The translations under genes were made by a program, and so were the position numbers. This document shows positions 1 through 34,263 of a stretch of 34,263 nucleotides of DNA, in pieces. The stretch covers positions 1-34,263 of IMG/VR virus record IMGVR_UViG_3300028571_000062. The stretch is one strand, 5' to 3'. The notes under the pieces are model-generated. The model saw nothing but the letters and a program-made list of their open reading frames with translations, did no database searches and had not been told where the DNA came from. Position 1 is the stretch's first letter. Every line of letters begins with the position of its first letter. The stretch is from a virus.

Positions 1-127
1 GATTGTATCACTAGATTAAATCTGTAGCACCATCGAGCAGTGCGACTTCTTCGCCGGAACGCTTGAATGTCTTGAGGGCATTGTAGAGCGTAGGTCGGCA
101 ATCGTCCGAAACTGAAGCGAGAGGAAT
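1..127. repeat. Terminal direct repeat, copy 1 (identical to 34137-34263)
   Basis: The first 127 bases match the last 127 of the window without a mismatch. The repeat cuts through the 97-aa gene at 11-304, which is intact only in this copy. A length of 127 equals a common largest k-mer of short-read assemblers, so I infer an assembly overlap that marks a closed circle rather than a biological terminal redundancy. Confidence 0.95.
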
Positions 128-304
128 CGTGAAGCTCTGCGTAAGCATAGGCTGCTTGTCCTGTTCGCGGATTTCCTGGCTGACATAGAGGGCAACAGTG
201 ACCTTCGCCTTCTTCGTCCATCCATCGATCACATACGATAAGATTTTCCAGTAATTCCCTGTCGCTCCGTCAGATTCACGGGTGTAAGTTTTGATTAAAG
301 CCAT
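11..304 (-). CDS. Hypothetical protein, head-region gene (97 aa)
   Basis: I do not recognise this protein. It is a compact 97-residue sequence with alternating beta-type stretches around 'KVTVALYVSQ' and 'QSFTIPLASV', no signal peptide and no membrane segment. It follows the fibre gene and, across the circle junction, is followed 17 nt later by the 109-aa gene at 33800-34129. Its ATG lies at the foot of the large hairpin 308-354 with no Shine-Dalgarno sequence, so it may have its own start signal or depend on readthrough. Its position between fibre and head-connector genes suggests a virion or head-assembly protein. That is inference from position only. Confidence 0.7.
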   Translation of the reverse strand: MALIKTYTRESDGATGNYWKILSYVIDGWTKKAKVTVALYVSQEIREQDKQPMLTQSFTIPLASVSDDCRPTLYNALKTFKRSGEEVALLDGATDLI

Positions 305-307
305 AAA

Positions 308-354
308 ATAAATAAAAGCTACCTGGTAACAAAACCAGTATAGCTTTTATTTAT
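308..354. terminator. Long bidirectional hairpin terminator
   Basis: Bases 308-321 and 341-354 form a perfect 14-bp stem (core AAAAGCTA/TAGCTTTT). A second 5-bp stem CTGGT/ACCAG (323-327, 334-338) sits inside it. The outer stem is A/T rich and ends in T-rich sequence on both strands, as expected of a rho-independent terminator read either way. On the minus strand it ends the fibre transcript and touches the start codon of the 97-aa gene. Confidence 0.75.
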
Positions 355-363
355 GCTTCAAGT

Positions 364-3273
364 CTAGGTTTGAGCGAATATGTACCAAAGCCCTGTCACG
401 CTTGAGAATTTGAGTTGTCGTGCGGCGAATGCACCTGTCATGTTTATGGACGAAACACCTCCTTCGATACTGTTTCCGTTTCCGTTGATTATCACGTTAT
501 ACGTTCCCGTTCCGAGTACGTCCTTGATGCAAGCGATCTGTCCGTTCGTAGGGTATGGTGGCAAGAAGATCGTTATAGTCCCGGTGTCGGCTTTACAAAG
601 GACGTTTATCATGGCGTTCGTCATGGTAAGTCCCTCGTCCGGGTTCAAGCTTACAACACCTGACTCTGCGATACCTCCCGTAAAGATTGACTGTGCAGCG
701 GTTGCCTTAAAGGTTCCAGCAACATCGTCAATCTCGATTCGCGTTCCGTTATGTGCACCCAGGAAGTCTCCGAATTTGACTGTGCGTCCTTGGATTCCGA
801 ACGTACCTCCTCCGACTGTCGCGTATGTTCCGTCCAATGTATCAGGGTCGAATGTTCCCCAATATGCACGAGTGTCGACACCGGTCGTGTACATGGCATC
901 GATCCATTCCATACCGCTTGAAATAGGGTCGTCAAACGAGAATGTCTTTCCGTCCACATTGTTCGAAAGGAATGTGAAGTTTCCAAGAATTTGCTCGATT
1001 CCAGTTATAACAGCCGGGCCAACATGGAAGTCTTGAAGCGTTCGTCCTGAAACCAAATCCTGAAGTTGGAAAAGTGAGTAGTTATTCTGCCCGTCAACCG
1101 TGAATTCGTGGATATAAGCTCCGTCAAAGTCTCGGCTCGTGATGTTTACTCCGCCCTGTGGCGTAATCTGAATGTAGTTACCGCCAGCGGTTGCAGGGTC
1201 GCGAAGTCCAACGATGTACTGCTCTGTTGAGAGGTCGCTGTCTTGTGTCATCATTTGATACCAGCGTGATCCTAAAACTGAATCGGACGGCATGTATTGT
1301 AAGAACCCGTCGCCAGTTATTCCTCCAAGTGAAAGCTGTCCCAAGTCTCCCATGTATCGTGTAAGGTTGCGGTTTGCTGTGTCAGCCTTTGCAATGATGT
1401 CGGATGTCGTGGCATTCTTTCCGGCATCGTATACCGTAGACTTTACGTCCATGTCATTATCAGTTGTTCCAACAACAATGAATGCCCTCGTACCTGTCGC
1501 CTTATTGTATTTTATAAGCATCGGTGCTCCTGACTCCGAAGTAGTAAATTGCGAATTGATACCGACTCCTGCACCCTTGAACATATTGAGTGCGTCAACC
1601 TTTGCACCTGCGAACGAACCATACTGAAGTCCTTCTGAAGCCATTTCACTGACAAGCTTCATTGACCATTCCGGTGTCATTGTAATCGTGAACGAGAATT
1701 GATCCTGGTCTTTTGGAGGGTTTGCAACGTGTCCAGTATCGCTCGCAAAAGTGATATAGATTCCATCGTCAAGAAGCTGTGGAATTCCCGCTGTGATTGG
1801 GACATTCGTCGCCATGCTTACGTTATCTTTCAGCCAAAGGAACGTATTAGGGGAACCATTGCCGTCAATTTTGATTATGTAGCTCGTGGTCTGCGTACCA
1901 GTGAATCCTGACATCGTGTATGTCATGTCATTGATTCCCTTTCCTACATACCCAACGTTTCCATAAGAAGCCGATGGCGTTCCAACATTTGTCTGTACGC
2001 TGAAAATGTCATACTGTTCGTTATAAATATACTTATCGCTTTGTGCGAGCTGGTTTGATGAGTCAGCATACAGTGCTTGGTTTGCATTCGAGCTTGAAAT
2101 GTTGTCGCCGATTGCAAGACCAAGTCCGCCGCCACCTGAAGACCAAGTGAGGAAGTAGTTACCATCATCGAATCCGAGCGTAAGGAATTCGCCCGGCTCT
2201 CCGAGATAGCTCGGCAAGTAAAGCGTGTAGTTTGATTCAAGATCAAGCGGGCCACGCAAGTAAACAGATCCCGTATTATTCCGTGCCAGAAATTCAAACT
2301 CCTGTGCGGCAACAGTCCCCGTGATTTCTTCGAGCGGGTCGATAATGTACAAGTCTTGGATTGTGTGACCAGTGTTTGATGCGTACTGCACTGAAAGCCC
2401 GTCAAAGAGAGTCTTGAGCGTGCCGTCCATGACGTAGAAAACGTAATCCATCGTGATGTCCTGCTGGCATAGGAACATATCCCCTGCGATAACCTCCTGC
2501 GTGTCAGGCTGGAATACGCGAGTAGGCTCGCCGTCCTGCATGATGGACTCGCCGACCTGGAATGTACCGAATACATCGTAGAGCAAAAGAATTCCGGGGC
2601 CTTGGATACGAACCTTAGCGGTAGCACCGGAATCAAGACCAGTAACGTCAGCATCCTTGTTCAATGATTCATTGATAAGCGTACCTGTCATATAGGTATC
2701 GCCAGCAAGTCCGATTATGAAAACAAAGAGTGCTCGATTCGATGTGTAATCCCCGACAAAGCTTGCATCATTCAAGCCGGAGCCTTGGAAAGAAATATCC
2801 AAAGACGTAGTGAGCAAAGCCGCCTCGATCTTCTTCAGGTCGGGATCGTAGCGGAGCCAGTCGAGGCTAGTGAAGCCATCAGCGTCGACGACCGCAAGCT
2901 TCCCTGCAGTACCACGCGTAAGAGCAGTCTCGATGTCGTCCATCGTCTTCTTTGTAGGTGCAAGAATCATTTTGTAAACCTTTCCCGAAGTGTTGTGATC
3001 GTATGCTTGCGTGCCTTCCTGTGCTCGTTCGATAACAATGCCTTCTTCGTTTTCAAAATCAACGACACGAACGATCTCCTTTTCTGGATCATCCGATGGG
3101 TCTTTATAGTCTGTCCAATTCCACCATACAAGGTTGAATTCTCCGAGAATATCAATGTCGGGGAGCAGTGCTCGATTGCCGGCTGCAAGCGTCACTTGTG
3201 TCGTGACCGAGTTTACAAGGCTAGGAACAACCTTAGCGAAATTTGTTACCGGGTCGAGTACTGGTTTTGTCAT
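364..3273 (-). CDS. Large phage fibre protein (969 aa), head-proximal gene
   Basis: This is a fibre-type structural protein. Residues about 1-110 form a fibre N-terminal region I recognise from many phage fibres: 'LDPVTNFAKV' near residue 6, 'WWNWTDY' at 50-56, then 'RAQEGT' at 83-88 and 'GKVYKMI'. The long middle is rich in Gly, Ser, Thr and Asn with beta-type repeats. The last 80 residues resemble C-terminal beta domains of fibres. The start is an ATG exactly 6 nt after an extended -10 box (TGATATGAT), with no Shine-Dalgarno sequence. The gene lies between a glycosyltransferase and head genes, far from the tail genes at 24798-31684. It could therefore be a head fibre, although a tail fibre placed here cannot be excluded. 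Confidence 0.8.
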   Translation of the reverse strand: MTKPVLDPVTNFAKVVPSLVNSVTTQVTLAAGNRALLPDIDILGEFNLVWWNWTDYKDPSDDPEKEIVRVVDFENEEGIVIERAQEGTQAYDHNTSGKVYKMILAPTKKTMDDIETALTRGTAGKLAVVDADGFTSLDWLRYDPDLKKIEAALLTTSLDISFQGSGLNDASFVGDYTSNRALFVFIIGLAGDTYMTGTLINESLNKDADVTGLDSGATAKVRIQGPGILLLYDVFGTFQVGESIMQDGEPTRVFQPDTQEVIAGDMFLCQQDITMDYVFYVMDGTLKTLFDGLSVQYASNTGHTIQDLYIIDPLEEITGTVAAQEFEFLARNNTGSVYLRGPLDLESNYTLYLPSYLGEPGEFLTLGFDDGNYFLTWSSGGGGLGLAIGDNISSSNANQALYADSSNQLAQSDKYIYNEQYDIFSVQTNVGTPSASYGNVGYVGKGINDMTYTMSGFTGTQTTSYIIKIDGNGSPNTFLWLKDNVSMATNVPITAGIPQLLDDGIYITFASDTGHVANPPKDQDQFSFTITMTPEWSMKLVSEMASEGLQYGSFAGAKVDALNMFKGAGVGINSQFTTSESGAPMLIKYNKATGTRAFIVVGTTDNDMDVKSTVYDAGKNATTSDIIAKADTANRNLTRYMGDLGQLSLGGITGDGFLQYMPSDSVLGSRWYQMMTQDSDLSTEQYIVGLRDPATAGGNYIQITPQGGVNITSRDFDGAYIHEFTVDGQNNYSLFQLQDLVSGRTLQDFHVGPAVITGIEQILGNFTFLSNNVDGKTFSFDDPISSGMEWIDAMYTTGVDTRAYWGTFDPDTLDGTYATVGGGTFGIQGRTVKFGDFLGAHNGTRIEIDDVAGTFKATAAQSIFTGGIAESGVVSLNPDEGLTMTNAMINVLCKADTGTITIFLPPYPTNGQIACIKDVLGTGTYNVIINGNGNSIEGGVSSINMTGAFAARQLKFSSVTGLWYIFAQT

Positions 3274-3279
3274 AGAGTT

Positions 3280-3288
3280 ATCATATCA
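3280..3288 (-). promoter_or_regulatory. Extended -10 promoter, leaderless start of fibre gene
   Basis: The minus strand reads TGATATGAT, then AACTCT, then ATG. A TG dinucleotide one base before a TAnnnT hexamer is the extended -10 form of sigma-70 promoters. With 6 nt to the ATG, transcription should begin at or within a base of the start codon. Confidence 0.6.
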
Positions 3289-3307
3289 CGCTACTTTTCA
3301 GATGTCT

Positions 3308-4906
3308 TCACTTATGTGAAAACATCTTGAAGAAAGAGCCGTCGAACATGGTTCTGTCTTCTATAATGTCCACTATAGCACCCGAAGCTCGAAGCGAAAA
3401 TGGTAGGCTCACTTGGCATTGTGGAGTCTTCACTCCGTACTTCTTTATTTCCGCCATCCAGTGCTTATTAAAGGCGATTACTTTCTTGTCGCGATTGTCC
3501 CGTAAGAGGAATCCCGACTGATACAGCCCTGTATGTTCCGGGTATCCTGCTTTCTTGTAGTCACGAACCTGCTCCTCTAGCTTTTCTTCCCGGTATTTTG
3601 GAATCGGCATCGAATGAGCGGCCTCGACATACACGCAATCACGCACATTGCCCGAAGTGCAGACATGCTTATACACAAGTATTTTCCCGTTCTCGAAATA
3701 ATCCCAAATCTGTCCCAAAAAGTCCGGGTTCGTGATTGTAAAGTTGCCATCAAGCCAGACTGTATAGTCATATTCTGAAAGGTATTCGTGCGAAAGGCAT
3801 TTGACCTTCTTGTACGCCATAGCCGGAGTCTCCCCTTGCCCCCTTAGAACGTAACGGACATCCCAAAAGTCGGACTTCAGGGACGCATTATCAGTGAATA
3901 GGACATAGTCAACGCCTGGAATGCGTACATGCTCCCGAACCTCCTCATAGTCGCCGTATACAGCCGTATAGACAGCCACGCGACCATTCAGATACGCGGG
4001 CAAGAGCTTCTTCGTACCTTCAAGTGCGGCTTTGACCAGGCTCTTGTTATCAAGCCCAGCAAAATCGGTCACACGGGCAGGATTGCGGAGTGCTTTCGCG
4101 TATCCCTCGATGCTGGAAGCCCATGAAATTGGATAGTCGGCATGAGCTGGGCCTTCACTGACGACATCACACCCGAATGACAGGGCTTCGTTCACGCGGA
4201 ATGTCTCAAGCGGATACTTGCCACGCACAGATTCATAAAAATGAATGTTCAAGACTGTCTTTGCACGGGCGAGCATGTCCCACATATCCTTGCCGAAATA
4301 TCCGTTTGCGACAGTGATATTGAATTCGTTTCCAAGCTCCGCCAGGATATGCTGACGCTTTGAGTTCATGGAGCCATAAAAAAGAATATCAATATCCTTC
4401 TCCACGACTGGCTGGCGTTTGATTCCAGGTGGCACGATAAAGACATTCTGATTGTACCCCTTGTAGCTTGTCGCGTTCATGCGGTCATATTCCCAGACGC
4501 ACAAAGCCCCCTTGATTGTCTCAAGGTAGCGGGGCGTAAACCATTTGGAGGAGAACACCTCGACCTGATACACGATGTAATTTGCGGGCAGAACCTTCAC
4601 GGTGTTCGCACAGTAAATTATGTATATCGAATCGTCGTAAATATCTATCGAGTCCACTATCTCGCATGGGTAGCCGAGCGTATTGATTGTCTCGTTCAAG
4701 AGCCGTGCATCAAAGTCAATATGCCTCTGCGTGAGTATCTTGTACTGCATACGCACTGTCTTCGGCTTTGGTTTCTGCATGGAAACAATGTCATTGCTAT
4801 CGAATGGGACTAAGTGATTTATCTTCTTGGAAGTCCACACTATATCCCCCCGGCCATACCGCTTGCCTTCGATATTACAGGGGATGGTTGCATAGTATTT
4901 CTTCAT
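3308..4906 (-). CDS. Two-domain glycosyltransferase (GT-B-like + DUF616-like), 532 aa
   Basis: Three parts can be seen. Residues 1-45 hold a small module ('KYYAT', 'GKRYGRGDIV') that recurs at the start of the glycosyltransferase at 11966-12910. Residues about 50-300 look like a GT-B fold: 'DIDILFYGSMNSKR' near 171, then 'HFYES', 'LETFRVNEALSFGCDVVSE' (223-251), the usual acceptor/nucleotide-sugar half. Residues about 309-530 resemble DUF616 glycosyltransferases: 'VYTAVYGDYEEV' at 312-323, 'VLFTDN', and 'WLDGNF' at 384-389 with a DxN/DxD-like site. The protein probably adds two sugars in sequence. It lies between the major capsid and fibre genes, so a virion protein is a likely acceptor, although cell-surface glycans are possible. 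The stop is TGA. Sugar and acceptor are unknown. Confidence 0.8.
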   Translation of the reverse strand: MKKYYATIPCNIEGKRYGRGDIVWTSKKINHLVPFDSNDIVSMQKPKPKTVRMQYKILTQRHIDFDARLLNETINTLGYPCEIVDSIDIYDDSIYIIYCANTVKVLPANYIVYQVEVFSSKWFTPRYLETIKGALCVWEYDRMNATSYKGYNQNVFIVPPGIKRQPVVEKDIDILFYGSMNSKRQHILAELGNEFNITVANGYFGKDMWDMLARAKTVLNIHFYESVRGKYPLETFRVNEALSFGCDVVSEGPAHADYPISWASSIEGYAKALRNPARVTDFAGLDNKSLVKAALEGTKKLLPAYLNGRVAVYTAVYGDYEEVREHVRIPGVDYVLFTDNASLKSDFWDVRYVLRGQGETPAMAYKKVKCLSHEYLSEYDYTVWLDGNFTITNPDFLGQIWDYFENGKILVYKHVCTSGNVRDCVYVEAAHSMPIPKYREEKLEEQVRDYKKAGYPEHTGLYQSGFLLRDNRDKKVIAFNKHWMAEIKKYGVKTPQCQVSLPFSLRASGAIVDIIEDRTMFDGSFFKMFSHK

Positions 4907-4923
4907 GTCGGGTTGCTATCCCC

Positions 4924-4939
4924 GACCCCGTAAAGGGTC
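4924..4939 (-). other. Small hairpin between capsid and glycosyltransferase genes
   Basis: GACCC (4924-4928) pairs with GGGTC (4935-4939) across a 6-nt loop. No T tract follows on either strand, so it is not a standard terminator. It may slow transcription or protect the 3' end of the abundant capsid message, lowering glycosyltransferase expression. Confidence 0.4.
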
Positions 4940-4960
4940 AGAGTAGGAATCAGACTAGGT

Positions 4961-6349
4961 CTATGTTCCTGATGCCGCTGTCTTGAGGACAGTGACGGCG
5001 GTAGGCAACGCAAGGACGTATGCCGTGCGGCGGACAACGCGGAGTGCCTTCATGTCCTGAGCGATCAGGTTGAGGGTTCCAGTTGCACCGACGTTAGGCA
5101 CAATACCAGCATCGAATACCTTGAGTGCGAGCGTTCCCTTATCGGAAATGATTGCTGCAGATCGGAGGTTTCCGAAGATAACGAAAGGAGTATCTACGTC
5201 TGTGTCGCTTACTGAAGGCATGGCTTCAACAATTTCAACAGGGTAGTTCCAAATCGTAGCTGGCTGTCCGGCTCCAGGGTTCTGATAGATGTAAGTTCCA
5301 TCAGTAGTCTTGAGCTTGCGGATTACCGAGAGGATCGAGCGGTGCATGTAGAATTTAGCTCCGTTCAATGCCCCTGCTGGCGTTCCATCGATCATGTTGA
5401 GCAGATCGTCAGCCTTGAGGTTCAAGAATGACGCTGACACAGCGACGACCGAGTTGACGGCTCCGTTGTTCAAGATACCAGTGAATCCACCGAATCCTAA
5501 AGTTCCGTCCCCGACAAAGAATGCCGCATCTTCTTTCTTGTTCAATTCCTCTGCAAAGAGGGTAGCAAGAAGTCCGATAGCGTCGATTCCCATGTCTTCT
5601 TCAAATTCGTCAGTCCAAGGCACGATGGCTGCGAGCTTCTTCAGCGTGAGCGTAGGAAGATCAAACGATGGCTCGGTAGAAGTTTTGGTTTCTCCTTCGC
5701 CAGTCCATGTAGCTGTGACCGATGAGTTCAAAGCTGGGATTTGGAATTCGTTACCTGGGCCACGCTTTGGAATGTATCGGAATTCGCGGCGTGCAACACC
5801 GTAACCCTGACCTGATTCCGCAATGCGGTAGACTTCAGCAATGAATTCTGCTGGTGGTACAAGGTATCCTGCGGTTCCGGGAGTTCCGGTATCGAGGTAT
5901 CCTGCAGCCTTCAATGACGCGTTATCGCCATTGAACAGCATCTTGAAGAAAGACTTTGTTTCTTCAAACTTACCAACAGCGGCCTTCTGTGATCGAGTAG
6001 CAGTCTTGCGACCCTTCTTGGCTCCTGCCATGAATTTAGCTACGATCTCGTCGGCTGCCTTTTCAACAGCGGCGGTTGCAGCTGCTTTGGCTTCCTTCTG
6101 AACAGACCCCATGATTAGGGCTTTGATACCCTCCTGATCGAGTCCTTCAGCTTCTTCTTCGTCCTCGTCGTCGTCAGTAGCTTCGTCTTCTTCTTCAGGA
6201 AGATCAGCTACAGCCTCGACATCGTCCGCGACCGTTTCAGCTTCGTCAGCTTCCAGGTCTTTAGCGAGAGCAACAACCTGTGCCTTTTCAGCTTCGGTTG
6301 CAAATCCCTTCGCAAGAAGAGTCTTCAACAGTTTCTTGAGTTTGCTCAT
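4961..6349 (-). CDS. Major capsid protein, HK97 fold, with acidic N-terminal scaffold
   Basis: The 462-residue protein begins with a lysine-rich then very acidic segment (about 30-75: runs such as 'LPEEEDEATDDDEDEEEAE'). This is the delta-like scaffold domain that HK97-type capsid proteins lose to the prohead protease. The mature part starts around residue 110-125 and contains family landmarks 'GTAGYLVPPAEF', 'ATWTGEGE', 'LTLKKLAAIVPWTDEF', 'EELNKKEDAAFFVGDG' and 'GFTGILN'. These are typical of the Phage_capsid family (E-loop, spine helix, P domain). It follows the protease gene by 6 nt (TAA-ATTTCT-ATG). No separate scaffold gene is seen, in line with the fused scaffold. Confidence 0.95.
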   Translation of the reverse strand: MSKLKKLLKTLLAKGFATEAEKAQVVALAKDLEADEAETVADDVEAVADLPEEEDEATDDDEDEEEAEGLDQEGIKALIMGSVQKEAKAAATAAVEKAADEIVAKFMAGAKKGRKTATRSQKAAVGKFEETKSFFKMLFNGDNASLKAAGYLDTGTPGTAGYLVPPAEFIAEVYRIAESGQGYGVARREFRYIPKRGPGNEFQIPALNSSVTATWTGEGETKTSTEPSFDLPTLTLKKLAAIVPWTDEFEEDMGIDAIGLLATLFAEELNKKEDAAFFVGDGTLGFGGFTGILNNGAVNSVVAVSASFLNLKADDLLNMIDGTPAGALNGAKFYMHRSILSVIRKLKTTDGTYIYQNPGAGQPATIWNYPVEIVEAMPSVSDTDVDTPFVIFGNLRSAAIISDKGTLALKVFDAGIVPNVGATGTLNLIAQDMKALRVVRRTAYVLALPTAVTVLKTAASGT

Positions 6350-6355
6350 AGAAAT

Positions 6356-7075
6356 TTATTGATTAGCTTTTAATCGCTGCTCACGTTGCAAGGCTCGAAT
6401 TGCCTTGTTTAATACAGTGAGAGCTTTCTTGTTTCGATCCCCAGTGCGGGAGACTTTTTTATTTACAGCACTGTCATTCGATCTTATTACCGCCTTGCCC
6501 TCCTCGTCGTCGGTTGCATCGCTTGAAAGCACAGCAGTCAAAGCCTGATGTGCCTGTTCAATGATTGACCGATTCTTAGCGGATAGGACACGCCCTGCTT
6601 TCTCAAGAGCAGAAACGTCGATGCCAGCCGCCTTTGCCTTCATAAGAGCTTCAGCATTGGCAGGGACATTCACAGTCGAGATTTCGTACAGCACGTTATC
6701 CTTGAGGACTGTCACACCGTCCTGTTCCTCCCATCCGTCGGACATGAAGCCCACAGAAAAGGCTCGCATGAATCCACCGGCGTAAAGTTCAAAGACTGTC
6801 TTCGCGAATTCGTATTGTTCAACAGCGAATTGCATGACTCCTTCAAGCTGACCTTCGGAATTCAAACCGAGTTCGATTGTGCGACCGATAGCTGGCTGGC
6901 TGTGGTCATGTCCCCAAAGCACGACAGGGTTCTGCATGTATTCTTCGAGCTTCCAAGATGTCTGGTCGACGATTTCGCCGTGACGGTCTACAGCAGCGGT
7001 CGAGTAAACTCCACGGATCGTGTAGTTGTCGCGGTTGACTTCCTTGACTGTCATTTGGAGGCTCTTAGTTTTCAT
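6356..7075 (-). CDS. Prohead maturation protease, HK97 family (239 aa)
   Basis: This serine protease cleaves the capsid scaffold during head maturation. 'YTIRGVYSTAAVDRHGEIVD' near the start, 'NPVVLWGHDHSQPAIGR' with the catalytic His (GHD), and 'GGFMRAFSVGF' with the catalytic Ser are classic for the HK97 prohead protease family. 'ISTVNVPANAEAL' further on is also typical. The C-terminal 70 residues are basic and not conserved in my reading. I chose the ATG at 7075 over an in-frame TTG at 7093, because TATAAT lies exactly 6 nt upstream of it and the family starts at this point. The gene sits between portal and capsid, its usual place. Confidence 0.93.
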   Translation of the reverse strand: MKTKSLQMTVKEVNRDNYTIRGVYSTAAVDRHGEIVDQTSWKLEEYMQNPVVLWGHDHSQPAIGRTIELGLNSEGQLEGVMQFAVEQYEFAKTVFELYAGGFMRAFSVGFMSDGWEEQDGVTVLKDNVLYEISTVNVPANAEALMKAKAAGIDVSALEKAGRVLSAKNRSIIEQAHQALTAVLSSDATDDEEGKAVIRSNDSAVNKKVSRTGDRNKKALTVLNKAIRALQREQRLKANQ

Positions 7076-7081
7076 AGGCAG

Positions 7082-7087
7082 ATTATA
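7082..7087 (-). promoter_or_regulatory. Consensus -10 box, leaderless start of protease-capsid unit
   Basis: TATAAT on the minus strand is followed by CTGCCT and ATG. It is a perfect -10 hexamer at the spacing seen at several other genes here. It lies just after the portal stop codon and would drive protease and capsid synthesis independently of the portal message. Confidence 0.6.
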
Positions 7088-7094
7088 TAACAAG

Positions 7095-9197
7095 TTAATT
7101 ACTTACAACAGGGGCAATCACGCACCGGCAGTTATATTCCTGGGGATAGGGAACACCATTCGAGAAATTGTCCTCAAGTCCGACGATCTCGCCGTCCAAG
7201 ATTACATGCTCCTCGCGTGTGCGGTCGTCCAGGGTTGCAATCCATTCCTTGCCTTCGACGACATCGGACTGTTTGTATCCATCCTGGAAACCTTCATTGT
7301 TCGCATTGGTCGATTCCGTGCGAGCAATCAAGTCGAGTCGGTAGTCATTGTACTGTGTGTATACATCTCCTACGCGGTCGGAGAGCTGTGTGATACCTTC
7401 TCCTGCCGCAATACCTTCAGTAAGGGATGAAGCCAAACGCTTGAATGTCGTATCGTTTATTGATGCGGCGAAGAATTTGGCACGCTTTTCAAGCTTTGCC
7501 TTAATGGCTTCAGTAACCTTGAATTCCTTGCCATCGTCCACGAAATCCATAGCGTCCTGACCTGAAGACTTCAGGAATTCAGTTAGGAATGGTAGTCCGA
7601 ATTCTGCAATGAGCTTATCCTCTCCCTTTGCGTTCAAGATGGAGTCGAGCTTCTGTGTTGAAATCTTACGCTTGTCGATAGCCTTCTCAAGATCAGCCTT
7701 CAAGAGTGCATCCTTCACACGCTTCTCTTGTGCCTTCATTTCCTTTCCGAGTGCTGACTTGAAACGCTTTGCCTTCGCGTCGATAGCCTTGTTCACATAG
7801 AGAAAATAGTTCTGGCGGACTTCTTTATTGGTAAGGATGGACACGAGAACCTTTTTATTCTTGCGTGCCTTCTTTCCCTTCTTCTCCTTCTTTGAAACAT
7901 TCGCTTCGTCGGTCGCATTCTTTTCCATGACTTCCTGAATGCCAAGCTCTACCTGCAATCGTCGGCGACCGCTCAAGTGACGGATAGAGTTCTGCGTAGG
8001 TGTAGGCTCGCCCACCTTTCCAAGCGGAACATTGATAAGGCTTCCAAAGAGTTCGTCCCCTCCGTCGATTGGTTCGTATCCAAGCTGTGATCGGATTTCG
8101 TTTCGAGTGATCCACTTGTCGACTCCCTGCGTGTACTCTGAAAGCTTTAGGGTTCGGTCTTCAGGCGTAGGGTCTGTATAGTCGAGGTAGTACTTCTCCC
8201 CAAATTCGGGAACGAGCAAGAATTCATTTAGCACTTCGACAAGCTGTATCATTTCAGGCTTGATTGTCTGCGTCATGAACATATAGATACCTGCCTCTGC
8301 ATTGGCTCGGTTCACATCGTCCGTGGTAATGATTGACTTAGGCACGCCGAACGCAACGAGAATGTCGTCACGAGTAAACTTCATAGACTCGATGTAATCC
8401 ATCTCACGCTGGGAAAGCGAGATTTGCTGGTACTCGATACCTCCTGCAAGAACAGCAATGCGTGAGTTCTTACCGCGTCCCTTGTGGGTTTCGTTCCATC
8501 GATCCTTTGCTGCCTGGGCTTCTTCCTGGGTCATGCCTTCGTTGTTTCGTAGAATTCCGTCAGGTCGAGCGGCGTTCAAGAAGAAGTCACGCTGATATGA
8601 AGCTGCGAGTTCCTCTGTCTGAATGCGTCCACGGGCAGCCTGGACAGGCGATACACCATCGTAAATGCACAATGGGTCTGGGTCGCGTAGGAAGATAATA
8701 TCCTCGAAAAGAACCTCCTCCTGTGAGCCGTCCTCGAAGGTAACGAGGTAGTGCTTGATTATCTCTCCGTCTGGGTCGGGAATGATAGTGACCATGTCAG
8801 GTCGCAGGTTCCAAAGCTCGACGACCTGTCCTCGGTCGTTGCGTACCTTGTGCCAGTAAGCCTTACCCGTAAGCTTCTTGTTTATCATTGTGATACGCAG
8901 GAATTCCGAGCGGGTCTGCCAAGGGTTGAATTTATACAAAAGATCGAGGGCTGGGTGTACCAGAACCTCTCGTGAGTCTCCCTTCGTGTTTATGATTTCG
9001 TGAAGGGTCAGGTCTACAGTCGCGGTGTACTTCGCAATCTTATCGACGCACGCGTACACATAGACCGACTTGCGATATTGGTCGAGCTGTCCTGTAGTCG
9101 AAAGCACGCTGTTCGAACCGAGAATGCGACCAAGCTGATCGAGTGAGTAAGACTTAGCACGGGATCGTCCGAAGATTTTGCTGAAGATATTAGCCAT
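7095..9197 (-). CDS. Portal protein fused to a MuF-type head morphogenesis domain (700 aa)
   Basis: The N-terminal 400 residues match HK97-type portals: 'VYVYACVDKIAKYTA' near 45, 'NPWQTRSEFLRI', 'LTGKAYW', 'LWNLRPD', 'FGVPKSII' and 'NRANAEAGIYMFMTQTI'. Residues about 430-520 are a lysine-rich helical linker. The last 180 residues are a SPP1-gp7/MuF minor head domain: 'ARTESTNANNEG', 'WIATLDDRTREEH', and the end 'PYPQEYNCRCVIAP'. These are usually two neighbouring genes, so this is a natural fusion of portal ring and minor head protein. It starts 43 nt after the terminase gene, at an ATG 7 nt beyond TGTTATACT. Confidence 0.93.
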   Translation of the reverse strand: MANIFSKIFGRSRAKSYSLDQLGRILGSNSVLSTTGQLDQYRKSVYVYACVDKIAKYTATVDLTLHEIINTKGDSREVLVHPALDLLYKFNPWQTRSEFLRITMINKKLTGKAYWHKVRNDRGQVVELWNLRPDMVTIIPDPDGEIIKHYLVTFEDGSQEEVLFEDIIFLRDPDPLCIYDGVSPVQAARGRIQTEELAASYQRDFFLNAARPDGILRNNEGMTQEEAQAAKDRWNETHKGRGKNSRIAVLAGGIEYQQISLSQREMDYIESMKFTRDDILVAFGVPKSIITTDDVNRANAEAGIYMFMTQTIKPEMIQLVEVLNEFLLVPEFGEKYYLDYTDPTPEDRTLKLSEYTQGVDKWITRNEIRSQLGYEPIDGGDELFGSLINVPLGKVGEPTPTQNSIRHLSGRRRLQVELGIQEVMEKNATDEANVSKKEKKGKKARKNKKVLVSILTNKEVRQNYFLYVNKAIDAKAKRFKSALGKEMKAQEKRVKDALLKADLEKAIDKRKISTQKLDSILNAKGEDKLIAEFGLPFLTEFLKSSGQDAMDFVDDGKEFKVTEAIKAKLEKRAKFFAASINDTTFKRLASSLTEGIAAGEGITQLSDRVGDVYTQYNDYRLDLIARTESTNANNEGFQDGYKQSDVVEGKEWIATLDDRTREEHVILDGEIVGLEDNFSNGVPYPQEYNCRCVIAPVVSN

Positions 9198-9204
9198 TGG
9201 AATG

Positions 9205-9213
9205 AGTATAACA
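9205..9213 (-). promoter_or_regulatory. Extended -10 promoter of portal gene
   Basis: TGTTATACT on the minus strand is followed by 7 nt (CATTCCA) and the portal ATG. The TG-N-TATACT form matches the other start-site promoters in this genome. No ribosome binding site is present. Confidence 0.6.
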
Positions 9214-9239
9214 CCTAGTAAAAAGAAACAACAAGGAAA

Positions 9240-10415
9240 TTAGTACACCATCGCGACTTTCCTGTTATGGAATGAGTATACAGCCATGCGGAAGCTGTCG
9301 CAAAAGTCGTCATTCACTTTGACCGGCTCGTCCGTTGGCTTGCCGTCTTTCTCCTTCCATGAGTACGACTTCAGCTCCTTGATTCCGTTCACTGAATCCT
9401 TCGTTATGTAAAACGGCTTGCTCTTGATTAGCTTGATGCCTGACTCTACGGAACCGGGGCCTTTCTTCGCTGGTTTGATATTGAAACCTGCCTTTCGTAT
9501 AGCCTCAATAGCTTTCGGGTCTTCATTATCCCCGTATATGTAATCGCTCTTGGTAAGCACGCCAACCTTTACCAAGTCCTCAAGCTCTGCAATAAGCATC
9601 TCGTCGTCAAGCCCGCTCTTGTATATGTGCTCCCTGACGTACACCGAGCCGTCATGGTCGCGTATCTCTGTCAGCACAGTCGGATGGTTATACCCAAAGT
9701 CCAGGCCGAATATCTTGTTTGAGTAAGTCTCTGGCAAGGCATCGCAGTATTGCCAGTGCGAGTAAATCGTAACCCCTGAAATACCACGGAGTCCAAGCCC
9801 ATAGATACGCCAATAGTTCTGGTCTGCAAGCTTGTAACGCTCGATTTCTGAAACGACCTCTGGAGGGTTAAATGGATTGTCCTTGTAGGTCGAGTGAATG
9901 ACCTCTACATCGTCACGCGTAAGGACATGATCGTATATCCAGTGAAATTGGTCGGATGGGTTGTAGTCGATATAGACATCCCCTGAAGTACGGAGCAGGA
10001 GCTGTTTCCAGTCTTCATAGTCCAGCTCGTTGGCTTCATTGATATACAGCACGGTTCGCTTTCGTCCGCGAATCTTCTTCGCATCGTCGATTGATAGGAA
10101 TTCCAGGACGGCGTGACCAACCCTGTAGGTGTGCTCGGTCTTGTTCTCGTTCTCCTGGTAGTACAGCCCGTACTCCATGAGCAGTCCCATGATGTCTTTG
10201 TATACGGTCGCCTTCAAGGCTGGCATTGTTTTACGGACGACGCAGACAATAAAGCCAGGTACATACTGGTTCTGCATCAAAAGGGTAATGACTACTTGTG
10301 CGAGCGAGTGAGTCTTCGAAGAACGCGATCCGCCCTCGTTTACCCTGATACGCTTCTTGCACTGTATGTTTCTAAAATAGACATTAGTTGCCTTCAGCTT
10401 TGCCTTGGTATTCAT
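9240..10415 (-). CDS. terL: Terminase large subunit (391 aa)
   Basis: This is the ATP-driven DNA packaging motor and nuclease. The ATPase domain has Walker A 'GGSRSSKT' at residues 28-35 and Walker B 'LYINEANE' at 123-130, with 'DYNPSDQFHWIY' after it. The RNase H-like nuclease domain begins with 'FGLDFGYNHPT' near 237, continues with 'YGDNEDPKAI' near 291 and ends with 'DSFRMAVYSF'. All three acidic positions are present. It belongs to the Terminase_3/Terminase_6-like group. The chosen ATG at 10415 overlaps the small subunit gene by 32 bp; an upstream TTG at 10430 is possible but less likely. Confidence 0.95.
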   Translation of the reverse strand: MNTKAKLKATNVYFRNIQCKKRIRVNEGGSRSSKTHSLAQVVITLLMQNQYVPGFIVCVVRKTMPALKATVYKDIMGLLMEYGLYYQENENKTEHTYRVGHAVLEFLSIDDAKKIRGRKRTVLYINEANELDYEDWKQLLLRTSGDVYIDYNPSDQFHWIYDHVLTRDDVEVIHSTYKDNPFNPPEVVSEIERYKLADQNYWRIYGLGLRGISGVTIYSHWQYCDALPETYSNKIFGLDFGYNHPTVLTEIRDHDGSVYVREHIYKSGLDDEMLIAELEDLVKVGVLTKSDYIYGDNEDPKAIEAIRKAGFNIKPAKKGPGSVESGIKLIKSKPFYITKDSVNGIKELKSYSWKEKDGKPTDEPVKVNDDFCDSFRMAVYSFHNRKVAMVY

Positions 10416-10932
10416 TGACGATTTCAACAACGAAGCCAGTGATAGGCTTGTTGTCGGTTGTTAGGTCGAGAGTGTTACCGAATTCACGCTTACGCTTGGC
10501 ACGAATGAAGCTGAAAGCGGTATCCACGGAACCAAGACCTTCGACTATAGTCTTGCGAGCTTTGAAAACAGGGGCTTCCTTGAATGAGTAAATGAATTCC
10601 TGCAGGAGCGGGTACTTCTTGTACCAGTTGTATAGGGTAGCTCTTGAAAGCTCTGCATAATGGGCGATTTCTTCGTCCGGGCATCCCATCTCTGCGGCTA
10701 TCCTCAAGTTCTCCAAGCGTTGCTTTGTAGCAGCATAGCATGTGCCACTATCGAGAATATCGTTTACTAGCTTTTCCCAGGTGTCACTGTCTAATATCAG
10801 CATTGGTTCTTCTTCTTGCCCTTTATTTTCCAACGGGGACACGATTTCAACATTAGACAAGTCGGTAACGCCCAAAGCCCCGCTATTTGGCAGGGCTTGG
10901 TCTTCATTCTGTTCGTTCTCCCGGGATGCCAT
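10384..10932 (-). CDS. terS: Terminase small subunit (182 aa)
   Basis: This is a DNA-recognition subunit for packaging. The first 45 residues are a low-complexity acidic leader. Residues about 70-105 contain a helix-turn-helix: 'RLENLRIAAEMGCPDEEIAHYAELSRATLYNWYKKYP', typical of terminase small subunits. The rest is helical with 'FIRAKRKREFGN', a motif I know from such proteins. It overlaps the next upstream gene by 29 bp and the large subunit by 32 bp, a standard TerS-TerL arrangement. Confidence 0.85.
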   Translation of the reverse strand: MASRENEQNEDQALPNSGALGVTDLSNVEIVSPLENKGQEEEPMLILDSDTWEKLVNDILDSGTCYAATKQRLENLRIAAEMGCPDEEIAHYAELSRATLYNWYKKYPLLQEFIYSFKEAPVFKARKTIVEGLGSVDTAFSFIRAKRKREFGNTLDLTTDNKPITGFVVEIVNEYQGKAEGN

Positions 10933-11269
10933 ACGTTATAGATTGTACATCGTACTTCTTGCATATAGCAAGAATCTCGTCATGAGCTTGCTTCAGGAAT
11001 TTCGCATTTCCATTGACTGTTATACTTGCCATTCTATTTGGATTGACTCCAATATTATCAATAGGAACGAACGGCTGGACTTTATCTAGTTTCCGCGAGG
11101 AAACCATCTGTAATACTTTCCCTGTCTCCTCCATGAAGTTGGAAATAAGGGAATTCAGCTTGCCTTGCTTCTTCGCGAAACTCTCGTGTGCCTTCAGGGC
11201 GACTTCAATCTTACCGAGCCGTTTTCCAATGGCGGTCAAAAGCTTCAGGTCTTCAGGCGAGAGTGCCAT
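10904..11269 (-). CDS. Hypothetical protein (121 aa), upstream of terminase
   Basis: I cannot name this protein. The first half is helical with a possible coiled coil ('LLTAIGKRLGKIEVALKAHESF'). The second half is mixed ('NRMASITVNGNAKFLKQAHDEIL'). It is translated after the TM2 gene through a TAG-CAT-ATG junction and overlaps terS by 29 bp. A DNA-binding or packaging-accessory role is possible from position only. Inside it lies one copy of the GTTTCC-N4-GGAAAC hairpin (11089-11104). Confidence 0.7.
   Translation of the reverse strand: MALSPEDLKLLTAIGKRLGKIEVALKAHESFAKKQGKLNSLISNFMEETGKVLQMVSSRKLDKVQPFVPIDNIGVNPNRMASITVNGNAKFLKQAHDEILAICKKYDVQSITYGIPGERTE
11089..11104. repeat. GTTTCC-N4-GGAAAC hairpin, copy 1
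   Basis: A 6-bp inverted repeat with a GCGA spacer (TCGC on the minus strand). The same arms recur at 14797-14812, 16422-16437 and 21200-21215. This copy is within coding sequence ('MVSSRKL'). Confidence 0.65.
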
Positions 11270-11272
11270 ATG

Positions 11273-11506
11273 CTACCAGGTAGAGACTGTGCGTCCCTCT
11301 CCATCCTTGAATTTGCCGGAAAGAATTTCAATCCAATCGACAAGGTTCATGATGGCCGAAACGATCAGGGTTATAAGCAGAATCGACAGGATCAGCATCG
11401 TAACGCCCTTGCGGACATTCCCGACGTAAAACTGGTGGATTCCAAAGGTTCCGAGGAAACACGAAAGAATGAAAGCTGTCGTGCGTGATTTTGGGGATAC
11501 GTTCAT
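11273..11506 (-). CDS. TM2-domain membrane protein (77 aa)
   Basis: Residues 8-65 form a TM2 domain. A first hydrophobic segment contains 'AFILSCFLGTFGIHQFYVGNVRKG', with the family's G-x-H-x-F-Y-x-G signature. A short turn and a second hydrophobic segment ('MLILSILLITLIVSAIMNLVDWIEIL') follow. The protein should sit in the cytoplasmic membrane as a two-helix hairpin. TM2 proteins are common in bacterial chromosomes; their function in phages is unknown to me. It is coupled to the methyltransferase-like gene by TAA-TTT-ATG. Superinfection exclusion or membrane remodelling are possible roles (inference). Confidence 0.85.
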   Translation of the reverse strand: MNVSPKSRTTAFILSCFLGTFGIHQFYVGNVRKGVTMLILSILLITLIVSAIMNLVDWIEILSGKFKDGEGRTVSTW

Positions 11507-11509
11507 AAA

Positions 11510-11956
11510 TTAAATAACTGAATAGATAAGGATAATTCGCTGACCTGCGTACTCGACAGAGTACGGAACCATGCCAGTGATTTCATTGATTGCATCAAGC
11601 GATGCGGTGTCTGGTACAGTCATGACGACGATACCCGACGAGAATTCTTTGAGTCGGTCAAAATACCGCTTCTGGTCTTGCACGAATTCAAACGTCTTCA
11701 TGCATACCACAATGTCGTACTTCTCTGGCTTTGCGAAGCTGAAAAAGTCATAGTTGACGGTTTCAACCTTGAGATCCTCCATGAACAAAGCATCGGGACG
11801 GTCGTCGTCGATATTCTTCATGCTGAAGTAATCTCCGTATAGGAACGGCGTAGTGCCGATCTGCAGTACCTTCGTAGCGTCCGGGCAGAATCCAAAAATG
11901 ATGTCCTGCACATCTGCGTAAAAGGCATATTCGGGCTGTTCTTGCCAGTAAGTCAT
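11510..11956 (-). CDS. Small SAM-methyltransferase-like protein (148 aa)
   Basis: The sequence shows parts of a class I methyltransferase fold. 'ATKVLQIGTTPF' near residue 27 stands at the SAM-binding motif I position, though it lacks the usual GxGxG. 'YDIVVCMKTFEFVQDQKRYFDRLKEF' near 80-105 matches motifs IV/V and the following helix, and 'GIVVMTVPD' the next strand. It is short for the family (usually about 200 or more), so it may be reduced or inactive. It has its own start-site promoter (TGCTAAAAT, 6 nt, ATG) and lies next to a glycosyltransferase, suggesting a part in glycan or small-molecule modification. Substrate unknown. Confidence 0.6.
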   Translation of the reverse strand: MTYWQEQPEYAFYADVQDIIFGFCPDATKVLQIGTTPFLYGDYFSMKNIDDDRPDALFMEDLKVETVNYDFFSFAKPEKYDIVVCMKTFEFVQDQKRYFDRLKEFSSGIVVMTVPDTASLDAINEITGMVPYSVEYAGQRIILIYSVI

Positions 11957-11962
11957 ACCACT

Positions 11963-11971
11963 ATTTTAGCA
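11963..11971 (-). promoter_or_regulatory. Extended -10 promoter of the methyltransferase-like gene
   Basis: TGCTAAAAT, six bases (AGTGGT), then ATG on the minus strand. It overlaps the last codons of the glycosyltransferase gene. Confidence 0.55.
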
Positions 11972-12910
11972 CACCTTGGTCTTTACTTTCCCATCTTCGA
12001 CAGAGTAGTAAAAGGTGTGTTCGCGGCAATCTTCTGGCGTGAATACCTGACCGTCGTCGTGCAAGTGATCGCACGGAACGCCCCAGTCCATATAACATTT
12101 GTAAGCTTGGGAGAGTCGGAAGACAAATAGCTCGTCTGGGCCGATCTTGTATTCGGGGATGGAACCAAGCTCGATTTCTCCTATAGCGTCCACGTTTGCT
12201 GCAAAGCAGAACCACCCGCCGATATTGATTTCGTGTAATCCATCCTCTTGGTAGCCAGGATTAAACTTTCGAACCGGCAAGCCGTCCTCGACAGTGAGCC
12301 ATCCTCCGCCGATGCGTCGATACCCGTGACGGTGTGTCTCAACACCCTGCACAAAGGCCACCTCGTCGCTCAAGCGACCCGTCAGGCGTGCAAAGGCATC
12401 CTTCGGAGCCATTGTGTCGTCTTCGATGCAGAACAGCGTCACAGCCCCCAAATTCTGGGCAATGCCGATGATCGTACGGTAGTGCTGCATGATGCGGGAT
12501 GTCCTCTCCTTGTACATGGTCGCGTCAGTGATAGGTGCTTCGTTCGTCACAATGAAGCTGACCATCATAAATCCAGCGTCCCGTGCCTGTGACTTGATGT
12601 CCTCGATCATTTCCGTGTCTTCGGAGTCGATAAGGATAAGCCAATGGATTCGGTCGCGTGGCATTTCAAGAACCTTAAGATTCTCAAAGAACGGCTTGAC
12701 GCAATACTTCCGAGAAAAGATTGTAGTGAACAGGTATTGAGTATACCCGTCGCTTCGCTCCATCTCGATTGTCACTTTGTCGAGCGACCCGACTGCTTGC
12801 TTTGCAGGTCGGAGCCATGGGTACTCTCGATCGGACATTACGATGTCGCCTATGCGATATGATCGTCCGTCGAGGGTTCCCGGTGCGGTTGCATAGTATT
12901 TTTCCTTCAT
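11966..12910 (-). CDS. Glycosyltransferase, GT-A-like, with shared N-terminal module (314 aa)
   Basis: Residues 1-45 repeat the small module of the glycosyltransferase at 3308-4906 ('KYYAT-P', 'DGRSYRIGDIV', 'WLRP'). From about residue 55 a GT-A/GT2-type fold follows: 'YLFTTIFSRKYCVKPFFENL', 'HWLILIDSEDTEMI', then 'LFCIEDDTMAPKDAF', where EDD-T is the nucleotide-sugar/metal site. 'GPDELFVFRL' further on stands at the catalytic-base position. The start at 12910 overlaps the DNA methyltransferase stop by 4 nt (ATGA). A longer upstream in-frame extension lies inside that gene and lacks the module, so I rejected it. The enzyme is probably cytoplasmic. Sugar and acceptor are unknown. Confidence 0.78.
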   Translation of the reverse strand: MKEKYYATAPGTLDGRSYRIGDIVMSDREYPWLRPAKQAVGSLDKVTIEMERSDGYTQYLFTTIFSRKYCVKPFFENLKVLEMPRDRIHWLILIDSEDTEMIEDIKSQARDAGFMMVSFIVTNEAPITDATMYKERTSRIMQHYRTIIGIAQNLGAVTLFCIEDDTMAPKDAFARLTGRLSDEVAFVQGVETHRHGYRRIGGGWLTVEDGLPVRKFNPGYQEDGLHEINIGGWFCFAANVDAIGEIELGSIPEYKIGPDELFVFRLSQAYKCYMDWGVPCDHLHDDGQVFTPEDCREHTFYYSVEDGKVKTKVC

Positions 12911-13887
12911 AAGAGTCTTTCGATTATGTCTCTGATAACATTTACAGTGACCGCGTTTCCAAGGCATTTGTAGCGTTGTGTGTCACTGATTTCTATATTC
13001 TTTTTTAATTCGCCACCATTGCCGATGTCTTTTGATTCAAGACCAAACTTCGTCCATCCGTCAGGGAATCCCTGCAATCGTTCGCATTCCGTAGGGGTAA
13101 GTCGGCGGATTGCATTTACTACTGGCGGTTCTTTGTAGCTCGTTGCGGTAATTGCGACACTGTTATCATAATCCTTTTTGTAATTCAACATCTTTGGATT
13201 CTGTATAAACGGCTGCCTATTACCACCCTTGTGCGTTCGCAAAGTTCCGACAAAGAGCTGGTCTGCTTTTACGCTTGATCCTCTGATTGTATGTGAAACT
13301 TCGGCTTGTGCCCGTCCTGCGTCTGCTGGCTCCGAGCTATCAGATACTCCGTCATTTTTTCCGAAAGGAAATACTTGCGGTCTGGTCGTTCCTCTAAGAT
13401 TTCCGACAATAAAGATTCGCTCCCGGTTTTGGGGGACTCCGTGATTCTTGCTGTTAAGCACTTGCCATTGGAGGTCATACCCCAGTTCTGCAAGCGTGGT
13501 GATGATGACTTTGAAAGTGTTTCCATTGTCATGAGATAGCAATCCTTTGACGTTTTCCAGTAGGAGCAGTCTTGGTTGCTTTTCTTTGAGAATCCGAGCG
13601 ATGTCAAAGAATAAGGTTCCCCTTGTGTCTTCAAATCCTCCTCGCTTTCCAGCGATTGAGAATGATTGACAAGGAAATCCGCCAACGAGTAAGTCAAAGG
13701 CAGGGAGTTCTTTTTCATTGATTTTAGTGATGTCTCCATAGTTCTTGTGATTTGGAAAGTGCTTCTGGTAAATTTTGATGGCGTATTTGTCGATTTCAGA
13801 ATATCCGACACACTCGTGACCTGCACCTATTCCTAGCTCAAACCCGCCGATGCCAGTGAAGAGCGAAAAGTATTTTTCCTTTTCCAT
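12907..13887 (-). CDS. DNA (cytosine-5) methyltransferase (326 aa)
   Basis: All main C5-methyltransferase motifs are visible: motif I 'FTGIGGFELGIG' at 10-21, 'GYSEIDKYAIKIY' (II), motif IV 'GGFPCQSFSIAG' with the catalytic Cys at 73, motif VI 'LLLLENVKGL' at 108-116, motif VIII 'GVPQNRERIFIVG' at 150-162 and motif IX/X 'LTPTECERLQGFPDGWT' with 'CLGNAVTVNV'. The target-recognition region between VIII and IX is short, about 95 residues. No restriction enzyme gene is adjacent, so it is an orphan methylase that probably protects phage DNA from host restriction. The start at 13887 was chosen because it directly precedes motif I and follows the upstream stop by 2 nt. Confidence 0.95.
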   Translation of the reverse strand: MEKEKYFSLFTGIGGFELGIGAGHECVGYSEIDKYAIKIYQKHFPNHKNYGDITKINEKELPAFDLLVGGFPCQSFSIAGKRGGFEDTRGTLFFDIARILKEKQPRLLLLENVKGLLSHDNGNTFKVIITTLAELGYDLQWQVLNSKNHGVPQNRERIFIVGNLRGTTRPQVFPFGKNDGVSDSSEPADAGRAQAEVSHTIRGSSVKADQLFVGTLRTHKGGNRQPFIQNPKMLNYKKDYDNSVAITATSYKEPPVVNAIRRLTPTECERLQGFPDGWTKFGLESKDIGNGGELKKNIEISDTQRYKCLGNAVTVNVIRDIIERLL

Positions 13888-13889
13888 GA

Positions 13890-14054
13890 CTACATCTTGA
13901 TAAAGATTTTCATGAAGCCAAGCCATAGCCACATTGGAACGAATCGAGGCTTCGGCTTGAAAATGTCACGCATGACTTTGCTCTGTGCCATTGCGGCCCG
14001 TCGCATTTCACGCTGGTGCATTTGTCGGAGTTTCTTTGCTGATTTGTTATTCAT
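13890..14054 (-). CDS. Small basic protein with C-terminal hydrophobic segment (54 aa)
   Basis: The protein is strongly basic ('NNKSAKKLRQMHQREMRRAAM') and ends in an aromatic hydrophobic stretch ('FVPMWLWLGFMKIFI') that could insert in or lie on the membrane. I do not recognise a family. Its ATG overlaps the end of the 3D-domain gene by 8 nt, and its stop is 2 nt before the DNA methyltransferase start, so it belongs to the same unit. The upstream in-frame extension reads an alternate frame of the 3D gene and was rejected. Confidence 0.6.
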   Translation of the reverse strand: MNNKSAKKLRQMHQREMRRAAMAQSKVMRDIFKPKPRFVPMWLWLGFMKIFIKM

Positions 14055-14439
14055 AGATTGCGATCGTGATTGTTTTTCTTCCCCAGTCGAATGCCTGGGA
14101 TTTTGTCTGCAGGTGGATGTCGAAGTACTCGCCGTGGCGGTATTTTTTCGCCATCCTGTCCTCGCAAACGTACTGGGTGTCCTCCACTTGGAGAACTGTC
14201 CCAAACTTGTAATGGGCGGGACATGCGGCTGTCTGTGCCGAGATAGTCGTCCCGCTTGCTGTGATTGTCGGCGTGTCGTCCGTTTCGTCGGGGGATGCGG
14301 TGTAAGCCGTAACCTCCGCCAAAACCAGGCGTATCGGAGGCTCTGCGGCTTCCTGGGCGGCTGTTTTTGTTTGGAAAGTCAGCACTATGATTCCGAGGAT
14401 TGCCGCAACAAGGACAGCGATTCTGGTCGTCTTTTTCAT
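14047..14439 (-). CDS. Exported 3D-domain (double-psi beta-barrel) protein (130 aa)
   Basis: Residues 1-28 form a signal peptide: basic 'MKKTTR', hydrophobic 'IAVLVAAILGIIVLTF' and a likely cut near 'TAAQ'. The mature part is a 3D domain: 'VTAYTASPDETDDTP' at 43-57, 'ITASGTT', 'FGTVLQV', 'CEDRMAKKY' with Asp94, and 'GEYFDIHL' with Asp107. The family is named for three conserved aspartates and shares its barrel with MltA and Rpf-like murein enzymes. An exported cell-wall-active or wall-binding protein is likely. It stands far from the lysis genes and has its own promoter (TGGTAAAAT, 6 nt, ATG). Similar proteins are, to my knowledge, frequent in CPR bacteria. Confidence 0.82.
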   Translation of the reverse strand: MKKTTRIAVLVAAILGIIVLTFQTKTAAQEAAEPPIRLVLAEVTAYTASPDETDDTPTITASGTTISAQTAACPAHYKFGTVLQVEDTQYVCEDRMAKKYRHGEYFDIHLQTKSQAFDWGRKTITIAIYE

Positions 14440-14445
14440 ATAGAG

Positions 14446-14454
14446 ATTTTACCA
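14446..14454 (-). promoter_or_regulatory. Extended -10 promoter of the accessory cassette
   Basis: TGGTAAAAT, then CTCTAT, then ATG on the minus strand. It sits in the 21-nt gap before the 3D-domain gene and may drive that gene together with the DNA methyltransferase and glycosyltransferase. Confidence 0.6.
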
Positions 14455-14460
14455 TGAAAG

Positions 14461-14730
14461 CTAGGCTTCATGCAGGTACATTTTGACCTTTCGCATGGCA
14501 ACAAAGAATTCGTAAGGCTCGACAATGATGTCCTTTGCACGATACTGCTCCTTGATTTCGGTCGCCGTAAACGCGTCTTCCATCGTATCAGGGTGGTACT
14601 CAAAGAAAACCCAAATCTTACGCTGTCCCCTGAAGTCTTCCGGGTCTTTTTCTACATGGCTCAATTCGTAGCCTTTGCATTCAAGCACTGATGCAAGGAC
14701 AACGTCGGATGTTTTGATCGTTTCGTCCAT
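14461..14730 (-). CDS. Small phage protein, possibly DUF5659-like (89 aa)
   Basis: The start 'TIKTSDVVLASVLECKGYEL' followed by 'KIWVFFEYHPD' resembles small phage proteins of the DUF5659 type (a lysine-rich, single-domain fold with 'tsDl-lAa-L-~kG'). I am only moderately sure of that. The C-terminal helix carries 'EPYEFFVAMRKVKMYL'. It is coupled to the zinc-ribbon gene by TAA-TT-ATG and is the last gene of the small-gene run. No function is known. Confidence 0.7.
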   Translation of the reverse strand: MDETIKTSDVVLASVLECKGYELSHVEKDPEDFRGQRKIWVFFEYHPDTMEDAFTATEIKEQYRAKDIIVEPYEFFVAMRKVKMYLHEA

Positions 14731-14732
14731 AA

Positions 14733-14984
14733 TTACTTTGTTATATCGTCGACTAATTTATTAAACCCTTCTACAATCGGATGGTCTTGCGGTAGTGTTT
14801 CCTCTCGGAAACTTATTCCGTTAAACAGATTCGGATGATTTTCTAAGTCATGCAATGGCCGACAGACCTTGCATATCATTTCCTTCGAAGTCTCAAACAA
14901 TCGAGTGCCTCGGTTCTTACTGCATACGATGCACTTGTATCGGTATAAGCGAACCCAGGCTTTCTTATGCTTTTTCTTTTTCAT
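14733..14984 (-). CDS. Small zinc-ribbon protein (83 aa)
   Basis: After a basic start ('MKKKKHKKAW') come two CxxC pairs, 'CIVC' and 'CKVC', about 20 residues apart, the pattern of a zinc ribbon. The rest ('LNGIS-FREETL', 'IVEGFNKLVDDI') is unremarkable. I chose the ATG at 14984; an in-frame ATG at 15038 would add 18 residues and overlap the previous gene by 74 bp. A nucleic-acid-binding role is a reasonable guess. It contains copy 2 of the GTTTCC hairpin. Confidence 0.65.
   Translation of the reverse strand: MKKKKHKKAWVRLYRYKCIVCSKNRGTRLFETSKEMICKVCRPLHDLENHPNLFNGISFREETLPQDHPIVEGFNKLVDDITK
14797..14812. repeat. GTTTCC-N4-GGAAAC hairpin, copy 2
   Basis: On the transcribed minus strand the loop is GAGA, a GNRA tetraloop. 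It lies in coding sequence for 'SFREET'. Confidence 0.65.
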
Positions 14985-15141
14985 ATCTTTGCAGTGTTGT
15001 TTGTGAGCAAAACAATGGCTTTGCACTTTCTGGCTCATTTTCGTACCTATACCCGTACATGATTGTCCATCCGTTAGGAATTACCATTGTTATGAGTCTA
15101 CCCCCAACATTGTCCCCGACCTTATACTTTGGATTGGTCAT
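14965..15141 (-). CDS. Small hypothetical protein (58 aa)
   Basis: An ATG-to-TAA reading frame of 58 residues beginning 'MTNPKYKVGDNVGGRLI'. 'YKVGDxVGGR' is a common start for small SH3-like beta proteins. Its end overlaps the zinc-ribbon gene by 20 bp. A TATAAA box lies 8 nt before the ATG. No family is recognised. Confidence 0.55.
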   Translation of the reverse strand: MTNPKYKVGDNVGGRLITMVIPNGWTIMYGYRYENEPESAKPLFCSQTTLQRYEKEKA

Positions 15142-15214
15142 GGCTTTGCTTTATACGGGCTGATAAATCGGATAGGGCTTGGTTATAATGACCATTCGCT
15201 TTGTCTTCATACAT
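15122..15214 (-). CDS. Possible tiny protein (30 aa)
   Basis: A 30-codon frame (starts 'MYEDKANGHYNQAL', ends 'SHDQSKV') fills the gap between two accepted genes, starts 20 nt after the previous stop and overlaps the next by 20 bp. Composition is protein-like and amphipathic. Evidence is weak because of its size. Confidence 0.35.
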   Translation of the reverse strand: MYEDKANGHYNQALSDLSARIKQSHDQSKV

Positions 15215-15234
15215 TCTTTGGATCTAGGAGACTG

Positions 15235-15516
15235 TTATTTAATAATACTATTAGCTTTTTTCATTATTTCGACTCCTTCAATAACTCCTTGCATATCTCC
15301 TGGGTATATATTTCCTTGCCTTGGTGTTTGTAGGTAAAAACAATTATTCATTGAGTCGTATGTAACTCGTTGCCTATCTACTGGATATGGTACATTCTTT
15401 TTCTCAAAAACTACCTGTAACTGTGCGACTTCCCACCCTTCAGGTATCTTCATTTCTTTCAATTTTTTAATAATATCTATTTTTAGTTCACTTGATTTAG
15501 GTTTTTCTTTTTTCAT
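15235..15516 (-). CDS. Hypothetical protein (93 aa)
   Basis: A lysine-rich helical N-terminus ('ELKIDIIKKLKEMKIPEGW') leads into a mixed region ('QRVTYDSMNNCFYLQTPRQGN'). No family is recognised. It overlaps the upstream gene by 4 nt (ATGA). Its local base composition is richer in A/T than the structural genes, as is most of 15235-17170, which may mean recent acquisition. Confidence 0.65.
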   Translation of the reverse strand: MKKEKPKSSELKIDIIKKLKEMKIPEGWEVAQLQVVFEKKNVPYPVDRQRVTYDSMNNCFYLQTPRQGNIYPGDMQGVIEGVEIMKKANSIIK

Positions 15517-15743
15517 TTCAATAGTGATTTAATTGCTTGCACTCCGTCTGATAAATTATCCATCTCACTTGCTAGGTTTGCACACTCCATTACTGTCTTG
15601 TTGTGCTGTTGGGTTAGGATGGATTCAATAAAAGTCTTTAGATCAGGGATCATGTTACTATCTATTCCTCCCATAAAAGTTCCGTGGTTATCAATCCAGA
15701 TTTGAAATTGCTCTTTCCATTCTTCTAGGTGCTCTGTGTTCAT
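15513..15743 (-). CDS. Hypothetical protein (76 aa)
   Basis: A small acidic helical protein ('MNTEHLEEWKEQFQIWIDNHG') with 'MECANLASEM' near the C-terminus. A similar 'IECANLRVEA' occurs in the membrane protein at 16631-16816, so the two may share a short motif. It begins at a TAG-CTT-ATG junction and ends with an ATGA overlap. Function unknown. Confidence 0.65.
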   Translation of the reverse strand: MNTEHLEEWKEQFQIWIDNHGTFMGGIDSNMIPDLKTFIESILTQQHNKTVMECANLASEMDNLSDGVQAIKSLLK

Positions 15744-15746
15744 AAG

Positions 15747-15890
15747 CTATGACCCCCTTACTGTTACTATGACTTTGTCGACCAATACTGGCTGTAAAGC
15801 AGTTTCGCAAATTTTCGCTGCTTCTTTTTCTGCCTCAAAAATATCTTCAGCTTTGATATAAAACTCAAAGAAAACAATGTATGTATTCAT
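15747..15890 (-). CDS. Small hypothetical protein (47 aa)
   Basis: This 47-residue frame ('MNTYIVFFEFYIKAEDIFEAEKEA') fits exactly between two genes: its ATG overlaps the previous stop by 4 nt, and its TAG is followed by CTT-ATG of the next gene. The shape (beta strand, then a helix with 'EAEKEAAKICE') resembles small ferredoxin-like phage proteins. Function unknown. Confidence 0.6.
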   Translation of the reverse strand: MNTYIVFFEFYIKAEDIFEAEKEAAKICETALQPVLVDKVIVTVRGS

Positions 15891-16078
15891 GCGTAGAAAT
15901 TCTTATTTATGAATAAGCAAACCTTCTCCGGGTCTACAATGGTTCCGAGCGATTTTGACGTTGTCGTTCCATTTCCTCGCGATGTCCTGACAAGACTGCC
16001 GGTCGTCCAGTACCAATCAAAGAAGCTTCGATCGTATGGGTCTTCCTTTACTAGCCGGTATTGGTAGTACTGTGGCAT
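15887..16078 (-). CDS. Small hypothetical protein (63 aa)
   Basis: Begins 'MPQYYQYRLVKEDPYDR' and continues 'WYWTTGSLVRTSRGNG'. I chose the ATG at 16078; the frame is open to a TTG at 16153, which would add 25 residues. It overlaps the gene at 16017-16172 by 62 bp in another frame, so only one of the two may be fully used. No family is recognised. Confidence 0.5.
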   Translation of the reverse strand: MPQYYQYRLVKEDPYDRSFFDWYWTTGSLVRTSRGNGTTTSKSLGTIVDPEKVCLFINKNFYA

Positions 16079-16172
16079 CGTGAATTTGTAACCATACGCC
16101 GCGAATATCTCCAACGATATCTGCCGTATACTCACAATTAAATTCTGGGTCAATTTTGTGTTGGTTCTTCAT
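16017..16172 (-). CDS. Small hypothetical protein (51 aa)
   Basis: The ATG follows the previous stop by one base (TAA-T-ATG), the same junction as at 16629 and 16816. The sequence ('MKNQHKIDPEFNCEYTADIVGD') looks protein-like until about residue 40, where it overlaps the next gene in a different frame. Function unknown. Confidence 0.45.
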   Translation of the reverse strand: MKNQHKIDPEFNCEYTADIVGDIRGVWLQIHDATVLPIPASKGRPIRSKLL

Positions 16173-16173
16173 A

Positions 16174-16413
16174 TTACGCTTGGCAAAGTCTTACAAGTTC
16201 CCCCAGCAGACCGCCGCGAGGTATTACCTCAATCACTTCCGACTCCGGGATTACATCCCCGTCGCCTCCGTCAACGTACCGAGTCTCCAATACGATTGTT
16301 TCGCCAGTTTCAGGATGGCGATGCCACTCCTCCTTTCCCATTGGGAAGTGAGTCGTATATCCGTCGATCGCTGTCTGTGCAGATAGTCCGTTCATTTTTG
16401 ATTGGATGTTCAT
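16174..16413 (-). CDS. Hypothetical protein (79 aa)
   Basis: An acidic small protein with 'FPMGKEEWHRHPETGETI' and 'DGGDGDVIPESEVIEVIP'. I cannot assign a family. The start may be the first ATG (16413) or the seventh codon. It is preceded by a GTTTCC-N4-GGAAAC hairpin that ends 8 nt before the ATG; this is the only copy of that hairpin in a gene-free gap and could influence translation. Confidence 0.6.
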   Translation of the reverse strand: MNIQSKMNGLSAQTAIDGYTTHFPMGKEEWHRHPETGETIVLETRYVDGGDGDVIPESEVIEVIPRGGLLGELVRLCQA

Positions 16414-16421
16414 AGTTTTTT

Positions 16422-16437
16422 GTTTCCTCGCGGAAAC
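16422..16437. repeat. GTTTCC-N4-GGAAAC hairpin, copy 3 (intergenic)
   Basis: On the minus strand this reads GTTTCCGCGAGGAAAC, a 6-bp stem capped by a GNRA tetraloop. It begins directly after the TAA of the upstream gene and is followed by an A-rich stretch and the next ATG. Confidence 0.7.
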
Positions 16438-16629
16438 TTATGCGGAAATCATGGCTTCATTAGGACAGTCATTGTTTCCGCGATACTTGTTTGCTTGTTC
16501 GACAATTTCCAATGCTTCTGCAAAGTCATACTTCCCGGCTTCTAATCGAAGCTTAGTATAACCGTTTTTGCATGGTTTCCACCAAGCGTTATGCTCGATG
16601 CTCCAAATCAAATAGGTTCGTGGTTCCAT
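16438..16629 (-). CDS. Small phage protein with 'NAWWKP...GYT...AGKY' pattern (63 aa)
   Basis: The core 'WSIEHNAWWKPCKNGYT' followed by 'LEAGKYDFAEALEIVEQAN' is a pattern I know from many small phage and prophage proteins of unknown function. The ATG at 16629 was chosen because it follows the upstream TAA by one base and directly precedes the conserved core. The longer upstream frame overlaps the membrane-protein gene. Confidence 0.7.
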   Translation of the reverse strand: MEPRTYLIWSIEHNAWWKPCKNGYTKLRLEAGKYDFAEALEIVEQANKYRGNNDCPNEAMISA

Positions 16630-16630
16630 A

Positions 16631-16816
16631 TTACAATCCGCACATATCCTTTTCGGACTGCGTGAAATAAAAATCAGGGTAAGCCCACGCCTCGACGCGT
16701 AGGTTTGCACATTCGATTACTCGTTCCTTTTCGAGTGCATAGTCCATCGCAAGGTACATGAGTACCGCGAGGATTACACAAATGAAGAATCCGATAATGC
16801 GTTCGAATTTATCCAT
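16631..16816 (-). CDS. Small single-pass membrane protein (61 aa)
   Basis: Residues 7-28 ('IIGFFICVILAVLMYLAMDYAL') are one transmembrane helix. A short soluble tail follows with 'VIECANLRVEAW'. It starts at a TAA-T-ATG junction. Possible roles are membrane signalling or exclusion; nothing in the sequence decides. Confidence 0.65.
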   Translation of the reverse strand: MDKFERIIGFFICVILAVLMYLAMDYALEKERVIECANLRVEAWAYPDFYFTQSEKDMCGL

Positions 16817-16817
16817 A

Positions 16818-16955
16818 TTATTTTATAAATTCAAATGACTGCAATTCTTCTTCCAAACGCTTGATAGCTTCTTCTCCTGAAAGTCCTGTATGACGGCTTT
16901 CATTCTTGATTTTTTGAAAAAGCTTGTAAAGTTCTTCTGTGGTTAATTTTTTCAT
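16818..16955 (-). CDS. Small helical protein (45 aa)
   Basis: A 45-residue highly charged helical protein ('MKKLTTEELYKLFQKIKNES'). Its ATG overlaps the upstream stop by 4 nt and its TAA is one base before the next ATG, so it fits the run of coupled genes. Function unknown. Confidence 0.6.
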   Translation of the reverse strand: MKKLTTEELYKLFQKIKNESRHTGLSGEEAIKRLEEELQSFEFIK

Positions 16956-17170
16956 AAATGATGACCGGCTGATGCCAGCGTTAAAGTATTAAATCGAGCT
17001 AGGCTCGCAAGGAAATTATAAAGGCAAGGATTTGCCGAGGTGCGGTTTTTAGTCATAAATCTCCGCTTTTTTATTGCCGATTTGACGGCGACTTTTTTGT
17101 TACTCGTATAGTCACCCTGCATATCCTCCCTTTGATTCCTACGGAGGGTTCGCTTGGTAGCATTTTGCAT
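16952..17170 (-). CDS. Basic hypothetical protein (72 aa), uncertain
   Basis: A strongly basic protein ('TKRTLRRNQRED', 'KKVAVKSAIKKRRF') whose stop overlaps the next gene by 4 nt. It is the first gene after operator O1. The C-terminal 30 residues look less protein-like, so the true gene may be shorter or absent. A GGGAGG lies only 2 nt before an internal ATG, too close for a normal ribosome binding site. DNA or RNA binding is possible from composition alone. Confidence 0.4.
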   Translation of the reverse strand: MQNATKRTLRRNQREDMQGDYTSNKKVAVKSAIKKRRFMTKNRTSANPCLYNFLASLARFNTLTLASAGHHL

Positions 17171-17242
17171 TCTAAGGAATTGTGATACTTCACTACCAAT
17201 ACCGCATTTGACTATTTTGCTACTTTATATTTCCCTTGTGAA

Positions 17243-17259
17243 CCAACCTCTAGGGTTGG
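17243..17259. other. Hairpin CCAACC/GGTTGG
   Basis: A 6-bp stem with a 5-nt loop in the leader between operator O1 and the small-gene run. There is no T tract, so it is more likely a message-stabilising or regulatory structure than a terminator. Confidence 0.35.
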
Positions 17260-17302
17260 CGTTTATTCAAATGCTGTTCGATTGGTAAGGTACGAATACA
17301 GT

Positions 17303-17318
17303 GTATACCATGGTATAC
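17303..17318. promoter_or_regulatory. Operator palindrome O1 (GTATACCATGGTATAC)
   Basis: A perfect 16-bp palindrome. On the minus strand it continues as ...GGTATACACT, giving a TG-N-TATACA -10-like element inside the site. It stands upstream of the small-gene run (17170 downward). The 19 bases AGTGTATACCATGGTATAC are shared with O3 and, with one change, O2. Confidence 0.75.
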
Positions 17319-17353
17319 AGTCATACAACCTGTGCATATCGTTACAACACAAA

Positions 17354-17533
17354 TTATTTCTTTTGGGAAGCAAAGCGATCCCTGCGTTTCTGCAAAAGTC
17401 TTTCGTACGCCTCCTTGTTATTGAGCTTGCGGTAGTGATACCGAACAGTATCAGGAGAGTACCCCATCTTCATGAGAGCATATTGTGTCTTTCCGTTCTT
17501 CAAATGACGGATTATCTTGTCGCTAGTTTTCAT
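17354..17533 (-). CDS. Small helix-turn-helix protein, candidate early repressor (59 aa)
   Basis: The protein is small and basic. 'NGKTQYALMKMGYSPDTVRY' (about 13-32) reads as a helix-turn-helix: helix 'TQYALMKMG', turn 'YSP', recognition helix 'DTVRYHYRKLNN'. The rest is a basic tail. I chose the ATG at 17533; an upstream in-frame start at 17569 would run through operator O2. The gene is bracketed by palindromes O1 (downstream) and O2 (over its own promoter), so I infer it is the autoregulated DNA-binding protein that recognises GTATACCATGGTATAC. An activator role or an unrelated function cannot be excluded. Confidence 0.7.
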   Translation of the reverse strand: MKTSDKIIRHLKNGKTQYALMKMGYSPDTVRYHYRKLNNKEAYERLLQKRRDRFASQKK

Positions 17534-17543
17534 AGTTGCGAGT

Positions 17544-17559
17544 GTATACCATGGTAGAC
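17544..17559. promoter_or_regulatory. Operator palindrome O2 (one mismatch)
   Basis: GTATACCATGGTAGAC differs from O1 and O3 at one base. It lies 10 nt before the ATG of the HTH gene. On the minus strand the site yields TATACACT, with TACACT 7 nt before the ATG, so the same bases serve as operator and -10 box. A weaker site on its own gene is typical of autoregulation. Confidence 0.7.
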
Positions 17560-17565
17560 GATAAG

Positions 17566-17937
17566 TCAAAGACCGATAACCTGTACGTCCTCAATGCTTT
17601 CAACAAGGAAGTATTTACCGCCAGCCGCTTCGAGGTCTTTCTGAAACTCTTTCTGACGCTCGGACTGCTTTCCTCCCTTGCGTTTCACTTCGAGGGCGTA
17701 GAGTATCCCATCCTTTACCAAAAGAATATCGGACACGCCATGCCGGGCATACTTTGGAAGCGACCGGAATGTCTCACGCTTTGCGTCGTACATCCCGACG
17801 GTGTTCTGCCGCCAGAAAAACCACTGTTTTAATTTAAGGTAATCGCAGATTGAGAGCTGTATTGCTGATTCAAGAGGACGATTGCCTTTTGTAGTCTTGG
17901 GTAACTTTGTACTAATTCCTCGTCGGAAGGTTTGCAT
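17566..17937 (-). CDS. VRR-NUC domain nuclease (123 aa)
   Basis: This is a PD-(D/E)XK-fold nuclease of the virus-type replication-repair group. 'PLESAIQLSICDYLKLKQWFFWRQNT' at 21-46 is the family start. 'ARHGVSDILLV' puts the active-site Asp at 70, 'LYALEVKRKGG' gives E83-x-K85, and 'KQSERQKEFQKDLEAAGG' closes the domain. It probably resolves branched DNA during replication or before packaging. It overlaps the HNH gene by 109 bp; no later start is possible without losing domain residues. Operator O2 lies just after its stop. Confidence 0.88.
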   Translation of the reverse strand: MQTFRRGISTKLPKTTKGNRPLESAIQLSICDYLKLKQWFFWRQNTVGMYDAKRETFRSLPKYARHGVSDILLVKDGILYALEVKRKGGKQSERQKEFQKDLEAAGGKYFLVESIEDVQVIGL

Positions 17938-18179
17938 ATGTACCCTATTCTACCAAGATTTACCAAAGTGAACATAAACAGGGAAATTTCCTCCTCCTCC
18001 GAATGGGTAACATGCTCGTGACATACCTTGCAAAGCACTGAAGCATTCAGGGGCGATGCCGATATTCGTCCAGCAATGTGGTGCAGCTCTGTGTCGTTCC
18101 GACCGCAAAAGTAGCACCTGTATCGCAAGTCATGGAACAGCCATCGTGTATCGTTTGTGAATGGGTGGGAGAGAAACAT
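17829..18179 (-). CDS. HNH-type zinc-binding endonuclease-like protein (116 aa)
   Basis: 'CYFCGRNDTELHHIAGR' (22-38) with 'NASVLCKVCHEHVTH' (45-59) gives two Cys pairs and the His-His/Asn pattern of a small HNH nuclease, as in phage recombination proteins of the NinG/HNH type. The C-terminal half is helical. The start ATG overlaps the previous stop by one base (TAATG). Together with the VRR-NUC gene it forms a DNA-processing pair. It might instead be only a zinc-binding DNA protein. Confidence 0.72.
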   Translation of the reverse strand: MFLSHPFTNDTRWLFHDLRYRCYFCGRNDTELHHIAGRISASPLNASVLCKVCHEHVTHSEEEEISLFMFTLVNLGRIGYICKPSDEELVQSYPRLQKAIVLLNQQYSSQSAITLN

Positions 18180-18358
18180 TATCGGATGTATAGCTCGACC
18201 TCTTTGACTGCATAAAATCTAGTATCTAATCCATTGTCCTTAAAGAATTGCGACACCTGCCTTCGCCCATCAAAGACCATAGGATGGAATCCATAATTGT
18301 CATTGAATTGCACAACTACACCAGTATCCCTGCGTACGATTGTGTATTTCCTAGTCAT
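18179..18358 (-). CDS. Small hypothetical protein (59 aa)
   Basis: A compact beta-rich protein ('MTRKYTIVRRDTGVVVQF'). Its ATG lies inside the last codons of the upstream gene (8-nt overlap) and its stop shares a base with the next start. The larger open frame upstream is an alternate frame of that gene and was rejected. Function unknown. Confidence 0.6.
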   Translation of the reverse strand: MTRKYTIVRRDTGVVVQFNDNYGFHPMVFDGRRQVSQFFKDNGLDTRFYAVKEVELYIR

Positions 18359-18848
18359 GCGGGTGCGTTTCGTACTTGTATCCGCAATCACGGCAGATGC
18401 AAAGCGTGTACGAGTCTTCGTGCTTGCACTTCGACATATCCTTGCCGGTCTTTTCCTCTTTGAGCGATCGGGTAAGGTCAGTGCTTGTAAGAATGGTGCT
18501 CTGCGTAAGCCAGTAGTCAGCGTCTTCTTTTGAACGAATGAGAGGGACGACCATTGCAAGCTTCGTCCATGAGCCAGCTTCGACAAGTTGCAACGGGGAA
18601 AACTGGTATTTTACGATAAACATTTTGTAGATATTTATCAGCTTCGATGCCGTACCCTTCGTCATGTGCATCTCCATCAAGAATTCGTCGAACGATTCGT
18701 ATTGCTGATCGTACAGGCGGTGCTCCTTGATGCTTGAAAGATATTCCCCGAGCAGAATAAAATTCATTTCAAGGTCTTTCTTGAGCTTCAGTGCGTCCTG
18801 GCACAAGTCGGCATTAAATAACACTGGTTTCATGGAGAGGTAATTCAT
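18351..18848 (-). CDS. DNA-binding-like protein with C-terminal zinc ribbon (165 aa)
   Basis: Residues about 25-75 ('FILLGEYLSSIKEHRLYDQQ', 'FDEFLMEMHMTKGTASKLINIY') resemble the helical N-terminal region of DUF3102/ParB-related plasmid and phage proteins. 'QLVEAGSWTKLAMVVPLIRS' continues that type. The C-terminus has 'CKHEDSYTLCICRDCGY', a likely zinc ribbon (C, C-x-C, C). An alternative ATG at 18833 would remove five residues. I infer binding to DNA. It overlaps the upstream gene by 35 bp. Confidence 0.6.
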   Translation of the reverse strand: MNYLSMKPVLFNADLCQDALKLKKDLEMNFILLGEYLSSIKEHRLYDQQYESFDEFLMEMHMTKGTASKLINIYKMFIVKYQFSPLQLVEAGSWTKLAMVVPLIRSKEDADYWLTQSTILTSTDLTRSLKEEKTGKDMSKCKHEDSYTLCICRDCGYKYETHPHD

Positions 18849-19224
18849 TTAGGCTTGCAAGTTTCTTTTCGAGCATAGCTTCCTCGACCATTCGACTGCA
18901 CGCAGCCTCAAGGTTCGAAAAGAAGTTATAGGGGAATTCCCAAAGGTCGGTATCGCCGTTTCCGTAGAGATAGGGCGTATCCTTCAAAACATGCTGAAGG
19001 TACAGCTTGCGGGTTTCTGCCGTTGCATTGTGGCAGATGGCACGCTCTCCGTTCGGCATGATCTTGATAGCCTTCATGCGAATCAAAAACTTTTCAAGAT
19101 TCCCATCGAGGATAATCTTCTTCATAGCTTCACGCATTTCCTGCGTGAAATGGTGTGAGTTTCCGACAAGGTCGTCGAATTCGCTCATGTCGTCATTCTT
19201 TTTTCTCCTAGTGATTTTTGCCAT
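18814..19224 (-). CDS. Hypothetical protein downstream of replication initiator (136 aa)
   Basis: A basic start ('MAKITRRKKNDD') leads into helical segments ('FTQEMREAMKKIILDGNLEKFLIRMK') with 'CHNATAETRKLYLQHVLK' in the middle. I do not recognise it. It follows the replication gene with a TAA-ATCT-ATG junction, and TAAAAT stands 6 nt before the ATG, so it may also have its own promoter. In phages this slot often holds a helicase loader or DnaC-like partner, but no ATP-binding motif is seen. Confidence 0.65.
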   Translation of the reverse strand: MAKITRRKKNDDMSEFDDLVGNSHHFTQEMREAMKKIILDGNLEKFLIRMKAIKIMPNGERAICHNATAETRKLYLQHVLKDTPYLYGNGDTDLWEFPYNFFSNLEAACSRMVEEAMLEKKLASLNELPLHETSVI

Positions 19225-19228
19225 AGAT

Positions 19229-19993
19229 TTATTTTACTAGCTCTGTTAAAACAGTATGCAGATTCCAGTCGATAGTAGGATATTTTTTGGAAACAGCTTC
19301 GATTGCTTCAAGAAGCTGATCATCCTCATAAACTTTTAATTGCGATGCCCACTTGAGATGCTGGGAAAGAAATACTTTGTATTGTTCATTATTGAGAATC
19401 TTCGGCTTCAGCTTTGCAAAGCGTTTTTCCAAAAACATTGCGATTATATTCAAGTGACGCTGTGGGGAGTCTTCAAGCTTCCTTAGCTCATCCTTCAAAA
19501 AGAAAGTCTTTGGATTTACTGGTTCAAAACCTGGCTTTCGCGGCTCTGCCGCAATATCTTGGTTTCCTTGGTTTCCTTGGTTTTGTATGTTTCCTTTCGC
19601 TACCACTTTTGGTTTCCTTTCGCTACCACTTTTGGTTTCCTTATGAAACTGGTTTCTTTTCGCTACCACTTCCAAAACGGATGCCTCAAGATTCAATTCG
19701 TAGAAGTTGCCCCTAGAATCGTCCGTTTTTAGGACTACTCCGCAAGCTACGAGGCTCTCTAAGGCCTGTGATATGTATTTTCGAGTAATGCCACATCCTT
19801 TGTCTAAAACTTCGCCTGTGGGGCGTGTGATGCCTTTCTCGAACTGTGAGAAGCTGATTCGGTCGACATGCTTCTGAAAGCCGTAGGTTCGACGCATGAT
19901 GTACAGGAGCACTCGAAGCTCTGCATCTGAAAGCTCTGACAAGAGGCTGTCAAATAGAACATTGGGTACTTGTGTTGTGTTGGGTATTAGCAT
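19229..19993 (-). CDS. Replication initiation protein, phage O-like (254 aa)
   Basis: Residues 1-100 form a winged-helix domain of the phage replication-protein O/replisome organiser type: 'TTQVPNVLFDSLLSELSDAELRVLLYIMRRTYGF', 'ISFSQFE', 'GCGITRKYISQALESLVACGVVL'. Residues about 105-150 are a low-complexity linker coded by the iterons (see 19559-19672). The C-terminal 90 residues ('QHLKWASQLKVYEDDQLLEAIE') probably bind a host replication partner. As in lambda O, the origin would lie inside the gene. No phage helicase or polymerase gene was found, so the protein must recruit host factors. Confidence 0.85.
   Translation of the reverse strand: MLIPNTTQVPNVLFDSLLSELSDAELRVLLYIMRRTYGFQKHVDRISFSQFEKGITRPTGEVLDKGCGITRKYISQALESLVACGVVLKTDDSRGNFYELNLEASVLEVVAKRNQFHKETKSGSERKPKVVAKGNIQNQGNQGNQDIAAEPRKPGFEPVNPKTFFLKDELRKLEDSPQRHLNIIAMFLEKRFAKLKPKILNNEQYKVFLSQHLKWASQLKVYEDDQLLEAIEAVSKKYPTIDWNLHTVLTELVK
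19231..19236 (-). promoter_or_regulatory. -10-like box before the 136-aa gene
   Basis: TAAAAT, AAATCT, ATG on the minus strand, overlapping the stop of the replication gene. The extension is TA rather than TG, so it is weaker than the others. Confidence 0.4.
19559..19672. repeat. Iterons within the replication gene, candidate origin
   Basis: Two exact 22-bp copies of a unit with core TTTCGCTACCACTTTT lie at 19589-19610 and 19612-19633 (period 23). A third, slightly changed copy is at 19652-19671. TTGGTTTCCTT also occurs at 19559-19569, 19568-19578, 19609-19619 and 19632-19642. A 23-bp period is not a multiple of three, so the copies are read in different frames (VVAK versus SGSER). The repeat is therefore kept at DNA level, as expected of initiator-binding iterons. 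Confidence 0.8.
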
Positions 19994-20058
19994 GTGGGGA
20001 TGTAAGGAACTTATCTAGTAACCAGGATAGTATCGCTCCCGGTCGGCGAGGATGCAAA

Positions 20059-20325
20059 TTATTGCACTTCCTTCAGCAATGACTTTGAAACAATGACAAG
20101 AGTGTTGGTCTGCATTCGCTTTACTGCTCGGTGTTTTTTTGCAAAATTCAGTGCTTCCTCGCAGTCCAGTGTGTAGTCAATGCCCTCGACGTTTACGATA
20201 ATCGTTTCTTCTCCTCGGAAATGTGAAAGCTCGATGCCGACACCTTTCCAGTCGTAGCCAGCTTCAAAATTGTAGTCACGGCCAGCCATTCTGTACCAGC
20301 CTTTCTCTATAGTAATTTTCTTCAT
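20059..20325 (-). CDS. Hypothetical protein (88 aa) behind a structured leader
   Basis: A small beta-rich protein: 'ITIEKGWYRMAGRDYNFEAG', 'GVGIELSHFRGEETIIVNVEG', then a helix 'CEEALNFAKKHRAV'. No family is recognised. It lies between the SSB and the replication initiator, so a replication-related role is likely. Its leader holds two overlapping hairpins (20347-20404) that could control its expression. It contains a degenerate form of the GTTTCC hairpin near 20204-20222. Confidence 0.65.
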   Translation of the reverse strand: MKKITIEKGWYRMAGRDYNFEAGYDWKGVGIELSHFRGEETIIVNVEGIDYTLDCEEALNFAKKHRAVKRMQTNTLVIVSKSLLKEVQ

Positions 20326-20346
20326 AATTTCTTCATGTTTTCTTCA

Positions 20347-20404
20347 GGCTCCCATCCCGCAACGCACCTTGCATGTGTTGGGGGACGGAAGCCCGAAAGC
20401 TTCC
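20347..20404 (-). promoter_or_regulatory. Leader with two mutually exclusive hairpins
   Basis: On the minus strand GGAAGC (20404-20399) can pair with GCTTCC (20392-20387). The same bases, as GGCTTCC, can instead pair with GGGAGCC (20353-20347), continuing through GTCCC/GGGAT and CAAC/GTTG into a long stem broken by one C-C mismatch. The two forms cannot coexist. No T tract follows, so translation control or RNA processing is likelier than termination. Confidence 0.55.
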
Positions 20405-20410
20405 TAGCTG

Positions 20411-21115
20411 TTAAAAGGGGATGTCTTCAGGGTTCAGATCGTCCTCTGGGTAGACTACTCCTGGAATTGCTGACGCTGGCTGTGTTGCCACGGGTCTAGG
20501 TTTATCTTCTCCTTGAGCATCAAGATGTACGACCGGAAGCGGTGCAATGCCTCGCTTCTCTCGTTCGATTGCAATCTTGGACTGGACTTCTTCGTAGTAC
20601 GCTGGGTCGTCCTGCATCTTCTTGCGTTGTGATGCCTTCATGCGTTCGATGATCGCGTCTGTGGTATCAAGTGCCGCAAGTGTTTCGAGGTCTTCTGGTG
20701 TGAGTACCTCGTCGTTGTCCGCAATGATGTTGTTCGACACATTCGTCTTCCCTGCATTCTTCGTTTCAATGTTCACGACGTACGGCATAGGGAAGCCCAT
20801 AAACTTCGTCCGTGCACCTTTTGCGAGGTCAAGGATTTGCTGCGTAATCCTGTAGCTGAATTTCGCTAGCTTGATTTTTTGATCGGTCATGTCCTTCACA
20901 TAGCACATGAAGCGGACGGATGCGATGTCGCCATATCCGCATTGGTCGTATGCGATTCCTACACCAAAGAGTTCGGAAAAAATCTTTGGCATTGAAACGA
21001 TAAGGACGCGGTTCGAGCCTTCCTTCAGTTTGTAGTAATCGGCTCGGTTGGATCCGCCGTAAGCGGGGGCTGCTGCCATTTCAGCCTCAAGGTCTTCGAT
21101 TGATTGTGTTTGCAT
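20411..21115 (-). CDS. ssb: Single-stranded DNA-binding protein, gp32-like (234 aa)
   Basis: The N-terminal region 'RADYYKLKEGSNRVLIVSMP' resembles the start of T4 gp32-type OB folds. The middle holds 'FMCYVKDMTDQKIKLAKFSYRITQQILDLAKG'. The C-terminus is acidic and ends 'DDLNPEDIPF', the tail that SSBs use to bind partner proteins. It should coat single strands during replication and recombination and act with the upstream exonuclease. The gene starts 65 nt after the exonuclease stop, behind a hairpin. Confidence 0.85.
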   Translation of the reverse strand: MQTQSIEDLEAEMAAAPAYGGSNRADYYKLKEGSNRVLIVSMPKIFSELFGVGIAYDQCGYGDIASVRFMCYVKDMTDQKIKLAKFSYRITQQILDLAKGARTKFMGFPMPYVVNIETKNAGKTNVSNNIIADNDEVLTPEDLETLAALDTTDAIIERMKASQRKKMQDDPAYYEEVQSKIAIEREKRGIAPLPVVHLDAQGEDKPRPVATQPASAIPGVVYPEDDLNPEDIPF

Positions 21116-21145
21116 AACGCTGTTCTTTTGACTGCCCTTTATCTT

Positions 21146-21174
21146 ACGGCATGAGTCGGGCTATCCCATGCCGT
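21146..21174. other. Intergenic hairpin ACGGCATG/CATGCCGT
   Basis: A perfect 8-bp stem with a 13-nt loop between the exonuclease and SSB genes. No T tract follows on either strand. It probably protects or separates the two messages. Confidence 0.5.
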
Positions 21175-21180
21175 TATGGG

Positions 21181-22212
21181 TTATTCCCCTTCATCCGTTG
21201 TTTCCTCCTGGAAACTATCGACAATCTTGTCAGCATCGAATCCGGTATCCCGAATTTCCTGCAATGCTACAAGGTTGTCCTTTGTCATGTCCTGCTTTTT
21301 CTTTACTCGACCAAGGACGCGGTTCCATCGACCTGCCACTTTCTTGACGTATTCCGCATATTCCTCTGGGTGTCCGAAAGGTTCTTTCGTGATTGGGTTG
21401 CTGTAAAGCATCGTCAGGTAATTGGAATATCGGACATTGAAGTTGAAAGTAAATTTGCCCTCTAGCTCGTTGAAGATAATCAATGGCTCGATTGCTGGCT
21501 GTTCGTCCTTCGCGAGCATATCCATGAAGAATTTGATACGGGTGTGCAATGCTTCCTCGACATGGTGTGCGTAGACATTGAAGCTCATGATTCGCATGTC
21601 GTCACGGCAGATGTAGCAAAGCATTCCTGGAATCTCTTTCTTCAGGATGTAAGGTGCAAGTTGCAATACATGGCTTTCAATAGGCTTCTGGTCGCGTAAC
21701 ACTTTCTCGAAAGAGATTAGGGCGAGCGACTTCACTTCGACGACCTTGCTTGCGAGTCCTTCCGGGTACTTCTCCAAAAGGTAGGTAACAACGGCATGGG
21801 TAGAGTTTCGCATCGACTCTGGCATTGATTCCTCGGCAAGCATCTTTTCTGCTTCCTCAAGGTTCGGCATACCTCCTCCGATAAAGTCCAAGCGACCTGT
21901 GACCTTCATAAGTCCTGGGGCTTGATATTCGATTCGTTCCTGGCTCTCTTGTAGGATTCCTGCTCGCATCATGACGAGCTTGATAAGATATTCAAAATAG
22001 TTTCCAGCTTCCATCTTTCGCAATGCACGCTCGTCTGGCTTGTTGCTTGGCTCTGTGCCTTTCAGATTCAGGAAGATGTCAACAAGTGACTTTCCAAGCT
22101 CTGAAGCCCATAGGTAGTCGCGTGGAGTGCGTGGGCGTTCCCTTCGTAAAATAAGACCTGGATTCCACACTTCGTCGATTGTCCAGTCGTCTGGTAATTG
22201 ATTTTTTTGCAT
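21181..22212 (-). CDS. PD-(D/E)XK exonuclease, RecB/Cas4-like (343 aa)
   Basis: The motifs of a phage exonuclease are present: 'MEAGNYFEYLIKLVM' (67-81), 'MKVTGRLDFIGGG' with Asp109 (102-114), and 'SKVVEVKSLAL' giving E159-x-K161. A helical middle and a charged C-terminal tail follow. Such enzymes resect DNA ends for single-strand annealing and work with an SSB, which is the next gene. The ATG at 22212 was chosen because the domain starts soon after it. The frame stays open upstream through operator O3, including a GTG, but that stretch looks non-coding. Confidence 0.85.
   Translation of the reverse strand: MQKNQLPDDWTIDEVWNPGLILRRERPRTPRDYLWASELGKSLVDIFLNLKGTEPSNKPDERALRKMEAGNYFEYLIKLVMMRAGILQESQERIEYQAPGLMKVTGRLDFIGGGMPNLEEAEKMLAEESMPESMRNSTHAVVTYLLEKYPEGLASKVVEVKSLALISFEKVLRDQKPIESHVLQLAPYILKKEIPGMLCYICRDDMRIMSFNVYAHHVEEALHTRIKFFMDMLAKDEQPAIEPLIIFNELEGKFTFNFNVRYSNYLTMLYSNPITKEPFGHPEEYAEYVKKVAGRWNRVLGRVKKKQDMTKDNLVALQEIRDTGFDADKIVDSFQEETTDEGE
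21200..21215. repeat. GTTTCC-N4-GGAAAC hairpin, copy 4
   Basis: Loop AGGA on the minus strand. It lies in the last codons of the exonuclease gene, coding 'SFQEET'. Confidence 0.65.
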
Positions 22213-22259
22213 AGTGAATTGTTGCTTAATTGCTAGGGTTTCGATACCCCGCACATAGT

Positions 22260-22275
22260 GTATACCATGGTATAC
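22260..22275. promoter_or_regulatory. Operator palindrome O3 and early promoter
   Basis: A perfect GTATACCATGGTATAC identical to O1. On the minus strand it is followed by ACT, giving TGG-TATACA and TACACT as -10 elements directed at the exonuclease gene, whose ATG is 47 nt downstream. Binding here should block RNA polymerase at the first early gene. Confidence 0.75.
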
Positions 22276-22320
22276 AAAAATGGTAGCCTTATGACACCGA
22301 TTTACTGTGTAATAACATAC

Positions 22321-22335
22321 TTGACGATTCGTCAA
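22321..22335. promoter_or_regulatory. 15-bp palindrome TTGACGATTCGTCAA with back-to-back -35 boxes
   Basis: TTGACG is present on both strands. On the plus strand it stands 17 bp before TAGGGT (22344-22349). On the minus strand it stands 15 bp before TATTAC preceded by TGT (22309-22314). One protein bound to the palindrome could switch both directions. Confidence 0.45.
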
Positions 22336-22355
22336 CATATGGGTAGGGTAAACCA

Positions 22356-22461
22356 GTACCCGCAACACTTTGCAGCTATATGCTGACTCAAGCGTGCCGG
22401 ATCGTAAAAAACCGGATTCGAATATAACCATGGGAAAGACAGCCACTCGCGGGCTGTTTTT
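22356..22461 (+). ncRNA. Candidate plus-strand small RNA
   Basis: A promoter-like pair (TTGACG, 17 bp, TAGGGT) and a downstream hairpin with a T run define a transcript of about 105 nt without a reading frame. It would be the only plus-strand transcript I can support. It could act antisense to readthrough into the early region. I tested a tRNA fold for 22345-22433 and found no matching acceptor or T stem. The start at 22356 is estimated from the -10 position. Confidence 0.35.
22439..22461 (+). terminator. Rho-independent terminator, plus strand
   Basis: ACAGCC (22439-22444) pairs with GGCTGT (22452-22457), followed by TTTTT (22457-22461). It is correctly oriented for plus-strand transcription. 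Confidence 0.6.
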
Positions 22462-22480
22462 CATTTGCTCAGACGCACAC

Positions 22481-22505
22481 AAGCCCCTCTTTTTAGAAGG
22501 GGCTT
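22481..22505. other. Hairpin AAGCCCCT/AGGGGCTT
   Basis: A perfect 8-bp stem with a 9-nt loop and no T tract on either side. It is the second of four regularly spaced hairpins. Confidence 0.55.
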
Positions 22506-22524
22506 CCGTGCTATAGAGAGCTTA

Positions 22525-22541
22525 CGACCCTGGGCAGGTCG
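22525..22541. other. Hairpin CGACC/GGTCG
   Basis: A 5-bp stem with a 7-nt loop. It is the third hairpin of the cluster; it is not a terminator by itself. Confidence 0.4.
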
Positions 22542-22555
22542 CATACAAAGCATAA

Positions 22556-22590
22556 CAAAAAGCCCTCCCAAATACAACATGGGAAGGGCT
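22556..22590 (-). terminator. Rho-independent terminator ending the lysis/late transcript
   Basis: On the minus strand AGCCCTTCCCA (22590-22580) pairs with TGGGAGGGCT (22570-22561), with one bulged base, followed by TTTTT (22560-22556). It lies 60 bp after the last small gene of the lysis unit. Confidence 0.75.
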
Positions 22591-22651
22591 TACGCCAAAA
22601 GCTGGCGGGGGCTTGCGATAGGGTGGCTGTCCGTTGGGTTTCCTGTTATCC

Positions 22652-22735
22652 CTATGCTTTTGGGTTCAAAAATTTGTCTATCCAGGCTTTTATTATGCCG
22701 ACGACAATCAGGGCAAATAGTACAAACGAAAGCAT
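22652..22735 (-). CDS. 27-aa membrane peptide
   Basis: The peptide starts 'MLSFVLFALIVVGIIKAW', one transmembrane helix, and ends with a short basic tail. Its ATG shares a base with the upstream stop (TGATG), the tightest form of translational coupling. It is the last gene before the terminator. A holin-accessory or membrane-anchored regulatory peptide is plausible. Confidence 0.55.
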   Translation of the reverse strand: MLSFVLFALIVVGIIKAWIDKFLNPKA

Positions 22736-22923
22736 CAGTTTACGTTCGTGAGAAGTTTTACAATTTCGTCTTTTATTTCTTGGCGAGTGGCACGGTGGAG
22801 GAATTGCTGTAATTCCTCTCTTGTGAAGTTTTTTAATTCATCCGGTTCGAGCCGGGACTCCCCTATTTGGAAAGCTAGTCCTAGGTTCCCGTTCAGGCTG
22901 CGAAGTTGTGTTGCAGATAACAT
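22735..22923 (-). CDS. Small helical protein after the lysis genes (62 aa)
   Basis: Begins 'MLSATQLRSLNGNLGLAF' and ends in a charged helix ('FTREELQQFLHRATRQEIKD'). No family is recognised. I chose the ATG at 22923 because a TATACT box lies 19 nt upstream and a terminator-like hairpin just before that; the longer open frame to 23067 reads through both. It is coupled to the 27-aa membrane peptide. Confidence 0.55.
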   Translation of the reverse strand: MLSATQLRSLNGNLGLAFQIGESRLEPDELKNFTREELQQFLHRATRQEIKDEIVKLLTNVN

Positions 22924-22942
22924 GATAAAGAGCTTTGCAAAC

Positions 22943-22948
22943 AGTATA
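22943..22948 (-). promoter_or_regulatory. -10 box (TATACT) of the 62-aa gene
   Basis: TATACT on the minus strand, 19 nt before the ATG. The implied leader is about 12 nt, longer than at the leaderless starts elsewhere, yet it has no Shine-Dalgarno sequence. Confidence 0.45.
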
Positions 22949-22961
22949 CCCCAAAACCAAC

Positions 22962-22986
22962 AAAGCGACCCCATCCCCTGGGTCGC
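22962..22986 (-). terminator. Terminator-like hairpin after holin
   Basis: GCGACCC (22965-22971) pairs with GGGTCGC (22980-22986). On the minus strand TTTGTTGGTTTT follows, an interrupted T tract. It would partly end the long tail-lysis transcript. Confidence 0.55.
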
Positions 22987-23078
22987 AGTGCTTCTGTCGT
23001 GGACGTATAAGTTTTGGAACACACACCAAGTAGCCATATGCAGCGGACAGATCGCCAGTGCTACCAAGCCAGTATAGC

Positions 23079-23303
23079 TTATTTCTTTCCTGAAACGGTC
23101 TGTGCAGTCTTGTCGATCGTGCGAAGTACCACGGAACCTCCGAGTGCGAATTCGATGATCGTCGCTATTGAATTTGCAAGCTCCCCATTAATGTATCCGT
23201 GAGACTGCATCGTTCCTAGAATTGCAACAATGACCAGCTTCCAAAAGCGTGTGCTTTGTAGAAATGAAAACTGTTCTGGTAACTGCTTTTTTTTCTTAGA
23301 CAT
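23079..23303 (-). CDS. Holin-like membrane protein (74 aa)
   Basis: A basic N-terminus ('MSKKKKQLPEQF') is followed by two hydrophobic segments, about 22-38 ('WKLVIVAILGTMQSHGY') and 44-62 ('SIATIIEFALGGSVVLRTI'), and a basic tail ('DKTAQTVSGKK'). Size, topology and location directly after the endolysin gene fit a small holin that opens the cytoplasmic membrane at lysis. It starts at a TAA-TTT-ATG junction. No specific holin family signature was recognised. Confidence 0.7.
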   Translation of the reverse strand: MSKKKKQLPEQFSFLQSTRFWKLVIVAILGTMQSHGYINGELANSIATIIEFALGGSVVLRTIDKTAQTVSGKK

Positions 23304-23306
23304 AAA

Positions 23307-24479
23307 TTAGTGACTAGCTCCCCCGAGGAAGATTGTCGGATTAGGTTTCGTATAATCAGTGTCAACGTGCATGTGCTTGTCGTACAAGCCGATGCGTGTG
23401 ATACCTGCAGCAAGGAAGCCATAGACAAGTGCAACCCGCTGCTCGCCGGTCGAACATGAAAGGTCGATAGCGATTCCTTTCGTGTGTGCTGAATCTTCAA
23501 CACCACCGGCCGCGTCGTTTTGTGCTTCAGTACGCTTGCCGCTTGTGATCTTGATAGGTGTCTGCTTCGTCCTGTCTCCGGTCGTTGACTGAAGCCAAGC
23601 CGTAGCAAGGCCCCGGGCATTATCCAGCTTGCGACGGAAGTCCTCGTCAGTGATTCCGAATTTTTTGAATTCCGCATCCGTAAAGTATTTGTACGTCGAG
23701 ACTGCAGGTGTCGGTGCTGGCGTTGCTGGCTGTACGTTTTCATTCACTACAAACTTGAATGCGTAATTGATTTTTTTCGTCCCGTCCTTGTAAAAAGGAG
23801 AGTAGGAATCAAAGACCTTGTAATAGCTCGGCATCAGAATCGCGTGAGTCGCTGGCTTCGGAACCGCGATATTTAGAGGGGCGTGCATCAAGTGACGCTC
23901 AAGCTCTTTCTTTTCTTCAGCTTCAATGCGGCCGTTTGAATTGTTTTCAATAACCCACTCGTACCCGAACGATGCGAATTTCAAAAACTTCTGACCAAGC
24001 TCGAGCATTGCCGGCGTGATCTGGCTCGCCGCATGCCACTGCTCCCACGTTGTCTCCGCCTTGAAAGGAAGTACCGAGTCGGGAATCAAACCGTATGCAC
24101 GGATTGTGTCTGCAACCCTGACGTAGCTGTTTCCGTTCTTTGTCGTCCCTGAAAGGATCGCAATGAATTTATCGCTGAAGTTTATCTTTCCGTTTTTGTA
24201 ATAGCCGTTGTCCCGCAGAAACTTCTTGAAAGCTGGCGACAAAGACATCTGTGCAAGCTGTGTCTCGACAGAATTCATGAGCGAGAATGTAACGCAGCTC
24301 TGCGTGTCAAAGACGAACGGATTGTTCTGCTGCTCTCCCTCCGGTAAGTAATCTTTCCAGTCCGAGCTTTTCACTCGTTCCTCAAACGGCAAAGACCCCG
24401 CAAGGAAGTCAGTAGGACGTTGCTCGTGAATATAGCCGCTTTGCTGTACTCCGATCTTGTTGCGTTCGTTTTGATTCAT
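23307..24479 (-). CDS. Two-domain endolysin: papain-like peptidase + M15 peptidase (390 aa)
   Basis: Residues about 20-250 look like a papain-fold (C1-like) cysteine peptidase: 'DTQSCVTFSLMNSVE' with Gln60 and the nucleophile Cys62, 'PATHAILM' with His212, and 'VFDSYSP' for the third active-site residue. A Pro/Ala/Thr linker (250-262) follows. Residues about 265-390 are an M15 DD-carboxypeptidase-type domain: 'ITSGKRTEAQN', 'SAHTKGIAIDL' (His332, Asp339) and 'DKHMHVD' (His369, His371), the zinc site. The M15 half should cut peptide bonds in peptidoglycan. The N-terminal half may cut cross-bridges, or process host or phage proteins. It lies between a coiled-coil membrane protein and the holin. 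There is no signal peptide, so release needs a holin. Confidence 0.85.
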   Translation of the reverse strand: MNQNERNKIGVQQSGYIHEQRPTDFLAGSLPFEERVKSSDWKDYLPEGEQQNNPFVFDTQSCVTFSLMNSVETQLAQMSLSPAFKKFLRDNGYYKNGKINFSDKFIAILSGTTKNGNSYVRVADTIRAYGLIPDSVLPFKAETTWEQWHAASQITPAMLELGQKFLKFASFGYEWVIENNSNGRIEAEEKKELERHLMHAPLNIAVPKPATHAILMPSYYKVFDSYSPFYKDGTKKINYAFKFVVNENVQPATPAPTPAVSTYKYFTDAEFKKFGITDEDFRRKLDNARGLATAWLQSTTGDRTKQTPIKITSGKRTEAQNDAAGGVEDSAHTKGIAIDLSCSTGEQRVALVYGFLAAGITRIGLYDKHMHVDTDYTKPNPTIFLGGASH

Positions 24480-24482
24480 ATA

Positions 24483-24794
24483 CTAGGATGATAGACCAAT
24501 AAGGGTTAAAAGACCAACGACGGCCCCCGAAATAACTATCCAGTTTAATTTGCGAAGCGTGTTCCTGATAGGATCAAATTCTACTTTGTCCACCTTTGTC
24601 TTCAAAGCTTCAGCAAGCATGTCAACCTGGCGTTGCATGAAATCCATCTGCGTCTTCAGTTCTTCTTTTGTAATGAAACGGGAAGTCAGCATATCAAACT
24701 TCACATTCAACTCTGTAAAGCCTCGATCTACACGCTGCTCTAGCTTCTCAAGATCGTCTTTCACATACTCGATTAGTTCCTTTTCGTTGTTCAT
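24483..24794 (-). CDS. Coiled-coil protein with C-terminal membrane helix (103 aa)
   Basis: Residues 1-75 are heptad-like and charged ('LIEYVKDDLEKLEQRVDRGF', 'MDFMQRQVDMLAEALKTKV'). Residues about 84-102 ('WIVISGAVVGLLTLIGL') form one membrane helix at the very end. The layout resembles XhlA/hemolysin-type lysis accessory proteins, which stand beside holin and endolysin genes as here. It is joined to both neighbours by stop-NNT-ATG junctions. Confidence 0.7.
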   Translation of the reverse strand: MNNEKELIEYVKDDLEKLEQRVDRGFTELNVKFDMLTSRFITKEELKTQMDFMQRQVDMLAEALKTKVDKVEFDPIRNTLRKLNWIVISGAVVGLLTLIGLSS

Positions 24795-24797
24795 AAG

Positions 24798-26387
24798 CTA
24801 TTTTTTGCGAGTAAAGTAAGTCTGAAAGCCGTAACTGTCATTAATTGTCATAAGCATATCGCCCTGACAAACTGGAATCGGATTCGACCCTTTCTGTGAT
24901 TCTCCGGCGGTATTTTGATCTATGACGGCAAGAACCTCTGTGTAATTTATGAAGCTTCCCGCTGAATCGTAACTAAACATAGGCTGCTGATTCAATGTGC
25001 GGTATATATTTATATTTGCACCGGTACCTCCCGATGTCATATTTTCGATAGTAACGAAACCGTCCTCTGGTGCAATCCATCCTTTCTCTCTGTTTGCAGA
25101 CGAAAGACCTGTAAATTCAACAAGAGTAATGGCTTCGCGTGACATGCTGTCATCAATAAGAATCTGTGTCGCTGATATTGCAACACCAAGCAAAATGTTA
25201 TCAGTAGCAATGGTTGAAAGTGCTCCATATGTTGTTGTGCTTGTGTAGTATTTTGTTCCAGGAGTAAGACCTGAAAATCCTCCTAGTACTCCATCGATTT
25301 CCTTAAAGACACCGGATGCACCACTTGCTACAGAATCAGGAGATAGTAATAGCTTGCCAGTATTCAAAGCAGTTGTGCTTTCATACCGGAAAACTTTTCC
25401 ATTCTCAAATTGGAATTCTGCAAAGAATGCGTAATCGTTTGCAGTGTCGGCTGTCCAACTTGAAAGGCTTGTACCAGTGAAGCGTGATCCTCCTGTGTAG
25501 CCACTTGGGCCGTAGTAATAACTTAAAGTATCAGAACCTCCAAGAGTCACACCGCTGACATCCAAAACGATTGCATAAGTATCTCCTGGCGTTACGGCGA
25601 GGTCTACATCTCCTTGAATCGCACTGCCCTTAAATTGCGATGCTAGGTTTGAAAAGATTGTTGCCAAAGATGGCCCCACTGGGACACCAGCCGATGTAGC
25701 ATAGAGTCGTCCGACAAGAGTTCCTGCTGGGTTACTTCCCTGGTTAACGTAAAATCCAATTCGTCGCAAGCGATTACATCCTGCTGAAATTGTAAAAGTC
25801 TGTGCCCTGAAAGACGTGTTCGTGTTTATTGTTTCAGTAGTAGTAACAGCGTCAAAATATGCGAAACGTCGCGAGTCTTGTGTAGCAAGAAAAGCAATAT
25901 CCTGTGCCGTGATATTTTCTCCTGCCGTAGCAATGATTCCTCCATTTGAAAGCTGGGGCGAGTTCGACATAAAAGGTCGAACATCCTTGTAAACATATCC
26001 CTGGCCTGAAACGCTCACATCTCGAATCGTTGTCTGTCCTACGCGGTTATACACCTGGCAAATAGGAATGTTTCCACCAGGGAATGATGGGACAGTAGGA
26101 GATCCGGCTTCTGTTCCAGCCGTGCGAACAAGAGTACCTGCGGTATCAATCGAAAGAACGTCGATGCGTGGGTTTGTTGACGGTGCTGTAAAGGTCGGGG
26201 AGTTGCCTCCTGCAAATTCAACACGGGTGCTTCCGTTGTAATAGACACCCGGCTCGACATAAAGCGTCAGTCCTGGGGTTGTCTGCTCATGTGCCAAAAG
26301 CCATGACGAAGCGTACGCATCGTCCCTAAGGTCGTTGTATTGTTTCGCTGTGGCGGTCTGGCCGCCGGTTACTTGTGAGCTTCGCAT
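24798..26387 (-). CDS. Tail fibre / receptor-binding candidate (529 aa)
   Basis: The N-terminal 150 residues follow a pattern common in siphophage tip proteins: 'TGGQTATAKQYNDLRDDAYASS', 'LYVEPGVYYNGSTRVEFAGG', 'NPRIDVLSIDTAGTLV'. Residues about 190-330 form a beta-sandwich of the carbohydrate-binding or adhesin kind ('RRIGFYVNQGSNPAGTLVGR', 'VTPGDTYAIVLDVSG', 'FFAEFQFENG'). The C-terminal part is again beta-rich. It is the last and most distal tail gene, just before the lysis genes, which is where receptor-binding proteins usually stand. Confidence 0.75.
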   Translation of the reverse strand: MRSSQVTGGQTATAKQYNDLRDDAYASSWLLAHEQTTPGLTLYVEPGVYYNGSTRVEFAGGNSPTFTAPSTNPRIDVLSIDTAGTLVRTAGTEAGSPTVPSFPGGNIPICQVYNRVGQTTIRDVSVSGQGYVYKDVRPFMSNSPQLSNGGIIATAGENITAQDIAFLATQDSRRFAYFDAVTTTETINTNTSFRAQTFTISAGCNRLRRIGFYVNQGSNPAGTLVGRLYATSAGVPVGPSLATIFSNLASQFKGSAIQGDVDLAVTPGDTYAIVLDVSGVTLGGSDTLSYYYGPSGYTGGSRFTGTSLSSWTADTANDYAFFAEFQFENGKVFRYESTTALNTGKLLLSPDSVASGASGVFKEIDGVLGGFSGLTPGTKYYTSTTTYGALSTIATDNILLGVAISATQILIDDSMSREAITLVEFTGLSSANREKGWIAPEDGFVTIENMTSGGTGANINIYRTLNQQPMFSYDSAGSFINYTEVLAVIDQNTAGESQKGSNPIPVCQGDMLMTINDSYGFQTYFTRKK

Positions 26388-26390
26388 AGG

Positions 26391-26882
26391 CTATGTGTTA
26401 AAAATTTCTAGGCTGTATTCGACAGTCGTATCTTCCGCTGATGCCTTCGTGTAAGACGGCAGAATGAGCGACCGAGCGAAAAGCTGGTTGCCACAGAAAA
26501 GACCGAATTCATTATACGTCCCATTTGGTAAATCGACATCTGGTATGAAGAAAGTAATGACCGCGAGGTTCGTAGGAGACACAATCTGCGTCGCACGCGG
26601 AATGTTTGAAGTGACAGGTGTCTCAAGGTCGGTATCGGCATCCGTTGGCGGCGTCGTCCCCGTCCCGATCTTCGCCTGGGTGATTTCGATGTCGTATGTG
26701 GTAAGCCCAATCAAACGCTGTGCGATTAGGTTGACTCCGTTGTTTGCATTATTCACTACAAGGTTTTTGATCCAGTCAGTCTCGCGAATAAGCTCCTTTG
26801 TTCCTGCCCGGTACGTTCGAATACGATACTGACCGGCTACGCCTGACTTCTCACCGGAAAGTTTTCGCTTGACTTGTTTCAT
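26391..26882 (-). CDS. Tail tip / baseplate-associated protein (163 aa)
   Basis: After a basic start, 'YRIRTYRAGTKELIRETDWIKNLVVNNANN' and 'IGTGTTPPTDADTDLETPV' are typical of phage tail-tip proteins that share folds with fibre-network subunits. The end 'ARSLILPSYTKASAEDTTVEYSLEIF' fits too. The start at 26882 was chosen because TATACT stands exactly 6 nt upstream; a longer frame to 26948 would overlap the hub gene. Confidence 0.75.
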   Translation of the reverse strand: MKQVKRKLSGEKSGVAGQYRIRTYRAGTKELIRETDWIKNLVVNNANNGVNLIAQRLIGLTTYDIEITQAKIGTGTTPPTDADTDLETPVTSNIPRATQIVSPTNLAVITFFIPDVDLPNGTYNEFGLFCGNQLFARSLILPSYTKASAEDTTVEYSLEIFNT

Positions 26883-26888
26883 GTCGAT

Positions 26889-26894
26889 AGTATA
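26889..26894 (-). promoter_or_regulatory. -10 box of tail-tip gene, leaderless
   Basis: TATACT, ATCGAC, ATG on the minus strand in the 19-nt gap after the hub gene. No TG extension is present. Confidence 0.5.
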
Positions 26895-26901
26895 CCCGAA
26901 G

Positions 26902-28326
26902 CTATGACCAAGTGCCAAGGTTCCAAGAGAACGGATTCGCGGCCGCACTTCCTGGAGGCTGCTCCCACTCGTACGGACCCGTGCTTGATGAGATAGAGAT
27001 CAGGTTGTCGCCGATCGTGAATTCGTCATAAAGAGCATTGAACGAAAAGAGAATCTCGTTCGAAAGGTCCTCATTCCCCCCACGTTGCAAGAGCATCTGC
27101 AATACCTGGATGATGCCCAGGGTTCGAAGCGTGGCGAGCTGTACGCGGTATCGTGGCAGTCCTGGACCCTCCAGTCGCATCGATACCTTCTGGATCAGGA
27201 AGTCCTCGTCCATGCCGAAAATAGACAGGTTCACATTGATCACCTGACCGCTTCGCAAACCGGGAGTGTAGGTGTCAAAACTGCCCTCCACGATGGCATT
27301 CTTGTACGCTGTGAGCTTTGCGAGGGCGAACTCCAAAGCCTCATCACGGGACTTGATAGCGGCATTCACCTCGAAGTATTCATAGATCCCGTACTGCGAA
27401 ATCGATGCCGAGTCCGACCGCTGGATCAGGATAGGGAAAAGGGGCGTCCCTTCGATCTCGACGTTCTCCACACCGATAGGTGGCACGGTAGCAGTCTTGA
27501 ATCTTACATACCGCTGGTTGAAATCCCAAAAGCAGTCGAAGTCCGCTTCTTCATCAAGGAAGTCGATTCCGACCGTCTGATCGACACCGCCGACGCGAAC
27601 AAACGGACGACGTGCAAACTTGTTCGCCAATCGGAAGTACAGCTCCGAACCGTCCCCGTTGAACTTTTCGATGCGGTCGTTGCCCTCCTCCTCGCCTCCC
27701 CGGATCGTTACGCGGTTCCTGATCTGCGAAAAGTCATTCGAGAACGTGAGCGATTCGAAAATCTTATTGTCATCATTGTCGGCAATGTCGAAAGGGGACA
27801 CCTCGGAGTTTTTCGCGAAGAAATGAATGTCCTTGTTTTCATCCACGTACCAGTAGTAATTAATGATCGCGGCAAGCTTGGAAAGGCACTCGGAGATAGG
27901 AATGCGGTTGAACGTCACGGCCGTGACCAATATAGGTGCGTCAACGTTTGCGTATGTGAACGTCGGTGCATATTTCAAAATGATGGCCGCGATGATTTCG
28001 TCGATCATTACGTTCGTGTACCGTTCAAGGACCAATCGCCGATCAAGGAACTGCGAGTAGTCTTTACACTCCACATCACAATTCAAAATAGAATCGCCGT
28101 CCAAGTTTTCATCGACTGCGACAATCACGCCCCCGTATATTTTCGTGGCTCCGTCATAGAGTGTAACCTCCTCGTTGACCTGTGGCTTGAATACCTGTGT
28201 GCCATATTGCTGGATACTGAAGCGAAGCGTGTCTACGCGTTCGTTCAAATTGTCATCCTTCTGAAGCGACGAAAGCAATACAAGATTGCTTCGATCGACG
28301 CCATTGATATTTAGAACGTAGGCCAT
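26902..28326 (-). CDS. Tail hub / Tal-like baseplate protein (474 aa)
   Basis: The protein begins 'LNINGVDRSNLVLLSSLQKDDNLNERVDTLRF' and continues 'EVTLYDGATKIYGGVIVAVDE', 'CKDYSQFLDRRLV', 'YYWYVDENKDIHFF' and 'NRVTIRGGEE'. This domain order is that of phage tail hub proteins (gp27-like, as in Dit/Tal region proteins). It would form the trimeric plug below the tape measure. It follows the tape-measure gene by one base (TAA-C-ATG). No peptidase domain is seen at the C-terminus, so wall penetration must use another protein. Confidence 0.8.
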   Translation of the reverse strand: MAYVLNINGVDRSNLVLLSSLQKDDNLNERVDTLRFSIQQYGTQVFKPQVNEEVTLYDGATKIYGGVIVAVDENLDGDSILNCDVECKDYSQFLDRRLVLERYTNVMIDEIIAAIILKYAPTFTYANVDAPILVTAVTFNRIPISECLSKLAAIINYYWYVDENKDIHFFAKNSEVSPFDIADNDDNKIFESLTFSNDFSQIRNRVTIRGGEEEGNDRIEKFNGDGSELYFRLANKFARRPFVRVGGVDQTVGIDFLDEEADFDCFWDFNQRYVRFKTATVPPIGVENVEIEGTPLFPILIQRSDSASISQYGIYEYFEVNAAIKSRDEALEFALAKLTAYKNAIVEGSFDTYTPGLRSGQVINVNLSIFGMDEDFLIQKVSMRLEGPGLPRYRVQLATLRTLGIIQVLQMLLQRGGNEDLSNEILFSFNALYDEFTIGDNLISISSSTGPYEWEQPPGSAAANPFSWNLGTWS

Positions 28327-28327
28327 G

Positions 28328-30151
28328 TTAGAGCTTCATTTGTTTCTGCAAGATCTTGATGAGTCGATCCCCAATCTGCTCTGCAACGTCCTCCTTGCCC
28401 ATGAACGAATTCCCCGTCAGTACGATATTGATCGTCGGACCTCCGGCCGTTGCCGCTTTCTGCCCGAACAATGTCTCTGGAGTTTTCGTAGCAATCAGGT
28501 AATCGTCCGGGTGCGTGGTGATGATCTTTCCACCTGGTGAAATGATGGCGTCGTTCACGCCCGTCACTTCCTTTCCTCGTCCTGAAATCTTTTCAAAAAA
28601 GCTGGTGACTCCGCCCTTCAGCTTATCCTTGAATCCTCCGACAGCCGTTCCGATCTGTGCGAGTTTATTGATGAGATTTTCGATGAAATCGATCAAAGGC
28701 TGGAGCTTCTCCTTGATGCCTTCTATAGCTTCGTTGAAAATAGCCTTGATGTCTTCCCAAAGAGAAATGAAGAAATCCTTCAGTGCATTGAATGCATCGA
28801 TGTACGGCTGCGTCAGCTGGGTCACCATGTTCACAAAGAATTCCTTGATGGCATTCCAAATCAATACTGCTGACTCCTTGATCCGAGTCCATACGCCCGT
28901 GATCATTGCCCACAAAGCCTGAAGCTTCTCCTCCCAACCTGGCATGATCATATCAAGGAACGTCGCGAACAATCCGACGATGAAGAAAAAGACCTGCTGG
29001 ATTCCCTCCCAAATAGCCATCCCGAATCCTGTGATAGCTCCCACGATCCAATCGATCGCCGAGCTGAAAGCGTTCTTGATACCTTCCCATAGATTCACAA
29101 AGAACGTCGAGATCGCCTCCCAGTTTTTGATGATGAGGTACGCAAGCCCTGCAATAACTGCCACGATGGCCGCAATGATCAGGATGACTGGGTTCGCCGC
29201 AAGAATAGCAAACGCCTTACTTACCATCCCGATGGCACTCGCGAAAAGCTTGAACCCACCAATGATGCTCGGAAGTACTAAGCCAATGATTCCGGCCGCG
29301 GCTGTTATCCCTGCCAATGCTCCAGCTATGAGTACGATATTCGAAAGCAGTTTTGGATTCTCGTCTGCCCATGCCGAGAACTTCTCGATGACCGGCGAAA
29401 TTGCCGTAGTGATACGATCGATGGCCGGTAGCAATGCCTTTGTGATGCCGTCTCCAATAGACTCGAAGGATCGCTTGACACGGGCAAGCTGTCCATCCAA
29501 TCCGTTTCCTACGGTATCCGTCGTTTCTCGGAGGTTCTGTGCAAGCCCCTCCTGAATAGCGGATACCTTTTCGCTTTCCGACCCGAACTGAATCAATGCC
29601 TTTTGAGCTTCAGTAAAACGAACTCCCGTTTTTTCCAAAAGTCCGAACTGACCATTCAATGCCTTTGCAATCGTGTTTGCACTTGAGACATAGTTGTCGG
29701 CCGAAGCGTTCACTCCGTTCTGGTTAACGGTAAAATCGGCCAGCGACTTAGTAAGGTCGGCGACCGATTTTGATTGAAGCCCGAACGTTGAAAGCTGTGC
29801 CGCTCCGATCTTCAGGGCGTCTGCATCGATTCCGGACTTCTTCTCCAATGCACTCGAAAGGGTATTGATGGCCTGAACCTGGGCCATAGTACCCCGTGAA
29901 ACGTTGATGACGGCGTTCTCCAGCTGTCGCTGTGCCCTTTCCGCCTCTGCATACCCTTGTACACTCTTGGCGACCACTCCGGCGATTGCAGCGAACGTTG
30001 CGGTTCCTACCAGTGCCATCTTCTTAAACGCTGGCTCGAAAGATTTCACCTTGCTCTGAACAGCATCAAGATTACCCTGCACCGAAGTCAAGGCTCCCTT
30101 TGTTTTATCGACTGCCTCGAGGACAAATGTGAGTTTTTCTTGTGATGCCAT
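28328..30151 (-). CDS. Tail tape measure protein (607 aa)
   Basis: The N-terminal 100 residues ('LTFVLEAVDKTKGALTSVQGNLDAVQSKVKSF') are coiled coil, and 'AISTLSSALEKKSGIDADALKIGAAQLSTFG'-type helices follow, as in TP901-like tape measures. Residues about 270-400 hold several hydrophobic helices ('IVLIAGALAGITAAAGIIGL', 'PVILIIAAIVAVIAGLAYLI'), thought to form the membrane channel. The rest has repeated W-x-x-I helices. A length of 607 residues predicts a tail near 90 nm by the usual 0.15 nm per residue rule. It begins at a TAA-ACT-ATG junction after the chaperone genes. Confidence 0.93.
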   Translation of the reverse strand: MASQEKLTFVLEAVDKTKGALTSVQGNLDAVQSKVKSFEPAFKKMALVGTATFAAIAGVVAKSVQGYAEAERAQRQLENAVINVSRGTMAQVQAINTLSSALEKKSGIDADALKIGAAQLSTFGLQSKSVADLTKSLADFTVNQNGVNASADNYVSSANTIAKALNGQFGLLEKTGVRFTEAQKALIQFGSESEKVSAIQEGLAQNLRETTDTVGNGLDGQLARVKRSFESIGDGITKALLPAIDRITTAISPVIEKFSAWADENPKLLSNIVLIAGALAGITAAAGIIGLVLPSIIGGFKLFASAIGMVSKAFAILAANPVILIIAAIVAVIAGLAYLIIKNWEAISTFFVNLWEGIKNAFSSAIDWIVGAITGFGMAIWEGIQQVFFFIVGLFATFLDMIMPGWEEKLQALWAMITGVWTRIKESAVLIWNAIKEFFVNMVTQLTQPYIDAFNALKDFFISLWEDIKAIFNEAIEGIKEKLQPLIDFIENLINKLAQIGTAVGGFKDKLKGGVTSFFEKISGRGKEVTGVNDAIISPGGKIITTHPDDYLIATKTPETLFGQKAATAGGPTINIVLTGNSFMGKEDVAEQIGDRLIKILQKQMKL

Positions 30152-30154
30152 AGT

Positions 30155-30654
30155 TTATCTCGGGCGGCGTTTTCCTTTCGTTCCTTTGTTCGCTTTCCTG
30201 TTTGCTTCGTGCTCCTGTCGGATCATGAGGATGATCTGCCCGATGAACCACTGCGGCTGTGCCATGTATTCGTGATAGCCCCACCCGAAGCGATCACAAA
30301 TCCGCACCATGTCCGATACCGTCGTTATTTTTTTTTAGATACTTCTTCGATCGCCGTCTTGATGAATGAGTAGTCAGGCTCCGGAAGGTCGAGGATGAGA
30401 TCCACGAGTCCTTCAGTCTGTCCATCAACCTCCAAAACGTACGCTTCGAAAGATGCGTTATTCAATTCTTCGATGATCGTTCCTTCGATCTCCATTCCCC
30501 CGATCTGGCCTAGGCTGTCGGGTTTGACCTTCATCGATTTGTAGAGAGGCTGCTGTGTCTTCTCGAATTCGCGGCCGGTGATCCACTGCTTGATCTTTAC
30601 GATCTTGCCGGTTACCGGAAGCGTGTGTTCTGTGAATGGGCGTGCTGTAGTCAT
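30155..30654 (-). CDS. Tail assembly chaperone G-T fusion via -1 frameshift
   Basis: Frame 0 ends '...EEVSKKK' at a run of nine A followed by TAA. A -1 shift on A-AAA-AAA continues as 'ITTVSDMVRICDRFGWGYH' and then 'PQWFIGQIILMIRQEHEA', ending at the TAA of 30155-30157, 3 nt before the tape-measure ATG. The second part has the Trp-rich helical look of T domains. This matches the lambda G/GT system, in which a small share of ribosomes shift. The slip site lies at 30328-30336. Confidence 0.82.
30325..30654 (-). CDS. Tail assembly chaperone G (109 aa)
   Basis: A 109-residue protein with 'VTGKIVKIKQWITGREFE' near 14-31 and 'EIEGTIIEELNNASFEAYVLEVDG' later, typical of small chaperones that coat the tape measure in siphophages. 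It stands between the major tail protein and tape-measure genes. It begins 19 nt after the tail-tube stop, without a Shine-Dalgarno sequence. Confidence 0.82.
   Translation of the reverse strand: MTTARPFTEHTLPVTGKIVKIKQWITGREFEKTQQPLYKSMKVKPDSLGQIGGMEIEGTIIEELNNASFEAYVLEVDGQTEGLVDLILDLPEPDYSFIKTAIEEVSKKK
30328..30336 (-). promoter_or_regulatory. Slippery A9 site for programmed -1 frameshift
   Basis: Nine consecutive A on the minus strand (T9 on plus) directly before the TAA of the G gene. A-AAA-AAA is an efficient -1 slip heptamer, and the in-frame stop beside it favours pausing. Confidence 0.75.
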
Positions 30655-30673
30655 GGGATGTAAGAGTGCGGGA

Positions 30674-31684
30674 TTATGATCCGCTTACTGGGTTATAGTC
30701 TTCGACTTCATTGATAAGGACGACGCTGACTGCCGAAGCTTCATCGTCATCGTAGTGGGCCGTAAAGTCCAAAGGTTCGGTAACGATGTCGTCGATTGGA
30801 CGATCAGGTTCCCGAGTCTCAAAGGACACTTTCGGCAGGATGAACGTGACACTAGGGTTGCTCAAGACACCGATCGTGATGTCGTCGCGGACCATTGTCA
30901 CTTCCATTGCACGATATTCTCCGGCGACATAGATGTCGTGGAAGGTTTCGCCTGTGTAATCAACCGTGATAGAGCCTGTGATTTCGAGCAAGAGTGCAAG
31001 AACGTCGCTAGGTGTAAGTTCGCCGATGTTCTGGTTCGTGCGTGCCGAGTTGTTCAAAGACAAAGAGAATTCCTTGACCTTGAGTGGCTGGGCGGCGGCA
31101 AGACCCGCTACGTCTGCCGCGATCTTGATCGTAACGTCGTGGTTGCGGAAAAGATAATCATCCGCCGAGAATGCAACCGAGTAGTTCGCGTTCGTCGTTT
31201 CATCTGCTCCGATGAATTCGACGGTAGCGTTTACCAAGTCATCCACCGGCGTGTTCAATTCCAAGCTAGAAACAAGGCACAAAGCGTACTTGTAGTCTTG
31301 GAATCCGTTCGGCTGTGAAAGTGCCAGCGTGAGCGACGGGTTCTGCGGATCGTTCAAGAGCAATGAGAATTCGTGCTCGTATACGACCGTTTCTCCTCCG
31401 ACTAGAGCCGACGATACCGATCCCAAAAGAGACTTCAAGAAGTGACCGATCGATCCGTTCTTGACGTTGAATTCAAGATCTCCCTCGACGTACTGCTGGA
31501 TGATTTCCGACCCTTTAGAAGTCGTGCGTACAGCCCGTGTTTCCTGGATGAGTACTTTATCGACTACGGGACGGACTCCGGTCGGTGTGCGACCAGCGAT
31601 CCAATCTTGTGGGGCGACGGGTGTGCCACGAGTTCCCTCCTGACCAACACCAAGGTTAACTGATTCGCCGAGTAGGTAAGGCAT
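30674..31684 (-). CDS. Major tail tube protein (336 aa)
   Basis: Beta-rich tail-tube features are seen: 'LGVGQEGTRGTPVAPQDWI' at the start, 'VEGDLEFNVKNGSIGHFLKSLLGSV', 'YEHEFSLL', 'VKEFSLSLNNSARTN', and a C-terminal 'YRAMEVTMVRDDITIGVLSNP'. This layout fits phage tail proteins of 300-400 residues with duplicated tube folds. The ATG at 31684 was chosen because it follows the previous TAA by one base; a longer frame overlaps the 49-aa gene. Confidence 0.82.
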   Translation of the reverse strand: MPYLLGESVNLGVGQEGTRGTPVAPQDWIAGRTPTGVRPVVDKVLIQETRAVRTTSKGSEIIQQYVEGDLEFNVKNGSIGHFLKSLLGSVSSALVGGETVVYEHEFSLLLNDPQNPSLTLALSQPNGFQDYKYALCLVSSLELNTPVDDLVNATVEFIGADETTNANYSVAFSADDYLFRNHDVTIKIAADVAGLAAAQPLKVKEFSLSLNNSARTNQNIGELTPSDVLALLLEITGSITVDYTGETFHDIYVAGEYRAMEVTMVRDDITIGVLSNPSVTFILPKVSFETREPDRPIDDIVTEPLDFTAHYDDDEASAVSVVLINEVEDYNPVSGS

Positions 31685-31685
31685 G

Positions 31686-31835
31686 TTATTTGTTAGCTTT
31701 CTTAGTGGCCTCCTCCAAGTTGACGGCTCGGATTCTTTTCTTGAGGCTTGGGAAATGAAAGATGCGTAGCGGCTTCTTTCGATCACCCTTAGTAATTGAT
31801 GGCTCTATCATACGGTTGTTGTATTCATCCATCAT
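31686..31835 (-). CDS. Small tail-region protein (49 aa)
   Basis: Basic short protein ('MMDEYNNRMIEPSITKGDRK', later 'RIFHFPSLKKRIRAVNLEEA'). The ending 'IRAVNLEEATKKA' is similar to many tiny phage proteins beside tail genes. Its ATG lies 6 nt after the extended -10 TGATATACT. Function unknown. Confidence 0.65.
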   Translation of the reverse strand: MMDEYNNRMIEPSITKGDRKKPLRIFHFPSLKKRIRAVNLEEATKKANK

Positions 31836-31841
31836 ACCGAA

Positions 31842-31850
31842 AGTATATCA
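31842..31850 (-). promoter_or_regulatory. Extended -10 promoter, tail tube unit
   Basis: TGATATACT, TTCGGT, ATG on the minus strand. It stands in the 22-bp gap after the tail-terminator-like gene and probably drives the major tail protein. Confidence 0.65.
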
Positions 31851-31857
31851 CACACAC

Positions 31858-32277
31858 CTACGGCGTGTTAACAATCATTTTTACACATCGGAGCGTGACC
31901 AGTGCTGTGCGGTAAACTGTCTCCATTTTAACGACCGAACCCCACGCACTTGGTGCTGGTTCAACCCAATCGGCATAAGTACCAAGGACTGCCCTCGTTT
32001 TGAAAAGGGAAAGCACCTCGTCAACGACCTCCTCGACACGGTACTCGACCGTTGCTTGACTGTCCTCGTCTTTTATCGGGTAGTATATTTTAATGGTGTA
32101 AACATAGACACGCTTGTCTCTATCGGTGCTTCCGTAGTCAGCTTCGCTCTCCGATGGTGCGACCACTGCTGCAGGGAATCCGTCAAAGTTCGACACCTCG
32201 GTAGGGTAGGCGTGCTGGATTGAAGTAGCCGTTAAAAGCACCTCGATAATCTTCTGACGGATTGACGTATAGCTCAT
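31858..32277 (-). CDS. Tail completion / terminator-like protein (139 aa)
   Basis: 'MSYTSIRQKIIEVLLTATSI' then 'YPTEVSNFDGFPAAVVAPSESEADY' and 'RVYVYTIKIYYPIKDEDSQATVEYRVEEVVDEVLSLF' fit the tail-terminator (gp17/U-like) family, with a helix, beta sheet and long helix. Such proteins cap the tail tube. It lies between the HK97-gp10-like protein and the tube gene, the usual place. Confidence 0.8.
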   Translation of the reverse strand: MSYTSIRQKIIEVLLTATSIQHAYPTEVSNFDGFPAAVVAPSESEADYGSTDRDKRVYVYTIKIYYPIKDEDSQATVEYRVEEVVDEVLSLFKTRAVLGTYADWVEPAPSAWGSVVKMETVYRTALVTLRCVKMIVNTP

Positions 32278-32283
32278 GCAAAA

Positions 32284-32292
32284 AGTATATCA
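32284..32292 (-). promoter_or_regulatory. Extended -10 promoter of tail completion gene
   Basis: TGATATACT, TTTTGC, ATG on the minus strand. It has the same nine-base element as 31842-31850 and is the clearest repeat of the start-site promoter. Confidence 0.65.
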
Positions 32293-32751
32293 CTAAAACT
32301 TGATAATGCCCCGAATCGCTGCAAGAAAAAACTCATTGATTCGCAATGCGGACTTCTCTGCCGCTTCTCTTAAAAAGGGCTGTGCTTTCGTTCCAGGGTG
32401 GTTTACTTTCTTTCCGAAAAACTGCCCCTGCCTTCGATTGGCAAGAACCTTCTTATTGCGTGCCTCAATGACATGCGGACGTGTACCTTCGTGCACTGCA
32501 GCCGCATATTTAGCCCCTACATCGACCTCCCCTACATACGATGTCTTCATGGAAGCCTTGATACTCTGTCGCAGGTTACCGCCTCCCGTCTGCTTGTTGA
32601 CCGGGGCAAGCCGTTTCGCTTCCCCCTCAACGAGAAAAACGGACTGTTCAACAGCCCGTGATATTCCCTTTGCAGCCCGCTCCGGTGCTTCTTTCAAAGC
32701 ACGCTTGATAAGGTCGCCATTCTGTAAACTGATTTTAATCTCGGCAGCCAT
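32293..32751 (-). CDS. HK97 gp10-like head-tail joining / tail component (152 aa)
   Basis: 'DLIKRALKEAPERAAKGISRAVEQSVFLVEGEAKRLAPV' then 'GGNLRQSI' and 'YAAAVHEGTRPHVI' are hallmark sequences of the HK97 gp10/minor-tail family. 'NHPGTKAQPFLREAAE' closes the domain. It bridges head and tail. Its ATG directly follows the previous TAA. Confidence 0.9.
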   Translation of the reverse strand: MAAEIKISLQNGDLIKRALKEAPERAAKGISRAVEQSVFLVEGEAKRLAPVNKQTGGGNLRQSIKASMKTSYVGEVDVGAKYAAAVHEGTRPHVIEARNKKVLANRRQGQFFGKKVNHPGTKAQPFLREAAEKSALRINEFFLAAIRGIIKF

Positions 32752-33075
32752 TTATTTATTCTTGAAAACGCGGATGCGAATTTCCATGTGTCGCGTGCGT
32801 CGCAAGAAGCTATACGATTCGTTCGACATGACCTTGTACTCTATCCCGCAGATAATCACTCTGTCTCCCTGCTTAATATCGCGAACATCGCAGAACATGA
32901 GGAAGTCTTTGCCGTAGATACCATCGTCCTCGGAGCTGAAAGAGTCCTCAAGAGGCTGGACATGGCAAGGAACATCCTCGTAGATAGTCTGCAAGGTCTG
33001 CTTATTCGTGGAGGGGATGTCAGTCATCCGCTTCACTTCTGCATTCTTTGTGTAGTGTTGCTGGATTGACGACAT
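32752..33075 (-). CDS. Head-tail adaptor / head closure protein (107 aa)
   Basis: Small beta-barrel protein. 'NAEVKRMTDIPSTNKQTLQTIYEDVPCHVQPL' and 'IKQGDRVIICGIEYKVMSNESY' resemble SPP1 gp16-type head closure proteins. 'YGKDFLMFCDV' lies between them. Position between the connector and the gp10-like protein supports this. It starts at a TAG-CCT-ATG junction. Confidence 0.8.
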   Translation of the reverse strand: MSSIQQHYTKNAEVKRMTDIPSTNKQTLQTIYEDVPCHVQPLEDSFSSEDDGIYGKDFLMFCDVRDIKQGDRVIICGIEYKVMSNESYSFLRRTRHMEIRIRVFKNK

Positions 33076-33078
33076 AGG

Positions 33079-33642
33079 CTAGAAAGTTACTCGCTTGTAT
33101 CCTGCCAATAGCTTCGGAATGCTCTCGTAATCCGTGAGCTGGTCTTTCGTGACGTACGAAACGGAGTAGCGTCCGATTGTTTCAGATTGTACGGGACCAG
33201 CCTCCTTGTTGGAGCCATTGATAATACCCGCCACAAGGACTGTACAGACGAATTTGATAGCTTCTGGCACTGTGGCTGCATAACCCCACAATCCCGTTAC
33301 CTCGACGTTCTGCAGGTCGCGTGGGAACCAGTCAGACCGTAGGGTCAGCTTGTACTTTGGCGATTCGTTCGCAGGGTACGATAGAACCTTTGAAATATCC
33401 TTTACAGAGCCGTCAATCTTCACTTCCGAGACAGAAAGGAAATCATTTACCAAGAGACTGCTTGAACCAGAACCATCAAAGACTTTCGTCGTAGGAGTAT
33501 CCCCAGGCGGGACAAAGGTTCGGTTCGTCATGAGGTCAATCTCCCTGCTCATGGCTGTAATCCATTCTGTAAGCTGTGCATCCATCGAGGAGTCGATAGA
33601 CATAATCAGGTACTTTTCAAGTGCGGTTTTGTCTGTGTACAT
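33079..33642 (-). CDS. Head-tail connector, gp6-like (187 aa)
   Basis: The helical start 'ALEKYLIMSIDSSMDAQLTEWITAMSREIDLMTNRTFVP' is the signature of phage gp6-like head-tail connectors. 'VFDGSGSSSLLVNDFLSVSEVKIDG' and a C-terminal 'QLTDYESIPKLLAGYKRVTF' match the family too. It forms a ring below the portal. It is linked to both neighbours by TAG-CCT-ATG. Confidence 0.85.
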   Translation of the reverse strand: MYTDKTALEKYLIMSIDSSMDAQLTEWITAMSREIDLMTNRTFVPPGDTPTTKVFDGSGSSSLLVNDFLSVSEVKIDGSVKDISKVLSYPANESPKYKLTLRSDWFPRDLQNVEVTGLWGYAATVPEAIKFVCTVLVAGIINGSNKEAGPVQSETIGRYSVSYVTKDQLTDYESIPKLLAGYKRVTF

Positions 33643-33645
33643 AGG

Positions 33646-33795
33646 CTATATTTCGCAGGTATTATCGCACTCGTCCCGGAGTCGAGCGTAAGGCGTAGGA
33701 GTAGGGCAGTACGGATTCACTGGAATAACCGGAGCCGAAACGACGACCGGTGCTCCTGCGTATTCAAGTGATCCGAATGCTCCTCCTCCAAACAT
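33646..33795 (-). CDS. Small Gly/Pro-rich head-region protein (49 aa)
   Basis: Begins 'MFGGGAFGSLEYAGAPVVV' and has a Pro-rich middle ('PVNPYCPTPTPYARL'). Short 'FGxGxFG' proteins of this kind occur near connector genes in other phages. Function unknown. It starts 4 nt after the previous TAA and is in frame with the connector gene after its TAG. Confidence 0.6.
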   Translation of the reverse strand: MFGGGAFGSLEYAGAPVVVSAPVIPVNPYCPTPTPYARLRDECDNTCEI

Positions 33796-33799
33796 AAAG

Positions 33800-34129
33800 T
33801 TATTCTGCCTTTGCGATTCGTTCGAGTTCTTCTTCGATCAAAAGAACGTGCTTTGACTGGCGGGCGAGGAATCGTGCTCGCTTCAGTGAGTCATTGATAA
33901 GGTCAAGCTCTGCGTCTTCAACTTCCACGGATTCCTGACTTGCATCGATGGCAGCATCAAGCTTTCGCTGAAGGCGACCAAAGACACGACGGGATTTTCC
34001 TTCGAGTCCTTTCTCGTTCGCTGATTCAACAGCAAGACCGATCAAAAGGGCTGTGAAGTCGACATTCGACGACTGTGCTGTCGCTTCCTGGCTTCGCTTG
34101 TAAGGGAGGTTGAGGTTGAGTGTTTTCAT
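33800..34129 (-). CDS. Hypothetical head-region protein (109 aa)
   Basis: A helical charged protein: 'MKTLNLNLPYKRSQEATAQS', then 'DFTALLIGLAVESANEKGLEGK', 'FGRLQRKLDAAIDASQESVEVEDAELDLINDSLK'. It resembles small chaperone-like phage proteins that lie between head and connector genes, but I have no firm family. Its ATG follows the extended -10 TGATACAAT by 8 nt. It succeeds the 97-aa gene across the circle junction. Confidence 0.7.
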   Translation of the reverse strand: MKTLNLNLPYKRSQEATAQSSNVDFTALLIGLAVESANEKGLEGKSRRVFGRLQRKLDAAIDASQESVEVEDAELDLINDSLKRARFLARQSKHVLLIEEELERIAKAE

Positions 34130-34136
34130 ACGTTAG

Positions 34137-34263
34137 GATTGTATCACTAGATTAAATCTGTAGCACCATCGAGCAGTGCGACTTCTTCGCCGGAACGCTT
34201 GAATGTCTTGAGGGCATTGTAGAGCGTAGGTCGGCAATCGTCCGAAACTGAAGCGAGAGGAAT
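34137..34263. repeat. Terminal direct repeat, copy 2, with a partial copy of the 97-aa gene
   Basis: Identical to 1-127. On the minus strand 34147-34263 repeats the last codons of the 97-aa gene (complete at 11-304), cut off by the window edge. It should be counted once in the closed genome. Confidence 0.95.
34138..34146 (-). promoter_or_regulatory. Extended -10 promoter of the 109-aa gene
   Basis: TGATACAAT, 8 nt, ATG on the minus strand. It lies in the gap between the 97-aa gene (via the circle junction) and the 109-aa gene and would drive the connector genes. Confidence 0.5.

Follow-up and report, generated by a model that had tools for sequence, protein, structure and literature searches.

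The virus record analysed here (34,263 bases, with a 127-bp direct repeat at both ends, and referred to as a whole as the window) carries three palindromic sites that are very probably operators of some regulator; that these operators overlap minus-strand promoters is well supported by the sequence. We lean towards reading them as the operators of one phage regulon, in which a 59-aa predicted helix-turn-helix (HTH) protein would damp early transcription in the manner of Cro. The operator reading, which stands as it was originally proposed, draws on the symmetry of the sites, their exact recurrence, their non-coding position and their promoter geometry. If the regulon exists, its repressor and operator would form a compact pair (59 aa, 18 bp) that is easy to test, and it would show how regulation is organised in a siphovirus lineage that has no characterised member among the records searched.

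Palindromic sites and the candidate promoters they overlap

The 16-mer GTATACCATGGTATAC is exact at positions 17303-17318 and 22260-22275, and GTATACCATGGTAGAC at 17544-17559 is a copy of it with one mismatch. As stated in the original prediction, there are two exact copies and one with a single mismatch, each preceded by AGT on the plus strand (three of three); beyond that prediction, the exact copies extend to the perfect 18-bp palindrome TGTATACCATGGTATACA. Site 1 (17302-17319) separates the HTH gene from a run of small early-type ORFs (14051-17170, minus strand), which lies downstream of the site. Site 2 (17544-17559) lies upstream of the HTH gene in a gap of 32 bp, within the promoter spacer of that gene. 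Site 3 (22259-22276) is 46 bp ahead of the gene that opens the early/replication block and encodes a Cas4-like exonuclease (21181-22212, minus strand). The predicted placement of the sites ahead of the small-gene run, the HTH gene and the exonuclease gene is therefore confirmed by their positions. The HTH gene is flanked by sites on both sides, and the imperfect copy is the one at its own promoter.

No further copies of GTATACCATGGTATAC with up to three mismatches were found in the window. Three matches at this threshold compare with a mean of 0.09 in shuffled sequences, none of 100 shuffles reaching three, which bears out the earlier claim that the recurrence is not due to chance. Sites 1 and 3 are the only perfect palindromes longer than 14 bp in the window, and only five perfect palindromes of at least 16 bp were detected in 728 kb of terminase-bearing relatives. 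All three sites fall within the roughly 6% of the window (about 5.7%) that is left non-coding by a hand-curated gene list; the naive chance of such a placement is about 2e-4, a figure that is indicative only because the ORF list was chosen by hand.

On the minus strand, all three copies end in GGTATACACT. The trailing CT lies outside the symmetry and is conserved on the minus-strand side only, which points to a promoter and an operator that are superposed, as expected for an operator placed over a -10 box. The -10-like boxes that had been predicted on the minus strand at each site are located where described. The promoter of the HTH gene (TTGACT-N17-TACACT, 17541-17569, minus strand) ranks 9th of the 68,454 positions scored with a generic sigma-70 matrix with hand-supplied frequencies. 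The site 2 palindrome occupies the 17-nt spacer of this promoter, and 7 nt separate the end of the -10 box from the HTH gene ATG at 17533. Site 1 overlaps a minus-strand TTGTAT-N17-TACACT (-35 at 17323-17328, -10 at 17300-17305; rank 252), and site 3 overlaps a minus-strand TACACT (22257-22262) with a weak -35 (rank 802). Promoter-like matches in the region as a whole are not above those in shuffles, so the promoter claim depends on the coincidence of these matches with the palindromes and not on the scan alone.

The sites could also be mainly promoters and not operators, with their symmetry reflecting paired -10-like boxes for divergent transcription. Each arm does provide TATAC on either strand, and the TGG ahead of TATACA resembles an extended -10 element, but all recognised genes lie on the minus strand, promoters scored low on the plus strand at the -10 boxes, and the identity covers the whole 18 bp and takes in a centre, CCATGG, for which a -10 box has no use. 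We regard this reading as very improbable and retain that of operators superposed on minus-strand promoters.

The HTH gene has no Shine-Dalgarno sequence ahead of it. Together with the distance of 7 nt between -10 box and ATG, this makes a leaderless HTH message likely, and the layout of the promoter suggests that the mRNA would be both leaderless and self-repressed. The missing Shine-Dalgarno sequence is itself weak evidence, since most genes of this phage are without one: a Shine-Dalgarno-like motif precedes only about 10 of the 51 listed genes. Many genes start 3-4 nt past the upstream stop codon, often as TAG-CCT-ATG, which suggests that translation is coupled and that the host relies little on Shine-Dalgarno sequences.

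Gene layout and relatives of the phage

The window encodes a siphovirus-type gene set, including terminase, portal, protease, capsid, tape measure and tail proteins, and every recognised gene is carried by the minus strand. The early block starts with the Cas4-like exonuclease (start at 22212; phrog_1990, E 1.5e-6; phrog_1706, E 6e-9), which is followed by an O-like replication gene, a VRR-NUC-type nuclease, the 59-aa HTH gene and small ORFs. In agreement with the original prediction of a phage without a visible integrase, no Pfam or PHROG match to an integrase was found among the approximately 30 ORFs scanned, which covered part of the small ORFs; likewise, no cI-like repressor or other lysogeny gene was found among the ORFs scanned. 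No Rfam families or tRNA genes were detected in the window.

Relatives of the large terminase were identified at 63 loci (37-52% identity), and those that were compared have only structural genes in common with this phage. None of the 17 terminase-relative records searched contains the palindrome within three mismatches. For the early genes, the O-like replication gene has distant relatives only, and searches with the exonuclease and with the ORFs at 20411-21115 and 18351-18848 returned no relatives; no related phage that keeps the early region was found. One distant relative, recognised by its O-like gene, carries one perfect 18-bp palindrome, TGGTTCACGCGTGAACCA (L094:609-626).

Other repeats are present in the window. 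A second dyad, GTTTCC-N4-GGAAAC, is perfect at 11089-11104, 14797-14812, 16422-16437 and 21200-21215, with 7 copies within two mismatches as opposed to 1.6 expected. As gene-strand RNA it would form a 6-bp hairpin, with the loop GAGA at 14797 and GCGA at 16422, and the copy at 16422 holds GAGG ahead of an ATG at 16413; the dyad is possibly an RNA-level control site. The O-like replication gene contains three 23-nt repeats at 19589-19674 (GTTTCCTTTCGCTACCACTTTTG; two exact and one at 83%), which are reminiscent of the iterons of lambda-type origins.

The 59-aa predicted HTH protein and the proposed circuit

The ORF at 17354-17533 (minus strand), which had been described as an HTH gene encoded between two of the sites, is a real coding gene. 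Its own frame scores 0.145 bits per codon, versus -0.22 to -0.86 for the other five frames, and this value falls within 0.088-0.567, which is the 5-95% range found for true in-frame windows. AlphaFold, run on the single sequence, gives an all-helical three-helix HTH model (predicted helices 3-12, 17-23 and 27-57; mean pLDDT 84.5, pTM 0.54) that has no separate dimerisation domain, no strand and no wing. In family searches the protein matches only HTH_28 (PF13518), at 14.4 bits and thus under the gathering cut-off of 25, and matches none of the Cro/Xre (HTH_3), GntR, FCD and TerS families. A sequence search of PDB returned nothing credible, and a fold search with the model returned only non-significant matches, the best of which (VIA Z 5.5, to LuxR/NarL-type domains) is within noise; the absence of a fold match is no evidence for a new fold. 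No relatives of the protein were found in tblastn-confirmed scans of viral and genome contigs or by tblastn of phage records and plasmids. Cro-type phage repressors have about 60-70 aa and P22 Arc has 53 aa, and against these sizes the description of the candidate repressor as 'unusually small' in the original prediction was overstated.

That the 59-aa protein binds the palindromes and regulates its own gene is the most economical reading and a plausible one, which we hold with moderate confidence; it is based on three points, namely the position of the gene, the HTH fold predicted for its product, and the fact that the operator at the gene's own promoter is the weaker one. In the proposed mechanism, an HTH dimer would bind one palindrome, contacting each half-site (TGTATACC/GGTATACA) through a single recognition helix, and because each copy ends in GGTATACACT, the bound dimer would cover the -10 box and block RNA polymerase. 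The protein would be made from its own strong promoter, probably from a leaderless mRNA that starts at or near the ATG. As it accumulates, it would first shut the early promoters at site 3 (exonuclease/replication block) and site 1 (small-gene run), and would shut its own promoter last, the imperfect operator at site 2 being expected to be the weakest. Early transcription would thereby be under negative feedback of a Cro-like kind, in a phage that has so far yielded no lysogeny gene. Points against this model are that no relative of the protein was found, that its family matches fall under the cut-off and its fold matches are non-significant, that its predicted fold has no separate dimerisation domain, that the promoter matches at sites 1 and 3 are weaker (ranks 252 and 802), and that the palindrome is also used in unrelated bacteria. 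It is possible, although doubtful, that the arrangement holds in its strictest form, in which an orphan 59-aa HTH protein, without relatives or a separate dimerisation or sensor domain and made from a leaderless mRNA, would be the sole regulator of early transcription through three near-identical 18-bp operators in a phage that has no lysogeny module.

Several early ORFs have no assignable function, and the binder might be one of their products, which would repress or activate; candidates are the 165-aa early protein encoded at 18351-18848, in which an HTH-like stretch is visible, and the product of another small early ORF. We consider this unlikely, as no regulator domain scored above the cut-off in the early ORFs scanned, the AlphaFold model of the 165-aa protein is poor (pLDDT 48), and position favours the 59-aa gene. 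It appears quite improbable that the 59-aa protein binds the sites as an activator, or as a DNA-binding factor of packaging or replication, and not as a repressor. Its HTH motif, GYSPDTVR, presumably resembles that of small terminase subunits, and in another virus arrays of the same palindrome are found just upstream of terminase genes (see below). Nevertheless, this phage encodes a separate small terminase subunit (10384-10932; phrog_309, E 1.6e-5) and has no sites near its terminase genes, and a palindrome over the spacer and -10 box is in the place of a repressor.

The palindrome in other genomes and known regulators

The exact 16-mer occurs in 8 viral contigs, which is about chance level by our estimate, and no relative of the 59-aa protein was found in these contigs. 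Two viral contigs, L001 and L002, which are 97.6% identical over 4.2 kb, carry GTATACCAYGGTATAC in arrays immediately upstream of terminase genes (L001:173-928, L002:134-1079); the context is unrelated, and nearly the same palindrome is put to a different use. The exact 18-mer TGTATACCATGGTATACA was detected in six prokaryote genomes, with about 4 occurrences expected by chance in 257 Gb (our estimate). In four Rhodobacterales (L086, L087, L088 and L089) it is found at one shared locus, the flanks of which have diverged, together with genes for a PrpF-type protein, a 2-hydroxyacid dehydrogenase and a tripartite tricarboxylate-type transporter. L087 encodes a GntR/FCD regulator in the same cluster, approximately 3 kb from the palindrome. 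The same location in four Rhodobacterales with unrelated flanks indicates that the palindrome is probably an operator there too, and its probable reader is the nearby GntR/FCD regulator. A literature search for the palindrome found nothing relevant.

These occurrences bear on a further alternative, in which the phage sites would be operators for a host regulator, for example a GntR/FCD protein, and would let the phage sense the state of its host, the 59-aa protein being otherwise employed. In addition to the shared Rhodobacterales locus and the regulator gene in L087, it is favoured by the GntR/FCD protein Atu1419, which binds the GTATAC-cored palindromes ATGTATACAT at -10 boxes (PMC7797058), and by the two GTATAC cores that are 10 bp apart in each phage site. 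However, genome matches beyond the Rhodobacterales locus are at about chance level, and none of the phage genes was recognised as encoding a GntR protein. We rate this alternative lower, as rather unlikely, because few genomes of the one family sampled contain the 18-mer (3 of 198, one mismatch allowed) and because an HTH gene of the phage lies between the sites. The palindrome without the HTH gene, but in unrelated genomes, is a warning and no refutation of the 59-aa protein as the binder. The same 18-bp operator sequence is apparently used by unrelated regulators, which calls for caution in naming regulators from operator sequence alone.

The Arc and Mnt proteins of P22 are repressors of early phage promoters with 50-80 aa. 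The 59-aa protein is similar to them in its small size and in its candidate control of early promoters, but Arc and Mnt are ribbon-helix-helix proteins, whereas the predicted model of the 59-aa protein is all-helical. The GTATAC operator core at the -10 box is shared by the phage sites and the VanR-type GntR/FCD protein Atu1419 (PMC7797058); in contrast to the GntR/FCD proteins, the phage protein has only 59 aa and is predicted to lack both a wing and an FCD domain, and the likeness of the operators is probably convergent.

Like the Cro-type repressors (lambda Cro; PY54 Cro, PMC4488713), the 59-aa protein is a small phage protein with an HTH fold, in this case predicted, and the palindromic operators, which are 17-18 bp long in those systems, overlap its own and early promoters, as far as sequence anatomy goes. 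Unlike them, it has no Cro/Xre sequence match; no cI partner and no divergent arrangement were seen, the recognised genes being all on the minus strand; and near-identical operators, one per promoter, are dispersed over 5 kb in place of a graded triplet. The 59-aa protein would work like Cro but is not assignable to the Cro family, because its sequence does not match that family and no cI partner turned up among the ORFs scanned. The repressor-operator arrangement itself is a familiar one. In PY54, Cro binds a palindromic operator of 18 bp, and both the cI and the cro mRNA are leaderless (PMC4488713), as is inferred here for the HTH mRNA; with an 18-bp palindrome and leaderless mRNAs together in PY54, the proposed model has a precedent.
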